DNA of 64,000 nucleotides from Candidatus Poribacteria bacterium (lineage in GTDB: Bacteria > Poribacteria > WGA-4E > PCPOR2b): NCBI GenBank assembly GCA_028819845.1, contig JAPPKS010000023.1:95673-159672 (forward strand). Reading direction: 5' to 3'. Both the position numbers and the translations under genes were made by a program. Shown here piece by piece: positions 1 to 64,000 of the stretch. The notes below the pieces were generated by a model, which saw only the letters and a program-made list of their open reading frames with translations, did not search any database and had not been told where the DNA came from. Position 1 is the first letter of the stretch, and every line of letters begins with the position of its first letter.

Positions 1-815
1 TTTGTTGCTAACGAATCGAGAAATATTAGCAACAAATCACTTTGTTGCTAACAGATGCACAACAAATCCGTTTGTTGCTAACGAATCGAGAAATATTAGC
101 AACAAATCACTTTGTTGCTAACAGACGCACAACAGTTTCGCTTGTCGGACACAAAACGGGAAATATGACCGACAAATGGATTTGTTGGTCACAGGTGTCC
201 AACAAATCTGTTTGCCGGACACGAATTGGAAAATATGACCGACAAATTGCGTTACCTGCTTATGTATGAGCAGCATATGCTTTTTGTTGCTCACAAAACC
301 CAATATATGAGCAACAAATGGATTTGTGGTGCACAGATGCACAACAAATTGGATTGTTGGACACAAATCGGGAAAAATGTCCTACAATTGTTTATCGGCC
401 ACAGATGTCCAACAAATCTGTTTGCCGGACATGAAACGGAAAACATGACCGACAATTCACGTTACCTGCCCATGTATGAGCAGCAAATCACGTTTGTCGC
501 TCACAAAACCCAATATATGAGCAGCAAATCACTTTGTTGCTAAAAGACGCACAACAGTTTCGCTTGTTGGACAAAAATCGGGAAATATGTCCGACAAATT
601 AATTTGTCGGTCACAGATGTCCAACAAATCTGTTTGTCGGACACGAATTGGAAAATATGACCGGCAAATTGCGTTACCTGGTCATGTATGAGTAGCACAT
701 CACGTTTGTCGCTCACAAAAGCCAATATTTGAGCAACAAATCACTTTATTACTAACAGATGCACAACAAATTCGTTTGTCGAACAAAAATCGGGAAAAAT
801 GTTAAAATATGCCGC
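1..815. repeat. Hierarchical array of covarying palindromes
   Basis: This stretch is built of tandem short palindromes and has no credible gene. Long hairpins (about 37 bp; arms such as TTTGTTGCTAA with TTAGCAACAAA) start near 1, 71, 140, 211, 281, 354, 421, 493, 563, 633, 704 and 775, giving a 70-bp period. Between them lie short hairpins (about 26 bp; TTTGTTGG with CCAACAAA) near 41, 111, 181, 322, 392, 533, 603 and 745, and a third type (CTGCT..AGCAG) near 250, 460 and 672. Positions 211-420, 421-632 and 633 onward form a superunit of about 210 bp. Inner stem bases differ between units but change together in both arms. Open frames run through on both strands as a by-product. The array continues past the left edge and decays after about 790. 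Function unknown. Confidence 0.9.
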
Positions 816-931
816 TTTTCAACTAACCGCTGACCTCTCTGTCCGATCGATTGATCCTTCGCGCTTCGTTGGGTTGATTACTTATCAGGGGGTATCTGAA
901 CGCATGTAAATATAATTTTAAATGTATAAAA

Positions 932-966
932 CCACTAGCCACTGACCACTGGTCACTGGCAACTGT
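932..966. repeat. Heptameric tandem repeat
   Basis: Five degenerate 7-bp units of the type CCACTGG/CCACTAG/TCACTGG lie just upstream of the ribosome site of the first WD40 gene. They resemble the short tandemly repeated repetitive (STRR) heptamers known from cyanobacteria. A second, unrelated heptamer array lies at 47963-48053. Confidence 0.75.
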
Positions 967-989
967 TTCTTAATAAGGAGAGTTTCTTA

Positions 990-3476
990 ATGAAAATAAC
1001 CCTGAAGTTAGTAATCATCTTACTAGCCGTATCTTCAATAACGGCGTCTGCTCAAGAATTCTCGCAATGGAACTTACCGGAGGGTGCGAAACAACGCCTC
1101 GGCAAGGGATGGATACGAGATATTCAGTATTCTCCTACTCGCCCGCATCTCGCGGTTGCAGGTTCAATCGGGATTTGGATATATGACACTACGACCAACC
1201 GCGAGATTGATTTGCTGACCGGGCACACGCGAACGGTCAATGCGATAGCGTATTCTCCGGATGGCAACTTGATAGCAAGTGGGAGCAGCGACGACTCCAT
1301 CCGGATCTGGGATGCGGTGACGGGCGACGAAATCAGAACGATATGGGGACATGAAGATGCTATCTGGAGTTTGGCTTTTAGCGTCGACGGCGCAACGCTT
1401 GCCAGCGGGAGTAACGATTATTTAATTCGTATTTGGGATGTTAACTCAGGCGAGGAACTTAAAAAGTTGATCGGACATACCGATTGGGTGAATAGTGTGG
1501 CTTTCAGTCCGACACACAATGTCCTTGCCAGCGGAAGCTGGGATCATACTGTTCGTTTGTGGGATTTGGACACAGGCGAGGAAATCCGAACCTTGCCCCC
1601 GCATTCATCTTTGGTGCGGTCTGTGGCTTTCAGCCCCGATGGGAACATGCTCGCCAGTTCGGATTTTGACGCCGTAATCCGCTTGTGGGATGTTGAAGCT
1701 GGAACAGAAATCAGAACATTCAGGGGCCACACTTCGGATGTTTTCGACATCGCCTTCTCGCTGGACGGCAAGACACTCGCGAGCGCTAGCGAGGACGACA
1801 CCATTCGGTTGTGGAATACCGAAACGGGCGAAACCGTCAAGACAATTACCGGACATACGGCTGATGTCTACAGCATTGTATACAGTCATGACGGCAAGAC
1901 GCTAGCCAGCGGCGGATATGACGCCACCATTAAATTTTGGGATGCCGAGACCGGAGACGAGATTAGCAGCATCACAGGGCACACGGATCTAGTTTTGAGC
2001 GTGGTTTTCACGCCTGACGGCCGCACGCTTGTTGGACGAAGTTGGGACAAAACCGTCCGCCTCTGGAACACTGAAACGGGTCAGCTTGATAATGTGCTGG
2101 TAGGGCATACAGATGATGTAGATGTGGTCGTGTTCAGTCCTGACGGCAGTAAAATTGCGAGCGGCAGCCAAGATGACACCGTACGTGTATGGAATGCGAA
2201 CACCGGAGAACTTCTGAGAACGCTGGTTGGACACTGGGCTTACCTGATTAGTTTAGCCTTCAGTCCCGACGGGAGTATACTGGCAAGCGGCAGCGAAGAC
2301 GATGTCGTTCGATTATGGCATACGAACACAGGCCTGCGATTGGATTTTCTTTACGGCCACGCGGCTGGCGTTGAGAGCATTGCTTTTCATCCCGCTGGCG
2401 AGATTCTCGCCAGCGGCAGCCGCGACGACTCAATTCGTATATGGGATGTCCCTTCCGGTAGAACACAGATAGCAATTAGGGAACATGAAGGCGATGTACT
2501 TAGCGTCGACTTCAATTTTGACGGTTCATTGCTCGCCAGCGGCAGCCAAGACCGAACCATCAGGCTGTGGGACCCTACAACGGGCGATGCGATTCGGACG
2601 CTAAACGGGCACGAGAGCGGCGTCCGAACCCTTAAGTTTAGCCCAGATGGACGCACGATTGCCAGCGGGAGCCGGGATAACACCGTTCGTGTGTGGAACG
2701 CCGCTTCGGGCGAACTAATGAACACGTTTGCCGGACATACGGCTGGTGTTAGGAGCGTTGCTTTCAGCCCTGACGGCAGCATAATCGCCAGTGGAGGATG
2801 GGACGGCACGGTGTTGATTTGGGACGCGCCGATACTGCCTCCGGAGGTTATCGAAGAGCCGCTGGCAGCGGATTTGGACGGAGATGGGATGGTCGATATA
2901 GCCGACCTGGTGCTGGTCGCTTCAGCCTTTGGCGAATCAGGGGAGAACCTAACAGCCGATGTGAATGGAGACGGAGAAGTTGACATAGCCGACCTAGTTG
3001 CGGTTGCTGGCGCTTTCGGGACGGAGACTGCCGCATCACCGGCGCGTCCTGATATCGCGGCGGTGCTGAACGAAACGGACGTAAGGGAGTGGCTTATACA
3101 AGCTCAGCAGTTAGGGCTAACTGATTCGAATTCGCAGAGAGGCATTCTCTTCTTGGAACAACTCCTCTTAGCGTTCCGACCATCCGAAACAGCGTTGTTG
3201 GCGAACTATCCAAATCCGTTCAATCCGGAAACATGGATTCCGTATCACCTTGCCGAAGACGCCGATGTGCAGGTTACAATTTATGACACGAACGGCAAGT
3301 TAGTCAGGCGAATAGATTTGGGAGTTCAACCTGCGGGCTACTACACCGAACAACGCCTTGCAGCATATTGGGATGGCCATAATCAGCGGGGCGAGGCCGT
3401 AGCAAGCGGTGTGTATTTCTATACCTTGTCCACCGCGGGTTATGTGGAAACGAGGAAAATGACGATACAGAAATAG
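990..3476 (+). CDS. Exported WD40 double-propeller protein with dockerin-like EF-hands and sorting tail
   Basis: An 828-residue exported protein. A signal peptide ends near residue 21 (ITASAQ). About 14 WD40 repeats follow to about residue 615, each with an IRLWD-type signature and GH dipeptide, enough for two seven-bladed propellers. Two dockerin-like calcium loops start near residues 628 (DLDGDGMVD) and 657 (DVNGDGEVD). From about residue 739 there is an NYPNPFNPETW module with an FlgD/T9SS-type Ig-like end, typical of poribacterial surface proteins. AAGGAG lies nine bases before the ATG. It is a close paralogue of the next gene but with a different middle domain. A surface scaffold or binding role is inferred; no catalytic motif is visible. 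Confidence 0.88.
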   Translation: MKITLKLVIILLAVSSITASAQEFSQWNLPEGAKQRLGKGWIRDIQYSPTRPHLAVAGSIGIWIYDTTTNREIDLLTGHTRTVNAIAYSPDGNLIASGSSDDSIRIWDAVTGDEIRTIWGHEDAIWSLAFSVDGATLASGSNDYLIRIWDVNSGEELKKLIGHTDWVNSVAFSPTHNVLASGSWDHTVRLWDLDTGEEIRTLPPHSSLVRSVAFSPDGNMLASSDFDAVIRLWDVEAGTEIRTFRGHTSDVFDIAFSLDGKTLASASEDDTIRLWNTETGETVKTITGHTADVYSIVYSHDGKTLASGGYDATIKFWDAETGDEISSITGHTDLVLSVVFTPDGRTLVGRSWDKTVRLWNTETGQLDNVLVGHTDDVDVVVFSPDGSKIASGSQDDTVRVWNANTGELLRTLVGHWAYLISLAFSPDGSILASGSEDDVVRLWHTNTGLRLDFLYGHAAGVESIAFHPAGEILASGSRDDSIRIWDVPSGRTQIAIREHEGDVLSVDFNFDGSLLASGSQDRTIRLWDPTTGDAIRTLNGHESGVRTLKFSPDGRTIASGSRDNTVRVWNAASGELMNTFAGHTAGVRSVAFSPDGSIIASGGWDGTVLIWDAPILPPEVIEEPLAADLDGDGMVDIADLVLVASAFGESGENLTADVNGDGEVDIADLVAVAGAFGTETAASPARPDIAAVLNETDVREWLIQAQQLGLTDSNSQRGILFLEQLLLAFRPSETALLANYPNPFNPETWIPYHLAEDADVQVTIYDTNGKLVRRIDLGVQPAGYYTEQRLAAYWDGHNQRGEAVASGVYFYTLSTAGYVETRKMTIQK

Positions 3477-3544
3477 GCTTAAGTATGCAAACCCTTACAC
3501 GCAAATGTACGCAACACACGATACCATTTATGGAGAATTCTAGT

Positions 3545-6298
3545 ATGAAAATAGTTTCGACGATATTTTTCCTTTTCTTTGCAATTTCACTGCACTGCCT
3601 TGCACAAGACCCTTCACAGTGGGATTTGCCCGAAGACGCCAGAGAGCGCGTCGGCAAAGGTTGGATTACGGAAATTCAGTATTCGCCGGATGGCTCTCGT
3701 CTAGCGGTAGCGAGCTCTATCGGCATTTGGATTTACGATACCGAGACGCTTAAAGAGGTTTCGTTGCTCTCCGCGCACACGGAGGAGGTCACCGCACTGG
3801 CATATTCCATTGATGGGAGTATACTCGCCAGCGGGAGTTGGGATAGGACCATACGGTTGTGGGATCCTGAAACTGGCGAGGTGCTGCAAACCCTCGAAGG
3901 GCATTGGAGTGGAATTCGCAGCATAGACATTAACTCTGATGTGACCACGCTTGTCAGCGCGAGTTACGACCGGACGGTTCGGCTTTGGGATATTGAGACG
4001 GGCGATGAGATTCGGATTCTCTGGGGGCATCGAGACCGTGTCAATACTGTGGCATTCAGTCCGGATGGCACTAAGATCGCCACCGGGAGTTGGGACCAAA
4101 CGGCGCGTTTGTGGGATGCCGCCACAGGAGACCAACTCCAAATCATCACTGCGCACAGGTCGCTGGTTCAAGCGGTAGCGTTCAGTCCAGACGGGGAGAC
4201 GCTTGCCACGGGAGATTACAACGGTGAGATTCACCTCTGGGACATTGCGACAGAGACACAGACTGCGGTTCTCACTGATCATACATCCCTTATCTTTGAC
4301 CTCGCCTTTTCTCCGCTAGACAGCGGCACACTGGCAAGTGTAAGTGAAGACGACACTATCCGCCTGTGGGACACGGAGGCAGGTACGCTCAAGAAGACGA
4401 TTACCGAGCATACCGCCGATGTGATTAGAGTTGTTTTTAGTCCTGACGGCGGTACAATCGCCAGCGGCGCTTGGGATGCGACTGTTCGTTTTTGGGACGC
4501 GGAGACAGGTTCACACCTAAATACAATAACCGGACATGCGGATGTTGTTTTGAGCGTTAGTTTCAGACCGGACGGTCGTGCGCTTGTTGGGCGAAGTTGG
4601 GACTCTACAATTCGGATATGGAACACGGAAACGGGAAAACTCGATCATGTCTTGTTTGGGCATACGGACGATGTAGGTATTGTGGTCTTCAGTCCGGATG
4701 GGCGCACACTGGCTAGCGGCAGCGAAGACCACACAGTCCGTTTATGGGACGTTGAAACCGGGGCGCACTTGAAAACTCTCGTCGGGCACAGAGCTTATCT
4801 AATTACCCTCGCATTCAACGCCGATGGAACCATGCTTGCCAGCGGCAGCGAAGATGATGATATCCGCTTGTGGGATGTAGCATCCGGAGCGCGGCTGCGA
4901 ACACTCATCGGACATACGACAGGGGTGGAGGGACTAGCTTTTAGCCCCGATGGCCGCACGCTCGCGAGCGCAAGCCGAGACAATTCTGTCCGTTTATGGG
5001 ATGTCGAAAACGGCAAGGAATTGCACAAACTTCTGGGACATCGCGGTGATGCGATTACCGTTGCTTTCAGTCCTGACGGAAACACGGTGGCGAGCGGCGG
5101 TTGGGACGCTGTCATCCGTTTGTGGGACGTTTCCACCGGCGAGTTGCGGGAATCCGTCGAGTCGTTTCACACCGGCATTAAGAGCATAACGTACAGTCCG
5201 GATGGTGAGAAGATTGCGACCGGAAGTTGGGATAATACTGTACGCCTTTGGGATACTAAAACGCTTGCGCGTATCAAGACCTTTCATGGACACAAGTCGT
5301 TCGTCTATAGCGTCGCATTCAACGGGGACGGCAGCGTAATTGGCAGCGGCGGGGTTGACGGTACGTTATTGCTGTGGGAGACGCCGCCGTTACCCCCAAT
5401 CTACGTCAAGACGCTAGCACAGGGATTGAACATGATTTCCCTGCCGCTAATGCCAGAAGACTCGATTTCTGCCCGTGCACTCGCTCAGATGGCGAATGCC
5501 ACCGCTGTTATTCGATTCGATAGGGAGACTCAGGGCTTCATAGCATTCACGGATGATGAGCGCGGGTCGGGCTTCCCGATTGAAGGCGGCGAGGCTTATA
5601 TCGTCAACACGCCGGATGGCGGTTCAGTGGCATTCTCCGGTGAGGCGTGGGAGAACGAACCCGCTGCAGCACCGCCGGTCAGTCCTTTTAGAGAAGCTTG
5701 GGCATTCATCGTGGCTAGCGATTTGAAAAATGCCGTGGCTGATACCAACTATACGGTAATTGCCGAGAATCTGCGTACCGGTGTTGTTGTAACTGACGAA
5801 ATCGCCCCGAACAAAACACGTGTTGCTGCTGTTTGGGCCGATCTCAATCGGAATAGTGTGGTGCGAGCAGGTGATAAGCTGGACATCACAGTGATTGATG
5901 ACGGAGGGAACACTGTTTCTGGCCCGCACCGCTACACGGTCGACGTTGCCGACATCCGCAAAGCTTACATTCGCCTGCCGCTAGTTGTTGGTGACATACG
6001 TCCGGTGCAGACGCTGCTCGCGCAGAATTTTCCCAATCCGTTCAACCCAGAGACGTGGCTGCCCTTCCAGCTTAGTCAACCTGGCCTTGCCGCCATACAG
6101 ATATACGATGCGTCTGGGCGCCTCATAAGGACACTTGACCTTGGCGCAAAACCGGCGGGATACTACATGACACGATCCAAAGCTGCATATTGGGATGGCC
6201 GCAACAGTTCCGGTGAACGTGTTGCCTCCGGCAGCTATTTCTACACGCTTGAGACGGACGAATTTTCCGCGACGCGTAAGATGTTGATAGCTAAATAG
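3545..6298 (+). CDS. Exported WD40 double-propeller protein, paralogue of the upstream gene
   Basis: A 917-residue exported protein. The start at 3545 is chosen because GGAG lies nine bases upstream and the signal peptide (MKIVSTIFFLFFAISLHC) begins there; an in-frame ATG at 3485 would add 20 unlikely residues. About 14 WD40 repeats run to about residue 615. From about 620 a beta-rich module begins (VKTLAQGLNMISLPL), and from about 828 comes the NFPNPFNPETW Ig-like/sorting tail. The repeats align in order with those of the gene at 990, so the pair arose by tandem duplication, but the EF-hand module of the first is replaced here. Role inferred as extracellular binding or scaffolding. Confidence 0.88.
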   Translation: MKIVSTIFFLFFAISLHCLAQDPSQWDLPEDARERVGKGWITEIQYSPDGSRLAVASSIGIWIYDTETLKEVSLLSAHTEEVTALAYSIDGSILASGSWDRTIRLWDPETGEVLQTLEGHWSGIRSIDINSDVTTLVSASYDRTVRLWDIETGDEIRILWGHRDRVNTVAFSPDGTKIATGSWDQTARLWDAATGDQLQIITAHRSLVQAVAFSPDGETLATGDYNGEIHLWDIATETQTAVLTDHTSLIFDLAFSPLDSGTLASVSEDDTIRLWDTEAGTLKKTITEHTADVIRVVFSPDGGTIASGAWDATVRFWDAETGSHLNTITGHADVVLSVSFRPDGRALVGRSWDSTIRIWNTETGKLDHVLFGHTDDVGIVVFSPDGRTLASGSEDHTVRLWDVETGAHLKTLVGHRAYLITLAFNADGTMLASGSEDDDIRLWDVASGARLRTLIGHTTGVEGLAFSPDGRTLASASRDNSVRLWDVENGKELHKLLGHRGDAITVAFSPDGNTVASGGWDAVIRLWDVSTGELRESVESFHTGIKSITYSPDGEKIATGSWDNTVRLWDTKTLARIKTFHGHKSFVYSVAFNGDGSVIGSGGVDGTLLLWETPPLPPIYVKTLAQGLNMISLPLMPEDSISARALAQMANATAVIRFDRETQGFIAFTDDERGSGFPIEGGEAYIVNTPDGGSVAFSGEAWENEPAAAPPVSPFREAWAFIVASDLKNAVADTNYTVIAENLRTGVVVTDEIAPNKTRVAAVWADLNRNSVVRAGDKLDITVIDDGGNTVSGPHRYTVDVADIRKAYIRLPLVVGDIRPVQTLLAQNFPNPFNPETWLPFQLSQPGLAAIQIYDASGRLIRTLDLGAKPAGYYMTRSKAAYWDGRNSSGERVASGSYFYTLETDEFSATRKMLIAK

Positions 6299-6768
6299 TA
6301 TCAAATGACCGGATGACTGCCACCTGCGCTGTCATTCATTGTAGCAGGTAGATGCGAACGCTGTATTGTTTCGTGGCTTGATTTTGACCTCCATGAGTCG
6401 ATTGTAACTGATAGTGATGCCATGTCCTTAGCGCATGTTTGAATAATTAGGTGACAAAACCATTCTTGGGCGTTTGAGTTGGTAGAACTGGTGGAAATTC
6501 TATCGCACGGGATTTACTATCGCCTTCGCAATTCGCTCAGTTGATTCTATTCGGTCGCTTAACTCCACTAAATACCTTACTCCTGAATTGGGCGGGGGAA
6601 GATGCCCCGCCTACGGAGGGAGGTTGTATAAAATGAATTTTCAAACACGTTCTTATAGTTTAGCTCATGGAGTCATTTGATACATAACGAATGACAAATA
6701 TTACGGCAATCTCTGTACGGATAATTGAGCCAATTCACTTAATCTTCAAAATAGGAGATTCTTTATAA
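6299..6768. other. Intergenic region
   Basis: No gene is seen in these 470 bases. A perfect 7-bp stem GGCGGGG/CCCCGCC at 6591-6611 has no T-run and looks like one of the GC-rich dispersed palindromes scattered through the window rather than a terminator. The ribosome site of the next gene (AGGAG) closes the region. Confidence 0.6.
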
Positions 6769-7269
6769 ATGCCAACTCCAAGTGCACCTATGCCAAGCAT
6801 GACTTGGCTGTACTTTGTGTTAATTACCGTCTTATGTTGGGGGCTGTACGGTGTTTTGCTTCATACGGGCCAGATGTCTATGGGAGACCCGGTCCATGGG
6901 CGTTACAAATCATTTCTCTTCGTTGGGAGCGCTTATTTGCTGATAGCGGTTTTGGCGCCAACCATCATGTTAATCGCCAACGGCGCGTCATGGAGTTTTC
7001 CTGTAAAGGGCATACTCTGGTCAACCCTTGCGGGTACTGTTGGGGCGGTGGGGGCATTCTGCGTACTATTGGCGTTTGGGGCGAAGGGTGTGCCGAGCGT
7101 AGTCATGTCGATTATTTTTGCCGGTGCGCCGATTGTCAATGCGATTGTGGCGATGGTGATGCACCCACCCGCCGGCGGTTTAAGTTCGCTGCGTTGGCCT
7201 TTTGTGCTAGGCATCCTGTGTGCAGCGCTCGGCGGTTGCCTCGTGACCCTTTTTAGACCCGGGTCGTAG
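6769..7269 (+). CDS. Small EamA-like membrane protein
   Basis: A 166-residue hydrophobic protein with about five predicted membrane spans: residues 12-31, 46-66, 80-103, 110-128 and 143-160. Glycine-rich helices (GTVGAVGAFCVLLAFG) are like half of an EamA/DMT transporter. GGAG at 6754-6757 supports the ATG. At half the length of a standard 10-span DMT carrier it would need to dimerise. Substrate unknown. It stands alone between the WD40 pair and the channel operon. Confidence 0.7.
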   Translation: MPTPSAPMPSMTWLYFVLITVLCWGLYGVLLHTGQMSMGDPVHGRYKSFLFVGSAYLLIAVLAPTIMLIANGASWSFPVKGILWSTLAGTVGAVGAFCVLLAFGAKGVPSVVMSIIFAGAPIVNAIVAMVMHPPAGGLSSLRWPFVLGILCAALGGCLVTLFRPGS

Positions 7270-7440
7270 GTTTTCATTTGACCGAGTGGGAAGTAAAATA
7301 GTTTTCACTGACAGAATACTTACCGCCATAGCCGCTGAAAGCTATTGGAACCGCTACTTGCTCTTTTGAACCTTCCTTATTCAATCTGTTAATCATATCA
7401 GAATGATACCTACCGTTCTTTGAGGTATCAGGAGATTTCT

Positions 7441-8691
7441 TTGTTAGAACTTATCGCTGGCTTTTTGAAGGGACCACATATTAACGACGCGACAGCGGAC
7501 CTCATCGCGAGAGGTGTTGTCATTGCGCTAATAATCGTATTCAGTGTGCTTACCAACTTTCTTGTTAAACGGCCGCTTTTGGCTATTCTGACCAATCTGA
7601 TTGCCCGCACGCAAACGGAATGGGACAACACATTTCTTGAGAAAAAAGTCCTTAATCAACTGGCGCATCTCGCGCCTGCGATGATGATTTACGTCACGGC
7701 GCCGCTAGCATTAGAAGGATACGAAAAAGCAATCGCATTTACTGCGGCGGCCGTGCAAATCTATATGATTGTTGTTGGGATTTTGGTTATCAATGCGTTT
7801 CTCAATGCTGTTCTCGATATTTACCGCACATTTGAGGTTGCTAGAGAAATCCCAATCAAGGGCTTTATCCAGGTTGCAAAGATAGTTATCTGTTTAGTTG
7901 GTGGCATTTTCATCGTTTGCATTTTAATGAAAAAAACTCCGCTCGTTTTCCTCAGCGGCCTCGGTGCGTTGACCGCCATACTGTTGCTAATTTTCAGAGA
8001 CGCCATTCTTGGGTTCGTCGCAGGTATACAATTGATTACCAATAAGATGTTGGCGCGGGGGGATTGGATTGAAATGCCCAAGTACGGCGCGGATGGCGAT
8101 GTGCTGGATGTTGCCTTAACAACGGTCAAAGTTCAGAATTGGGATAAAACAATAACTACGATTCCGACCTATGCGTTGATTAGCAATTCTTTCAAGAATT
8201 GGCGGGGTATGCAAGAATCCGGCGGGCGCCGCATAAAGCGGTCTGTTTATATTGATGTGAGTACGATTAAACTGTGCACTGAGGAGATGCTGGCACGGTT
8301 TTCCAAAATACAGTACATTTCGGAGTATATCGCAAGGAAAAAGGAAGAGGTCACAGCGTATAACACGGAATCACACGTTGATGAGACAAGCGTTGTGAAC
8401 GGAAGACGGCTCTCCAACATTGGGACATTTCGCGCCTATGTCGTCGCCTATCTGAAAAATCACCGGATGATTAATCAAGACATGACGTTTCTTGTCCGCC
8501 AGTTGGCACCCACAGACCACGGTCTGCCGCTTGAGGTCTACGTATTCTGCAAAGACATAGTCTGGGCAAACTACGAAGCAATTCAGGCAGATATTTTCGA
8601 TCATATTCTTGCGGTTGTGCCTGAATTTGATTTGAGAGTCTTTCAACATCCATCGGGAAGTGATTTCAGTAAATTCGCTAGCTATAAATGA
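7441..8691 (+). CDS. YbdG-type MscS mechanosensitive channel
   Basis: A 416-residue inner-membrane channel that would open under membrane tension to release solutes in osmotic downshock. N-terminal spans are followed by the MscS pore and beta domain with strings characteristic of the YbdG/MscM branch: GDWIEMPKYGADGDV, TTIPTYALISNSFKNW and SGGRRIKRS. The start is TTG 7441, six bases after GGAG (7431-7434). This gives almost exactly the family length (about 415); an upstream in-frame TTG at 7420 has no ribosome site. The thioesterase gene follows 31 bases downstream. Confidence 0.88.
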   Translation: MLELIAGFLKGPHINDATADLIARGVVIALIIVFSVLTNFLVKRPLLAILTNLIARTQTEWDNTFLEKKVLNQLAHLAPAMMIYVTAPLALEGYEKAIAFTAAAVQIYMIVVGILVINAFLNAVLDIYRTFEVAREIPIKGFIQVAKIVICLVGGIFIVCILMKKTPLVFLSGLGALTAILLLIFRDAILGFVAGIQLITNKMLARGDWIEMPKYGADGDVLDVALTTVKVQNWDKTITTIPTYALISNSFKNWRGMQESGGRRIKRSVYIDVSTIKLCTEEMLARFSKIQYISEYIARKKEEVTAYNTESHVDETSVVNGRRLSNIGTFRAYVVAYLKNHRMINQDMTFLVRQLAPTDHGLPLEVYVFCKDIVWANYEAIQADIFDHILAVVPEFDLRVFQHPSGSDFSKFASYK

Positions 8692-8722
8692 AACCCGCTC
8701 TTTACGCACAATAGCACGGCTC

Positions 8723-9157
8723 ATGCCACACGAATACCACACAAGGCGACGCGTAGAATTTTCTGACACGGACATGGCTGGTATTGTCCACTTTTCCCGG
8801 TTTTTTGTGTTCATGGAAACCGCCGAACACGAATTTTTGCGTTCCTTGGGAACGAGCGTTACTACAGAATGGAATGGAGATATTGTCAGTTGGCCAAGGT
8901 TGGCAGCATCATGCGAATATCTCAAGCCAGCGAAATTTGAAGATGAACTGGACATCCAACTGACAGTTCATAGAAAGGGGACCAAATCCCTCACCTACCG
9001 GTTCGTTTTTACGAAGGGCGATGTGGACATCGCTTGGGGCAAATTGTCCGTTGTGTGCTGTATCTGCAACCCCGGCGAAAAGGTGCGCGCCATCCCGATA
9101 CCGGATTATATCGCTGACCATATTGAAGAAGCGCCACACACCGAATTGGACGGCTGA
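8723..9157 (+). CDS. YbgC/FadM-like acyl-CoA thioesterase
   Basis: A 144-residue single hotdog-fold thioesterase. The N-terminus HTRRRVEFSDTDMAGIVHF is the 4-hydroxybenzoyl-CoA thioesterase/YbgC signature, with the catalytic aspartate in the SDTD segment. It would hydrolyse short or aryl acyl-CoA or acyl-ACP esters in the cytoplasm. ATG 8723 was chosen because it clears the upstream channel gene and matches family length; the open frame extends to 8660 but would overlap. The YbbA-like ABC gene follows after 36 bases. Confidence 0.85.
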   Translation: MPHEYHTRRRVEFSDTDMAGIVHFSRFFVFMETAEHEFLRSLGTSVTTEWNGDIVSWPRLAASCEYLKPAKFEDELDIQLTVHRKGTKSLTYRFVFTKGDVDIAWGKLSVVCCICNPGEKVRAIPIPDYIADHIEEAPHTELDG

Positions 9158-9193
9158 CACTCAACTAGGGATGCAACAACGAAGTCCTGAATT

Positions 9194-9883
9194 ATGACGA
9201 CATCGGATTCAACCTCACTCAAAATCTCGGAAGTTTATAAGAACTTCGGGCATGAATCGCGTGAGGTCGAGGTGCTTCGCGGCGTTTCGCTTGAGATGAG
9301 CGGCGGCCAATCTCTTGCAATAACCGGCCCCTCCGGCTCCGGGAAAAGTACCTTACTGCACCTGATTGGCACGTTGGACAGACCGTCATCGGGGAAAATC
9401 GAAATCAACGATAAAGACCCGTTTGCGCTGCCAGAGCCGCAACTCGCCAAATTTCGGAACCGGGTAATTGGCTTTGTTTTTCAAGACCACCACCTGTTGC
9501 CGCAGTTTTCGGTTTTGGAAAATGTACTCATTCCCACCATGGCTTTTAAGCGGTACAACGGCGGCGCCGAAGCACGAGCGAAAATGCTGCTGGAAAGCGT
9601 TGGACTCACTCACCGACTGGGCCATCGTCCCCCCGAACTCTCCGGCGGGGAGTGCCAGCGTGTCGCTGTGGCACGCGCTCTCATTAATCGTCCGAGCCTG
9701 CTGCTCTGCGATGAACCCACGGGAAATCTTGACCGAGCTACGGCGGACACGGTCGCGTCGCTCCTATTTGAACTCCACGAAGTTGAGCAAAATATTCTGA
9801 TTGTCGTAACGCACAGCCTCGAACTTGCAAGTCGACTTGGACGCTGTCTCGAACTGGAGGAAGGCACTTGCGTCGAAGTTTAA
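9194..9883 (+). CDS. ABC exporter ATPase, LolD/YbbA family
   Basis: A 229-residue ATPase. Walker A is GPSGSGKST, Q-loop FVFQDHHLLPQ, signature LSGGECQRVAVARAL, Walker B LLLCDEPTGNLD and switch histidine VVTHS. The LFQD..LLP and EPTGNLD strings are typical of the LolD/MacB/YbbA group, which powers FtsX-type permeases. Its last 16 bases overlap the permease gene, so the two are co-translated. Confidence 0.93.
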   Translation: MTTSDSTSLKISEVYKNFGHESREVEVLRGVSLEMSGGQSLAITGPSGSGKSTLLHLIGTLDRPSSGKIEINDKDPFALPEPQLAKFRNRVIGFVFQDHHLLPQFSVLENVLIPTMAFKRYNGGAEARAKMLLESVGLTHRLGHRPPELSGGECQRVAVARALINRPSLLLCDEPTGNLDRATADTVASLLFELHEVEQNILIVVTHSLELASRLGRCLELEEGTCVEV

Positions 9884-12800
9884 TCCATTTCTGGCGAATC
9901 CACCTCGCTGTGTTGATGGGTACGGCGGTAGCGACAGCAGTTCTCACCGGAGCGCTTCTCGTCGGCGATTCCGTTCGCGGCAGCTTGCGCGACCTAACGT
10001 TGGATCGATTGGGCGGAATTGATTATGCGTTGGTAACAGAACAGTTCTTTCGAGAAGCGTTGGCGGCGGATTTTTTGAATCAGCCGGAACTTGCGGAGCA
10101 ATTTGAAGACGCGACACCTGCGATTCTTCTCGGCGGAACCGCTGTTAACGCCGACACCCGCGCCCGTGCGTCTCGTGTCCAGATTCAGGGAATTGACGAA
10201 CGATTTTTGAACCTGTGGACGACAGGCGAAGCAGCTAACCTAGGCGGATTTCTGGAAAAACAGCCAGGACAATCATTCCCATCAGTCATTATTAACCGGT
10301 CTCTGCAGAGGGAATTAAAGGTCCAAGTCGGATCACCCCTCTTAATCTCATTTGAAAGACAGAGCGATATCCATCGTGAGTTTTTACTTGGGCGCCGTGA
10401 TTCTTCCGATGTCGTGCAGACTCTCCGACTCACCATTACGAACATCATCCCTGATCGGGGCCTCGGTAGATTCAGCCTAGATTCCAGCCAATCCCTACCG
10501 TTTAATGCCTATGTCCATCTGCCCATATTACAAAACACGGTCGGGCAAGCGGAATCGGCAAACGCAGTCTTCATCTCTCAGTCTTCCCATTCGCCGCACT
10601 TCACAACCGACCTCCTAAAGTCCCTACATAGAGGGCTGCATCAGGTATTGAAACTCGAAGACCTTGGCCTGACGCTACGCCAGGGAAACGGTTATTTCGC
10701 ACTTGAAAGCAAACAGTTCCTTCTCAAACCGTATGTCATTGAGGCCGCGAAAACGGTTGCCACCGAGCGGATTAACCGGGCAAATAGAACGGGCGATAGC
10801 CTTAAGATTCTCCCAATTCTGACATATTTGGCAAACACAATTGAAACCGGCCAACGGCGATTTCCTTATTCGACGATTTCGGCGTTTAACCCGGTACACG
10901 CCGTGTCACTCCAATTGGCGGACGGTTCACCCGCACCCGCACTTGCCGAAGACGAAATATTTGTCAACGAGTGGGCTGCCGCAGATTTAGCCGCAAAGGT
11001 TGGAGACCAGATTGACGTGAGCTACTACGTTATGGGTGCTCGGGAAGAGCTACTAACACAGCACGCCCAATTCCGTTTGAAAGGTATTCTTGCTTTGGAC
11101 GGCTTAGCGGCGGATCACGGCTTGACCCCGAATTTCCCAGGCGTCCACGACGCCGATGACATGTCCGACTGGAACGCTCCTTTTCCAATCGATCTGAGCC
11201 AAATCCGTTCCAAAGATGAACTCTACTGGGATCTGTTCCGTGCTACTCCCAAGGCGTTTGTTTCAGAAGAGGCGGGGCAGCGGTTGTGGCGAAGCCGATT
11301 TGGAAGTTTGACCGGAGTCTGGATTTTCCCGGCTTACCGCGGCGATGTCCAGCATGCTATAGCGGAATTTCAAGAGGGATTATTGGAAATGATTCAGCCC
11401 GACCAGGTCGGTTTGGTGTTCAAGCCGGTCAAAGCGCAAGGTTTAAAAGCTGCCGCGGGCGCCACGGACTTCAGCATGCTGTTTATCGGGTTTAGTCTGT
11501 TTCTCATTGTGTCCGCAGTGCTCTTGGTGGGCTTGCTATTCAGGCTGGGCGTAGAGGGGCGGGCGGGTGAGATAGGGTTGTTGTTGTCTTCGGGCTACGC
11601 CGTCTCCACCATCCGTTGGCGTTTTATGAAAGAGGGTTGTTGGCTCGCCGGGATCGGCGGTGCGATTGGTCTCGGCGGCGGTGTATCATACGCATGGCTC
11701 GTAATGGCAGGCTTGCGAAGCTGGTGGCTGGCGGCGGTCGGCACGCCTTTTCTGGTACTTCACATCAGCCCGTTGAGTTTGGCGCTTGGTTACTTATTCG
11801 GTATATTTGCGGTTCTATTTTCAATCTGCTGGACGGTTCGAAAATTCGGCAAATTACCAGTTCGAGCGCTGCTTGCCGGTGATGCAATTTTAGAGTACAA
11901 GACCGCCGGACGAATTGCACCGATTATCGCCTTCGGCGGCTTGGGGCTCGCCGCAGGTTTAATCATATTTGCCGTAGTTTCCGGAAGGACATCGTCAGCG
12001 GCGCTATTTTTCGGAAGCGGCGCGCTACTACTAACTGCCGGGCTGGCTTTCTTCTCAATGCGGCTCCGAGCTTCCTCTTACTCGCTTTCCGGCAGCCAAA
12101 AGCTGAGAATTGTGCGGATGGGTGTACGCGATAGCGCGCGCCGCAAGGGGCGGAGTATGCTCTGCGCGGCGCTGGTTGGCTGCGCCTGCTTTGTGATTGT
12201 TGCCGCCGGCGCCAATCGGCACAGCGGCGCGCGACATGATATCCTGCTGCAGGAAGAATCGGGATCGGGCGGATTCGCGTTGACTGCGGAATCAGATGTC
12301 CCGCTGCATCACAACTTAAACACGGAGGAAGGGCGATTTGAACTCGGGTTCTCTGAATCGGACGCGGCAATGGTAAATCAGTCCGAGATAACCCAGTTGC
12401 GGCTCTTGCCCGGGGAGGATGTCAGTTGTTTGAACCTCTACAAACCTAGAAAACCTCGCATCTTGGGCGTTCCCGCCGAGTTTATCGAACGCGGCGGGTT
12501 TCAGTTCCAAAAGGCGTTGTCAACAACGCCTGAGGTCAGCGCAAACCCGTGGCGTGCGCTTGAGGTTGAGGAGGAAACCGGCGTAATTCCAGCCATCGGT
12601 GATTACAACTCTGTCCTCTGGATTTTGCATCTCGGTCTTGGCGAGGATTTGATTATTCAGGACGAATTTGGAGAGTCGTTAACGTTGCGATTGGTAGGGC
12701 TTTTGCGAAGTAGCATCTTTCAGAGCGAACTGTTAATTTCTGAAGCAAATTTCAAGAAACACTTCCCCAGCCAAAGCGGATATTCGTATTTCTTAATCCA

Positions 12801-13329
12801 GCCGCCCGTGGGAAAAAGTGCCGCATACGAGGGTAGCGGAGCACCTGTAGAAATTGCGCAGATTTTGGAAAACACGTTGAGCGATTACGGTTTTGATGTC
12901 ACTTCAACGGCGGAAAAATTAGCTAACTATCGTGCCGTTGAAAACACATACCTCTCGACTTTCCAGACACTCGGCGGACTTGGGTTGCTTCTTGGGACAT
13001 TGGGGTTAGCGGTTGTTCTTCTGAGGAACGTTATTGAACGACGGGGCGAACTGGCGACCTTGCGTGCGTTCGGTTTTCGCCGCTCAACCATATCCACAAT
13101 GCTTCTGGCGGAAAATGCATTTCTGCTTGGAGTCAGCATATTGATCGGTAGTCTTTCCGCGATTGCGGCGGTATCTCCGCACGTTTTCAGTCCTGCCGGC
13201 GCACATATTCCTTGGCTTTCGCTCGCAAGCACTCTAATTGCGGTGTTTCTGGTTGGAATCATCGCGAGCGCCGTATCAGTTTTCTACGCGCTGCGATCGC
13301 CCTTGCTACCCGTACTCAAAGCGGAGTAG
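9868..13329 (+). CDS. Large FtsX-domain ABC permease, YbbP-like
   Basis: A 1153-residue inner-membrane protein. The start is TTG 9868 with GGAGGAAGG just upstream, inside the end of the ATPase gene. An N-terminal span (residues 9-30) is followed by a large periplasmic domain to about 530. Then comes a first FtsX bundle (530-660), more spans (675-780), a second periplasmic domain and a C-terminal FtsX bundle from about 1030 (LATLRAFGFRRSTI). This two-FtsX single-chain plan is that of E. coli YbbP, which works with the ATPase YbbA. It would move or extract envelope lipids or lipoproteins; the substrate is unknown. Confidence 0.87.
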   Translation: MRRSLIHFWRIHLAVLMGTAVATAVLTGALLVGDSVRGSLRDLTLDRLGGIDYALVTEQFFREALAADFLNQPELAEQFEDATPAILLGGTAVNADTRARASRVQIQGIDERFLNLWTTGEAANLGGFLEKQPGQSFPSVIINRSLQRELKVQVGSPLLISFERQSDIHREFLLGRRDSSDVVQTLRLTITNIIPDRGLGRFSLDSSQSLPFNAYVHLPILQNTVGQAESANAVFISQSSHSPHFTTDLLKSLHRGLHQVLKLEDLGLTLRQGNGYFALESKQFLLKPYVIEAAKTVATERINRANRTGDSLKILPILTYLANTIETGQRRFPYSTISAFNPVHAVSLQLADGSPAPALAEDEIFVNEWAAADLAAKVGDQIDVSYYVMGAREELLTQHAQFRLKGILALDGLAADHGLTPNFPGVHDADDMSDWNAPFPIDLSQIRSKDELYWDLFRATPKAFVSEEAGQRLWRSRFGSLTGVWIFPAYRGDVQHAIAEFQEGLLEMIQPDQVGLVFKPVKAQGLKAAAGATDFSMLFIGFSLFLIVSAVLLVGLLFRLGVEGRAGEIGLLLSSGYAVSTIRWRFMKEGCWLAGIGGAIGLGGGVSYAWLVMAGLRSWWLAAVGTPFLVLHISPLSLALGYLFGIFAVLFSICWTVRKFGKLPVRALLAGDAILEYKTAGRIAPIIAFGGLGLAAGLIIFAVVSGRTSSAALFFGSGALLLTAGLAFFSMRLRASSYSLSGSQKLRIVRMGVRDSARRKGRSMLCAALVGCACFVIVAAGANRHSGARHDILLQEESGSGGFALTAESDVPLHHNLNTEEGRFELGFSESDAAMVNQSEITQLRLLPGEDVSCLNLYKPRKPRILGVPAEFIERGGFQFQKALSTTPEVSANPWRALEVEEETGVIPAIGDYNSVLWILHLGLGEDLIIQDEFGESLTLRLVGLLRSSIFQSELLISEANFKKHFPSQSGYSYFLIQPPVGKSAAYEGSGAPVEIAQILENTLSDYGFDVTSTAEKLANYRAVENTYLSTFQTLGGLGLLLGTLGLAVVLLRNVIERRGELATLRAFGFRRSTISTMLLAENAFLLGVSILIGSLSAIAAVSPHVFSPAGAHIPWLSLASTLIAVFLVGIIASAVSVFYALRSPLLPVLKAE

Positions 13330-13651
13330 ATGAAGAAAATGAGCGTGAACGTTGAACGGCGAAGACCGCTTCGAGATCAACTACTAAACCGTCAAAACGC
13401 CGAAGACTCGATTGGCGCAGGTTTTCGCTTTACACCAAGTTGATTTTAGCGTATGATGGACTCCTCTCTATTTGAGACACGCGGCATGTAATGAAACATG
13501 GTGTACACAAACCTATATGGTAACCGAGACGCAACGTTTGCTACCCCTACCCACGACTTTCACGCCAAATCGTACCGTTCCAAATAACAGTGAAACCAAT
13601 AACAACTCTCCCATGACGTTTCTGCGTCAAGGGACTCAATAGGAGATTAGA
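13330..13651. other. Intergenic region
   Basis: About 320 bases with no gene, no clear terminator after the permease and no convincing sigma-70 pair. AGGAG before the porin gene is the only recognisable signal. Confidence 0.5.
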
Positions 13652-14878
13652 ATGCAAATAGACTTAAGGCGGCAATTGTGGCTTATCACATTTGCCGCAT
13701 TGTTAATGGGTGCTACAGTTGTCTTTGCTGATCAGACGAAAAAAGGATCAGACATTCAATTTTACGGGTTTCTGCGTATGGATGCCGCCTACGATTCTTC
13801 ACGGTTGAGCGACACACAGGTTCCCGCTTACGTACTCTCTGAAGACCCCAAAGCGCTCGCAGCCAAAGGCGTAAAAGCGGCGCCTGAGAACCAAGATGAA
13901 TTCACGCTCTACACGCGCATGACCCGCCTCGGCTTTAACCTGACAGGCGCGAAGGTCAAGGGGATGGGAGCCCCGAAACTCACCGGACGCATGGAGGTTG
14001 ATTTCTATGGTCCGGCGTCGGATTCGCGCAATATGTTTCGCATGCGCCACGCGTGGTTGAAACTTCAATGGGGCGATATTTCTGTGCTTGCCGGGCAGAC
14101 TGTCGACCTGATATCGCCGCTCTACCCGATCGCGAATGACGATATGATACTGTGGGGCGCCGGCAACCTCGCAGACCGACGACCTCAAGCCCGTTTACAG
14201 TACGCTCTGCCCATTGGCGAGTCACGCCTGTTTCTGCAGGGGGCGGCAGGGTTGACCAGCGCGATTGACCGGAAAGACCTCGACGGAAACGGTGTGCCCG
14301 ACGGGGAGGTTTCCGGGCGTCCGACGTTGCAGGGTCGCGCCGCCTATCAAATGCCGGTATGGAATACAAACAGTCCTCTTGAAGTTGGCGTCTGGGCGCA
14401 CCAAGCGTGGGAGGAGCTAGACTCGCCAATTGCCGAAGGCGGCGAGACAGAATTCCAGAGCAATGTGGTTGGTGTTGATGTAAAACTGCCGATTTACCAA
14501 GACCGCCTAGCGTTGAGTGCCGAAGGTTGGACCGGCAAAAACCTGAGCGACGTTCGGGGAGGTATCTTCCAGGGTATCAACCCTGAAACCAACGCGGAAA
14601 TCAACGCGATGGGCGGATTCGCTCAATTGAGTGCGACCGTAATTAAAAAGCAGAACTACAAAAACGTCATTTTCTTGGGGGCGTCGGTCGACAACCCTGA
14701 AGACGAAGATCTTAGCAACGGCAGTCGCAGTCTGAACCGTGTCTTTTTCATCGTACAACAGTCGAGTTTCGGGCCCGTGGTAATTAACTTGGAGTACCTC
14801 AACTGGACTACTGAGTATAAGGGATTCAAAGACGGTACGAGTGACCGAGTCAGATTATATGCCGCATACAAGTTTTAA
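13652..14878 (+). CDS. Outer-membrane beta-barrel (DcaP-like porin)
   Basis: A 408-residue exported protein with a signal peptide to about residue 25 (VVFADQ). Alternating amphipathic strands follow (DIQFYGFLRMDAAYD, MEVDFYG, RHAWLKLQW, GDISVLAGQ). It ends in aromatic Phe (YAAYKF), the usual terminal signal for BAM-mediated insertion. The plan fits DcaP-like or related porins. It sits directly upstream of a phosphonate/selenate-type binding protein, so an outer-membrane route for that solute is possible but unproven. Confidence 0.75.
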   Translation: MQIDLRRQLWLITFAALLMGATVVFADQTKKGSDIQFYGFLRMDAAYDSSRLSDTQVPAYVLSEDPKALAAKGVKAAPENQDEFTLYTRMTRLGFNLTGAKVKGMGAPKLTGRMEVDFYGPASDSRNMFRMRHAWLKLQWGDISVLAGQTVDLISPLYPIANDDMILWGAGNLADRRPQARLQYALPIGESRLFLQGAAGLTSAIDRKDLDGNGVPDGEVSGRPTLQGRAAYQMPVWNTNSPLEVGVWAHQAWEELDSPIAEGGETEFQSNVVGVDVKLPIYQDRLALSAEGWTGKNLSDVRGGIFQGINPETNAEINAMGGFAQLSATVIKKQNYKNVIFLGASVDNPEDEDLSNGSRSLNRVFFIVQQSSFGPVVINLEYLNWTTEYKGFKDGTSDRVRLYAAYKF

Positions 14879-14959
14879 TCGTTGATGGTCCACAGAAGAA
14901 TTCATTTTTGCGGACCATCATATGTTTTCAAAATTCATAACACAAGAAGGGATTATCAG

Positions 14960-15838
14960 ATGGTATTTTTATTCAAATCGTTTCAGATAATAGGGACAAT
15001 GCTGCTATTAACAGTCCTTTGCGCTTTCACGGCGTGGAGTGCGGATTTGACCTTCACCGCCATTCCGGACCAGGACACAACGCGTCTGGAGAAGCGTTTC
15101 GGCAAGATCGCCGATTACCTTTCGGAAGAGTTGGGAATTACGGTAAAATACGTGCCCGTGAAATCCTACAGCGCCTCGGTTCAAGCGTTCAAGAACAACG
15201 AGGTTCAATTGGCTTGGTTCGGCGGGTTGTCAGGTGTAAAAGCCCGCATCGCAGTTCCGGATTCCGTCGCCATCGCGCAAGGTGCGGAAGATCCCGACTT
15301 CATCTCCTATTTTATCGCCAACACGAGTACAGGTTTATCGTTCACGGAGGCATTCCCAAAAGCTATCAAGGACAAGACATTCACATTCGGATCCAAGGGC
15401 TCAACATCGGGCCGCCTCATGCCGGAGTATTTTATCCGAGAGGCGTACGGGATGGCGCCCCGCGAAATTTTCAAGCGAGTCGGCTTCAGCGGCGACCACT
15501 CCAAAACCTTGGCTCTGGTTCAAGCCGGCAGCTATGAAGTCGGCGCGATGAATTACAAGGTGTGGCGGAAGGAGGTTGATGCGGGCAAGGTTGACCCGAA
15601 CAAGGTGCAGGTGATTTGGCGCACTCCGGGTTACCCGGACTACAACTGGACGATTCGGGGTGATGTCGAGGAAACTTACGGCGAAGGATTCATCAAGAAA
15701 GTTCAGCAAGCCCTACTCGACATCACGGACCCAGCCATACTTGACGCTTTTCCGCGATCCAGCTTTATCCCTGCCGATAATTCGATGTACAAGACTATCC
15801 TCGACACCGCGATTGAAGTTGGAATTATTAGAAAATAG
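14960..15838 (+). CDS. Phosphonate/selenate-type ABC substrate-binding protein
   Basis: A 292-residue periplasmic binding protein of the PhnD-like superfamily. A signal peptide precedes SADLTFTAIPDQDTTRLEKR. Strings such as QLAWFGGLSGVKAR, FTFGSKGSTSGRLMPE and GFSGDHSKTLALVQ resemble the branch usually named putative selenate ABC transporter binding protein; this assignment is from memory. ATG 14960 follows AGAAGGGA, and the first in-frame ATG at 14882 would place 26 non-signal residues ahead. No ATPase or permease follows. A PhnC-like ATPase and fused PhnE-like permease sit 8-11 kb downstream (23889-26098). Confidence 0.83.
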   Translation: MVFLFKSFQIIGTMLLLTVLCAFTAWSADLTFTAIPDQDTTRLEKRFGKIADYLSEELGITVKYVPVKSYSASVQAFKNNEVQLAWFGGLSGVKARIAVPDSVAIAQGAEDPDFISYFIANTSTGLSFTEAFPKAIKDKTFTFGSKGSTSGRLMPEYFIREAYGMAPREIFKRVGFSGDHSKTLALVQAGSYEVGAMNYKVWRKEVDAGKVDPNKVQVIWRTPGYPDYNWTIRGDVEETYGEGFIKKVQQALLDITDPAILDAFPRSSFIPADNSMYKTILDTAIEVGIIRK

Positions 15839-16220
15839 CTGAAGGTGTGTTTGAATTGCCTTAAAGACCGTTTTTTTTAATTTAAGATTCACGCGTAGAT
15901 TGGGTTGAACAGCAAAAAGAAAATCTCTCTAAAGGCATCCATCAGAAGCCTCCGAAAGCCGCTAGCGAATCGTGCAAACTAGCAGTAAAGGACACGATTT
16001 AATTGTTGAAGTTTTCTCCCATTCTGGAACAGTTCTAATTGCCGGAGAGTTTTCACTATTGACGTTGACCCAATCTTCGCGGAAATCACGTTCCGCCGCC
16101 AAGCGAATTACCGAAAACCTGGCAAAACTGGCTGGCAGTGGCATAAGCCTTTTCCGGAGATCGAATCGGATTTACCGGATTTATCCCAATAACCTTCAAT
16201 CATAGAATGAATTATAAAAA
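15839..16220. other. Intergenic region
   Basis: About 380 bases. Two short opposite open frames near 15962-16205 have no family resemblance and no ribosome site, so I call no gene. A T-tract at about 15870 lacks a stem. The next gene has only an A-rich stretch before its ATG. Confidence 0.5.
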
Positions 16221-19214
16221 ATGGAAACTACTCGGATTCCGGAAGTAAACTTGCGTCCCGGCGATCAACTGCACGGTTTTGAAGTAAAAGCCGTCACGCC
16301 GATTGATGAGTTGCGGGCGGTAAACATTGTATTGACACATCAGCATAGCGGTGCCCGCCTGCTGCATCTATACACAAACGACACTGAAAATCTCTTCTCT
16401 ATTAATTTCCCGACGCCGCCATCGGACGATACTGGCGTACCCCATATCCTTGAACACGCGGTTTTGGCAGGGTCACACAAATTTCCGGTTAAAGAACCTT
16501 TTTTTGAAATGGTTAAAATGAGCATGGCAACCTTTATTAATGCCATGACAGGTGAGGATTTTACCTGCTATCCGGTGTCAAGCAATGTAAAGAAGGATCT
16601 CTTCAACTTAGCAGAGGTGTATTTCGACGCGGTCTTTCATCCGTTATTGACGGAAAATACTTTCAGACGTGAAGGACATCACCTCGCGCCCGTTGATCCC
16701 GATATCCCCACCGGCGATTTGAAAATTACAGGTATTGTGTATAATGAGATGAAAGGGGAATTCTCAGATCCCGAAGCTCGGTTATACCGATCGGTGATGT
16801 GTAAGCTCCTTCCTGATACGCTCTACGCGTACGAATCTGGCGGCGATCCGGATGCCATTCCGGATTTGACATACGCGCAGCTCAAAGGATTCCATGAAAC
16901 CTATTACCACCCAAGCAACGGCTATTTTGTCCTCTACGGCGACATTCCAACGAGCGAGTATCTTGCCTTCCTTGCTGGTAAGTTAGATAACATCCCGAAA
17001 AACGCCGCGACCGATGTTTTGCGCCCATTGCGGCCGGAGGTCACACGCCAACCGAAGTGGAGTGCTCCGCGGATTGTAACGAATAGCTACCCTGTCGGGG
17101 CGGATGAGCCGCTTACGGAAAAGACCTATCTCATGCTCAGCTGGATAATCGGGGATGCAACCAACCCAGAAGAGGTCGTCTTGGGTCGAATCTTGAGTCT
17201 CATTTTGCTCGGCAATGAAGCGGCGCCTCTTCGTAAGGCGATTATTGATTCCAACCTCGGTGCCGACATGATATTTTCCGGAGCCGGTTCAATAGGACCC
17301 GCAGCCACTTTTGACATCGGACTCAAAGGGAGCGAAGCGGATCGCGTTGAAACGTTCACGACACTGGTGTACGACACCCTAACACAGATTGCAGATTCAG
17401 GAATTGCTAGCGAAAGGGTGGAAGCAGCATTTCAACAAGCGACTTATCACTATCAAGAGGTCGCGTCAATGTTCCCGCTCCATATGCACTACCGTGCCAT
17501 CCAAGGCTGGATATATGAAAAAGAGCCCGATACCTTTCTGAAGATGGGGCAATGCCTCGCTGATGTGCGCGAACAGTGGCTGGAAAATCCATCAATTTTC
17601 AACCAGTTAATCCGAGAAAACCTTATTGAAAACCCGCATCGTCTGACAAATATACTATCCCCTGATCGGGACATGCAGGCGAAAACGGACGCTGAACTCG
17701 CCGAACTGATGAAGGAGACGCGGGCACGGTTGACTGATGAGGAAGTCCAGCGAATTGCCGCAGATGCTGCCGAGCTTGAACGGCTTAATGGCCTCCCTAA
17801 TTCGCCGGAAGCACTCGCAAACCTGCCGCAGCTCCAAGTCAGTGATCTCCCTGAAAAACCGAAACATATTCCTACAACGATTGAAAATGTGAGAGGCCAG
17901 GTGTTGCTCCACAACGATGTTTTTGCCAACGGCGTTAACTACCTCGTGCTGAACCTCGATCTGCGAGGGTTGCCCGAGCATCTCTGGACTTTTCTACCCA
18001 GATATGCTGATGCTATTGGCAAACTCGGTGCGGCTGATATGAGCTATGAAGAGATGGCGCAGCGGACATCTTCATTCACCGGTGGTATTGGATGCGCACC
18101 GTGGTTTTCTACAAACGCTCTTGACCCTAGTCGTGCCACGCAGGGTATGTTCTTTCACCTTAAAGCACTTGACAACAGAATGGATGCCGCGCTGGATGTC
18201 TTGTACGATTTACTTTTCGCTGTGAATCCACGCGATACGGAACGTCTCCGCGATGTCATGGTTCAAGCGGTTGCGAATTATCAGACTGAGATGATCCACG
18301 ACGGCTCAAGTACCGCGATTCATCACGCTTCACGCGGACTCTCATCGAACGCGCATCTTGCTGAAACCATCTATGGACTGCCTCAACTCCGCAATAGCGA
18401 AACGTTGCTTGACAGTTTTGACGAACTTAGCACCGGACTTATGCGGCATATAGAAGGGATTCGCGATTTTCTGTTAACACGTGGACGGGTAACCGCAAGT
18501 TTCACCGGCTCCGATCCTGCGTTTGAAACAACGCGAACCAAACTCAGTGGGTGGCTTGACGCGATGCGGGATGAACCTGTTTCTTCAGCATCAATTACAT
18601 TCCAGCCGTTTGGAACGCCGCCACGAGAAGGATTAGCCGGTCCCATCCAGATTGCGCACTGCGCCCACGTGATGCCGGCACCGCACTATTCGCATCCGGA
18701 TTCAGCGCTGCTGACGATCGGTGCACATCTCATTCGGCTGGATTACATACTGAGCGAGATCCGATTTAAAGGAAATGCTTACGGGGCAAGGTTTTCCTAT
18801 AGTCCTTATGATTCGGTGCTGTGCCAATCTTCATACCGAGATCCACACGTCGCCCGCACGGTAAATGTCTTCGATCAGACCGTAGACTATGTTAAACAGG
18901 TGGAATGGACGCAGGTAGACATAGACCGGGCGATTATCGCTACGGCAAAAGACGGCGAGAAACCGATTCGTCCTAGTCAAGCTACAAGCGACGCGCTGAG
19001 GCAACATCTTGTTGGGCAAACACGCGATATGCGCGAGGAACGCTACGCGCAACTCCGGCGTGCCACCCCGGCTGAGGTGAAACGTGCATTGCTCCACCTC
19101 CTGGAGGGAAGCGGAGATAAGGCTGCGGTGTGCGTCGTTTCGAGCCGTGAGAAACTGGAAGCTGCGAACAATGAATTCGCGCATCCTCTCGTCATCGAAG
19201 ACATTTTAGCCTAA
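16221..19214 (+). CDS. M16C metalloprotease, presequence-protease (PreP/Cym1) family
   Basis: A 997-residue protease. The inverted zinc motif HILEH spans residues 75-79 (His75, Glu78, His79), and the distal glutamate region NEMKGEF lies near residue 180. Full length covers the two clamshell halves of M16C enzymes joined by a helical linker. PreP-type enzymes degrade short unstructured peptides inside a closed chamber. No signal peptide is visible, so cytoplasmic action is likely. No Shine-Dalgarno is evident. A strong terminator follows at 19246. Confidence 0.92.
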   Translation: METTRIPEVNLRPGDQLHGFEVKAVTPIDELRAVNIVLTHQHSGARLLHLYTNDTENLFSINFPTPPSDDTGVPHILEHAVLAGSHKFPVKEPFFEMVKMSMATFINAMTGEDFTCYPVSSNVKKDLFNLAEVYFDAVFHPLLTENTFRREGHHLAPVDPDIPTGDLKITGIVYNEMKGEFSDPEARLYRSVMCKLLPDTLYAYESGGDPDAIPDLTYAQLKGFHETYYHPSNGYFVLYGDIPTSEYLAFLAGKLDNIPKNAATDVLRPLRPEVTRQPKWSAPRIVTNSYPVGADEPLTEKTYLMLSWIIGDATNPEEVVLGRILSLILLGNEAAPLRKAIIDSNLGADMIFSGAGSIGPAATFDIGLKGSEADRVETFTTLVYDTLTQIADSGIASERVEAAFQQATYHYQEVASMFPLHMHYRAIQGWIYEKEPDTFLKMGQCLADVREQWLENPSIFNQLIRENLIENPHRLTNILSPDRDMQAKTDAELAELMKETRARLTDEEVQRIAADAAELERLNGLPNSPEALANLPQLQVSDLPEKPKHIPTTIENVRGQVLLHNDVFANGVNYLVLNLDLRGLPEHLWTFLPRYADAIGKLGAADMSYEEMAQRTSSFTGGIGCAPWFSTNALDPSRATQGMFFHLKALDNRMDAALDVLYDLLFAVNPRDTERLRDVMVQAVANYQTEMIHDGSSTAIHHASRGLSSNAHLAETIYGLPQLRNSETLLDSFDELSTGLMRHIEGIRDFLLTRGRVTASFTGSDPAFETTRTKLSGWLDAMRDEPVSSASITFQPFGTPPREGLAGPIQIAHCAHVMPAPHYSHPDSALLTIGAHLIRLDYILSEIRFKGNAYGARFSYSPYDSVLCQSSYRDPHVARTVNVFDQTVDYVKQVEWTQVDIDRAIIATAKDGEKPIRPSQATSDALRQHLVGQTRDMREERYAQLRRATPAEVKRALLHLLEGSGDKAAVCVVSSREKLEAANNEFAHPLVIEDILA

Positions 19215-19245
19215 ACCTGTTTATGGGTGCATACCTTCGCTTGGT

Positions 19246-19276
19246 CGGCGCGGTTCAAAACCGCGCCGCCTTTTTA
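19246..19276 (+). terminator. Rho-independent terminator after the M16 protease
   Basis: A perfect 10-bp stem CGGCGCGGTT/AACCGCGCCG with a 3-base loop is followed by CCTTTTTATTT, 32 bases after the protease stop. Confidence 0.9.
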
Positions 19277-19545
19277 TTTGGAAATGAATGGAATTGAATC
19301 GGACTTTAGAATATAAACCAAGCAGAATTACGCGCTTACCTTGGTCTCCTAATTCATCGTACGGAACGCGGAAACCAAGAATCGTTGCGATTGACGGCGG
19401 TTCGGTTTGTCAAACATGTTTGATCAGTCTCTGTCGCAACTGAATTAGGTTGATAGGAAATAGGCAGATAACGTATCATTGATTCATCTGGCACTTCAGT
19501 TCGTGGTTTTATGATTGCCGACTTATCCATAAAGGACATATCCCG

Positions 19546-19758
19546 ATGACAGCACGACTTGAACAAGCTTTCACAGAAGTCTCAAAACTCTCCCCAAAGG
19601 AACAAGATGCAATAGCGGATTGGTTGCTTGCTGAGCTTGAATCCGAAAGGCGATGGGATAAGCGATTTGCAGATTCTCAAGACATATTACCCAAGCTGGC
19701 CGGAGAAGCACTTGCCGAACATCGCAAAGGTCAAACTCAAGAATCAGATCAAATATGA
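19546..19758 (+). CDS. Type II antitoxin-like protein (probably orphan)
   Basis: A 70-residue acidic helical protein. LSPKEQDAIADWLLAELE followed by RRWDKRF and LAGEALAEHRKGQT is the pattern of a small antitoxin family common in cyanobacteria and Poribacteria, normally paired with a RelE/ParE-like toxin. Its TGA overlaps the ATG of the following toxin relic as ATGA (19755-19758), the standard arrangement for such operons. Because the toxin frame carries two stops, this gene is probably an orphan antitoxin. Confidence 0.75.
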   Translation: MTARLEQAFTEVSKLSPKEQDAIADWLLAELESERRWDKRFADSQDILPKLAGEALAEHRKGQTQESDQI

Positions 19759-20018
19759 ATTCAAAAACGACAAAATATTTTCGCTAGATTCCTGCAACAT
19801 TACCGAGCTACATTCGACACCAGCCGAGGAAAGCCAATACGCATTTCCGGGAGAATCCAAACCATCCAAGCCTTCGGTTCAAAAAGATACATACCACTGA
19901 ACCGATTTGTTCCGCTCGTATCAATATGAACTATCGGGTGGTTGGAGTCGTTGATGACGGAGTGATTGTTTGATTCTGGATTGGAACACACGCTGACTAT
20001 GATGAACTGATTCAGTAG
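19755..20018 (+). pseudogene. RelE/ParE-like toxin, dead by two nonsense codons
   Basis: A single uninterrupted frame of 88 codons reads as a full-length RelE/ParE-like toxin except for TAG at codon 11 (19785) and TGA at codon 73 (19971). Recognisable parts are a basic HQPRKAN helix, NPNHPSLRFKK, RINMNYRVVGVVDD and the end FWIGTHADYDELI. In relatives the last block usually reads VWFWIGxHxxYD, so TGA replaces TGG; TAG probably replaces CAG. No frameshift is needed, suggesting recent inactivation. Confidence 0.8.
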
Positions 20019-20141
20019 TCACTGCACACGACGTTTAAACCCAAAACCTCGTACCATCAAAAGTTAGTATGAATAACGGGCCACCAAACGAAATGAACGA
20101 CTTTGGTGAATTGCGGAGAGGCGGAAGGCGTTTGTCGCTAG

Positions 20142-20268
20142 GCTTGAAATAAACTGGGACTTGTGTTAATATTTTAGCTTAATGAGGAGTTTTTGTTTTC
20201 GGCTGGTGTCACCGCGAAGCGTTGGATTTCATCTCAGATTATCCTTGTGCGGCGTGAATAGTCACGCC
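20142..20268 (+). promoter_or_regulatory. Duplicated promoter-leader element, copy 1
   Basis: About four-fifths identical by hand alignment to 21818-21945. TTGAAA (20144) and TTAATA (20166) are spaced 16 bases as a sigma-70-like pair. The transcribed part has hairpin potential at GGAT..ATCC (20223-20244) and GGCGTGA/TCACGCC (20251-20268). The LamG gene starts about 100 bases after it. It could be a shared regulatory leader or a dispersed repeat. Confidence 0.55.
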
Positions 20269-20369
20269 TAGCAACTGTTGTCCCTTTCTCACACCTACGG
20301 CACATGGAATGCTCTCACTAAAAACTTGAGCCACTTCATTTCACCCAACCCAAGGAGGAGGTAATCGAA

Positions 20370-21167
20370 ATGAAAGTCAAATTGGCGTTTTTATCCATGG
20401 TGTTCGGGCTCGTTGTTATCGGATTGATACTAACCGCGGAAAGCGATGCAAAGATTGTATCCGTTGGCGCATGGCTTTTGGATGAAGCTGAAGGAAACAC
20501 GGTTGAAGACGTTTCCGGTAAGGGCATCAATGGAGAGATCCAGGGTGCCTATAAATACGTTAAGGGCCAGTTCGGCGAAGCGTTGGAGTTTAATGGACGG
20601 GACACGCTTGTTCTGTTCGAGAATGACGATCCGAATCAGGCGTTTATTCTCCACCGTGACTACGATGTTTCATTCATATTCTGGCTCCAACCTCTTGATG
20701 ACAACCATAGATCCATATTCTGGACAAGAGGTAATGCCGCCGATTCAGATAGATTTAATTTCTATTCAGGCCCTGGGGAAACGCTTGGGTTCGACTACCG
20801 GGAAGTGAATGGGGCGGTGATACACCTTATCAGCCAAGAGATAGCGCTTCCCCTAAAGGAATGGTCCCATCTTGCTGTCGTAAGAGAAGGTGACAATTAT
20901 AAGATTTTCAGAAACGGGAAAGAAGTCGCGCATAAGACAGATTCCAATCCAAAACTGCCCGAGGCTACAAGCTGGATGATGTCGGGCAGACCGAATTTTA
21001 CATTTTTCGGGCTTATGGACGAAGTTGCGTTCTTCGACTTCGTCCTGAGTGAAGCCGATATCTCCAATGTTATGAATAATGGACTCGTAGAATTTTCCGT
21101 GGAGGTTGCTATACAACCATCAGACAAACTCGCGGCGGCTTGGGCACGGTTGAAGACCAGTAGATAA
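20370..21167 (+). CDS. Secreted LamG/concanavalin-like domain protein
   Basis: A 265-residue exported protein with a signal peptide to about residue 28 (LTAESDAK). A single LamG_3 jelly-roll domain runs from about 30 to 225. Its hallmark strings are WLLDEAEGNTVEDVSGKG, the G-QFGEALEFNG strand, WSHLAVVREGDNYKIFRNGK and LMDEVAFFDFVLSEADI. The C-terminal tail KLAAAWARLK is common in poribacterial LamG proteins. AGGAGGAGG gives a strong ribosome site. Carbohydrate or polymer binding outside the cell is inferred. Confidence 0.85.
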   Translation: MKVKLAFLSMVFGLVVIGLILTAESDAKIVSVGAWLLDEAEGNTVEDVSGKGINGEIQGAYKYVKGQFGEALEFNGRDTLVLFENDDPNQAFILHRDYDVSFIFWLQPLDDNHRSIFWTRGNAADSDRFNFYSGPGETLGFDYREVNGAVIHLISQEIALPLKEWSHLAVVREGDNYKIFRNGKEVAHKTDSNPKLPEATSWMMSGRPNFTFFGLMDEVAFFDFVLSEADISNVMNNGLVEFSVEVAIQPSDKLAAAWARLKTSR

Positions 21168-21361
21168 TGCCGCTTGCGAGATTTAATCTAGGCAGCGTAT
21201 GGCTTGCGGATAGATTTATGGTCTAGGGTTTATTGACATTTGCGAAGCTGTCTGTAATCGTAGGGGATCAACCGAGTGAATAGCGAGGGCGATAGTGTTT
21301 ATCAGGTTGCCTCGCCCATTGACTTACAGGATTCCGATATCGTCTTTGACGTGTGAACAAA

Positions 21362-21380
21362 GGGTTGGGAGACCCAACCC
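21362..21380. repeat. Dispersed palindrome
   Basis: A perfect 8-bp stem GGGTTGGG/CCCAACCC with loop AGA inside the GTTGGGAGACCCAACCCCTACG-type intergenic repeat. Other degenerate repeats of the kind TGTAGGGGC occur near 44885 and 45928. Confidence 0.6.
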
Positions 21381-21433
21381 CTACGAAGGAACGTGTGTCT
21401 CTGCACACCTCTCGATTGTCTTGTTGCAGTAAA

Positions 21434-21643
21434 TTGTCAACAGTACCTAGTGTAGAAGAACTTCAATCAGCCGTTTCCCAACTTTCGGCAGTGGAACTTG
21501 CCCGTTTCAGGGCATGGTTCGATGAATTCGATGCCGGCGTTTGGGATATGCAGTTTGACGAAGATGTGGAATCAGGAAAGTAAGACCGCCTAGCAAAACG
21601 TGCAATTACAGAATTCCGGGCAGCGAAGTGCAAACGAATATGA
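21434..21643 (+). pseudogene. Antitoxin gene broken by an in-frame TAA
   Basis: The frame reads SVEELQSAVSQLSAVELARF, RAWFDEFDAGVWDMQF, EDVESGK, then TAA (21581), then DRLAKRAITEFRAAKCKRI and TGA. In intact relatives this is one continuous 65-70 residue antitoxin in which the stop position is normally Leu, so TTA or CTA probably became TAA. The only start in a suitable place is TTG 21434. It is not paralogous to the antitoxin at 19546. The next frame overlaps as ATGA. Confidence 0.75.
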
Positions 21644-21845
21644 ATCACTTCGCGTCACCCTCATCCTGCGCGTGTTATCAAGAACTCTTGTAAATGCTCA
21701 AGGGCAAGTAGATGAAAATTTCAATCTGCTAAAGCGCGATGCGAGACAACCATCCTTACATCTGAAGAGAGCCGGAGGGTTTTGGTGCGCTAAGGTGAAG
21801 AAGGCGCTTGTTGCGATGCTTGAAATAAACCGGGACTTGTGTTAA
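21640..21845 (+). pseudogene. Partner toxin, frameshifted and truncated
   Basis: From ATG 21640 the frame reads MNHFASPS then CYQEL. A shift near 21690 is needed to continue as NAQGQVDENFNLLKRDARQP and SLHLKRAGGFWCAKV, after which the normal C-terminal half (the VWFWIGxHxxYD block) is missing. The break falls where copy 2 of the promoter-leader element starts, as if that element replaced the 3' end. Confidence 0.7.
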
Positions 21846-21945
21846 GATTTCAGGTTGATGGGGAGCCGCTGTTTTCGGCGGATCTCGCCGCGAAGCGTTG
21901 GGTGTCATCTCAAATCACCTTGTGCGGCGTGAAATTTCACGTCGC
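21818..21945 (+). promoter_or_regulatory. Duplicated promoter-leader element, copy 2
   Basis: TTGAAA (21820) and TTAAGA (21842) are separated by 16 bases as in copy 1. The 3' part has the 11-bp palindrome GCGGCGTGAAA/TTTCACGTCGC (21924-21945, one G-T wobble) and a GGTG..CACC hairpin at the place where copy 1 has GGAT..ATCC. The BMP-family lipoprotein gene starts 50 bases later. Confidence 0.55.
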
Positions 21946-21995
21946 GCCGAATGTAACGTGTTACACATATCAATCCGTTGTCGAAGAGGAGAAGT

Positions 21996-23045
21996 ATGAA
22001 ACAAATCTGCCGCGTCTTGAGAAATTACCCCTTTTGGGCATTAGGACTACTTTTAATCTGTAGTTGCGACTTTGTTCAAGAACTTATCATCTCGGAACCA
22101 TCAAGCGGAATGGATCCTGGATCGATTCATGTGACCATGGTGTATCCAAGCGATTGCGTTGGGGATTCATCATATTGTGATAGTTTCCATATTGGCGTTA
22201 GGACTGCGGAGGCGGAACTTGGAATTAGCCTGACTGAGTTAGACGGCATGGAGAGCGATCCGGCAGCAACAGAGATGGTTTTGAGAGAAGCCGCACAGAA
22301 TTCAGCCCTCGTTTTAGCGGCAGGTTACCAGATGGGACCACCGCTCGCGCGCGTTGCAGCCGAATTTCCTGATGTCAAATTTGCGATTTTTGATGTTGTG
22401 CTTGACGTTCCGAACGTAGCCTCTATCAACTATAAGGCGAACGAAGGTTCATTTCTGGTTGGTGCGATTGCAGCTTTAAAATCAGAGAGCGGAAAAATTG
22501 GATATATCGGCGGCGCGGATGTTCCGTTATTACACGAATTTGAAGCCGGTTACGCCGCCGGGGTTCGTGCAATCAATCCGGATGCAGCGGTTGCCATTGA
22601 ATATATCAGCGAGAATGAAGCGGGTTTCGGCCAGCCGGACAGAGCGAAAGAGATAGCGCTGGCACTATATGAGAGCGGCGTTGATGTTATATACGTCGCT
22701 GCGGGCGGATCGGGTCAAGGTGTGCTTGAAGCCGCCCAAGAGCAGGGGAAATTTATCATTTGGGTTGACTCTAACGGCAATCATCTCGCGCCCGGAATCG
22801 TCTTGACGAGTATGGTCAAAGAGCTTTCAGCGTCTGTCGAGCGAGTCATCGGTGAAACCGCTGACGGCAATTTTATGGCAGGCGTCCGATACTTCGGACT
22901 TGAGGATGGCGGAGTCAGCTATGCCGTTGATGAACATAATCAGTCGTTGCTGTCAGATGAGATTTTACAGACCGTTGAATCATTGAAAGCGCAAATCATC
23001 GCCGGCGAAATTGATGTTCCGAATGAAGTCTCACTTCCCCGTTGA
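21996..23045 (+). CDS. BMP-family (PnrA/TmpC-like) substrate-binding lipoprotein
   Basis: A 349-residue lipoprotein. The start at ATG 21996 has GAGGAG seven bases upstream. The signal peptide ends in lipobox LICSC, predicting acylation at that Cys. The body is a BMP/PnrA-type periplasmic binding fold: FHIGVRTAEAELGI, VLAAGYQMGPPLARVA, FPDVKFAIFD, NEGSFLVGAIAAL, GKIGYIGGADVPLLHEFEAG and SGVDVIYVAAGGSGQGVLEAA. The family binds nucleosides and related ligands. No cognate ATPase or permease of that type is adjacent. Confidence 0.9.
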   Translation: MKQICRVLRNYPFWALGLLLICSCDFVQELIISEPSSGMDPGSIHVTMVYPSDCVGDSSYCDSFHIGVRTAEAELGISLTELDGMESDPAATEMVLREAAQNSALVLAAGYQMGPPLARVAAEFPDVKFAIFDVVLDVPNVASINYKANEGSFLVGAIAALKSESGKIGYIGGADVPLLHEFEAGYAAGVRAINPDAAVAIEYISENEAGFGQPDRAKEIALALYESGVDVIYVAAGGSGQGVLEAAQEQGKFIIWVDSNGNHLAPGIVLTSMVKELSASVERVIGETADGNFMAGVRYFGLEDGGVSYAVDEHNQSLLSDEILQTVESLKAQIIAGEIDVPNEVSLPR

Positions 23046-23204
23046 CGGGACGCGCTGTCGCATCGCTGTAGTAACGGGTTTGTACGCCGATGGCACAATC
23101 AGTAAGTGTCATTGAGTTTGGTGAGTACCTCCGACACTGAGTTACAGTTCCATCTGATTTTCCGGGATTATAGAAAATCGTTTAGTTCAATACGGATTGG
23201 CGAA

Positions 23205-23822
23205 ATGAACTTCTTCAATCAGGAACGAAAACTCTTTGGCGAACGGCTTGAACCCGATGCCCCGAATCTTAGCGCGCCGGTTGCGGCCTCGGAGGAACAG
23301 CCGGCTGAAGACAATGAATCTCACGCAGCGGACAACGCGAAACAGGGCACGCTCATCTTTACTAATCGAGCGTGTCTTTTTTCGCAAGTGGAGTTGAATT
23401 CCTTTTTCAACCACATCTCAACCCAGATTCGCGGCGAGAAGAAACGCGGGCGAATACCGACAGCGGATGAAATTCGCGGTCGCTTTGAGCAGGGGCGTTG
23501 TGTCATGGGTGCCGCTGATTGTCAAGTGTGGGGATATACGTGTATCGTACCAATCACAGAAGAGATCGATGTTCTTGAAACAACGATACAGCGGGATTTC
23601 CAAAATACCCAACCCGCGAAACAGTTAGTCGACCTCGTTTCGCAGGGGTTGCTGCACCCAGAGAAAACCGCCTTCGCGCTCTCGTGGACATCTTATACCA
23701 AACGACTTTACGGTAAGTTGGGTTGGTTACCTTGTAATATTAAAATACTGGATTCCGGCACGAAAGAAGCACTTAAAACATACGATGAAGTCGTCGAACA
23801 ATACAACATTTTCATACCCTGA
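23205..23822 (+). CDS. Unidentified protein upstream of the PhnC-like ATPase
   Basis: A 205-residue protein with an acidic low-complexity segment at about residues 15-45. The body includes TLIFTNRACLFSQVEL, GRCVMGAADCQVWGYTCIVPI and a C-terminal YTKRLYGKLGWLPCNI. The ending resembles a GNAT acetyltransferase C-terminus (an Ala/Tyr helix followed by LGW), but motif A (Q/RxxGxG/A) is not visible, so GNAT is only a guess. The start at ATG 23205 is uncertain, since the open frame extends to 23106. It precedes the ATPase gene by 66 bases and may be co-transcribed. Confidence 0.55.
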   Translation: MNFFNQERKLFGERLEPDAPNLSAPVAASEEQPAEDNESHAADNAKQGTLIFTNRACLFSQVELNSFFNHISTQIRGEKKRGRIPTADEIRGRFEQGRCVMGAADCQVWGYTCIVPITEEIDVLETTIQRDFQNTQPAKQLVDLVSQGLLHPEKTAFALSWTSYTKRLYGKLGWLPCNIKILDSGTKEALKTYDEVVEQYNIFIP

Positions 23823-23888
23823 TATGTGTAAAAGAGAGCCGTTTTGACGAGGTTTAGCACGGCAGTCTTTATTTCCCATTCCTAGCAC

Positions 23889-24575
23889 ATGAAATCATCC
23901 CCCGGTAACCCGCTGTTTAGTTTGGTCGCGGAAAGTGTAGCCTACCAAGACACTGTTGCGCTAAAGAATATCACGCTGCAAATCGACAGAGGCGAAAAGG
24001 TCGCGCTAGTAGGTCCGAGCGGCGCCGGCAAAACCACATTACTTCGTACACTCTACGAAAGCGTCGAGGGTCAGCCTTCATTCGTTCATCAACACTATTC
24101 CCTTGTGCCGCAACTCTCCGCATTTCACAACGTCTATATTGGACGGCTCGATCGATATTCCACAGCATACAACCTCTTGAACCTGATAAAACCGCAGAAA
24201 AAATCTTTGCAAGAGATTGTACCTATCCTGCGCGAATTGGGCATGGATGAAAAGACTTTTGATAAGGCTGGTGCGTTGTCTGGCGGACAAAAACAGCGGG
24301 TCGCTGTCGCACGCGCGATTTACCGGGGAGAGGAAATCCTGTTGGCGGATGAGCCGGTGTCTTCCGTGGACCCCCATCAGGCAGGCACGGTTATGGAACT
24401 CATTATGCAGAATGCAGAGACCGTTGTGGTGTCGCTGCACGCTGTAGAATTCGCCCTGAAGTTCTCACAGCGAATGGTCGGGCTTCGCGGCGGAGAGGTT
24501 CAATTCGATCTGCCAGCCGAGGCGGTGACCCAGATGATGCTTACGGAATTGTACCGCAATGAGAATGCCCATTGA
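23889..24575 (+). CDS. PhnC-like ABC transporter ATPase
   Basis: A 228-residue ATPase. Walker A is GPSGAGKTT, Q-loop FVHQHYSLVPQLSAFHNVYIG, signature LSGGQKQRVAVARAI, Walker B ILLADEPVSSVDP and switch VVSLHAVEFAL. The HYSLVPQLSAFHNVYIG(RL) and EPVSSVDP strings are those of the phosphonate (PhnC) type importer ATPase. The fused permease starts 32 bases downstream. Its binding protein is probably the one encoded at 14960. Confidence 0.88.
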   Translation: MKSSPGNPLFSLVAESVAYQDTVALKNITLQIDRGEKVALVGPSGAGKTTLLRTLYESVEGQPSFVHQHYSLVPQLSAFHNVYIGRLDRYSTAYNLLNLIKPQKKSLQEIVPILRELGMDEKTFDKAGALSGGQKQRVAVARAIYRGEEILLADEPVSSVDPHQAGTVMELIMQNAETVVVSLHAVEFALKFSQRMVGLRGGEVQFDLPAEAVTQMMLTELYRNENAH

Positions 24576-24607
24576 ATTCATGACGTTTCAAAGGGAATAC
24601 TGCCGCC

Positions 24608-26098
24608 ATGTTGAGAACCAGCCTTGTCTTCTTCGCCATTGCGCTGATTGCTGTCCTACTTGCAGACCTTGAAATCTCCACACTTCACCCTTGGACCGAA
24701 CTGAGCCGACTTGCTTGGGGAGCTGTCACGCCGGATATTCCTGCCCTTTGGGGTTTTAAATCCGCAGTGCTCAACACAGTAATCTTTGCTGTCTGCGGTA
24801 CGTTCCTCGGGGTTGTGCTCGGCATCGGACTCGCCTTCGTATTTCGTTTTATGGCTGTCAGGTTGTTCTGCGCTTTCATCCGCGCCATTCACGAGATTTT
24901 CTGGGCATTTATCTTCCTGCCTATCGTTGGCTTAAATTCAACCTGCGGCGTGCTCGCCATTGCGATTCCTTATGCAGGCATCTTTGCCAAGGTATATGCG
25001 GAGATTATTCAGGAATCGGATCGGGGCCCGCTTGAGGGAGTGCCTAAAGGGACTGGGGGTTTGAGCCGTTTTGTTTACGGTATTCTCCCGGTCATTTATG
25101 CCGATACCAAACACTACACCAGCTACCGTTTCGAGTGCGCCCTGCGTTCTAGCGCTATTCTCGGATTCATCGGACTGCCGACGCTCGGATTCCATCTTGA
25201 GACAGCGTTTCGAGAAGGTTTGTATTCGGAGGCGTGGGCGCTGCTCTACGCCTTCTACATCTTGATTGCCTCGCTCAGGTACTGGCTCAAACCGCGACTT
25301 GCCGCACTTTACATTGCAGCGTCGTTCGTGTTGTTGTCAAAGACAATCAACGTGTCATGGGAGAACATCGACCGCTTTTTCACCTATGACATCCTGCCGT
25401 GGCCAATGCGCCGGGAAGGTATTCACGACGGATCGCACGACGTTTCGTTTGTGTGGGAATCAATTCCTGGCTGGGCGCACAAAATTTTCGTTCAGGAGGC
25501 TTGGGAAGGTATAGGGAACACCGTAGTTTTGACCCAAATTGTGTTGGTTGGGACTGGCTTATTTGCGCTATTGAGTTTTCCATTCGCATGCCGGCACTTC
25601 TCGGGGAAAATCTTCAATCGGATCTCGCACTTCGGGCTGATTGTCATCCGCACGACTCCGGAGTACATGCTCGCGTATATCCTTGTACAGCTCTGGGGAC
25701 CGTCAATGCTTCCGGCTGTTTGGGCGATTCTTCTGCACAACGGAGCAATTCTTGCGTTCCTGACTAGTAACAACGCCGATTTGGTCTCTCCCAGAATAGA
25801 TACGCCCCAGAGACGGATAGACCGGTATTTGTTCGAATTCTTGCCGCGCGTATACGGCCAGTTCCTCGCGTTCCTGTTTTACCGATGGGAGGTGATGATG
25901 CGGGAGTCCGCCATTCTTGGGATTCTCGGCATATACACGCTGGGATTCTACATTGAGAGCGCAATTTCCGATGATCAGATTGATAAAGTAGTTCTGCTGA
26001 TTCTCATCACGGCGCTGCTCAACATGGGCATCGATTCCGTGTCGCAGTTTGTACGCCGGCGCCTTAAGATTTCTACGAAACTAGTCACGTCTTCGTGA
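24608..26098 (+). CDS. Fused PhnE-type ABC permease
   Basis: A 496-residue membrane protein made of two PhnE-like halves. Half one (residues 1-225) has spans near 8-20, 52-75, 80-115 and 175-220 with IGLPTLGFHLETA. Half two (285-485) repeats the plan (GILGIYTLGFYIESAI, LLILITALLNMGIDSVS). Each half carries the conserved short loop that contacts the ATPase (FECALRSSAILGFIG; YRWEVMMRESAILGILG). Fusion of two permease copies is known for phosphonate/selenate-type transporters. Confidence 0.87.
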   Translation: MLRTSLVFFAIALIAVLLADLEISTLHPWTELSRLAWGAVTPDIPALWGFKSAVLNTVIFAVCGTFLGVVLGIGLAFVFRFMAVRLFCAFIRAIHEIFWAFIFLPIVGLNSTCGVLAIAIPYAGIFAKVYAEIIQESDRGPLEGVPKGTGGLSRFVYGILPVIYADTKHYTSYRFECALRSSAILGFIGLPTLGFHLETAFREGLYSEAWALLYAFYILIASLRYWLKPRLAALYIAASFVLLSKTINVSWENIDRFFTYDILPWPMRREGIHDGSHDVSFVWESIPGWAHKIFVQEAWEGIGNTVVLTQIVLVGTGLFALLSFPFACRHFSGKIFNRISHFGLIVIRTTPEYMLAYILVQLWGPSMLPAVWAILLHNGAILAFLTSNNADLVSPRIDTPQRRIDRYLFEFLPRVYGQFLAFLFYRWEVMMRESAILGILGIYTLGFYIESAISDDQIDKVVLLILITALLNMGIDSVSQFVRRRLKISTKLVTSS

Positions 26099-26277
26099 GA
26101 GGACTACCTACTGCTTGTCAATAACAACGAATCATTTCGCATTAATTTTCGTTACCGTGTGCGAAGGTGACGATTTCCCTGTTACGGCGTTTCAGATATT
26201 CTTCGCGGTATTTCACAATAATAATGTACATCGCATAACCACTTAACTGGCTTACAATGAAAGGAGAATCGACTTAA

Positions 26278-26970
26278 ATGACTGAGAAGGAAGTGCTCGA
26301 AGAACTAGAGTCGCTCGGCACAGCGCAGAACCGAAAAATCTATAAACGCCACGGCGCCGATGAGACGGTCTACGGCGTCAGTTTTGCAAATTTGAGGAAG
26401 ATGCACAAACGGATTAAGGTCGACCATGCGTTGGCGTTAAAGCTCTGGGCAACGGGCCAGCTCGAAGCCCGCCTCATCGCTTCCATGATTGCTGACCCAA
26501 AGTTGACGGATGAGCCTCTGCTTGACGCTTGGGCGGAGGACTTGAACAGTGGTATGGTTGCCGGTGAATTCGTAGAACTCGTCAGCAAAACACCATTTGC
26601 CCGCGCCAAAATGGAGGAGTGGTGTGACTCGGAGGGCGAATGGACTGGACGCGCAGGCTGGCAACTTCTTGCCCATCTTGCAATGAAAGACGAAGAATTG
26701 TCCGACGAATATTTTGAAAACTATCTTCAAATCATCGGGGAAGAAATTCACTTGCGGAAAAACATGGTGAGGGACGCCATGAATTCAACGCTCATCGCCA
26801 TTGGGATTCGCAACAGTAATTTGGAGAAACTTGCTCTTGCCGTTGCGGCGAAAATCGGGAAGGTAGATGTCGATCACGGGGAGACGAGTTGCAAGACGCC
26901 TGACGCCGCCGAATACATCCGCAAAACGCTCAATCGTAGGCAGCAGAAGAGGAAGAAATCAGCAGCTTGA
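26278..26970 (+). CDS. AlkD-like DNA alkylation repair protein
   Basis: A 230-residue all-helical protein of the DNA alkylation repair (HEAT-like repeat) family: GVSFANLRKMHKRIKVDHAL, LWATGQLEARLIASMIADP, WAEDLNSGMVAGEFV and EEIHLRKNMVRDAMNSTLIAIG. AlkD removes alkylated bases without base flipping. GGAG lies 10 bases before ATG. The C-terminus is a basic RRQQKRKK tail. A single-gene unit. Confidence 0.85.
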   Translation: MTEKEVLEELESLGTAQNRKIYKRHGADETVYGVSFANLRKMHKRIKVDHALALKLWATGQLEARLIASMIADPKLTDEPLLDAWAEDLNSGMVAGEFVELVSKTPFARAKMEEWCDSEGEWTGRAGWQLLAHLAMKDEELSDEYFENYLQIIGEEIHLRKNMVRDAMNSTLIAIGIRNSNLEKLALAVAAKIGKVDVDHGETSCKTPDAAEYIRKTLNRRQQKRKKSAA

Positions 26971-27179
26971 CCGCCTGTTTAAGAAGGCTCACCATTGGAT
27001 TAACGCAACGGGGCACAAAAATTATGCGCGGTATGGACCGTTTGCATTTACGTTCCTGCACCGCGCCAAACGCGTGGAGTCTGTCATTTCATGGATTTAC
27101 CGCAACCTCCGATTTGAAAATGTGCTTCCCAAATGCAGCGCTTGACGGCTGAAAAACACGCTAAATAGATTACTATCAT

Positions 27180-27221
27180 TGAGCCATGAGTTATCACAAA
27201 GGATTCATGGCTCATTTTTAT
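27180..27221 (+). terminator. Rho-independent terminator in the 26971-27516 gap
   Basis: A perfect 10-bp stem TGAGCCATGA/TCATGGCTCA with a 15-base loop, followed by TTTTTATAATTT. It lies about 210 bases after the AlkD-like gene; the rest of the gap before the promoter at 27289 holds no gene I can support. Confidence 0.85.
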
Positions 27222-27288
27222 AATTTGACTTACATTTTTGATATTTTAATTGCATGTGGCGACAATATATGAATTTTTGCATTATTCC

Positions 27289-27317
27289 TTGACATACATT
27301 TATAACTATGTTATATT
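27289..27317 (+). promoter_or_regulatory. Near-consensus sigma-70 promoter for the small membrane pair
   Basis: TTGACA (27289-27294), a 17-base spacer and TATATT (27312-27317). Transcription would start about 27324, leaving a leader of about 190 bases before the first ATG. The leader contains TTGCC..CCCTT/AAGGG..GGCAA pairing near 27412-27440. Confidence 0.8.
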
Positions 27318-27516
27318 CTATTCGCAGCGACCGATTGATTCAGTCATCACATCAACCTCAAGGATGAAGTTTATCTAGCGAATGATACCGGATAAATGCA
27401 CATACAGTTATTTGCCATCCCTTTTGAGTTTGAAGGGCAATAAAATTAAGCGCGCACGCCTACGATAGCAGGTGTCTGACGGAAAAACAAAAAATGAGGA
27501 ATTAGAGGAGTCCTAA

Positions 27517-27753
27517 ATGACAGAGATGATCTTGATGCTAGTAATTGTATTTGGAAGTATTATGGTAACAACGCTGGGCTGTGTCTGGATGGGTACATCT
27601 TACTCTTCAAAGAAACGGGGTTTTATAACGGGCGCGTCCGAACGCGAGATAAAGCAACTACATGAACAAGTGGTGCAAATCCAGCAAGAGGTGAGGTTTC
27701 TCCAAAAAGAGGTGAAATCACTCATCAAGATCGCAAAAGGCATTATACAGTAA
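27517..27753 (+). CDS. Small membrane-anchored coiled-coil protein
   Basis: A 78-residue protein with one N-terminal span (residues 4-26), a short basic linker (SSKKRG) and a heptad-rich helix from about 40 to 75. AGAGGAG lies before the ATG. The layout matches PspB-like proteins (one span plus a cytoplasmic coiled coil), but sequence identity to PspB is not evident. The next gene, 14 bases on, has the same plan and similar residues after the span (VTVLAIVWLATSRS against VTTLGCVWMGTSYS), so the two are likely diverged duplicates. Confidence 0.7.
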   Translation: MTEMILMLVIVFGSIMVTTLGCVWMGTSYSSKKRGFITGASEREIKQLHEQVVQIQQEVRFLQKEVKSLIKIAKGIIQ

Positions 27754-27767
27754 GGGAGGGACGTTGA

Positions 27768-28109
27768 ATGGCACTACTGCTTCTACTGCTTTTTCTAGGG
27801 TTGACGTTCTTTTTCGTCATAAAATTTTCAGTGATAATTACAGCGGTGGCGGCTATAATTTTGGGGAGTATAACGGTTACGGTGCTTGCAATTGTCTGGT
27901 TGGCAACATCGCGTTCACTAAATAGAACGGGAAAATACCGGTACACCGGGCAAATGACCTATCAACAAATACAATCAGATTTAAGTCAGATTTCTGAGGA
28001 TTTGAACGGTATTCGCTGGCAGTTGCAAGATATCGCCCCGCAATTACATGATATGGAATTTTTGAAGTATGCGCGGCGAGAGGACACTGATCAAGGTAAT
28101 CCTCAATAG
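27768..28109 (+). CDS. Second small membrane-anchored coiled-coil protein
   Basis: A 113-residue protein. Residues 2-48 are very hydrophobic, enough for two tight spans, followed by a short basic turn and a heptad helix (QQIQSDLSQISEDLNGIRWQ). GGGAGG precedes the ATG. It is co-transcribed with the similar 78-residue protein upstream under the promoter at 27289. An envelope sensing or stress role is only inferred from the PspB-like plan. Confidence 0.68.
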   Translation: MALLLLLLFLGLTFFFVIKFSVIITAVAAIILGSITVTVLAIVWLATSRSLNRTGKYRYTGQMTYQQIQSDLSQISEDLNGIRWQLQDIAPQLHDMEFLKYARREDTDQGNPQ

Positions 28110-28240
28110 ACCTGTCTACTGGGCGGGAAACAACAATCACTAAAACCTTAACTAAAAGCGTGGCAGGGATTTTCACAACAAAGGTGGACGATTGGACAAA
28201 CCCGCACAATAAATCGAAATCCGCACGAACAGATTTGCCG

Positions 28241-28465
28241 CTAGGATTGGCGTTTTTCTAGCGTCCTTCCGACAAAGAATATGAGGATGCCTAAAATCAA
28301 CGAACCCATCTCGGCGCCCATCGCTTTGCCTTCGCTTAGTCCATGTGGATTGATACAACCAATATACAAACCTGCCCCGAGTAATGCCATGCCGATTAGT
28401 TCTAGCGTTTTGCCAATAAAAAACACGGCGCCTCCGGGGGCAAACGAAATATCAAGAATCGGCAA
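28241..28465 (-). CDS. Small two-span membrane protein
   Basis: A 74-residue protein with two hydrophobic segments (about residues 12-34 and 50-68) separated by a short loop, ending RTLEKRQS. It begins 14 bases after the CBM9-like gene on the same strand, so the two are probably one operon. The start is uncertain: TTG 28465 has a GGGTAAGA stretch upstream, while a GTG 13 codons later has GGAGG four bases away. No family recognised. Confidence 0.55.
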   Translation of the reverse strand: MPILDISFAPGGAVFFIGKTLELIGMALLGAGLYIGCINPHGLSEGKAMGAEMGSLILGILIFFVGRTLEKRQS

Positions 28466-28479
28466 TCTTACCCATGGGT

Positions 28480-29190
28480 TCAGTAAAGACTTTTGATGCT
28501 ACCCCACTGCATAGCCTTCAGGTTGGTGTCTAGCTTTAGCTTGGAAGTGAACACCAAATCCGCGAGTGTGTTATCTTCAGTGGACGCGATTGGCGCCCAG
28601 CTAATTTTATGGCGCAGACGCCCGCCATCCACGTCGTTATATAAGATGCCAAATCCGATTGCATCATCCTTTTTCGGGGACTGCCCTAAATTAACGCTCA
28701 ATTCGCACGATTGTCCATCATCACCCCAAGCTACCATTATGATGGGTGAGTTAGGGTCTGGGTTGTGGTCACCAGCACGAAGTGTATGATGAAAAACATT
28801 GCTTTTGTACCCTGTATGATCTATATCAAGATATATTTCAAGATGGTCTTGGCGAGAGAGTTTTTCCTCATGGGTTTCGACTAGGTCGTCAGTCAACTTG
28901 ATCGCGATGTAAAGGAAGCTATTACGCCACACAGCAACAAAGGTGCCTGTGAAGTCATCTGAGTGCTGGTTCCAGCGTTTATTTTCAATCGTATCCCACT
29001 CCAAATTTCCTAATTCTGCTGCTTCCCAGGCTGGGTCGTCGAGGAACCCATCGACCAAAGGAGCGACCTCCGCTAAATTGGCTCTGTATTGAAAAGGAAA
29101 TCCGGTGTCTGGATCGACGATATGGGCAAAGCCGGTACTCGCTATAGTAAGCATGAAAAAAACCGTGAAATGCTGTTTCCAAGTTTTCAT
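28480..29190 (-). CDS. Secreted CBM9/DOMON-like protein
   Basis: A 236-residue exported protein with a signal peptide ending at GFAH (residue 22). The body matches the CBM9-like fold: PLVDGFLDDPAWEAAELG, then FVAVWRNSFLYIAIKLTDD, DHLEIYLDIDHTG and a C-terminal KISWAPIAS strand. Such domains bind sugars or haem-like ligands in exported proteins; no catalytic residues are visible. GGGAAGAT precedes the ATG. Confidence 0.8.
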   Translation of the reverse strand: MKTWKQHFTVFFMLTIASTGFAHIVDPDTGFPFQYRANLAEVAPLVDGFLDDPAWEAAELGNLEWDTIENKRWNQHSDDFTGTFVAVWRNSFLYIAIKLTDDLVETHEEKLSRQDHLEIYLDIDHTGYKSNVFHHTLRAGDHNPDPNSPIIMVAWGDDGQSCELSVNLGQSPKKDDAIGFGILYNDVDGGRLRHKISWAPIASTEDNTLADLVFTSKLKLDTNLKAMQWGSIKSLY

Positions 29191-29473
29191 ATCATCTTCC
29201 CTTTCTTTGCAATCAAATTGGAGATCCGATAAGTTAGTATACTGTCAAGTAAGTGGGCTGTCAAGGCAAAATAATTCGATTAATTTTGTGTAAGGCTGGT
29301 TCGCACCCGCGCCATACGCGCGCAGGTTATTCCTGCTCGCATCATACCCCGCCAAAGCGAAGACTTCTGCTTCAAATTAATCTGAAAATTACCGGCGCGG
29401 TTAGCGTACAATCGGTAAACGTTATTTTGAAATTTCAAAATCAATGGCGCGTTGAACTTTGATTATTACAATC

Positions 29474-31120
29474 TCAAATTGCATGGGCGATATTTCCCAA
29501 GCGTTCAGTTAGCAGCGAGTTTTCGCCATAGTCGATTGGAACAACGACCAGGCAGGGCCGATCAGCGGCAAAAGCCTGCTCCAAAGCAGGGGCGAGGTCA
29601 CGCGCATTCTCCACTTGGATTCCTTTCCAGTCGAAAGCTTCAGCCAACTTAACGAAATCGGGATTGTCAAACGACAATTCTGTATTATAACCAAATTCAT
29701 TCCGCTGTTTCCATTCAATGAGTCCATATCCGCGGTCTTCCCAAATCATCACGACGATATTCGTCCCAATCCTCCGTGCGGTTTCTAAATCTTGTACATT
29801 CATAAGAAACCCGCCATCGCCGCAAATTGCCAGCACACGTTTGTCTGGATTTACCAACTTTGCGGCAATGGCTCCCGGCAAGGCAAATCCCATGGAGCAG
29901 AAGCCGTTGGATATTAAGCAGGTATTCGGTTCGTCACAGTGATAATACCGTGCGATCCACATCTTGTGCGCACCGACGTCGCTTAAAAGTATATCTGTGG
30001 CGCCCAGCACCTTTCGCACATCCCAGAGCACTTTTTGCGGACGGATGCTACCCTCTGTGTCATCATCTTTGTGTTCAGCGAAATCGGATAGCATTACATC
30101 TCGAATCGGTTGGTATTCATTCACGTCATAGCGAATCGGCTCCTGTTTGATACGCTCATTGAGCATCCAAAGGGTGTGCCCAAGGTCGCCAACGACCTCT
30201 ACATCTATACGATAATTTTCGTCGACTTCGGCTGGAAGAAAGTCGATATGGACGATTCGCTTATCTGCTTTTGGGTTCCACAGCCGTGGGTGGTATTCCA
30301 CCAAATCGTATCCGAGTGTGATGACGAGGTCAGCGGCATCAATGGCTAAAGCCACGACATCCTTGGCTTGTAACCCGATAGTAAAGAGGTAATTCGGCGC
30401 GTGGCGAGAGATACACCCTTTCCCCATGAATGTGCTAATTACGCCGATGCCTGTGGCGTCCGCGAACTGCCGCAGTTGCGTACTTGCCCGTTTGCGAATG
30501 GTGCCGTTACCTGCAAGGATTACCGGATTTTTCGCGCTGCGAATTAAATCCATCACCTGATTCACAATCTTGTCATCTGGCACTGGGCGGCGCATCCGCT
30601 TACTGGGGATAGGCCGGTTTTCAACGGGTAACTTGGCGATATCTTCGGCAAGTTCAATATGGCAGGCTCCGGGTTTTTCGGTCATTGCCACCTTGAAGGC
30701 TTTACGGACAACTTCCGGAATGTTCCCAGGGTGAATTATCGGCATTGCCCACTTCGTGACGGGCTTAAACATCCCGACGACATCCATGTTTTGGTGACTC
30801 TCTTTGTGCTGCCTTCGGCTGTCAGCCTGCCCCGTAATAACGACAAGCGGGGCGCGGTCCATGTTGGCGTCGGCCACACCCGTTATAAGATTCGAAGCAC
30901 CTGGCCCCAACGTGCCGAGACAGACGGCCGCCTGGCCGGTCAGTCTTCCGTGCACGTCTGCCATGAAGGCGGCGGCTTGTTCGTGCCGCGTAAGGATGAA
31001 CTCAATGGATGAATTCTCAAGCGACATCATAAACTCGGCATTTTCTTCACCCGGTACCCCGAAGATATACTTTACGCCCTCGGCTTCGAGGCACTGTATA
31101 AATAGATCTGCAGCTTTCAT
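29474..31120 (-). CDS. Acetolactate synthase-like ThDP enzyme
   Basis: A 548-residue ThDP-dependent enzyme with three domains. The N-terminal Pyr domain carries the catalytic glutamate Glu47 in TRHEQAA. A central domain follows (NPVILAGNGTIRK). The C-terminal PP domain has the ThDP motif GDGGFLMNVQDLETA. The sequence is closest to catabolic AlsS-type acetolactate synthase (VPGEENAEF, MGKGCIS), which condenses two pyruvates to acetolactate. No regulatory small-subunit gene is adjacent, consistent with the catabolic form. GGAGGAG lies nine bases before ATG. Confidence 0.87.
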   Translation of the reverse strand: MKAADLFIQCLEAEGVKYIFGVPGEENAEFMMSLENSSIEFILTRHEQAAAFMADVHGRLTGQAAVCLGTLGPGASNLITGVADANMDRAPLVVITGQADSRRQHKESHQNMDVVGMFKPVTKWAMPIIHPGNIPEVVRKAFKVAMTEKPGACHIELAEDIAKLPVENRPIPSKRMRRPVPDDKIVNQVMDLIRSAKNPVILAGNGTIRKRASTQLRQFADATGIGVISTFMGKGCISRHAPNYLFTIGLQAKDVVALAIDAADLVITLGYDLVEYHPRLWNPKADKRIVHIDFLPAEVDENYRIDVEVVGDLGHTLWMLNERIKQEPIRYDVNEYQPIRDVMLSDFAEHKDDDTEGSIRPQKVLWDVRKVLGATDILLSDVGAHKMWIARYYHCDEPNTCLISNGFCSMGFALPGAIAAKLVNPDKRVLAICGDGGFLMNVQDLETARRIGTNIVVMIWEDRGYGLIEWKQRNEFGYNTELSFDNPDFVKLAEAFDWKGIQVENARDLAPALEQAFAADRPCLVVVPIDYGENSLLTERLGNIAHAI

Positions 31121-31198
31121 TTAGGCAACTCCTCCTAGTTCAATATCGAAAAGCGAATAGGTCTTTACTTACCCCCAATGTTTAGACAGTTATGTTTG

Positions 31199-31324
31199 TT
31201 ATCTATATTGAAATTCGTCCCAAGATAAATCTAAATCGCGAACCACTTTACGGACGATTTCTAATGCTATATCCTGAGAACCATGATATGGGATAATTGT
31301 TAAACCTCTTGTAGCAGGGTTAAA
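31199..31324 (-). pseudogene. HicA-like toxin remnant, 5' half deleted
   Basis: After the HicB stop the minus strand holds an open segment of 41 codons reading FNPATRGLTIIPYHGSQDIA then LEIVRKVVRDLDLSWDEFQY and a stop. This is the C-terminal half of a HicA-like mRNA interferase (PYHGSxDI block). The N-terminal part with the catalytic histidine (GSH) is gone and an upstream TGA blocks the frame. Confidence 0.65.
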
Positions 31325-31379
31325 TCACTTTCGGTGAGAACCGCGTTTTGGGCGGGATAATTCTTGGCAACCAAGAGCT

Positions 31380-31784
31380 CTAAGCCTCTTTGACAATTTC
31401 CGATAGCTCATGTGGCACTGTTGCCTCAAACACGTAAGGGCGTGGATACTCGTTAGTCTTATTGGGAGTTTTTGTCGCAAACAAAGAAGCTATATTGGTT
31501 GCTTTCCAATCATCTATTGGAAGTTGTTGCCAAAATTTTGGGAAAGACACATTTGCGTTTGCGTAAACAATACTATCCGGTATTTCTTTACCCAAATCTT
31601 CGTATAGCTCTATTGTTGCAACAAAAGCATCTAAGGATTGGTGTAGAGCTTCTTCTATAGTATTACCTTGAGTTGCTAATTCTGGTAATTCTTCACACGT
31701 TACCATATAGCAACCTTCCGGTTGTAAATCTAGATTGACTGTAATTCTATAGCAAACCTTGCCAGTAGTAAATCGCCCTTCCAT
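31380..31784 (-). CDS. HicB-like antitoxin
   Basis: A 134-residue protein with a HicB RNase H-like fold: YRITVNLDLQPEGCYMVTCE, ELPELATQGNTIEEALHQSL and a Glu-rich helix. A 65-residue tail follows (DDWKATNIASLFATKT) that is not a standard RHH or HTH module. Located directly upstream of a truncated HicA remnant on the same strand, so it is probably an orphan. AAAGG gives a weak ribosome site. Confidence 0.75.
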   Translation of the reverse strand: MEGRFTTGKVCYRITVNLDLQPEGCYMVTCEELPELATQGNTIEEALHQSLDAFVATIELYEDLGKEIPDSIVYANANVSFPKFWQQLPIDDWKATNIASLFATKTPNKTNEYPRPYVFEATVPHELSEIVKEA

Positions 31785-32088
31785 TTGCTTTGCCTTTCAA
31801 AGCGTGTCTGGTTTTGAATCTTGAAGCAACAACATGGCACCGGAGTTCCATCTACTCCCGCTCAATTCTAGCACTACATGTAGTATAGCGTCAAGAAATA
31901 CAACAACCTCCCACAATTTTGTTAGCAGGCATCGGTATTATGTGTTAAGCTAAAATACCGAATATGTGCGAATGTTCGTGTGACATACTTAACAGAATGA
32001 GTTAGTGAATCTAGAAGCACAAGATCCGTCTGAAACAAGACAGTTCAAAGACAATATCTGATTCTCAGACGTACTTGGAGTTACCGCT
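31785..32088. other. Intergenic region
   Basis: About 300 AT-rich bases between the minus-strand HicB gene and the plus-strand ATPase relic. A short palindrome CTACATGTAG lies near 31873. No gene is seen. Confidence 0.5.
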
Positions 32089-32459
32089 ATGATAATCAGC
32101 TGCCTCACCGCGAAAAACTGGCGTAATTTTCAATAGATTGATGTACATCTTAGCGAACGCCAGTTTGTTGTAGGCGCGATTGCGTCCGGAAAATCCAACC
32201 TTCTCGGCACTATTCGCTTTCTTCGAGATATCGTAAAAGCGGAGGTCGGACTCCTCCGCTACTTGGAAATATGGGCTCGGATTTCGCCAAGAAACTCGGG
32301 GATATCGCCGTCCCTTCCTCAGCTACGAGCGCGTGTGGAGAAATAATGAACGAATCCTCAATAGACCGGATAAACGAGACGAGGCAGATCCAGATAGACT
32401 GACCCAGACCTTTCTTGAACAGATTAATGTTAATGCCAAATTTCGGGAGGGGGCAGCGC
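32089..32459 (+). pseudogene. AAA/RecF-like ATPase remnant
   Basis: ATG 32089 (TTGGAG upstream) begins IISCLTAKNWRNFQ, then TAG at codon 16 (32134), then IDVHLSERQFVVG and AIASGKSN, a Walker A of the AAA_21/RecF type, and LRDIVKAEVGLLR. At about 32260 the frame jumps and continues as KYGLGFRQETRGYRRPFLSY and ERVWRNNERILNRPD, a middle region of the same family. The segment between and the Walker B half are absent. It is a stop plus internal deletion; the ThiO gene begins inside the last part. Confidence 0.72.
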
Positions 32460-33566
32460 TTGAGTGTCAGCCATGCGGATGTTATAATTATTGGCGGTGG
32501 TGTCATCGGTTGTGCGGTTGCTTATAACCTCGCCAAATCTCAGGTAAAGCCGCTTGTAATCGATAAAGCCGGCGGGGTGGGCCGGGAAGCTTCTCGGGCG
32601 GGTGCAGGCATTTTGGCTTCCCACGCTTCAACGCGAGAACCCTATGCGGAATTGTGCCGTGCGAGCCTCGCGCTTTATCCGCCGTTGGCAGAAGAGTTAA
32701 TAGCCGAGACGCAGATTGACATAGAGTTTATCCAATCCGGCTCAATCGCCGTATTTTCGACCGACGCTGAAAAAAATGGCTTGATAAGTCTGGCAGAACG
32801 TCGTGTCGAGCGCGGCTTTTCTGCTGAAGTGCTAACTGCCGCGCAGGTGTTGGAACTCGAACCCGCCATCTCAAAAGAAGTGATTGGAGGGGTTCGCTTC
32901 CCCCACGATGCGCAGGTCCGAGGCGCCAAACTTGCCAAAGCGCTTGCGAAGGGGGCAGCACAACTGGGGGCGCAGTTTTTGTTCGGCAACCCAGTCACCG
33001 CTATTTTACGGAAGGCAGAACGCGCCGTTGGAGTTGAGGTAAACGGCGTGGCGCACTACGGCGATACCATCGTAATCGCGGCGGGTTGCTGGTCGGGCAA
33101 GATGGCTACGCTCGTCGACTACTCCCTGCCGATCGAGCCAGTACGCGGACAAATGGTGTTGACCGAGTCCATGCCGCCCCTCTTTCGGCACATCATTGAC
33201 GGATTCGGCGTTTACCTCGTCCCTCGATCAGACGGCAAAGTCCTGATTGGCGCCACAGTTGAATTTGTCGGGTTCGACAACCGGACAACGTTGGGAGGCA
33301 TACACGGGCTGATTGAATCCGGTACCACATTGATGCCGGCGCTCGCCGAAAAGCCGATCGTACAGGCATGGTCTGGATTGCGCCCTTATTCAAAGGGAGG
33401 ACCTTATCTTGGGAAACTGCCCGGATGCGAAAACGTAATCGCCGCATCAGGACATTACAAAAATGGCATTCTCCTCTCGCCGATTACGGGAAAATTAATT
33501 GGTGAACTTATAACAACAGGGCGTCCATCAATGTCGCTTGAGCCTTTTCGCCTCGGTAAAACGTGA
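32460..33566 (+). CDS. thiO: Glycine oxidase ThiO-like FAD enzyme
   Basis: A 368-residue amine oxidase of the DAO family. It has an N-terminal FAD motif DVIIIGGGVIGCAVAYNLA, the linker ASRAGAGILASHAS typical of ThiO, RGQMVLTES near residue 230 and a C-terminal LRPYSKGGPYLG..ASGHYKNGI. ThiO converts glycine to iminoglycine for thiazole synthesis; no other thiamin gene is adjacent. The TTG start at 32460 is chosen for GGGAGGGGG upstream and immediate entry into the FAD fold; an ATG at 32415 would lie in the ATPase relic. Confidence 0.85.
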   Translation: MSVSHADVIIIGGGVIGCAVAYNLAKSQVKPLVIDKAGGVGREASRAGAGILASHASTREPYAELCRASLALYPPLAEELIAETQIDIEFIQSGSIAVFSTDAEKNGLISLAERRVERGFSAEVLTAAQVLELEPAISKEVIGGVRFPHDAQVRGAKLAKALAKGAAQLGAQFLFGNPVTAILRKAERAVGVEVNGVAHYGDTIVIAAGCWSGKMATLVDYSLPIEPVRGQMVLTESMPPLFRHIIDGFGVYLVPRSDGKVLIGATVEFVGFDNRTTLGGIHGLIESGTTLMPALAEKPIVQAWSGLRPYSKGGPYLGKLPGCENVIAASGHYKNGILLSPITGKLIGELITTGRPSMSLEPFRLGKT

Positions 33567-33716
33567 AAGATTTGCAATAATCTAAAGTAGCGTCCTGACG
33601 GGAAAGGTTGACCTGTTCTAATTCGCCGATTGCCACGACTGAAAAATGAGGCGATACACCGAGGTAGATTTTATCATCGTACTGCATCGATTTGGAAAGT
33701 CTCTCTAAGTGTAAAC

Positions 33717-34754
33717 ATGACACAACACAAGGCTCCGTTAACAGTAGCCGCGTTTGAAATTGCCGCAATCCTGTTGCTTCTGTCTTCTGTGACGGCAATC
33801 TCCATCGGCTGTGACGATAACAAAACGCCAGATAAAATCGGCGTCAGCGTGCCAACGGCGAAAGCACCGGTTAATGTGCTCATGAATAAGGCGATGATTG
33901 AGCATGAACAGGAGTACGGGGTCGAGATATTGTGGAATGAGGTGCGGCATGAAGGGCCGCAACAAGATGCCGTCGTTTTGGAAAGGCGTCAGATTAAAGG
34001 CATGTTTGAAGATGGGATTCAGGCACTAATCTTGAATCCCGTCGAGGGGAGTGCCGCATATCCAATTTTATTAGAGGCGCGCCGCTGGGGTGTGCCTGTT
34101 ATATCCTTAGACAATATGTTAGCCAGTATGCCGGTGCGAGGGCATGTGGGCGTAAATGAGGTGAGGCTGGGAGAGGAAGCTGCGAAATACGCCGTTTCGC
34201 AGATTGGCCATAAGGGAAACGTCCTACTATTGGAAGGCTCTGCCGGATCTGAATCTCTGCGGAACATTGCAATTGGGGTATACCGAATTTTAGACAAATA
34301 TCCTGAGGCGATTCATGTTTTTGCACAACCATCCGCACTCACTGCGGAGGCAGCATTCGATTTTACGAATCGGATGCTGAAAAACTACGCGGGAAACATC
34401 CAAGCAATTATAGCAGTTGACAGCACACTCGCAGTCGGTGCAGTTCGCGGTGTTCAGTTGCACGAGCTTGTAGATAGAATAGTCACCATAGGGGTTGGTG
34501 CGGGAGAAGAAGCGTGCCGCCAAATTATGTCCAAGCAACACGACGCAGAAGTCGACCTGATGCCTTATGAACGAGGACTTACCGCGTTCAAGGCTGCTAT
34601 CTACGCTTTGAAGAATCAATCATTCGCTTATGATGCCCAATTGCCCAATGGTGAGATTTTTACCAAAACGAAATTTGGTCCCGTTCGCCTCATCACCTCT
34701 GCGAATTTTGGCGTTCTCAAGCAGATGTGGCCAGATTTGTTCATCCCAAAATGA
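33717..34754 (+). CDS. Sugar-type (RbsB-like) substrate-binding lipoprotein
   Basis: A 345-residue lipoprotein. The signal peptide ends in a lipobox around SIGC. The fold is type I periplasmic binding (LacI/RbsB): KIGVSVPTAKAPVNVLMNKA, DGIQALILNPVEGSAAYPI, GVPVISLDNML, GHVGVNEVRLGEEAAKY and NIQAIIAVDSTLAVGAVRG. It probably delivers a sugar or related solute, but no permease or ATPase neighbours it. No clear ribosome site precedes ATG 33717. Confidence 0.82.
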   Translation: MTQHKAPLTVAAFEIAAILLLLSSVTAISIGCDDNKTPDKIGVSVPTAKAPVNVLMNKAMIEHEQEYGVEILWNEVRHEGPQQDAVVLERRQIKGMFEDGIQALILNPVEGSAAYPILLEARRWGVPVISLDNMLASMPVRGHVGVNEVRLGEEAAKYAVSQIGHKGNVLLLEGSAGSESLRNIAIGVYRILDKYPEAIHVFAQPSALTAEAAFDFTNRMLKNYAGNIQAIIAVDSTLAVGAVRGVQLHELVDRIVTIGVGAGEEACRQIMSKQHDAEVDLMPYERGLTAFKAAIYALKNQSFAYDAQLPNGEIFTKTKFGPVRLITSANFGVLKQMWPDLFIPK

Positions 34755-34791
34755 GCGAACACGTTGACAGATTAGCGTGGAGAATCCTATA

Positions 34792-35334
34792 ATGCCTAAA
34801 CTCGTCGAGGTAATAATTTTCGGCTTTTTCGTTTGCGGTTCCGTTGCGGCAAATTCATCGGAGACTAACAAACCGCTTGAGGTCGGCGGCAAAGCACCAG
34901 AATTTGTGCTGCAAGACGCAGCCGATCGGACACATGCTTTGAAAAAGCTGCGCGGCAAGGTGGTCGTTCTAATCCTCGGAAATCGTAAGATACAAAAAGA
35001 AGATGACAAATGGGCACATGCCATTCAAAAGAATTATCAAGAAAACAGCCGTATCACAACGTTCATCATCGCTGATATGCGGAGCGTTCCGCGGTTTGTA
35101 CCGAAAGCGCTCATTAAGCGGCAACTCAAGAAAAACAAACCGCCCGTAACGCTGTTGCTCGATTGGAAAGGCGAGACCCATAAAGCCTACCGGACGCAAA
35201 AAGAGATGCCGAACCTGTATGTTGTAAATCCTGACGGTAAGATAGCATTTCACATCAAATCGAATTTCAGTGACGAGAAATACGAAAAACTGAAAGCTGT
35301 CACTGAGAAAGAAATTGCCAAAATTAAGACATGA
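34792..35334 (+). CDS. Exported redoxin-like protein lacking catalytic cysteines
   Basis: A 180-residue thioredoxin-fold protein with a signal peptide to about residue 22. The core reads GGKAPEFVLQDAADRTHALK, LRGKVVVLILGNRKIQKEDD and PNLYVVNPDGKIAFHI. Where AhpC/TlpA proteins carry the peroxidatic or CxxC cysteine after strand one, this has GNRKIQKEDD, so a thiol-redox role is unlikely. The plan resembles YtfJ-like exported proteins. GTGGAG precedes ATG 34792. PurE starts 11 bases later. Confidence 0.72.
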   Translation: MPKLVEVIIFGFFVCGSVAANSSETNKPLEVGGKAPEFVLQDAADRTHALKKLRGKVVVLILGNRKIQKEDDKWAHAIQKNYQENSRITTFIIADMRSVPRFVPKALIKRQLKKNKPPVTLLLDWKGETHKAYRTQKEMPNLYVVNPDGKIAFHIKSNFSDEKYEKLKAVTEKEIAKIKT

Positions 35335-35345
35335 AAGGAAATTGA

Positions 35346-35888
35346 ATGACAACAAAGGCGTTATCATCAGAAAGTTCCTTGGTCAGCATTGTCATGGGAA
35401 GCGATTCAGATCTTGCCTGCATGGCTGAGGCTGCCAAGATACTAGAAGAATTTGAGGTTCCGTTTGAGATTACAGTTTCGTCAGCCCACAGATCGCCGGA
35501 ACGGACGATTGAGTATACCGCAGATGCTCCCGATCGAGGAATTCATGTGATAATTGCGGGCGCCGGACGCGCCGCCCATCTTGCCGGCGTCATTGCAGCA
35601 CATACAACGCTTCCGGTGATTGGCGTTCCGGTGGATGGAGGGCCGCTTAACGGGGTTGATGCACTTTACGCAACCGTTCAAATGCCGCCCGGCATTCCGG
35701 TGGCAACGGTCGCAATCGGATCTAGCGGCGCGCGAAACGCGGGCATTCTCGCCGTCCAGATTCTCGCATTAAAATTCCCGGAGCTTGACGATAAACTCAA
35801 AGCCTACAAAGCCAATCTTAGCGAAGGCGTGGCAAAGAAAGCCGCGCGGTTATCGGAAATCGGGTATCGTGAGTATTTAACAAATTAA
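35346..35888 (+). CDS. purE: N5-carboxyaminoimidazole ribonucleotide mutase PurE
   Basis: A 180-residue class I PurE. It carries VSIVMGSDSDLACM, FEITVSSAHRSPER, HVIIAGAGRAAHLAGVIAA, LPVIGVPVDGGPLNGVDAL and VATVAIGSSGARNAGILA. The reaction converts N5-CAIR to CAIR in purine synthesis. AAAGGA lies before the ATG. The C-terminus has about 15 extra residues compared with short forms. No purK is in the window. Confidence 0.95.
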   Translation: MTTKALSSESSLVSIVMGSDSDLACMAEAAKILEEFEVPFEITVSSAHRSPERTIEYTADAPDRGIHVIIAGAGRAAHLAGVIAAHTTLPVIGVPVDGGPLNGVDALYATVQMPPGIPVATVAIGSSGARNAGILAVQILALKFPELDDKLKAYKANLSEGVAKKAARLSEIGYREYLTN

Positions 35889-35948
35889 TGTTCATGCGTA
35901 TTTCGTAATTTATCAGGTTTTTTCAAATTCTGAATCAATTCATCAAAC

Positions 35949-36371
35949 ATGGCTGAATCTTATCGCACGCAAAGTCCGGAAGAAACACAAGCAATCGGGG
36001 TACGCTTAGGTCAAAACCTCAAACCCGGCGACATTGTTGCCCTCATCGGAGACCTTGGGGCGGGCAAAACTTGCCTGACGCAAGGCATTGCGCGCGGCGC
36101 GAAAATCGATTCCAATCAGATTGTCAACAGCCCGTCCTACACCCTGATTAACGAATATGAAGGCGAAATTCCAATTTACCATATAGACCTTTATCGGCTT
36201 CAGCGGCGGGAAGAGATATTAGATCTGGGATTAGAGGTATATTTTGAGGGAAACGGCATCTGTATCATTGAATGGGCGGATCGAATGCTCGACCTGCTTC
36301 CTGAGGGTTACATGGAGATTAAACTCAACTGGGAAGATGAGTTTGTACGTACAATCGAATTTAACCCTTAA
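35949..36371 (+). CDS. tsaE: tRNA threonylcarbamoyladenosine ATPase TsaE
   Basis: A 140-residue P-loop protein with Walker A GDLGAGKTCLTQGIARG, SPSYTLINEYEG, HIDLYRL and IIEWADRM. It is the TsaE component of t6A tRNA modification, acting with TsaB/TsaC/TsaD, which are not in this window. Standard length. Confidence 0.94.
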   Translation: MAESYRTQSPEETQAIGVRLGQNLKPGDIVALIGDLGAGKTCLTQGIARGAKIDSNQIVNSPSYTLINEYEGEIPIYHIDLYRLQRREEILDLGLEVYFEGNGICIIEWADRMLDLLPEGYMEIKLNWEDEFVRTIEFNP

Positions 36372-36498
36372 AACCCGATTTTACCCGATGGCGGTAAAAG
36401 CTAAACACACGGCGAGCATACAGCTATAGAACAAAACGATTCCCCGGTCCAACTCAATAACGAAAAAGGAGCGGCGCATTTGCGCGCCTCACGTTCCC

Positions 36499-37887
36499 GT
36501 GGCAAAGCAACCCAACATCGTGCTCATGGGGGTCGATTCCCTGCGAGCCGATCACATGAGCTGTTACGGCTATCAGCATTGCACCACACCGCATATCAAT
36601 CGATTTGCCGAAGGCGGCGCGCTCTTCGAGCAAACTTACAGTCCACATATTCCGACAACTAGCGCCTATGCGTCCATGCTCACCGGCATGGATTGTTTCA
36701 GTACGCGGGCCGTTGCGTTGCGGCATAAAGGGCCGCTAAGGCATGAAGTGAAAACATTGGCGGAGATACTCCATGGCGCAGGCTATAACACGGCGTGCGT
36801 TGGTTTCGAGGGCAACCCAAGTTCACGCGGATTTGACACATACCTGGACTACCGTGCCTGGGGCAGTTGGGCGGAAGGGCGCAGCCCGAAAGCGCAAAAT
36901 CTCAACAACGCGGCAATTCCGGAACTGGATCGATTGATTAACTTGGGTGACCCATTTTTTTTGTTCCTACGCCACATGGACCCGCACGCCCCCTATTTGC
37001 CGCCCGAACCGTACGAGCGCATGTTCTACCACGGGGACGAATTCGACCCGCACAATAAGTCCATGAAGCTTGTGATGGATTTTAAGCCGTTCTGCGATTT
37101 TTTCGCCAGTTGGATGCCGCCAGGCATAACGGATAAAGATTACGTCATCGCCCAATATGACGGAGCAATCGCTTACATGGACGCCTGTATTCAGACAATT
37201 TTTACAGCCCTAAAAGCCCGCGGCATCCTGGACGATACCATCGTCGTCATCAACGGCGATCACGGAGAAACGCTCTACGACCATGAATGCTGGTTCGATC
37301 ATCACGGCCTCTACGATCCCACCTTGCATGTGCCGCTGATTATCCGATACCCGAGCAAGATTCCCGCCGGCGCGCGCGCAAGCGGTTATAATCAGCACAA
37401 AGACTTGGCGCCAACCATTCTCGAACTGGCAGAAATCGAGACCGAGATTGAATTTGACGGGGTGAGCCTAATTCCGATGATAAATGGTGCAGTTTTTTCT
37501 TACGAAAGTGAATTCTACATCACCGAATGCACCTGGATGCGGAAGCACGGGTGGCGCACGCCAGAATGGAAGTTAATTCACGCACTTGAGCCTGACTTCC
37601 ATTTTAAGCCGATGGTAGAACTCTATAACCTCATTGATGACCCTCAAGAAAATGACAATCTTGCGGAGGCAAATCCAGAAATCGTTGCTAAATTAGAGGC
37701 ACGGATGCAAAGCTGGATTGAGAAACGTCAACGTGAAACTGGCATGGAAAACCCCATGATGACGCAAGGGGATTGGCACGGGCATGAGGGCATTGGCCCG
37801 TTCAAGACCTCGCAGCAGGCTTATGATACGCTTCATATCGGCAATCCGGGACAAGCTGCACGAATGCAGGCGGAAGCCAGAAAATGA
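36499..37887 (+). CDS. Sulfatase-fold hydrolase without the Cys formylglycine motif
   Basis: A 462-residue alkaline-phosphatase-superfamily protein. The metal site begins VLMGVDSLRADHMSCYGY. The nucleophile region reads SPHIPTTSAYASMLTG, where classic sulfatases have CxPxR, so a Thr/Ser nucleophile (phospho- or sulfo-ester hydrolase of the DTLRADH branch) is likely. The second metal cluster is NGDHGETLYDHECWFDHHGL. No signal peptide is visible. GTG 36499 is the first standard start but lacks a ribosome site; AAGGAG sits instead 6 bases before an in-frame ATT at 36478, so a non-canonical start is possible. Confidence 0.78.
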   Translation: MAKQPNIVLMGVDSLRADHMSCYGYQHCTTPHINRFAEGGALFEQTYSPHIPTTSAYASMLTGMDCFSTRAVALRHKGPLRHEVKTLAEILHGAGYNTACVGFEGNPSSRGFDTYLDYRAWGSWAEGRSPKAQNLNNAAIPELDRLINLGDPFFLFLRHMDPHAPYLPPEPYERMFYHGDEFDPHNKSMKLVMDFKPFCDFFASWMPPGITDKDYVIAQYDGAIAYMDACIQTIFTALKARGILDDTIVVINGDHGETLYDHECWFDHHGLYDPTLHVPLIIRYPSKIPAGARASGYNQHKDLAPTILELAEIETEIEFDGVSLIPMINGAVFSYESEFYITECTWMRKHGWRTPEWKLIHALEPDFHFKPMVELYNLIDDPQENDNLAEANPEIVAKLEARMQSWIEKRQRETGMENPMMTQGDWHGHEGIGPFKTSQQAYDTLHIGNPGQAARMQAEARK

Positions 37888-38006
37888 AGCTAGATTTTAT
37901 GCGATTGACCGATGGTTTATCCGCTCAGCTTGGTGATATGTAACAACGTTAAAACCTCGTAATTGAACTTGCTTGATAGCTCCAACTATAAGGAGGAAAA
38001 AAACAG

Positions 38007-38192
38007 ATGCCCATCTATGAATATCAATGCGCAGCATGCGCGTCCAAATTTGAAGCCCTGCAACGCATCAATGCGGATAATCAAGATTTAATTTGTCCCA
38101 TATGCGGTGCACCGGAACCGACCAAGGTCTTCTCACGCTTTGCATCTTTGGGCGTCGAGAAAGGCGCGGCATGTGAGACAGGTTCTACATGA
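38007..38192 (+). CDS. FmdB-type zinc-ribbon protein
   Basis: A 61-residue protein with two zinc knuckles, CAAC (residues 8-11) and CPIC (31-34), in the FmdB/CxxC_CXXC_SSSS putative regulatory family, beginning MPIYEYQC. Strong AGGAGG upstream. Function of the family is unsettled. Confidence 0.88.
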   Translation: MPIYEYQCAACASKFEALQRINADNQDLICPICGAPEPTKVFSRFASLGVEKGAACETGST

Positions 38193-38281
38193 GCGCTGCC
38201 TGGATCGGACAGTTAGTCCGAATATGATAGCGCAGTTGAAGACCTTTGTGTCTGGTAATGGGCAGTGACCCCAATTGTTTG

Positions 38282-38389
38282 GGCACAAATTGTGCCGATT
38301 CCCGCGTAGTATTTACGTATGAATATAGGAGTGGGCGAACGTTGACTACGATGGTATGTAAAATAGCCAACGTCAATCTTTTCTTTTTT
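38282..38389 (+). terminator. Palindrome and probable terminator downstream of FmdB
   Basis: A perfect GGCACA/TGTGCC palindrome at 38282-38296 is followed by ACGTTGACT/AGCCAACGT (one mismatch, 38339-38373) and a T-rich run CTTTTCTTTTTTG. The second hairpin could end transcripts entering from FmdB. Confidence 0.5.
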
Positions 38390-38456
38390 GAGAGATTGAG
38401 GCATAATCGGAGGTGAATGCCTCTCCCACTTCCGTCCTATTTGATCGGCTTAAGAG

Positions 38457-38663
38457 TTAATCCGCTACTGGAATCGAATCCAATAGTTTCTTCAACCCTT
38501 CAATGCTTTCCAGTGTTCTCATTGCGTTATCAAATGAGCTATTATCGGCATCGAAACTAGTGTGACGCAGTGTCTTGATGACTTCTCCGATTATTGTTCC
38601 TGAATCCAAAACCTTATCAATTACTTCGTTCTTAACATCTTCCGTGAATTGTGTAGTGGGCAT
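38457..38663 (-). CDS. Small uncharacterised protein
   Basis: A 68-residue acidic helical protein beginning MPTTQFTEDVKNEVIDKVLD. The start at 38663 has GGAGG five bases upstream; an earlier in-frame ATG at 38705 would add 14 residues but lacks a ribosome site. No family recognised. Isolated in a region otherwise lacking genes (38193-39393). Confidence 0.55.
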   Translation of the reverse strand: MPTTQFTEDVKNEVIDKVLDSGTIIGEVIKTLRHTSFDADNSSFDNAMRTLESIEGLKKLLDSIPVAD

Positions 38664-38979
38664 GACATCCTCCATTGAATTAGTTTTCTGTTTACGTGCG
38701 AACACATGAGTGAGTGCACGTCAGAAGGCGCCAACAACCATGCTTTGACGTTCATCTCCCCGAAGTTTGAGAATTGGATAGGAGTATAAAGCAAATCCAA
38801 TTCCATCGTCCATATCTTAACATGAAATATATTCCTGCCTCAAATATTTTCGCCTTTACTTCCTACAAATTTTAAGTTGCCAAACGCGCGATTGGTTTGC
38901 GATAAATCCGCGACCTACAAAACGTCAATCTTCCCACTGCGTAACGCCAATTAAATTCGGATATCGCTTAAAATTCAGA

Positions 38980-39020
38980 CAGCATATTGCACAAATTTTG
39001 AGCAATATGCTGTTTTTTTT
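38980..39020 (+). terminator. Strong rho-independent terminator with no upstream gene
   Basis: A perfect 11-bp stem CAGCATATTGC/GCAATATGCTG, an 11-base loop and eight Ts. The nearest plus-strand gene ends 790 bases upstream, so it may terminate an unannotated small transcript. The interval 38664-38979 has no ORF I can support. Confidence 0.85.
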
Positions 39021-39220
39021 GTTTGGGCTGATTGTATGAGAATTCTTTTTACACAATTTTCTGTTGGCCAAATCGTGTTGAATAGTGCCGCGAACACTTG
39101 AAATTTCTATGTTTACGTTGATAGGAGTGGAGTGATACAATTTAATGCCTATAGCAAGCTAGACGCTAAATTAGGTTTTGGCATCTCTTTTGCTTCTCTT
39201 TAAGAGAAATTGAGTGACTA

Positions 39221-39243
39221 AACAGGATTCTTTTCCTGTTTTT
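39221..39243 (+). terminator. Hairpin upstream of the urea cluster
   Basis: AACAGGA/TCCTGTT with a 6-base loop and a following TTT. Flanking AATTGA/CAATT can extend it, and a separate TTCTC/GAGAA hairpin lies just before at 39194-39208. It could be an attenuator-like structure in the leader of the barrel gene. The rest of 39021-39393 holds no gene. Confidence 0.45.
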
Positions 39244-39393
39244 CAATTCTCCTTAAACTCTCTGTTATAACCTGTGGCGCTCTGGTAGTTTCCGTTAAGT
39301 AATTTTTTGAGTTTTAGAGATTTAATGTACGGTGTAACAGGATAACAGGTTTTTAAGGCAACGATTTTCTATCACAAAATTGGAGATTTTTTC

Positions 39394-40335
39394 ATGAAAA
39401 AATTTGCATTAACCACACTGCTTTTTGTCGTTCTCGCGTTCACCACAGGTACTCTCAATGCTGAAATAAAGCTGACAGACAACCTGTCATTATCGGGTTT
39501 CCTGGATATGTCAACCGTAATAGGCAGCCATGACGATCACACCGACGCAAGTCTGTCTTTCGATCAGTTCGAGTTGGATTTCCATCTCGACTACGGCTCA
39601 GTTACCGGGCGTATTGATATTGATAGCACAGACACGGACCAAGGGATTAAACTGGAACAGGGTTTCGTGACATACACGCTTCCCGAAGATGTTGTATCCG
39701 GCGTAAGCATCACCGCTGGTAGATTTCTCAGTTCGTTCGGCTTTGAAGCCGCAGAGCCGACAGGGCTCTATCAGTATTCCTTTTCCGAGGGAATTCCTTA
39801 TCCGGGTTATCAGAATGGCGTCGCAGTCAATGTCAGTCCCGTAAAAGAGGTCGGCATTTACTTAGCGCTCTTGTCCGGTGTTTGGGACGTGAACGATACG
39901 GATGTGAAAGACCCGGGCGTCGAGGCGCAACTGTCGTTGATGCCTATCGATCAGATTACCGCAAAGGTCGGTTACGCGATGGATATGTTGGAAGACTATT
40001 CACAGTCGGAACTCAACGCTTGGGCGCAATTCACGCAAGGGCCATTGACCCTCGCTGGGGAAATTGACCTCTTGGGCAACTGGGGTGCCGACGGGAATAA
40101 CGGCATCCACTTTTTGGGGATGGCGAATGTTTCGCTCGAAGATGCGATTTCCGCGCCGGTTGCGGTTACCCTCCGTTTCAGCGGCATCAACTTGGATGAT
40201 ACGGACAGCTCTACGGAGTTTACGTTCAGTCCATCTTATGCGGCGACGGACAATTGGCTGCTGCTCGCCGAGTTTAAACGGCGAATTGACGCGGAAGAGA
40301 CCATAATTGCGGCCGAATCCCTTTTCACTTTCTAA
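39394..40335 (+). CDS. Outer-membrane beta-barrel at the head of the urea cluster
   Basis: A 313-residue exported protein with a signal peptide to about residue 23 (GTLNAE). Repeated amphipathic strands follow (LSLSGFLDMSTV, FDQFELDFHLDYG, GVSITAGRFLSSFGFEAAEP, PVAVTLRFSGINL). It ends LFTF, a terminal Phe signal for outer-membrane insertion. GGTT-type ribosome site is weak but ATG follows TTGGAG. It lies 46 bases before urtA and probably serves as a porin for urea or short amides; that role is inferred from position. Confidence 0.75.
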   Translation: MKKFALTTLLFVVLAFTTGTLNAEIKLTDNLSLSGFLDMSTVIGSHDDHTDASLSFDQFELDFHLDYGSVTGRIDIDSTDTDQGIKLEQGFVTYTLPEDVVSGVSITAGRFLSSFGFEAAEPTGLYQYSFSEGIPYPGYQNGVAVNVSPVKEVGIYLALLSGVWDVNDTDVKDPGVEAQLSLMPIDQITAKVGYAMDMLEDYSQSELNAWAQFTQGPLTLAGEIDLLGNWGADGNNGIHFLGMANVSLEDAISAPVAVTLRFSGINLDDTDSSTEFTFSPSYAATDNWLLLAEFKRRIDAEETIIAAESLFTF

Positions 40336-40381
40336 ATGAAAACCACTTAGTTGAAAAACACTCTTAAGGAGATCATTAGTT

Positions 40382-41677
40382 ATGTTTAGGTCGAAACCAA
40401 AATTGCGCAGTATTGCTACTATAAGTTTACTACTCATGGTTGTGGGAATGCTTGGTGTCACGCAGGCAAACGCCGGTCCTCATGAAGTAAAAATTGGCGT
40501 GCTGCACTCGTTGAGTGGTACAATGGCAATCTCTGAGACCTCTCTCAAAGACGTCGTTCTGATGGCGGTTGAAGAGATTAATGCAAATGGCGGCGTGATG
40601 GGTAAGCAGGTTAAACCGGTCGTCGTCGATCCCGCCAGCGACTGGGACCTTTTCGCTGAAAAAGCCAAGGATTTGATTGTTAAAGAGAAAGTTGCTGTCG
40701 TCTTTGGCTGCTGGACCTCTGTGAGCCGAAAGTCTGTACTTCCGGTTTTTGAGGAAAATAACTCCCTGCTTTTCTACCCGGTGCAGTATGAAGGTGAGGA
40801 ACAGTCGCTCAACGTCTTCTACACCGCTGCAACCCCTAACCAACAGTTGGTTCCCGCGGCTGAGTATATGATGGAAGAAATCGGGGCAAAAAAATTCTAC
40901 CTTCTCGGAACCGACTACGTGTTTCCACGCACGGCGAACAAGGTGCTAAAGGCTTACTTAAAAACGAAGGGCGTTCCCGATGAGAACATCGTCGAGGAGT
41001 ACACCCCATTCCACCACCAAGATTATCAAACGATAGTTGGGAAGATTAAGACGTTCGCAGCGGGCGGCGATGCCTGTGTACTGTCCACGATTAACGGTGA
41101 CAGCAACGTGCCTTTCTACAAGGAGTTCGCCAACCAAGGGTTGACTTCCGACGACTGCCCGATTATGGCGTTCTCTGTCGCGGAAGATGAATTGCGCGCG
41201 ATGGATGTACCGCCTCTCGTTGGACATCTCGCCACCTGGAATTATTTCCAAAGCATAAATACACCGGAAAACAAGAAATTCGTCAAGAACTTCAAGGCGT
41301 TCTGCGAGCAGAATAATCTGCCCGGCGGTTCGGATCGGGTCACGGATGACCCAATCGAAGCCGCTTACTTCGGCGTATACGTGTGGAAGGCTGCCGTTGA
41401 AAAGGCGAAGTCCTTCGATGTTGATAAGGTCCGAGCGGCTGTCTACGGCTTGGAATTTGACGCGCCCGGCGGTAAGAAGATGATGCACGCGAGCAACCAG
41501 CACACGCTCAAGCCGGTTTACGTCGGCGAAATTAAGAAGAACGGCCAGTTCAAGATTGTTTATAAGTCAGACGGTTTAGTTTCGCCCGATTCCTACAGCA
41601 AATACCTCCACCCGGACGGCAATTTCCCGGCACCGACAGGCGGTCCGAAGGTTGCCGTTTTATCGTCTGAGGAATAA
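40382..41677 (+). CDS. urtA: Urea ABC transporter binding protein UrtA
   Basis: A 431-residue periplasmic binding protein (branched-chain amino acid/amide type) with a signal peptide to about residue 31 (QANAGP). UrtA strings are clear: VKIGVLHSLSGTMAISE, NANGGVMGKQVKPVVVDPAS, EENNSLLFYPVQYEGEE and GRV-like DRVTDDPIEAAYFGVYVWK. AAGGAG lies before the ATG. It is followed by urtB after 187 bases. Confidence 0.94.
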   Translation: MFRSKPKLRSIATISLLLMVVGMLGVTQANAGPHEVKIGVLHSLSGTMAISETSLKDVVLMAVEEINANGGVMGKQVKPVVVDPASDWDLFAEKAKDLIVKEKVAVVFGCWTSVSRKSVLPVFEENNSLLFYPVQYEGEEQSLNVFYTAATPNQQLVPAAEYMMEEIGAKKFYLLGTDYVFPRTANKVLKAYLKTKGVPDENIVEEYTPFHHQDYQTIVGKIKTFAAGGDACVLSTINGDSNVPFYKEFANQGLTSDDCPIMAFSVAEDELRAMDVPPLVGHLATWNYFQSINTPENKKFVKNFKAFCEQNNLPGGSDRVTDDPIEAAYFGVYVWKAAVEKAKSFDVDKVRAAVYGLEFDAPGGKKMMHASNQHTLKPVYVGEIKKNGQFKIVYKSDGLVSPDSYSKYLHPDGNFPAPTGGPKVAVLSSEE

Positions 41678-41864
41678 GTGAGATTGTTGCCTGCCGTCAG
41701 AATGTAGCTTCGTCGGCTATTATCGAGCGGCGTAAATCAAGCGTTCGCAAAGCGTAAGGCGTCCTATGGCGTTTTGCGTTTTGCGAACTTCATTTTACAA
41801 TTCGAACCGTCGCGACACCAAAATCCTTCCCGTTTCTTACGTAGGCAATCCAAGGTGCACTCCC

Positions 41865-43595
41865 ATGCCGAAAGTGCGTATACTCTTCAGAATCTTCGCA
41901 ATCTCCTTTTCGCTGCAAGTCCTCAGTGGCTTTTTCATCTGTTCAGCTCGTGCGGACGATGGATTCATCCGCTCTGAAATTCACAAACTCACCAGCGAAA
42001 ACACTGCAACCCGCAAAGATGCTGTCATCGCGCTAGCAAAAACTGGTGACATGCGTGTGGAGGCAATTCTCCAATCGTATAAATTGAGCGAACTATACGT
42101 TTGGAATGAGGCAGTCGTGCTCTGCAAAGAGATTATCGAAGACGAGGATTTCAACGAATTCTGCCGAGTCGCGGACGTGCTGACCGGCGAACCAATTCTG
42201 GACGCAGGCGGCGAGCCGCATGAAATCCCGGTGGAGGAACTTGAGGAGATTAGTCCCTCTAGAGCAGAACGCAAACTTGCGAATAGCGCTAAATTTCTTC
42301 TCCGGCTGTCATCTCCAGACCGTGATATCCGGATGTCGGGCGCGAAGAAATGCGGCGACCCGCCGGGCATTATCGCATCAGTACGCCAACTCCGAGAGAT
42401 GTCGGAGAACGACCCGGTCAAAAAAATTCGCTATATTGCCAAAGAAAGCCTGCTTCTCATCCGCTTAAATCAAACCTCCGTAGCGTCCGATCCACATGCA
42501 CACCTTGAAGTTGCCCGTGAATTGGGAAACATGAAGAGTATGCGCGGGCGGCCGCAGTTGCAAAAACTTTTCGATGCGCTGATGAAAACCCCCAACGGAG
42601 CCAAGCCCGTATACGACGACGCTAGGAAGACTTACAAATTCTCGATTGACCAGATTGACGGCTATCAAGGATTCGTGGGCGGGGTCGGCAACATATTTCG
42701 CGGGCTATCGCTCGGATCTGTGCTCATCCTCATGGCGCTTGGACTTGCGATTACCTTCGGTCTGATGGGCGTCATCAATATGGCGCACGGCGAATTGATG
42801 ATGATTGGGGCTTATGCGACCTTTGAGGTGCAAAGATTGTTCGGCCATTCACCTGATAACCCTTCAGACCTATATTATATCGCTGCATTACCTGCCGCAT
42901 TCCTCACAGCGGCATTCGTCGGTTATCTCATTGAGGTGTCGGTCGTCCGTTACCTGTACCGGCGCCCATTGGAGTCGCTGCTCGCAACATGGGGGATTGG
43001 GCTTATCCTGATTCAACTTGTCCGCATTCGATACGGAGATAATATTGGGGTTAACGCCCCGACTTGGGCGCGCGGCGGTGTCGAAATTGTGCAGGATCTC
43101 GTCCTCCCTTACAGCCGTTGCTTCATCATTGTCTTGTGCGGAATGTGCGTGCTGCTAATCTATTACCTAATGAACTACACGAAGCTGGGTTTGCGGATGC
43201 GAGCGACGATGCAAAATCGGAATATGGCAAGGAGCGTCGGAGTGAACACGCAGCGTGTAGACCGATACACTTTTGCCTTCGGCGCCGGGATTGCTGGAGT
43301 TGCGGGCTGTGCTTGGACGCTTATCGGCAGCGTCACGCCGGATATGGGACAGACCAACTTCATCATTGATTCATTTCTCGTCGTCGTCACCGGCGGTGTG
43401 GGCGAACTAATCGGAGTAATCTGCGCGGGATTGGGCATTGGCGTGCTGACGAAAGTGGTTGAGCCGACGCAAATCGGGTCTTTCGTTGTCGGCGCGATTT
43501 GGGCGAAAATCCTGCTATTGGTGGTCATTGTCGCATTTATCCAATTTAAGCCCGCAGGCCTATTTGCGCCTAAAGGTAGGCTCAGTGATATTTAA
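41865..43595 (+). CDS. urtB: Urea ABC transporter permease UrtB
   Basis: A 576-residue permease. A signal peptide (MPKVRILFRIFAISFS) and an N-terminal exported helical domain of about 250 residues are followed by a LivH-type membrane domain from about residue 280: LGLAITFGLMGVINMAHGEL, ESLLATWGIGLILIQLVRI and LGVLTKVVEP. The long N-terminal domain is normal in UrtB. The open frame extends to 41766, but ATG 41865 starts at the signal peptide. Its last 11 bases overlap urtC. Confidence 0.92.
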   Translation: MPKVRILFRIFAISFSLQVLSGFFICSARADDGFIRSEIHKLTSENTATRKDAVIALAKTGDMRVEAILQSYKLSELYVWNEAVVLCKEIIEDEDFNEFCRVADVLTGEPILDAGGEPHEIPVEELEEISPSRAERKLANSAKFLLRLSSPDRDIRMSGAKKCGDPPGIIASVRQLREMSENDPVKKIRYIAKESLLLIRLNQTSVASDPHAHLEVARELGNMKSMRGRPQLQKLFDALMKTPNGAKPVYDDARKTYKFSIDQIDGYQGFVGGVGNIFRGLSLGSVLILMALGLAITFGLMGVINMAHGELMMIGAYATFEVQRLFGHSPDNPSDLYYIAALPAAFLTAAFVGYLIEVSVVRYLYRRPLESLLATWGIGLILIQLVRIRYGDNIGVNAPTWARGGVEIVQDLVLPYSRCFIIVLCGMCVLLIYYLMNYTKLGLRMRATMQNRNMARSVGVNTQRVDRYTFAFGAGIAGVAGCAWTLIGSVTPDMGQTNFIIDSFLVVVTGGVGELIGVICAGLGIGVLTKVVEPTQIGSFVVGAIWAKILLLVVIVAFIQFKPAGLFAPKGRLSDI

Positions 43596-44823
43596 AAAAA
43601 CTGCAACTGCCGAGTCAAGCAATGGAGGCAATGCGGCGAGGCTTCAGTCTTTCCGGACAAATGGATTGGGATTAAAGAGCCAAAATGCACAGGTTGCTGC
43701 AACTGGCGGCTGGCCAATTTTTGTCCAACGGTATGTCCCGTGGGCATTACTTTTTGTCGGGTTAGTCATGATCCCACTGTCGTATTACACGGGACTTATT
43801 GCCATCGGAACCGTTAACATGCTCGGCCGGTACATGGCATTTGCAATTGTAGCGGTGGGACTCGATCTTATCTGGGGTTATACCGGTATCCTTAGTCTCT
43901 GCCAGTCCTTCTTTTTCGCGCTGGGCGGATACGCGATGGGGATGTATTTGGCGCACCACGGCGGTCCAGAGGGAATCATAGACGCCAACAACTGGAAAAT
44001 TCCCGCCTGCCTGTACGTCGTATATCCGTACAAAGTCGGTGAAGCACCCGGTGATGCTCTGGTTCCATGGTTCTGGAAACCGTTCTATACACTGCCAGTC
44101 ACAGCGCTCCTTGGTTTGCTCATTCCCGGGTTAGCCGCTTTAGTAATCGGCTATGTCGGGTTTAGGAGCCGGGTTCGCGGCGTCTATTTCGCCATTTTGA
44201 CACAGGCAATTACGGTGGCAGGGTGGTTAGTGTTCTGTATGAACAATATGAAACTGTGCGGGACTAACGGATTGACACGGTTTGATCGAATCGCGGGTTT
44301 CAAGTTAGCAAACCCTAGCGTCAAAGTGAGCCTGTATATCCTCACACTGCTTTCGTTGGTTGGGGTCTATGCCCTGTGTCGATACATCGTAAAATCGCGT
44401 CTAGGACGAGTCCTCATCGCCATTCGAGATGATGAAACTACCCTGCGTTTTTCTGGTTATAAACCCTACATTTATAAGCTCTTCGCTTTTGTCCTAGCAG
44501 GCATGATTGCCGGGCTGGGCGGGATGCTTTACGCGCCGCAGATGGGCATTTTTACGCCGGCGAACATGGAGGCAAGTGCGTCGATTTTGGTTGTTGTCTG
44601 GGTCGCAGTTGGCGGGCGCGGCGCCCTTTCCGGCGCAATTCTTGGGGCGTTAGCCGTAAATCTTCTTTACAACTTTTTTACCTCAGAGAAGGACTTTTTA
44701 CTGTTTGTCTGGAAAGCAGAATTTTGGCAGTTTATTTTAGGCGGGCTATTTATTGGCGTCGTTCTGCTGTTGCCCGGCGGTTTAATCGATCTGTGGCGGC
44801 GCTTGGTGCGTGCTGCGAGATGA
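43585..44823 (+). CDS. urtC: Urea ABC transporter permease UrtC
   Basis: A 412-residue LivM-type permease. The GTG start at 43585 has AGGTAGG eight bases upstream and overlaps the end of urtB; the frame stays open further upstream but inside urtB. Typical strings: GLDLIWGYTGILSLCQSFFF, LGGYAMGMYL, GTNGLTRF and RDDETTLRFSGY. It forms the channel with UrtB. Confidence 0.92.
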   Translation: MIFKKTATAESSNGGNAARLQSFRTNGLGLKSQNAQVAATGGWPIFVQRYVPWALLFVGLVMIPLSYYTGLIAIGTVNMLGRYMAFAIVAVGLDLIWGYTGILSLCQSFFFALGGYAMGMYLAHHGGPEGIIDANNWKIPACLYVVYPYKVGEAPGDALVPWFWKPFYTLPVTALLGLLIPGLAALVIGYVGFRSRVRGVYFAILTQAITVAGWLVFCMNNMKLCGTNGLTRFDRIAGFKLANPSVKVSLYILTLLSLVGVYALCRYIVKSRLGRVLIAIRDDETTLRFSGYKPYIYKLFAFVLAGMIAGLGGMLYAPQMGIFTPANMEASASILVVVWVAVGGRGALSGAILGALAVNLLYNFFTSEKDFLLFVWKAEFWQFILGGLFIGVVLLLPGGLIDLWRRLVRAAR

Positions 44824-44970
44824 TTGAAAGTGGGCAACATCGTGAGGGCAACCACTAGCGATGCCCCTACACTGGTAACCTCAATGTAGGGGCGGGTCGT
44901 GTCCCTGCCCAATATGCTTGCATCGGAGATGGGTTCAATTTGAAGAATACCGACAGAATCTAGTTAAATT

Positions 44971-45771
44971 ATGGACCAAAACCAGCGAATCGCCGCATAT
45001 AAGGAGTACAGTCCTCGAGCCAGTCGATTATCCGAGGAGAAATTTCTGCTCTTTCTAGAAGATATAACCGCGGTCTTTGACGGTTTCAAAGCGCTAGATA
45101 TACAGGCGTTGGGAATTGAACATAACGAACTCCGTGTCATTATTGGCCCCAACGGGGCGGGAAAAACAACGCTCTGCGATGTGGTAAGCGGAAAAACCAG
45201 GCCGACGACTGGATATGTCTTTTTCGACGGCACCGATATTACTCAACAGACGGAGGAGGAAATTGCGTTACGGGGAATCGGTAGAAAATTTCAAACACCG
45301 ACAGTTTTTGATAGCCTCACGACCTACGAAAATATGGAACTCGCCCTACCGGACCACTACCATCTGTGGCCCAATCTGTTTGGACACACAACAAAAGCCC
45401 AGCGGGAACACATCTTAGAAATTTTAGAGCGAGTCGGTCTCGTAGATGCGTTAGACCTTGAAGCCAAGTATTTGAGTCACGGACAACGTCAATGGTTGGC
45501 GATTAGCACACTTATCCTATCCAACCCCAAATTGCTCCTCGTCGATGAACCTGCCGCCGGTTTAACGGATGCCGAAACGGCGTTGACAGCGGAACTCCTC
45601 CTTGAACTGAAAGGTGACCATACGCTTATCGTCATTGAGCACGATATGGATTTTGTACGCCAGCTTAATTCGTTCGTAACCGTGCTGAATGAAGGGGTCA
45701 TCATGGCAGAAGGATCCATGCAAGAGGTTCAGCAAAACGAGGAGGTCATTGAGGCATATCTGGGCAGATAA
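44971..45771 (+). CDS. urtD: Urea ABC transporter ATPase UrtD
   Basis: A 266-residue LivG-type ATPase. Walker A is GPNGAGKTT, LTYENMELALPDHYH, signature LSHGQRQWLAISTLIL, Walker B LLLVDEPAAGLTD, switch VIEHDMDFV. The last 47 bases (45724-45770) are repeated at 47870-47916 on the far side of an inserted ATPase gene. Both copies keep the frame EVIEAYLGR and a stop. About 145 bases with a dispersed GTAGGGGCGGG-type repeat separate it from urtC. Confidence 0.94.
   Translation: MDQNQRIAAYKEYSPRASRLSEEKFLLFLEDITAVFDGFKALDIQALGIEHNELRVIIGPNGAGKTTLCDVVSGKTRPTTGYVFFDGTDITQQTEEEIALRGIGRKFQTPTVFDSLTTYENMELALPDHYHLWPNLFGHTTKAQREHILEILERVGLVDALDLEAKYLSHGQRQWLAISTLILSNPKLLLVDEPAAGLTDAETALTAELLLELKGDHTLIVIEHDMDFVRQLNSFVTVLNEGVIMAEGSMQEVQQNEEVIEAYLGR
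45724..45770 (+). repeat. 47-bp direct repeat, left copy (urtD 3' end)
   Basis: Identical at 45 of 47 positions to 47870-47916. The two mismatches (A/G at the eighth base, T/A at the twenty-seventh) leave the encoded end of UrtD nearly unchanged. Homology stops abruptly at both borders; the right border falls within the stop codon (TAA here, TAG in the other copy). Confidence 0.93.
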
Positions 45772-45807
45772 TCAGTTATGAAGCGGAAAGCTAAGTATGT
45801 GTAGGAA

Positions 45808-45836
45808 TTGACTTATTGTTGTGGTTTTGCTATTAT
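45808..45836 (+). promoter_or_regulatory. Promoter at the head of the inserted segment
   Basis: TTGACT (45808-45813), 17-base spacer and TATTAT (45831-45836), beginning 38 bases after the left direct repeat. It would give the inserted ATPase gene its own transcript with a leader of about 290 bases. The rest of 45772-46131 holds no gene I can support. Confidence 0.65.
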
Positions 45837-46131
45837 TGTTGCGTCAAACACAGCTGCGCGCGTGAAATAGCCTCCCTTTCACAACATCCGACCGCGTAAC
45901 CGAAAGTTGTAAACCATTTTCTCCAATGTAGGGGCTCCTGTTCGTCGGTATATCTTTGACCATAGGTTGGTATATCCGTCCGGTGGTTAGGTTGCCGGAA
46001 TTTAGCACAATACGATTACCCTTGAATGATAGAACAACGCAACGGGTTTGACTTTGTCATGTACCGGGCAAATTTAAAGGAGATCGAATCACGCTAGAAG
46101 CCGAAGTATTCAGGACCAGTTTGGAGTTTCA

Positions 46132-47871
46132 ATGCTAACAAAATTGATTTGCCGAAATTTCAAGAATTTTGATGATGTAGAAGTCGAATTGGGGAACCCT
46201 GTGGTTTTTATTGGTCCGAATAACTCTGGCAAAACTACAGCATTACAGGCGCTTGCGCTGTGGGATGTTGGTCTCAAACGTTGGAACGAAAACCGTAAGG
46301 GGAAGCCAAATCCAGAAAAACGCCCCGGCGTTGCTATCAATCGACGCGATCTCATCTCGGTCCCTGTCCCGAATGCGAGGTTGCTTTGGCAAAATTTGCA
46401 AGTTCGAGATACTCATAAAATTGATGGAAGGCAACGGACGCAAAACGTCCGTATGGATATAATTGTTGAAGGTGTTACCGCAAATAGGCAGTGGGCGTGC
46501 GGCTTGGAATTCGATTATGCCAATCAGGAATCCTTTTACTGCAGACCCCTACGATTATCAGAAATCGATGGCAAGGTGTTGAAACGAATGCCGGTTCCTG
46601 AAGAGGCAGCGCACCTTGATGTCGCATTCTTGCCGCCGATGTCTGGACTCGCGTCGAATGAAACGCGACTCGATCCGGGCGCGATTAATGTCCGTGTTGG
46701 CGAAGGACGTACCGCAGAAGTCCTCCGCAATCTCTGTTTTCAAGTTTTGCACGAGCATCGGGATGAAGAAACTTGGGGAAAAATTTGCCAACAAATTCGA
46801 GAGCTGTTCGGTGTTCAACTTGATGAGCCTGTCTACATTCAGGAGCGGGGAGAGATAGAGATGAATTACCAGGACAATTCAGGTGTCACTCTGGCACTGT
46901 CGTCTTCCGGGCTGGGGTTTCAGCAAACACTACTTTTGCTCGCGTATATTGCGGCACGACCGGGCTCTGTCCTTCTCCTTGACGAACCAGATGCTCACCT
47001 TGAGATTCTCCGACAGCGGCAGATTTACCAGGTGCTTAGTAAGCTGGCGAAAGCACAGGACAGTCAAATCATCGCTGCCAGTCATTCGGAGGTCATACTC
47101 AACGAAGCCGCCGCACGGGATGTAGTTATCGCTTTTCTTGGCGATCCGCACAGAGTTGATGACCGTGTCAGCCAGCTATTGAAATCCCTCCGGTCGATCG
47201 GCTTTGAGCAATATTATCAGGCGGAACAGAGGGGTTGGGTACTCTACCTTGAGGGTTCGACCGACCTAGCAATTTTACAGGCGTTTGCCGAGAAGCTAGA
47301 TCATCCCGCGCAGGATGTATTGGAGCGTCCATTTGTTCACTACATTGGAAACCAACCACAGAAAGCCCGTGAGCATTTTTTTGGATTGCGAGAGGCAAAA
47401 CCGAATTTGGTTGGATTCTGTCTATTCGATCGGATGGATTACGGACTACGAGACAGACCTGAATTACGAGAATATATGTGGACACGGCGTGAAATAGAAA
47501 ACTACCTTTGTGGAAAAGATGTGTTAATCCGATGGGCAGAGGTTGAAGAAGCACAACGGTCTATGGGACCGCTGTTTAGTAATCTATGGTCACCCGCAAT
47601 GGAAGAGACAATCGCAGAGGTTGAAAATGCTTTAAAGACGCTTGGCAAAGGATCGCCTTGGTCAGCAGATACCAAAGTAAGTGATGATTTTCTGAGTCCT
47701 CTATTTGAAGCTTTTTTCAAGAAACTGGGTTTGGAAAATCTCATGCAAAAGACGAATTATCATACGCTCGTTCAATACGTTTCATCGGATGGGATAGACC
47801 TAGAAATTCGGGACGTGCTTGATGGTATCCAAGAGATAGCGAACCAAGCAGTTCCAATTACCGAAAGGTGA
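46132..47871 (+). CDS. AAA ATPase-TOPRIM protein (OLD or fused PARIS AriAB-like)
   Basis: A 579-residue protein. The N-terminal ABC-type AAA domain has Walker A GPNNSGKTT (residues 28-36), a LSSSGLGFQQTL signature, Walker B LLLDEPDAHLE (Asp284, Glu285) and switch IIAASHSEV. The C-terminal part looks like a TOPRIM/DUF4435-type domain: LYLEGSTD (Glu374), CLFDRMD (Asp433, Asp436) and WTRREIENYL. This architecture occurs in OLD nucleases and fused AriAB of the PARIS phage-defence system. TTGGAG precedes the ATG. It interrupts the urt cluster between direct repeats and has its own promoter. A defence role is inferred. Confidence 0.8.
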   Translation: MLTKLICRNFKNFDDVEVELGNPVVFIGPNNSGKTTALQALALWDVGLKRWNENRKGKPNPEKRPGVAINRRDLISVPVPNARLLWQNLQVRDTHKIDGRQRTQNVRMDIIVEGVTANRQWACGLEFDYANQESFYCRPLRLSEIDGKVLKRMPVPEEAAHLDVAFLPPMSGLASNETRLDPGAINVRVGEGRTAEVLRNLCFQVLHEHRDEETWGKICQQIRELFGVQLDEPVYIQERGEIEMNYQDNSGVTLALSSSGLGFQQTLLLLAYIAARPGSVLLLDEPDAHLEILRQRQIYQVLSKLAKAQDSQIIAASHSEVILNEAAARDVVIAFLGDPHRVDDRVSQLLKSLRSIGFEQYYQAEQRGWVLYLEGSTDLAILQAFAEKLDHPAQDVLERPFVHYIGNQPQKAREHFFGLREAKPNLVGFCLFDRMDYGLRDRPELREYMWTRREIENYLCGKDVLIRWAEVEEAQRSMGPLFSNLWSPAMEETIAEVENALKTLGKGSPWSADTKVSDDFLSPLFEAFFKKLGLENLMQKTNYHTLVQYVSSDGIDLEIRDVLDGIQEIANQAVPITER

Positions 47872-47916
47872 GGTTCGGCAAAACGAGGAGGTCATAGAGG
47901 CATATCTGGGCAGATA
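47870..47916 (+). repeat. 47-bp direct repeat, right copy (urtD tail)
   Basis: The second copy of the urtD 3' end (45 of 47 bases match 45724-45770). It starts inside the stop codon of the inserted ATPase and again encodes the urtD ending with a TAG stop. The sequence after it is what leads into urtE. Confidence 0.93.
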
Positions 47917-47962
47917 GCGACGAGAACGCGGGATTCAGAAATAGAGAAACCCGTTTGGATGT

Positions 47963-48053
47963 GCGTTTACGCATTACTCGTTACGCATTACGTATTACGC
48001 ATTACTCGTTACGCATTACTCGTTACGCATTACTCGTTACGCATTACGTATCA
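47963..48053. repeat. Heptameric tandem array before urtE
   Basis: Thirteen 7-bp units, mostly alternating CGCATTA and CTCGTTA with CGTATTA variants, 91 bases in all. It ends eight bases before the ATG of urtE, in the place where a ribosome site would be expected. It resembles STRR heptamers of cyanobacteria. Confidence 0.9.
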
Positions 48054-48061
48054 CCAACATC

Positions 48062-48757
48062 ATGCTAACAGTCTCAAATCTCTCATTTTCATACGGCGAA
48101 GTCCAAGTGCTGCGTGGGGTGGATATTCACGTGCCTGCGGAGACAATTGTCTCGATGATGGGACGCAACGGTGTGGGAAAAACGACACTGATGAACAATA
48201 TCGTCGGGCTGCTCAAACCGTCGTCCGGCTCGATAAAAATCGAAGACCGTGAACTTGTGCGCGTTTCGACGCACCGGCGGATACGCGCCGGGTTGGCGTA
48301 CGTACCGCAGGGACGGATGATATTTCCGAAACTGACGGTTGAAGAAAATTTGCGGGTCGGGCTATCGGCGCGTGCTGATAAACGCGCACAAATCCCGGAT
48401 GAGATTTATGAACTCTTCCCAATTCTCAAAGAGATGGGAGGTCGGATGGGCGGCGACCTCTCCGGGGGGCAGCAACAGCAACTCGCTATAGGACGCGCGC
48501 TCGTCACTGATCCGAAGGTTCTTATCTTGGACGAACCCACCGAGGGCATCCAACCGAACATCATCCAACAGATTGGGGTGGTGCTGCGGCAATTGGTGCA
48601 AAACAGACGGCTTACAATTCTTATCGTCGAACAGTACCTCGATTTTGTTCGGGAATTCTGCCAGCAGTTTTTCATCATGAACCGCGGTGAGATTGTCGCA
48701 CACGGTGAAACTGACGCGCTCAACCAGAACATGATTCGGGAGTACCTTAGCGTCTAA
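48062..48757 (+). CDS. urtE: Urea ABC transporter ATPase UrtE
   Basis: A 231-residue LivF-type ATPase. Walker A is GRNGVGKTT, signature LSGGQQQQLAIGRAL, Walker B VLILDEPTEGIQP and switch IVEQYLDFV. The PTEGIQPNIIQQIG string is typical of UrtE. The region just upstream is a heptamer array with no visible Shine-Dalgarno, so translation may depend on a downstream or unusual signal. ureD starts one base after the stop. Confidence 0.94.
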   Translation: MLTVSNLSFSYGEVQVLRGVDIHVPAETIVSMMGRNGVGKTTLMNNIVGLLKPSSGSIKIEDRELVRVSTHRRIRAGLAYVPQGRMIFPKLTVEENLRVGLSARADKRAQIPDEIYELFPILKEMGGRMGGDLSGGQQQQLAIGRALVTDPKVLILDEPTEGIQPNIIQQIGVVLRQLVQNRRLTILIVEQYLDFVREFCQQFFIMNRGEIVAHGETDALNQNMIREYLSV

Positions 48758-48758
48758 G

Positions 48759-49607
48759 ATGTCACGCATCAGCTCTATTGCAGGGCGCCACGGCGAACTC
48801 AAACTCGCTTTCGAACAACGACACGGCAGTACGGTGTTGGCGGCGAGTTTCTTTAGAGTGCCGTTACAGGTGATGAAGCCGCGTTACGATGCGTCGGGCT
48901 GTGCTTGTGTGTACCTCTTGAGTCCAACAGGAGGTGTCGTTCAGGGCGACGATTATCAGATTGAGGTTACGCTCGCTACGAACACTCACGCAATTTTGAC
49001 GACGCAGGCGGCGACGAAAGTTTACGCCATGCCCAAGCATGGCGCATCGCAATCAATGCGGGTGCAGGTCGGGCAAGACGCATTCTTTGAATACTTGCCG
49101 GATCCAACAATCCTATTTCGAGACGCGAATTTTAGTCAAAGTATCGCCCTCTCTCTCGAGCGCGGCGCAATGGTTGCCCTGCAGGAAATTGTTATGCCGG
49201 GGCGGTTGGCGCGTGGAGAAACGCTGGCATTCACGCGTTTTGAGAGCCGCATAGAGGCTTCAAATACGGATGGGCTGTTTATGTTTGACACATGCTGCAT
49301 CCAACCGGACCGCCAATCTTACCTCACCAAATTAGCAGTGTTAGAGGGATATACCTGTTGGGGAAGTTGGTATCTCATCGGCGATTTTGAAATGCCCGAA
49401 TGGGAGCCGTTTTGTACATTTGCCGAGCCGTTGCTCAACCAGCCTTCGAAATCGTCGGGCGGAGTGTCTCAGTTGCATCAGAGCGGTATCGCAATCCGGA
49501 TGCTCGCTCACAACGCAGGGACGATTTATTCTGCTTTTCAGGCGATCTGGAATTGGCTGAAGCTGGAACATTTTGGACTCGACAGCGTTGATTTGCGGAA
49601 GTATTAA
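48759..49607 (+). CDS. ureD: Urease accessory protein UreD
   Basis: A 282-residue UreD/UreH. It shows KPRYDASGCACVYLLSPTGG, VVQGDDYQIEVTLATNTHAI and LTTQAATKVYAM, plus EYLPDPTILFRDANF, the core of the family. UreD binds urease and, with UreF and UreG, delivers nickel. No ureE, ureF or ureG is in the window. It begins directly after urtE and is followed by ureA after 18 bases. Confidence 0.93.
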   Translation: MSRISSIAGRHGELKLAFEQRHGSTVLAASFFRVPLQVMKPRYDASGCACVYLLSPTGGVVQGDDYQIEVTLATNTHAILTTQAATKVYAMPKHGASQSMRVQVGQDAFFEYLPDPTILFRDANFSQSIALSLERGAMVALQEIVMPGRLARGETLAFTRFESRIEASNTDGLFMFDTCCIQPDRQSYLTKLAVLEGYTCWGSWYLIGDFEMPEWEPFCTFAEPLLNQPSKSSGGVSQLHQSGIAIRMLAHNAGTIYSAFQAIWNWLKLEHFGLDSVDLRKY

Positions 49608-49625
49608 ACTTGGAGGAGATTACTC

Positions 49626-49928
49626 GTGAACTTAACGCCCCGTGAACAAGAGAAGTTGCTGATTTACGTTGCGGCGCAGCTTGCCAATGATCGGCGGGCA
49701 CGCGGCTTAAAACTCAACTACCCTGAAGCGGTCGCCGTCATCACCGCCGAAATTCTGGAGGGCATCCGTGAGGGAAAATCGGTCGCAGAACTGATGCAAT
49801 ACGGCACCACCCTACTGAACCGCGGCGATGTAATGGACGGCGTGCCGGAGATGCTCCACGACGTGCAGGTCGAAGGTACGTTCCCCGACGGCACGAAGCT
49901 CGTCACTGTCCACAATCCGATTCGGTAA
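49626..49928 (+). CDS. ureA: Urease gamma subunit UreA
   Basis: A 100-residue urease gamma subunit. GTG start with GGAGGAG upstream. Hallmarks: [33 protein letters not shown] and [18 protein letters not shown]. Separate gamma, beta and alpha chains are the bacterial form. Confidence 0.96.
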
Positions 49929-49954
49929 TAATGAGCAGTTAACGGAGCAAAGAG

Positions 49955-50269
49955 ATGATTCCCGGAGAATTCATACTTGCGGACAGCGGCATTACCGCCA
50001 ACGTTGGGCGCAAGACCGTTGAGTTAGCCGTTGCGAACACCGGCGACCGACCCATACAGGTCGGATCGCACTTCCACTTTTTCGAGGTCAACACTGCACT
50101 CCAATTTGATCGGGAGAAGGCGTTCGGTATGCGGCTGAATATCCCGTCGGGCGTCGCTGTACGCTTTGAACCGGGCGATGAAAAAACCGTGACACTCACA
50201 GAATTAAAGGGCAAACGAATTGTGCACGGATTGAACAGTCTGACCAACAGGGCGCTTGACCAAGCGTAA
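49955..50269 (+). CDS. ureB: Urease beta subunit UreB
   Basis: A 104-residue urease beta subunit: [54 protein letters not shown] and [20 protein letters not shown] weakly precedes ATG. 26 bases after ureA, 11 bases before ureC. Confidence 0.96.
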
Positions 50270-50280
50270 AGGAGTGGCAA

Positions 50281-51999
50281 ATGGCTCTCAACATCCCACG
50301 GCGTACCTACACGGACATCTACGGACCGACCGTCGGCGATAAAGTTCGCCTTGCGGACACCGAACTATTTATCGAAGTCGAGAGTGATTTTACAACTTAC
50401 GGCGATGAGTCGAAATTTGGAGGCGGCAAGACGCTGCGCGACGGCATGGGACAGATGCCCGGTGCTACGAGTGCGGATGGTGTGCTCGATCTTGTTCTGA
50501 CCAATGCGCTAATCCTAGACCATTGGGGAATTGTCAAAGCAGACATCGGCGTGCGAAACGGAAAAATCGTCGGGATTGGCAAGGCGGGGAATCCAAACAT
50601 TATGGACGGCGTCACCGAAGGTATGATCGTCGGGGCAGGCACGGAAGCCATTGCTGCCGAGGGGATGATTGTGACGCCGGGCGGACTTGATGTCCACATC
50701 CACTTCATCTGTCCCCAGCAAATTGATGAAGCCCTCTCTTCGGGAATCACGACGATGATTGGCGGCGGGACTGGACCCGCAACCGGCACCAACGCCACCA
50801 CCTGCACCCCGGGCGCGTGGAACATCGCGCGAATGCTGGAAGCTGCAGACGGGTTCCCCATCAACCTCGGTTTTCTGGGCAAGGGCAACTCATCGCTGCC
50901 GGCGTCACTCAACGAACAGATTGAGGCGGGCGCGTTGGGACTGAAACTCCACGAGGATTGGGGTACGACCCCCGCTGCAATCGACTGCTGCCTATCCGTC
51001 GCCGAAGAATACGATGTGCAGGTCGCCATACATACCGATACACTCAACGAGGCGGGGTTTGTCGAAGATTCCATCGCCGCATTCAAGGGACGAACCATCC
51101 ACACCTACCACACTGAAGGCGCGGGGGGCGGCCATGCGCCGGATATCATCAAGGTCTGCGGTCAAAGCAACGTGTTGCCATCCTCGACCAATCCTACGCG
51201 GCCGTTCACAGTCAACACCATTGATGAGCACCTCGACATGCTAATGGTCTGCCACCATCTTGACTCCTCTATCCCCGAAGACCTGGCATTCGCCGAGTCT
51301 CGGATCCGCCCGGAGACTATCGCCGCCGAGGATATCCTGCACGACCTCGGTGCATTCAGTATGATGGCGTCCGATTCACAGGCGATGGGGCGTGTCGGCG
51401 AAGTCATTCTCCGCACATGGCAGACTGCCCACAAAATGAAAGTCCAACGTGGGCGCCTTCCTGATGAAACGGGCGAAAACGACAACGTTCGCGCGAAACG
51501 CTATATCTCCAAATACGCAATTAACCCGGCAATCACGCACGGCGTCAGCGATCACGTGGGATCGATTGAAGTGGGGAAGCTCGCAGATCTTGTGATATGG
51601 GATCCAGCCTTTTTTGGCGTCAAACCGCAACTGGTGCTGAAGGGCGGATTCCTCGTCTGGGCGGCGATGGGTGACGCGAACGCTTCCATTCCAACTCCTC
51701 AGCCGGTTCTAGGTCGTCCGATGTTTGGCGCTTTTGGCCGCGTCCCGTATACCTCCTCCTACACCTTTGTTTCGCAGGCTGCTGTTGCAAGAGAGGTCGG
51801 TGTGCCTCTCAATCTTCAAAAGCCGACGGTTGCCGTGCGAAACTGCCGCACCCTAGACAAATCGTCCATGGTAAACAATACCTACCTGCCGAAGATGGAT
51901 GTAAATCCAGAAACCTACGAAGTCCGCGCAGATGGCGAACTCCTCACGTGCGAACCCGCTGAAGTCCTTCCCATGGCGCAGCGTTACTTCCTGTTTTGA
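50281..51999 (+). CDS. ureC: Urease alpha subunit UreC
   Basis: A 572-residue catalytic subunit that hydrolyses urea to ammonia and carbamate. Nickel ligands His139 and His141 (VHIHF), carbamylated Lys222 (GLKLHEDWG), further His in [10 protein letters not shown] and [15 protein letters not shown], and catalytic Cys324-His325 in MVCHHLD all appear intact. AAAGGAG precedes the ATG. It is the last gene of the cluster. Confidence 0.97.
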
Positions 52000-52067
52000 C
52001 ATTTGTACCCACTACGCAAAAATCCCCACAAACCCAAACTGTCCTCCCCCCAACGTCCACGCAACAC

Positions 52068-52096
52068 TTGAATTTCTCGCTGAATTCAACTATAAT
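52068..52096 (+). promoter_or_regulatory. Sigma-70 promoter for the rhodanese gene
   Basis: TTGAAT (52068-52073), 17-base spacer and consensus TATAAT (52091-52096), ending 40 bases before the TTG start at 52136. Confidence 0.8.
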
Positions 52097-52135
52097 TAGC
52101 GATAGCGCTGACCATACCAGTTGGAGGAATTAAAT

Positions 52136-52510
52136 TTGGACGGCCGTATCCGGCATTACGAAGACAAATTAAGCTATGAAACAGACTCGTGGGACCTCAA
52201 TGAAGCCATTCAAAACGGCGAGAGGATTGTCGTAATCGACGCACGTTCTTCCGAAGCGTTCGAAGAAGAACATATCCCCGGAGCGGTCAGTTTGCCGCAT
52301 CGGACGATGCGCCAAGAGACGACTTCCCATATGGATCGAGAATTTCTCTACGTCACATACTGCGACGGTATCGGTTGCAATGCGTCAACCAAAGGCGCAC
52401 TCAAGATGGCACAGTTAGGATTCCGCGTGAAGGAGCTAATCGGCGGCTTGGATTGGTGGAAGCGGGATGGCTACCCTACGGAAACTTCTGATGCAGATTC
52501 AGATACGTAA
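52136..52510 (+). CDS. Rhodanese-domain protein
   Basis: A 124-residue single rhodanese domain. TTG 52136 has GGAGG eight bases upstream; an earlier in-frame TTG at 52121 contains the ribosome site and is unlikely. IDARSSEAFEEEHIPGAVSL and YCDGIGCNAST contain the active-site loop; the nucleophile is most likely the first Cys of that loop. It transfers sulfane sulfur or senses oxidants. Confidence 0.85.
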   Translation: MDGRIRHYEDKLSYETDSWDLNEAIQNGERIVVIDARSSEAFEEEHIPGAVSLPHRTMRQETTSHMDREFLYVTYCDGIGCNASTKGALKMAQLGFRVKELIGGLDWWKRDGYPTETSDADSDT

Positions 52511-52621
52511 TCAATATCCTGTAGTTTTCGATATCTTACATTTTCCATTGCCTCATCTCCAATCTTACATTTGACCGAACCCCCGCTAAAAGTCCATAAT
52601 CAAGGCTAGAAGGCTGATATT

Positions 52622-53002
52622 GTGAATTGTCCGTTCTGCCCTCCATCGGTAAACGACAGGTTCGTCCGGCTTGAGAATGAGTTGAATCTCTTTATCGATC
52701 TTCAACATTCGATACTGCAAGGATCCGGAATCATTGTTCCAAGAACTCATCGGAAATCAATGTTCGATCTCACGGTAGAAGAACTTGTCTCCACATTCTC
52801 GCTCCTAACTGATGTCAAGGCATCGCTCGATTCTGAATGCAACCCACAGGGTTACAATTTGGGTTGGAACTGTGGTGAGGTAGCTGGGCAAACGGTGTTC
52901 CATGCTCATTTGCATGTCATTCCACGCTTTGAGTCTGAACCTTATGCTGGGAGAGGAATTCGCCACTGGTTCAAGCAGGAATCTAATCGGCGTAGTTTCT
53001 AG
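52622..53002 (+). CDS. HIT-family hydrolase
   Basis: A 126-residue HIT protein with the histidine triad HAHLHVIPR and GYNLGWNCGEVAGQTVFHAH. Such enzymes cleave nucleoside phosphoramidates or dinucleotides. The CPFC at the N-terminus is typical of a related zinc-type branch. The start at 52622 is GTG. Confidence 0.88.
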   Translation: MNCPFCPPSVNDRFVRLENELNLFIDLQHSILQGSGIIVPRTHRKSMFDLTVEELVSTFSLLTDVKASLDSECNPQGYNLGWNCGEVAGQTVFHAHLHVIPRFESEPYAGRGIRHWFKQESNRRSF

Positions 53003-53077
53003 CGACCCATCGCGGTTGAAGGCCGGGAGTTGCGCGTTAACCAGCGATTGGAAAGAACCAAGAAAAAGTCCCATTCT

Positions 53078-53671
53078 ATGACTGACTCAATTCTCGAACG
53101 ATGGGGTATCACCCCGGAAGAACTTACCGAGGTTATTGACCAGAATCCGAGCCTTCGTGGTATGATTCTGGGATATTTGGCAGAATTCAAACTCGAAAAA
53201 CTCTGGTTGTCTGGTCACGGGATTTCAGACGTAACCAAGTACGATGATCATGATCGAAAGAAGAAGGGAGACCGCGTAATTCGCTATAGAAACCATGAGT
53301 TTATCTATGAATCCAAGTCACTGCAAACATCTACAATTAAGAGGACGGCGGAGAGTTGGGTAGGTAAAGCGCAAGTGGACGCAAGTGACCGCCGAGAAGT
53401 GGTCCTGCCAGATGGCAGCACTGTCACGACTACTTGTTTGGTAAAAGGAGAGTTTGATATACTAGCCGTTAACGTTTTTGCCTTTGAAGATACTTGGCGA
53501 TTCGCTTTTGCTAAGAATTCGGATCTGCCCACATCAAACTACAAGAAGTACACAGAATATCAACGCCAACATCTATTGGCTACATTGGTCGAAGTCCATT
53601 GGCCGCCGAGGATTCCATTTCGCGAAGAACCGTTTACTTTGATGAATGAGATTATTCAGAATCGCATCTGA
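53078..53671 (+). CDS. Putative restriction endonuclease (PD-(D/E)xK-like)
   Basis: A 197-residue protein. [20 protein letters not shown] offers Asp65 and Glu78-x-Lys80, the pattern of a PD-(D/E)xK nuclease core, and LAEFKLEK supplies a possible helical Glu36. No family name is assigned with confidence. Its 3' end overlaps by 16 bases the convergent methyltransferase gene, an arrangement common in type II restriction-modification pairs. The start at ATG 53078 has only A-rich upstream signal. Confidence 0.6.
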
Positions 53672-54411
53672 GATGCCTTTTTTCCCTTCGGAATCTTTAC
53701 GAACACAAGAAAGTAAGAATGATTCTTTCTAGCATGAACCTGTTTCAACAACCTGCTTACCCCAGGTCTATTTGGCCGCACAACGACGAACAAATCCTTA
53801 CAGAAGAAACCAATCTCTGTATATGCATTAATTACTTCTACGTGCGTGAGATTTTGGCGATTGGCACTTACTTCATCTTGGCACTTCACAATGAACACTC
53901 CTCTATCACGCAGTACACGATGCGCTTCGCGTCCTCCATCTTCGTAAAATTCCACAACAGCGGCGTGCCATTTAGCGCCTCCGTTTTTCGGTGCTTCGTG
54001 ACCATTTGAGTAGTGGTCGCGAAAAGCATCGTGTGTTCCTGCACCAGCTTTTATCGAATTGCCATTTCGGAAGAATCCCTCCATGTATGGCGGATCAAAG
54101 ACTATACAATCAAAAGATTCGTCCTCGTAGGGCAGATTACGGCAGTCGGTCCCATCAGCTATGTCTGATGGATGAAAGTCGTATATCTCGGTACGAACTT
54201 TTCGCCAGAAAACACCTTTTCCATAAGTAATGTCCGCAATTTTCGATCCTTCCGAGACGTGGAGGCGCAACACATTAGGAAAGATGTCTGCATTATTGCC
54301 CACATAGGCAGATACGACCAGATTAGTTGTAGCAATCCCGTCTGGTCTTTTTCGTCCCGATACAACTCGTTCTTCCGGCACGGGCAGCAAGTCTAATTGT
54401 TTTGTCGCCAT
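53656..54411 (-). CDS. DNA methyltransferase (DPPY type)
   Basis: A 251-residue SAM-dependent methyltransferase of the N6-adenine/N4-cytosine class. Catalytic motif IV is DPPY (106-109). [10 protein letters not shown] (60-69) occupies the motif I position, with a mid-chain [11 protein letters not shown] strand just before motif IV. A long insert follows motif IV ([19 protein letters not shown]). It starts three bases after the ribbon-helix-helix gene and ends overlapping the nuclease gene. It would protect DNA against the partner nuclease. Confidence 0.82.
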
Positions 54412-54414
54412 TTC

Positions 54415-54624
54415 CTAATCAACTTTCCCAAACTCGTTTTCGAGGAGATTTCTAATGGCGTCCGCCATTTTTATACCTTTTCGTGCACATTCCATTTTTA
54501 TGGCCGAATGGAGGTATGCAGGTACATCAATGGTTAATCGTTTCATCTTTGCTTTCACCAAGAGTCCAGCCATTTGCTCACGGGTGACAGATTTATTTTC
54601 GGATGTAACTTTGTCGTATTTCAT
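54415..54624 (-). CDS. Ribbon-helix-helix regulator before the methyltransferase
   Basis: A 69-residue protein. A short N-terminal region (MKYDKVTSENKS) is followed by an RHH module: beta strand MKRLTIDVP then two helices, YLHSAIKMECARKG and KMADAIRNLLENEF. This fold is used by Arc/ParG/CopG-type repressors. It lies 3 bases before the methyltransferase and probably autoregulates that operon. Its ATG lies only 8 bases past the promoter -10 box. Confidence 0.78.
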   Translation of the reverse strand: MKYDKVTSENKSVTREQMAGLLVKAKMKRLTIDVPAYLHSAIKMECARKGIKMADAIRNLLENEFGKVD

Positions 54625-54632
54625 TATTTACG

Positions 54633-54661
54633 ATTATACGATTTTTTTTATGGGTTGTCAA
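54633..54661 (-). promoter_or_regulatory. Consensus sigma-70 promoter, leaderless transcript
   Basis: On the minus strand TTGACA (54661-54656), a 17-base spacer containing an A-run and TATAAT (54638-54633). Only 8 bases separate TATAAT from the ATG at 54624, so the mRNA would start at or within about three bases of the start codon. Confidence 0.88.
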
Positions 54662-54768
54662 GGGAAAAACCTCGTAAAGAGCCTGCATTACAACGATTCT
54701 AATGAGTTCCATTGGTGCACAGTGCGCACCTTACCATCCTATCAAGAAGTCTCCTAGGACGTTTGCCC

Positions 54769-54785
54769 CCTCCTCAAAAAGGAGG
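54769..54785 (+). promoter_or_regulatory. Shine-Dalgarno sequestering hairpin
   Basis: CCTCCT (54769-54774), loop CAAAA and AGGAGG (54780-54785). The right arm is the whole ribosome site of the small ORF at 54794, eight bases before its ATG. Confidence 0.75.
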
Positions 54786-54793
54786 TATGTTTA

Positions 54794-54901
54794 ATGAATA
54801 TTGAAGAATGGAAAAAACGAGGTAGACGAATAAGTGCGTTCACGATTTGGTTTTGGCTGGTTGTGGCGATGATTTTAGTGGTAAATCACAGGAAGGAATA
54901 G
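54794..54901 (+). CDS. Small single-span membrane ORF, possibly truncated by TAG
   Basis: A 35-residue ORF with basic N-terminus (MNIEEWKKRGRR) and one span (AFTIWFWLVVAMILVV). It has a perfect AGGAGG ribosome site, which is locked in a hairpin. In the same frame after the TAG at 54899 the sequence continues open for 29 codons as a second span (HALALALLTVSIEAIGAWL) and VRSGKTER to TGA 54991. So either the product is a one-span mini-protein or it is a two-span gene broken by a nonsense codon. CCGAAAGA/TCTTTCGG (54981-55003) follows, with a T-run only on the minus strand. Confidence 0.5.
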   Translation: MNIEEWKKRGRRISAFTIWFWLVVAMILVVNHRKE

Positions 54902-55206
54902 ATACATGCTCTGGCATTGGCGCTTTTGACTGTGTCAATTGAAGCTATCGGAGCGTGGCTTGATGTACGATCGGGAAAAACCGAAAGATGATTAGTCTTT
55001 CGGTGCTAATGGGTTAGGCTCATGTATGAGCGACCATCTCCTACAAAATTCTTGACTGAACCTTCACTACGAGACTATAATTGCCAGCAGGTTTCTGACT
55101 TGAGGAACTTCACCCGGTCTCAGAAATTAAGTGCAGCAGGAATATACTGAAAACATGCCGTCCGATTTCAAGCCAGATGGCTACCTAAAATTAGAGGAAT
55201 AGCACG

Positions 55207-56013
55207 ATGGCATACAATCCAAAAAGCGATCTACCAAGTCTTCCTACAGAGATAAGTATTGAAGAAACGCAGAATGAATATCTTATGTACATTCCACCCA
55301 ACCAAAAAGAGCGGGCAAGAGGAATTGAAGGCAGACGGTGGGATCCAAAACGCCGATCTTGGGTATACCCGCGTAACGTGCGAATTTACAATGCTCTCGT
55401 CGCAGAATTTGGGGATGATCTTACCTCATCGTCGTGCTTCACGTCTCCGCAATTTTCTCATGAAAAAGAAAGACGCGAAAAAGTAGATGAAGAAAAAGCG
55501 GAACTTCAATCGGTTTATGAAAGTGAAATTCAACTGTTAAAAGCAGAAGTCCAACAAAAGGAGCAGGAAAATGGTGAATTGAAGAAACAAATCACTCAAC
55601 TGAAAGCAGAAAATAGTCAAGTTCCCAGTAAAACTAACACGCCACCCGTGGATAGAGTAAAGTTGGTCAAGGATATTGCGTTAGAAACTACAGGTAATGA
55701 TCCAGTATTTGGGGAGACGATTAGAAAACTCAAAATTGACGAAAATCTGCCCATTGCAATTTGCCGCATTGTAGAAAGCCATTTGAAACGTGTTCTCAAC
55801 TCCTCTGGATCGCTTTACGATGTCATTATGCAGAGCAAAGACGCCGAGATGTTGGAAGAGGATGACATCGCACTAGCGCACAGCATAAGGAAGCAGCGGA
55901 ATATCGTAGCTCATCATGGAGATATAGATGAGGATGAAAGAACGAAAATGGGGAGATCTTATTTCTGCCTTTTCGCCGCAGCTTTGCTGTTTCCGAAACT
56001 CCCCGAGGACTGA
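55207..56013 (+). CDS. HARP-like/coiled-coil/HEPN protein
   Basis: A 268-residue three-part protein. Residues 20-68 carry a motif of the type RRWDPKRRSWVYP..NALVAEFG, like HARP or DNA-annealing N-domains. Residues 85-140 form a strong coiled coil (Glu/Lys/Gln-rich heptads). The C-terminal domain from about 150 is helical and contains RNIVAH (Arg231 to His236), the Rx4H motif of HEPN domains, many of which are RNases in defence and stress systems. AGAGGAATAGC precedes ATG. Single gene near the restriction-modification pair. Defence role inferred. Confidence 0.65.
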   Translation: MAYNPKSDLPSLPTEISIEETQNEYLMYIPPNQKERARGIEGRRWDPKRRSWVYPRNVRIYNALVAEFGDDLTSSSCFTSPQFSHEKERREKVDEEKAELQSVYESEIQLLKAEVQQKEQENGELKKQITQLKAENSQVPSKTNTPPVDRVKLVKDIALETTGNDPVFGETIRKLKIDENLPIAICRIVESHLKRVLNSSGSLYDVIMQSKDAEMLEEDDIALAHSIRKQRNIVAHHGDIDEDERTKMGRSYFCLFAAALLFPKLPED

Positions 56014-56105
56014 TCTGCAAACGGGAATGAAAACTTAACCGACCGATTCAGTTAACGACTTTAGTTTCTGAACGGAAGAAGCGGGGCGACGTATCCTACC
56101 TGACG

Positions 56106-56366
56106 ATGCATGAATTCACGCTCATTCTAACAGTCGATCCAAATGAAGAAGAATCTAACCGACTTTACCAAGCCTTTGACGACGGTACACTTGTTACTAG
56201 TGTTGACGTTCCGAAAATTTGCTTTCACCGCGAAGCGCCATCGTCGGAGGATGCCATCGAATCTGCATTAGTGAACGTCATGCTAGCAGGCTTTGATGTT
56301 CTTCGCGTAGAAATTGAGCCAGAGGTTATGATACAGGGGAATCAGGTATCCCAAGCAATTCAGTAG
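56106..56366 (+). CDS. Conserved hypothetical small protein
   Basis: An 86-residue acidic protein starting MHEFTLILTVDPNEEESNRL. It has alternating strand/helix pattern and ends EIEPEVMIQ. Similar small proteins seem to occur in cyanobacteria and Poribacteria, but I assign no function. No clear ribosome site. Confidence 0.6.
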   Translation: MHEFTLILTVDPNEEESNRLYQAFDDGTLVTSVDVPKICFHREAPSSEDAIESALVNVMLAGFDVLRVEIEPEVMIQGNQVSQAIQ

Positions 56367-56529
56367 CCGCAAAGTATTACGACGTAGCTAACTAATCTGC
56401 TCAAAATTTTTAGTCGTGGTATTGACGGTGTTCCAGGTCTGGCAGACCTTAATCTCTCTTATCAATTTCCGTTTAACCACACCACAGCTAATCTTTCTTG
56501 CATGGCAACCAGATTGGAAAAATCCATAC

Positions 56530-57261
56530 ATGAGCAACGCCAAGGCACTAATACCGCTCGGTTTAATACTCGCGCTCGGCCTCGTAATATCGACCTACCT
56601 CGTCACAAAATTTGCGCGTGAGGTCGTCATGGCTCATCAAATCATCAAGGTCAGGGGATACGCCGAAATCCCCGTCGAGTCGGATTTGGCGACATGGCAC
56701 ATCACTGTCAAAGCGAAAGACAGAGATTTGGCGAAGGCATACCCCGTGCTTGCCTCACATCGCGAAGCAGTGATAGCTTTTCTGAAGGAAAACGGCGTGA
56801 AATCTGATGAGACGAAAATATTTCCAGTCCAAGTACGCGAGCACAATATACGCACCGAAAACGGCCATGAAACAAGCGAAATTGAGGCATTCCAGCTTTC
56901 GCAGGACATTACGGTCAACTCGAAGGACGTGCACAACATATCAAAAATTGCGACATCAATAGCCGAACTGCTTGGACGAGGAGTGAACTTTAAGACGAAA
57001 ATGCCAGGCTATTACTTTACGGGTGTCAACGCACTAAAGAGTACGCTGCTCGTGGAGGCAACAAAAGACGCACGGATGCGGGCGAAGACGTTGGCTGAGG
57101 GCAGCGAAGCGAATCTGGGACCGCTCCGCGCCGCACGTCAAGGCATATTTAGCGTTCAGTCAGCGTACTCGAGCAGCATTGCTGAGGAAGCCAGTGATGA
57201 TGTCTGGTCTATTGCGAAGAAAGTCACTGCCGTCGTAACGTTCGACTATATTATGCGGTGA
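56530..57261 (+). CDS. SIMPL (DUF541) domain membrane-anchored protein
   Basis: A 243-residue protein. One N-terminal span (LIPLGLILALGLVISTYLV) anchors an exported SIMPL domain: IKVRGYAEIPVESDLATWHI, FLKENGVKSDETKIFP and TKDARMRAKTLAEGS. The start ATG 56530 is chosen because it begins just before the anchor; the open frame extends to 56416. SIMPL proteins are linked to envelope stress and oxidative protection without known chemistry. Confidence 0.83.
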   Translation: MSNAKALIPLGLILALGLVISTYLVTKFAREVVMAHQIIKVRGYAEIPVESDLATWHITVKAKDRDLAKAYPVLASHREAVIAFLKENGVKSDETKIFPVQVREHNIRTENGHETSEIEAFQLSQDITVNSKDVHNISKIATSIAELLGRGVNFKTKMPGYYFTGVNALKSTLLVEATKDARMRAKTLAEGSEANLGPLRAARQGIFSVQSAYSSSIAEEASDDVWSIAKKVTAVVTFDYIMR

Positions 57262-57368
57262 AAGCGTGACACACCTTCACGGCGTCTAAATTAAGAGGGT
57301 TTTGTTGCCGTCCGGTGTTTGTCCGTAATTCATACAACAACCAGACTCGGAGGCTTTTAACAGCCAAA

Positions 57369-58388
57369 ATGAGTGAAAAAGAGGTATTAATATTCACTGA
57401 CGGCGCCTGTCTCGGTAACCCGGGTAAGGGTGGATACGGCGTTGTGCTCTGTTATAATGGAAACCAGAAGCAGTTATCCGGAGGGTTCCGTCTAACGACA
57501 AACAATCGGATGGAAATCATGGCGGCGATCGCCGGATTGGAGGCACTGAAGTCTCGCTGCTCGGTTACGCTGTACACGGATTCAAAATACGTCGCCAACG
57601 CAATCAACAAAGGGTGGGCGCGGCGATGGCGAGCAAAGGGATGGTGGAGAACGGACAAAGAAAAAGCCTTAAACGCTGACCTATGGGCGAGATTACTGGA
57701 TTTGTGCGAGCAACATAATGTCAAATTTCGCTGGATTAAAGGGCACGCAGGGCATGAATGGAATGAGATTTGTGATAAGATTTCAAAAGAAGCAGCTAAT
57801 GCCCCAAACCTTCCAGAAGATGGTGGGTATACTGTCAAACCTAGCACAGGGGAAGAGAATGCGAATTTACATCGCTGTGTGCAATTTAACGGGAAAAGTT
57901 ATACTTGGGATTCGGTGAATTGGTACGAGACCGAGACGCATCTAAGACCACCTGTGTCGGTGATTTCTGAACTAAACAAGCGTTTGTTACCTTTATTGGA
58001 GGAAGAAGACCAACAAACCAAGGATTTCCATGCCCTGCTTGTCAGTGCAAAGAAAGCTCGAGACTCCAAACAGTACGTAAGAGCGGAAAAACTTGCTCGA
58101 CGTGCGGTTAAATTGTCTCCTAGTGACGTTGGTGCATCTGCTGTGCTTTCGTCTTGTCTTCGTGCCCAAGGAAGTTCAAGAGAAGCTCTTAAGGTAACAG
58201 AACGTTTTAAGTTTGAGCTTTACTTGCCACTGCTGAGTACGCGCGTGGCTGCATTATGTGACCTTAACAGATGGGAAGAGGCGAAGCAAGCGGTTGACCG
58301 TGCGGTTGCTATCGGAACGAACAAAGAAAAATTCTCTGAAATAGTCGAACGGATAAGGGAAGCTAAACCTGAGCTTTACGACGAGTGA
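57369..58388 (+). CDS. rnhA: RNase HI fused to a TPR-like tail
   Basis: A 339-residue protein. The N-terminal 150 residues are type 1 RNase HI with all catalytic acids: Asp11 (FTDGACLGNPG), Glu49 (NRMEI), Asp71 (YTDSKYV), His126 and Asp136. A linker of about 70 residues is followed by helical repeats from 217 to 335 resembling TPRs (KARDSKQYVRAEKLARRAV, LNRWEEAKQAVDRAVAIG). Normal RNase HI is about 155 residues. ATG 57369 is directly before the fold; the frame extends to 57315. Confidence 0.85.
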   Translation: MSEKEVLIFTDGACLGNPGKGGYGVVLCYNGNQKQLSGGFRLTTNNRMEIMAAIAGLEALKSRCSVTLYTDSKYVANAINKGWARRWRAKGWWRTDKEKALNADLWARLLDLCEQHNVKFRWIKGHAGHEWNEICDKISKEAANAPNLPEDGGYTVKPSTGEENANLHRCVQFNGKSYTWDSVNWYETETHLRPPVSVISELNKRLLPLLEEEDQQTKDFHALLVSAKKARDSKQYVRAEKLARRAVKLSPSDVGASAVLSSCLRAQGSSREALKVTERFKFELYLPLLSTRVAALCDLNRWEEAKQAVDRAVAIGTNKEKFSEIVERIREAKPELYDE

Positions 58389-58516
58389 CGGATTCACAGA
58401 CATAGACCCTAACAAGGTATTGCAGATTAGGACTGGAAGTGCAGTTTTATTTACTAGTGTTTTCAGAAAAGTGTGCATTCTGGTCTATCACATTCAGCTC
58501 ACACGGAATCAGCGTA

Positions 58517-58888
58517 ATGATTAAAAAAATTGCAACATCGGCGGTCTATGTGGCGGATCAAGATAAAGCCGTACAGTTTTGGGGGGAACAGGTGGGCTTT
58601 GAAATACGCCGAGATTTACCCATGGGACCCGAAGCGAGATGGATTGAAATGGCGCCGCCGGGTGCCGAATCCTGCATCGTCATCTACCCAAAAAGCATGA
58701 TGGAGGACTGGGCTGAACGGAAGCCGTCCATGGTATTTGAATGCGAAGATATAGTAAAAAGTCACAGGGAGATGGCTGCGCGGGGCGTCGAATTTTCTCA
58801 AGATCCTAAGGAGATGCCGTGGGGTATGTTCGCCATCTTTTTGGACCCTGAAGGCAATTGGTACGGCTTACGCGAAGCATCCAAATAA
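58517..58888 (+). CDS. VOC (glyoxalase-fold) protein
   Basis: A 123-residue VOC protein: IATSAVYVADQDKAVQFWGE, GFEIRRDLPM, WIEMAPPGAESCIVIYP and MFAIFLDPEGNWYGL. The single-module size and strand order fit lactoylglutathione-lyase-like or related metalloenzymes; the substrate is not evident. ATG 58517 was chosen as the fold starts there. Confidence 0.87.
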   Translation: MIKKIATSAVYVADQDKAVQFWGEQVGFEIRRDLPMGPEARWIEMAPPGAESCIVIYPKSMMEDWAERKPSMVFECEDIVKSHREMAARGVEFSQDPKEMPWGMFAIFLDPEGNWYGLREASK

Positions 58889-58934
58889 AACACGCTATCT
58901 TCACTCGCGCTGCCGAAATCTGTGACCCCTCATA

Positions 58935-61766
58935 TCACTTTGCCGACATCCAATTGTCCCCAATCCCTACCTCCGTCCGAAGGGGAACTCGTAACGCCAT
59001 CGCGCCCTCCATTTCCTCGCGCACAACGGTTGCATGTGCGTCAGCGAACGATTCAGGTGTTTCATATACCAACTCGTCGTGAATCTGCAGCAGCAGTTTC
59101 AACGGCAAACCGTCTCCATCAATGCGCCGCTGCACGTTCACCATCGCCGCTTTAATTAAGTCTGCCGCGCTGCCCTGAACCACCGTGTTGAACGCTAAAC
59201 GTTCGCCTTGACTTTGACGGTGCCGGTTCGAGGAGTGAATCTCCGGGATAGCGCGCCGCCGTCCGGTGAGCGTGCAAACATATCCGTGTTCCAAAGCCTG
59301 TTGGATACACCGATTCAAGAAAATCTCGATTCCCGGAAAGCGTTCCTTGTAGTCGTTAATCAACGCCGTAGCGGTCTTTACGTCCATACCCTTAATCCGC
59401 CGCGCGAGTCCAAACGGGGATACTCCATAGATGATGCCAAAATTAATCGTCTTCGCGCGGTCGCGCTGTTCCCGCGTCACGCTCTCAATCGGGACGCCGT
59501 ACACCTGCGAAGCCACGGACGTGTGAATATCGAGTCCTTTCTCAAACACCTCAATCAAGCCAGGGTCTTCGCTGAAGTGGGCGAGCAACCGGAGTTCAAT
59601 CTGTGAGTAGTCGGCGCAGATGAGTTTGTTGCCGTCCGGGGCTTTGAACGCCTTACGAAGTTGGCGTCCCACCTCTGTCCGCACGGGGATATTTTGTAGG
59701 TTGGGCCCGTGCGACGCCAATCTCCCGGTGGCAGTGGTGAGTTGATGGAACGTGGCGTGAATGCGCCCTGTCTCCTTGTTGACCGCGTTTCGAAGTTGGT
59801 CAAGGTAGGTACTAGTCAATTTGGTGAGTTGGCGGTACTCAATAATAAGACGCGGTATTGTCGTATGAGGCTGATTCAAGTCCTCCTGCGCAGTGAGCCG
59901 TTCCAACACGGTCACGTCCGTACCCCACCGGCCGCTCTTCGTCCTTTTCACCGGCTCAAAACCGAGCTTGTCGAAGAGCACCTCGCCAAGTTGCTGCGTG
60001 GACTCCAGATGGAATTCGCCGCCGGCAAGCTCCCAAATTTCCGTGCGGAGTGCGTCGATTCGCTCGTTGATAATTTCGCCTTGCCGCGCCAACTCCTCCG
60101 GATCGCAGACAACGCCGTTGAACTCAATTTCCGCAATGATTGGCGCCAGCGGCGATTCAATGTCGCGTACAAGGGCAGTAATGCCCATCTCCTCCAACTT
60201 GGGCAGTAGGTGGTGATATAAGCGAAGCACGATGTCAGTGTCCTCGGAGGCATAGGTCGTAACCTGCGCCAACGGAATCGTGTCGATAGCTCTCTCTTCC
60301 TCACCCTCACCTATCAGGTCAGCGATTGGAATCATTTTATAGTTAAGGTGAAGCAAGGCGACGGTATCCAGCCGGTGCCCCGGTTGTTCCGGATCGATTA
60401 ACAGACTGGCGAGCATCGTATCAAAAACGACACCGCGCAGCTTAGCACCGTTTCGCAGCAGCACGTGTGCATCAAACTTCAGATTATGACCGCACTTGTG
60501 CAGATTGCTGTCTTCCAAAATCGGTTTCAGGGCATTTATGACAGTTTCAGTATCGAGGTGTTCGCTCGCATTTGGCGAGCGAACCGGTACATAAACGCCG
60601 CGCCCAGTCTCCCATGAGAAACTCAAACCGCAGAGCGCTGCGTTTCTCCCCAAACTGGTCGTCTCCGTATCAACGCTGACAATGGGCTGATCACGGAGTG
60701 CCGCCGCGAGTTCCTCCAACTGTTCCGGTGTCGTGATAGCAGTGTAGGTACCCGTGCTGGCGGTGCCGTAATCGCCTTTTTCGAGAATCGCAGTCGTTTG
60801 CTCCTCCAAAACTGCGACCCGCTCCTTCCTTGTCGTGGGGGTGGGAACTTTCGCGGAAACCGCCGGTTCGGTGCCGTCGGTAAGTTGCTCCAACTCCCTC
60901 CGAAACCGGTTAAACCCCAACTGCTCAAACAGCAGCATAAGCTTCTGGCGGTCAATGGAGTCGACCCGCGCTTGATCTAGTGAAAACGGGAAATCGGCGT
61001 CGCGTTTCAGTGTCACAAGGGTACGCGAAAGGGGCAAATGGGCACGTGCCTTGTCCAGATTTTCTCGACGTTTGCCTTTAATCTTGTCAATATTCTCAAA
61101 TATACCGTCAATCGATCCAAAATCTTGTATCAGTTTGGCGGCGGTTTTTGGCCCAATGCCTTCAACACCAGGGACGTTGTCCACCTTATCGCCCATCAAT
61201 GTAAGCAAATCAACCACTTGCGCCGGTGTTATGCCCTTATCCTTTTGCAGCGATTCCACATCAATTGTTGCGTCTGAATGGATATCAAACATTGTAACGC
61301 GATCGCCGAGGAGCTGCTCAAGATCTTTGTCTTTAGAGACGATGCGGATTCGGAGGCCGTCGCATGCGGAGTCGTCAAGTACGCGTTGGGTAATTGTGGC
61401 GATGACGTCGTCGGCTTCTAATCCCGGCACACCGACGATTGGGATACCGAATAGTTCGGTTACCTCCAGAATTCGGGGTATCTGTGAGATGAGGTCGTCC
61501 GGGGTAGTCTCGCGAGTACCTTTGTACTCGTCATAGAGATCGTCGCGAAACGTCTTGCCGGGCATATCAATTGCGGCTACAACATAGTTTGGGCGAAACT
61601 GAGAGAGGAGTTTAAACAACATACCCGTGAAGCCGAAGACGGCGTGGGTCGGTTCTCCCGTAACAGAACTGCGCAATCCACCGCGAATGGCGTAATACGC
61701 GCGGAAAATCTGGGCGTGCCCATCAATTAGATATAGCGTTTCAACCGGTTCATGTTCTGCTTCCAT
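58935..61766 (-). CDS. polA: DNA polymerase I
   Basis: A 943-residue PolA with all three modules. N-terminal 5' nuclease (LYLIDGHAQIFRAYYAI, GLEADDVIAT, GDKVDNVPGVEGIGPKTAA). Central 3'-5' exonuclease fold with VSVDTETTSLG and GHNLKFDAHVL near residues 365-440, keeping acidic residues. C-terminal polymerase with YSQIELRLLAHFSEDP, RAKTINFGIIYGVSPFGLA and the metal motif IHDELVYE. AAGGA precedes the ATG. It is the only replication gene here. Confidence 0.97.
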   Translation of the reverse strand: MEAEHEPVETLYLIDGHAQIFRAYYAIRGGLRSSVTGEPTHAVFGFTGMLFKLLSQFRPNYVVAAIDMPGKTFRDDLYDEYKGTRETTPDDLISQIPRILEVTELFGIPIVGVPGLEADDVIATITQRVLDDSACDGLRIRIVSKDKDLEQLLGDRVTMFDIHSDATIDVESLQKDKGITPAQVVDLLTLMGDKVDNVPGVEGIGPKTAAKLIQDFGSIDGIFENIDKIKGKRRENLDKARAHLPLSRTLVTLKRDADFPFSLDQARVDSIDRQKLMLLFEQLGFNRFRRELEQLTDGTEPAVSAKVPTPTTRKERVAVLEEQTTAILEKGDYGTASTGTYTAITTPEQLEELAAALRDQPIVSVDTETTSLGRNAALCGLSFSWETGRGVYVPVRSPNASEHLDTETVINALKPILEDSNLHKCGHNLKFDAHVLLRNGAKLRGVVFDTMLASLLIDPEQPGHRLDTVALLHLNYKMIPIADLIGEGEEERAIDTIPLAQVTTYASEDTDIVLRLYHHLLPKLEEMGITALVRDIESPLAPIIAEIEFNGVVCDPEELARQGEIINERIDALRTEIWELAGGEFHLESTQQLGEVLFDKLGFEPVKRTKSGRWGTDVTVLERLTAQEDLNQPHTTIPRLIIEYRQLTKLTSTYLDQLRNAVNKETGRIHATFHQLTTATGRLASHGPNLQNIPVRTEVGRQLRKAFKAPDGNKLICADYSQIELRLLAHFSEDPGLIEVFEKGLDIHTSVASQVYGVPIESVTREQRDRAKTINFGIIYGVSPFGLARRIKGMDVKTATALINDYKERFPGIEIFLNRCIQQALEHGYVCTLTGRRRAIPEIHSSNRHRQSQGERLAFNTVVQGSAADLIKAAMVNVQRRIDGDGLPLKLLLQIHDELVYETPESFADAHATVVREEMEGAMALRVPLRTEVGIGDNWMSAK

Positions 61767-62057
61767 GTTTGTATCCTTCAGTAATTGAAACTACAGCGCA
61801 ATTTACAGCCTTTTCGATTGGGAATTATTTCACACTTTGCTATAATGCTAAAGTTTGGACAATTGAGGTGAACTGAGATTTTATCCGCTCGGCAATCTGT
61901 CAGGAGTTTCAAAGGGAAATCATTCCATCCCGTTTACTGCATAAACGGTATTTTAACCGAATCGGCTATAAAACGCAACCCACAAAGCTTCGCTCATTTC
62001 CGAGCATTCAAAGCCGGTGTGCGAGACAGTTTGGAATACATACGGGGAGAATCATAG

Positions 62058-62390
62058 TTGAAGAATGAACCTAAAAAAGCCATACTGGATGACTTCTTTT
62101 CCAAGAATGATGATGTACGCGCCGGGCAGATGTTCGGCTATCCGGCATATTACGTAGGACGTTCGATGTTCGCGTGCCTCTACGAAGGGAAGATTGGTTT
62201 AAAACTGCCAGAAGCGATGGCGAATGAAGCGAGGGAGAAGAACGAAATCACCTATTTTCAGCCTTATGGAAAACCCAAAATGCGGGAATGGGTCCAATTC
62301 GATTTCGACTCGGAAGGCGACCTAGACCGGCAAAAAAACCTCCTGGATGCCGCGATAGCGTATGCGCAAACGAGAAGCAGCAAAAAATGA
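62058..62390 (+). CDS. TfoX N-terminal-domain-like protein
   Basis: A 110-residue protein. MFGYPAYYVGRSMFACLYEG and IGLKLPEAMANEARE follow the TfoX_N pattern (MFGxxxYxxGxxFAxxxxGxIxLKL). The C-terminal half differs from full TfoX. TTG 62058 has GGGGAG upstream. Possible competence-related or YjbR-like function; not resolved. Confidence 0.68.
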   Translation: MKNEPKKAILDDFFSKNDDVRAGQMFGYPAYYVGRSMFACLYEGKIGLKLPEAMANEAREKNEITYFQPYGKPKMREWVQFDFDSEGDLDRQKNLLDAAIAYAQTRSSKK

Positions 62391-62468
62391 AGGGCTGTTT
62401 GCAGGGAGATTTCGGTAGAAAGTCATTCCTGCGATTGAGATTGCAACACTAAACCGCTAAAAATGAAA

Positions 62469-62500
62469 AAAGGGTCTGCCCAATGAATGGCAGACCCTTT
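62469..62500 (-). terminator. Convergent terminator between the TfoX-like and P460 genes
   Basis: A perfect 12-bp stem AAAGGGTCTGCC/GGCAGACCCTTT with an 8-base loop. On the minus strand it is followed by six Ts, so it mainly ends the P460-like gene. On the plus strand the tail is weak. Confidence 0.85.
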
Positions 62501-62529
62501 CCTTACTGACGAAATGCGAATCAATAGAC

Positions 62530-63102
62530 TCAAGGGAGTTGCGTGAAGACACTGTCTTTACCCGGTACAGCTTCATCATTTACCTTGCTGTGGCACGCGT
62601 GGCAGCCTTCGCCTCTATTTCCATCTATGTCGCCAGCGACGCCGATGAACACGTCATCCGCTGAATCGCGCTGATACTGGATGTATCTCCAGTTATTGTG
62701 GTCGGCATACATCGCATCGTCCACTTTCCACATAACCGCGACACGCCAGAGGTAGCTGTTGGCGTCATCCATAATATCCTTGACAATTGTGGTTCCGCTA
62801 TGAAAGGTCTGCTCGCTCGCATTTTCAAGGGTTTCCACGCCTGTCGAGTTGATATAGACGGTTCTCGTTCCCGCCCCGTGTGCGCTGCCGCTGTTCTGCG
62901 GCGCTTCAAATTCCGCGGGCGGCGCGCCGAGATCAACGCTCCTCCAAGACTCGTACCCCGCTATATCTGACGGGAGGCCTGCTGCCAGCATCTGTTCGGC
63001 CTCATCGTCCATTTCGGGCTCATCGTCTTCTGAATCGCCGCACGCAACGAATACAACACATCCAATCAAAATCGCAATCAGTACACTTTGTCGATTTAAC
63101 AT
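62530..63102 (-). CDS. Cytochrome P460-like haem lipoprotein
   Basis: A 190-residue lipoprotein. Signal peptide with lipobox VACG (residue 21). The body fits cytochrome P460: YESWRSVDLG, HSGTTIVKDIMDD, VAVMWKVDD and a c-type haem site CHACH near residue 168. P460 proteins oxidise hydroxylamine or bind NO. Its ammonia-linked context (urease in the same window) may be a coincidence. GGAAGGAGG gives a strong ribosome site. Confidence 0.82.
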   Translation of the reverse strand: MLNRQSVLIAILIGCVVFVACGDSEDDEPEMDDEAEQMLAAGLPSDIAGYESWRSVDLGAPPAEFEAPQNSGSAHGAGTRTVYINSTGVETLENASEQTFHSGTTIVKDIMDDANSYLWRVAVMWKVDDAMYADHNNWRYIQYQRDSADDVFIGVAGDIDGNRGEGCHACHSKVNDEAVPGKDSVFTQLP

Positions 63103-64000
63103 CGCGAATCCTCCTTCCTGTTTATTTTGATAAAGACCTCACTGTTGTCAGTCTGCGCAAATAGGTTGAACTTATCCACTATATCAGTTGTCAACCATCG
63201 TAGATTCTGTAGCGCAGCCCCAAGCCATTTTGAATTTAGATTCACAATCAGTCGATTGGGGCTTGGCTATTTCTTGACAAACGGCGCATAGTATACACTA
63301 TGAGTTTACTGAAATCAACCGAAAATCCATTCACTATTTTCAGTGGTTTTCCCAACCAAGTTTCCCGGAGGATCCCCATGTGCCTGCACACCAGTTCCAC
63401 AATCCCGAAGTTCCCGCATCGCCGCCGATACGCTTGACGAAGTCCCCAATGTTAGACTAAAATTGTCCGCGGCGCAGACTGGAAGCAGACTTGAATTTTG
63501 ACCAAGGCGTGTAAATTGTCTGAATCAGGATACTCAGGATTAAAGGATTTTCAGGATAACAAATGGTGGCGGATAAAATCATTTCTTCAATTCCGCTAAT
63601 CCCGGCAATAATGAATCGAAAAAAATGGGAGGCGATTCCGTGACTAGGGCGTGTTGACATTTGGCATCCCGTAGGTTGAATTGAACGGTTAAACGGCAGT
63701 CCCTATCAAGTACAAAGGAATCTTTTGTAACACAATCTGTTAGATTGTGATCCGAGCCCGCAAACTAACAGTTTGCGCTACTTATATCAGATTATCCAAT
63801 GGTGACAACGTTTGCCGAATCAGTAGCCTCAAAATGTCAACAGATCCTAATCTGAACATGCTCGCTCAAGATAACAGAGTCGTCTGGGCATTGAACCGAA
63901 ACACATAGAATCAATCCTGTAAATCCTTTAATCCAGTAAATCCTGATTCAGACAATTTTTGTAGGTTGGGTTAAGCGGTATTGACGTATAAATGCAGGTA
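63103..64000. other. Gene-free right end with inverted repeats
   Basis: No gene is called in the last 900 bases. AGCCCCAA/TTGGGGCT pairing occurs around 63213-63252. The inverted pair 63514-63557 and 63914-63957 brackets 356 bases with small hairpins (CACAATCT/AGATTGTG near 63731 and GCAAACT/AGTTTGC near 63761). Confidence 0.6.
63514..63957. repeat. 44-bp inverted repeat pair
   Basis: The left arm at 63514-63557 (AATTGTCTGAATCAGGAT...) and the reverse complement of the right arm at 63914-63957 match at 39 of 44 positions. The arms are built of AGGATTAAAGG-type blocks and resemble dispersed intergenic repeats; the bracketed unit could be a MITE-like element or two independent insertions. Confidence 0.8.

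What the first reader, a model, noticed from the sequence alone, without database searches (positions are those of the whole stretch)
45724..47916. ATPase-TOPRIM gene inserted at the 3' end of urtD between 47-bp direct repeats
The last 47 bases of urtD are repeated (45/47) 2.1 kb downstream, with sharp borders, and each copy regenerates the urtD ending plus a stop. Between them lie a promoter (45808) and a 579-residue OLD or AriAB-like protein, with no integrase. Gene-end targeting that rebuilds the target gene is known for site-specific integration of islands; here a single defence-like gene appears to use an essential nitrogen operon as its dock. Alternatives are a tandem duplication or homologous exchange with a relative.
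Basis: partly seen in the sequence, partly recalled or inferred. Interest (0 to 1): 0.85.

Follow-up and report, generated by a model that had tools for sequence, protein, structure and literature searches.

The report
OLD-like nuclease gene inside urea-uptake operon
A single, probably anti-viral nuclease gene sits between two genes of a Poribacteria urea-uptake operon, flanked by a 47-letter copy of the neighbouring gene's end; the gene is of a known sort and probably old at that spot, while the copied end is a recent scar like those described where restriction genes have inserted without a recombinase of their own.

Summary
The host is Poribacteria. Empty urtD-urtE junctions with one urtD end exist in seven relatives. 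But two genomes of a sister family carry the same ATPase after urtD without the repeat. These three ATPases form a clade (alternatives rejected, AU 0.014 and 0.006), about as diverged as the urt genes, so the gene is probably older at this site than the repeat. Gene-end targeting by an integrase is not supported. The protein is a single-gene OLD-family-like ATPase-TOPRIM protein, found over many phyla at 55-78% identity and absent from the plasmid, phage and IMG/VR collections searched. The closest pair at different sites shares only the gene itself. Five of 104 other loci also have the terminus of a neighbouring gene repeated across the ATPase (36 to ~190 bp), against 0 of 222 control genes. 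That resembles the "insertion with long target duplication" described for restriction-modification genes. Best reading: a recombinase-free, gene-sized defence unit with a recent long target duplication at urtD, by joining a filled to an empty allele or by a second insertion. Function is inferred only.

The parts
44971..45771 (+). urtD, urea ABC transporter ATPase (266 aa)
   Evidence: ABC_tran 6.6e-29 and BCA_ABC_TP_C 5.2e-9; synteny urtA-urtE, ureD-ureC
45724..45770 (+). 47-nt direct repeat, copy 1 (functional 3' end of urtD)
   Evidence: the two bases that differ are the usual ones of relatives here
45771..46131 (+). 361-nt upstream region of the ATPase gene, single copy in the genome
   Evidence: not detectably homologous to the matching spacer in G009/G012
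45808..45836 (+). candidate sigma-70 promoter TTGACT-17-TATTAT, extended -10
   Evidence: consensus match only; a TTGA-N-TATAAT match lies at a similar place in G009 and G012 (sequence seen)
46132..47871 (+). OLD-family-like ATPase-TOPRIM gene (579 aa)
   Evidence: AAA_21 1.4e-20, AAA_15 1.8e-19; AriA/GajA/Old models; best fold match OLD nuclease 6P74; C-terminal domain matches OLD TOPRIM structures 6NJX, 6NJV, 6NK8
46213..46236 (+). Walker A region, GPNNSGKT (residues 28-35)
   Evidence: alignment of 43 members
46975..47004 (+). Walker B region, LLDEPDAHLE (residues 282-291)
   Evidence: residues 282-291 invariant over 43 members
47200..47868 (+). C-terminal TOPRIM-like nuclease domain (residues 357-579); E374 nearly invariant, D433 and E454 invariant
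   Evidence: model mean pLDDT 93.6; fold search; alignment
47870..47916 (+). 47-nt direct repeat, copy 2 (second urtD end, followed by G giving TAG)
   Evidence: 2/47 differences; its CGG is found in no relative
47953..48061 (+). array of 14-nt units TTACGCATTACTCG/TTACGCATTACGTA before urtE
   Evidence: family D1
48062..48757 (+). urtE, urea ABC transporter ATPase (231 aa)
   Evidence: ABC_tran 9.2e-33; synteny

Best explanation
The gene between the repeats is a stand-alone OLD-family-like ATPase-TOPRIM nuclease, most likely an anti-phage (or anti-plasmid) gene, that travels as a bare gene without a recombinase. It has probably sat between urtD and urtE since the common ancestor of this genome and the sister family f2. 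The 47-bp second urtD end is a recent long target duplication: a piece carrying the ATPase was joined into the 3' end of an empty-type urtD, for example by exchange between a filled and an empty allele, with pairing at urtD on one side and end joining at the ATPase stop on the other, so that the last 47 bp of urtD were kept on both sides and urtD stayed intact. Shown: the repeat, the empty sites, the shared position in f2, the clade, the gene-sized homology between members, the repeated gene termini at other members. Inferred: the order of events, the joining mechanism, and the defence function.
For: Exact repeat only around the ATPase. Empty junctions with one urtD end in relatives. G009 has urtD-ATPase-urtE without repeat; G012 has urtD-ATPase running into a contig end. 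ATPase clade G000+G009+G012, SH-aLRT 97; AU test rejects both alternatives. ATPase distance G000-f2 0.34 against 0.25-0.27 for urtA-E, and 0.11 against 0.11 within f2, so the ATPase is not younger there than the urt genes. The copies differ at only 2/47 while the intergenic sequence no longer aligns with f2, so the repeat is young. Family-level signature: 5 of 104 other loci have a neighbour-gene terminus repeated across the ATPase against 0 of 222 control ORFs, p=0.003, classified after the fact; 5 against 2 for any strong repeat, p=0.036. L121/L123 are 87% identical in DNA with homology only from -29 to +7 around the gene.
Against: No same-genus relative is held, so an empty or repeat-free allele near G000 was not seen. 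The spacer after copy 2 resembles the G001 spacer only weakly (272 of 2000 shuffles do as well), and no mosaic was found in urtD or urtE. The shared position in f2 could instead be two insertions. In L157 the two hsdS-like ends differ mainly at synonymous sites, which suggests a relic of a second hsdS rather than a target duplication.
Confidence: 0.45

Rival explanations
1. Recent independent landing: the ATPase gene inserted into the 3' end of urtD in this lineage with a 47-bp target duplication, and the f2 genomes are a separate insertion at the same permissive junction.
For: A single event explains insert and repeat together; copy 2 ends in TAG like urtD of four of five g2 genomes; the junction also took a 23S rRNA IVP gene in G001, with remnant-like sequence in G004 and G012; spacers of G000 and f2 are not detectably homologous; same signature in five other loci.
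Against: Needs two insertions of sister ATPases at one junction, while other Poribacteria hold the gene elsewhere; ATPase divergence matches descent alongside the urt genes.
Confidence: 0.27
2. Local templated copy: the ATPase is an old resident and 47 bp of urtD were copied behind it by replication template switching or by a partial tandem duplication followed by deletion.
For: Old residence; no movement needed.
Against: Does not explain why neighbour-gene termini recur at other members of the family but not at control genes; that the copy is exactly the gene end is then coincidence.
Confidence: 0.18
3. Site-specific integration at the urtD 3' end by an integrase acting in trans, the ATPase being the cargo.
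For: Gene end rebuilt, as at many integrative islands (established knowledge).
Against: No integrase or other cargo; the sequence occurs nowhere else in the genome; other members sit by unrelated genes at 5' or 3' ends with different repeat sequences and lengths; no hit in plasmids, phages or IMG/VR.
Confidence: 0.04
4. Assembly artefact.
For: The genome is a draft assembly of 35 contigs.
Against: Contig of 303 kb, conserved synteny on both sides, the two copies differ at two sites, and G009 shows the same gene at the same junction.
Confidence: 0.02

Closest known systems
Insertion with long target duplication of restriction-modification genes (Nobusato et al. 2000; Furuta et al. 2010; summarised in PMC3031569 and PMC1643837)
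   Same: Defence-type gene, no recombinase of its own, long and variable direct repeats of the target around the insert, neighbouring gene kept whole
   Different: Cargo is a single OLD-like ATPase-TOPRIM gene, not an R-M system; here the gene is probably older at the site than the repeat; no pair of near-identical genomes with and without it was available
Class 1 OLD nucleases (Thermus scotoductus OLD, PDB 6P74; P2 Old)
   Same: Single gene, N-terminal ABC ATPase, C-terminal TOPRIM, best full-length fold match
   Different: 14% identity; C-terminal domain closest to TOPRIM regions of class 2 OLD proteins (6NJX, 6NK8) yet without a GajB partner; no sequence-family match for the C-terminal domain
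PARIS (AriA/AriB or fused AriAB)
   Same: ATPase matches AriA and AriAB models; 8UX9 is the fourth hit of the C-terminal domain
   Different: Fold match of the C-terminal domain to the PARIS complex is weak (prob 0.35); no separate ariB; better match to OLD
Integrative elements at gene 3' ends
   Same: Repeat rebuilds the gene end
   Different: No integrase, no shared att, and related loci involve gene 5' ends as well

Membership tests
OLD family nuclease | N-terminal ABC ATPase with Walker A, signature, Walker B | tested here: met
   AAA_21/AAA_15 matches; G28, K34 and residues 282-291 invariant in 43 members
OLD family nuclease | C-terminal TOPRIM domain | tested here: met
   Model pLDDT 93.6; top three PDB matches are OLD C-terminal (TOPRIM) regions, prob 0.99-1.00, TM 0.43-0.46, E 0.002-0.004; a fold-level result only
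OLD family nuclease, class 1 | Stand-alone gene without a helicase or reverse transcriptase partner | tested here: met
   No such gene between urtD and urtE; members at different sites share only this gene
OLD family nuclease | DNA cleavage and ATP hydrolysis | not testable with these tools
   needs biochemistry
PARIS | AriA plus AriB or a full AriAB fusion | tested here: inconclusive
   AriAB model: best stretch covers residues 278-461, E 1e-16; weak structural match to the PARIS complex
Gabija (GajA) | UvrD-like helicase GajB next to GajA | tested here: not met
   urtD and urtE are the neighbours
Insertion with long target duplication | Direct repeats of the target of tens to hundreds of bp around the insert | tested here: met
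   47 bp here; 36 to about 190 bp at five other members
Insertion with long target duplication | Near-identical genome with one target copy and no insert | tested here: inconclusive
   Empty sites exist, but only in other genera
Integrative element at a gene 3' end | Integrase, or an att sequence shared by members | tested here: not met
Anti-phage defence gene | Protects against phage | not testable with these tools
   needs a plaque assay

The most novel reading that the evidence does not exclude
The ATPase-TOPRIM protein takes part in its own movement: its nuclease makes or processes the break into which the bare gene is copied, giving long variable target duplications at gene borders, so that a single gene is both a defence system and a minimal mobile element without a transposase.
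Probability: 0.06. Interest if true: 0.85.

Novelty: new member of a known kind. Interest (0 to 1): 0.42.

Why it matters
How single defence genes without recombinases spread and settle in chromosomes is poorly known; long target duplications were described for restriction-modification genes. This family would be a second, widely spread class with the same scar and with members that share only the gene, so the question can be tested by comparing many genomes. It also shows that a gene-end repeat need not mark the first arrival of the gene it flanks.

Tried and rejected
Integrase-type docking: rejected for lack of any integrase or common att. Carriage by plasmids or phages: no match at the thresholds used. 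Recent transfer from f2: not supported by the distances. Mosaic urtD or urtE: no change point. Native spacer after copy 2: similarity to the G001 spacer not better than shuffles. A 23S rRNA IVP gene elsewhere in this genome: none found. Spacer element repeated elsewhere in the genome: none. Searches centred on G118, G131 and G140 at phylum level held only 1-4 genomes each. The key paper Furuta et al. 2010 is not held, so its content is taken from citing papers.

Full report
Observation. The last bases of urtD (45724-45770) recur at 47870-47916 with two differences and sharp borders. The second copy keeps the reading frame and ends in TAG. A pattern inside the repeat occurs only at these two places in the 4.6-Mb genome. 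Between them lie 361 unique bases and an ORF of 579 codons, whose stop TGA shares two bases with copy 2. There is no integrase gene. The candidate promoter at 45808 is a consensus match and no more.

Setting. Related loci are named Candidatus Poribacteria. Relatives show the junction in several states. It is empty or nearly so in G003, G006, G007, G008, G011, G014 and G016. In G001 a 23S rRNA intervening-sequence-type gene (PF05635) sits there, and G004 and G012 hold what look like remnants of it. In G009 of sister family f2 the same ATPase stands between urtD and urtE; in G012 it follows urtD and the contig ends inside it, the rest opening another contig. None of the 29 other poribacterial ATPase loci tested has a flanking repeat like that of G000.

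Age. The two bases that separate the copies are unusual in copy 2: its CGG is seen in no relative, while its second change is shared with G008 only. In a tree of 106 members the ATPases of G000, G009 and G012 group together, and an AU test rejects the alternatives at 0.014 and 0.006. The urtA-E tree cannot resolve the three lineages. The ATPase distance between G000 and f2 is at least in proportion to that of the urt genes. So the ATPase was probably at this junction before f1 and f2 parted, and the repeat, with 2 changes in 47, is younger. The alternative is two insertions at one junction, which the IVP-type gene at the same place makes a little less unlikely.

Protein. Pfam sees only the ATPase; defence models of the NsnB, AriA, MADS3, GajA and Old kinds match it. 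The model of the whole protein matches OLD nuclease 6P74 best. The C-terminal domain, modelled alone with pLDDT 93.6, matches OLD TOPRIM structures first and PARIS fourth, although no sequence family matches it. Walker motifs, E374, D433 and E454 are conserved. In the literature class 1 OLD proteins are single genes, and no bacterial one is yet known to give broad phage defence by itself (PMC10568477); AriB of PARIS is a tRNA-cleaving TOPRIM nuclease (PMC12409363). Whether this protein cuts DNA or RNA cannot be told.

Spread. The family is found at 55-78% identity in Acidobacteria, Planctomycetes, Chloroflexi, Proteobacteria, Gemmatimonadetes and others, and in 20 of 385 genomes of a broad set, but not in the plasmid, phage or IMG/VR collections at the thresholds used. 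Relatives at different sites share only the gene: L121/L123 are 87% identical in DNA and the likeness ends 29 bases before and 7 after the ORF. About ten further pairs with 64-79% identity also lose their likeness close to the ORF, where decay of the flanks is an alternative. Many f3 Poribacteria keep the gene before one and the same neighbour, aldo/keto-reductase-like to judge from its first residues only, so it can also be stable.

Scars. Of 105 distinct loci tested, six have the terminus of a neighbouring gene repeated across the ATPase: urtD 3' end here; an Eco57I-type methylase 3' end, 44 bp (L134); an hsdS-like 3' end, 75 bp (L157; the name rests on my reading of the sequence, Pfam gave none); an SDR start, about 30 bp strong within about 100 (L118); a SNF2-type helicase start, 31 bp strong within about 190 (L123); an LCM-type methyltransferase start, 36 bp (L111; gene names). 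Among 222 control ORFs of the same loci two had strong repeats, a tandem gene pair and a palindromic repeat, none a gene terminus. Leaving out G000, which was chosen for its repeat, 5/104 against 0/222 gives p=0.003, and 5/104 against 2/222 for any strong repeat gives p=0.036. The classes were set after seeing the data, so these values are a guide only.

Reading. These scars look like what has been called insertion with long target duplication, described for restriction-modification genes in Helicobacter and said to be long and variable (PMC3031569; PMC1643837). I take the urtD repeat as a recent scar of that kind in a place where the gene was already at home, most simply made by joining a filled and an empty allele. 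The steps of the joining are inferred. Direct repeats of this kind would also let the gene be lost with precise repair of urtD.

Noticed in passing
window 47953-48061: Array of 14-nt units TTACGCATTACTCG / TTACGCATTACGTA directly before urtE.
   Followed up: no
L005 2361-2750 (G001); remnant-like sequence in L010/L057 (G004) and L050 (G012): A 23S rRNA intervening-sequence-type gene (PF05635) sits at the same urtD-urtE junction, with decayed copies in two other genomes: the junction takes up different single genes.
   Followed up: partly
window 53030-53671 (+) and 53656-54411 (-): Convergent pair of a 213-aa protein without Pfam match and a DNA methylase (N6_N4_Mtase), possibly a restriction-modification pair just after the urease genes.
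   Followed up: partly
L108 about 5800-5900 and 10065-10230: Regular 33-34-nt repeats spaced 68 nt on both sides of the ATPase in a Planctomycetota contig look like CRISPR arrays.
   Followed up: no
L059, L073, L142 and other Poribacteria flanks: An 18-mer AACCGCAATAYAGTCTCG (either strand) recurs near the ATPase in several Poribacteria, apparently a dispersed repeat.
   Followed up: no
window 20124-20239 and 21800-21915: 116-nt direct repeat, 82% identical, ahead of two different genes.
   Followed up: no
L123 and L121: In L123 the insert holds the ATPase plus a 99-aa ORF, while sister L121 has the ATPase at another site with different neighbours.
   Followed up: partly
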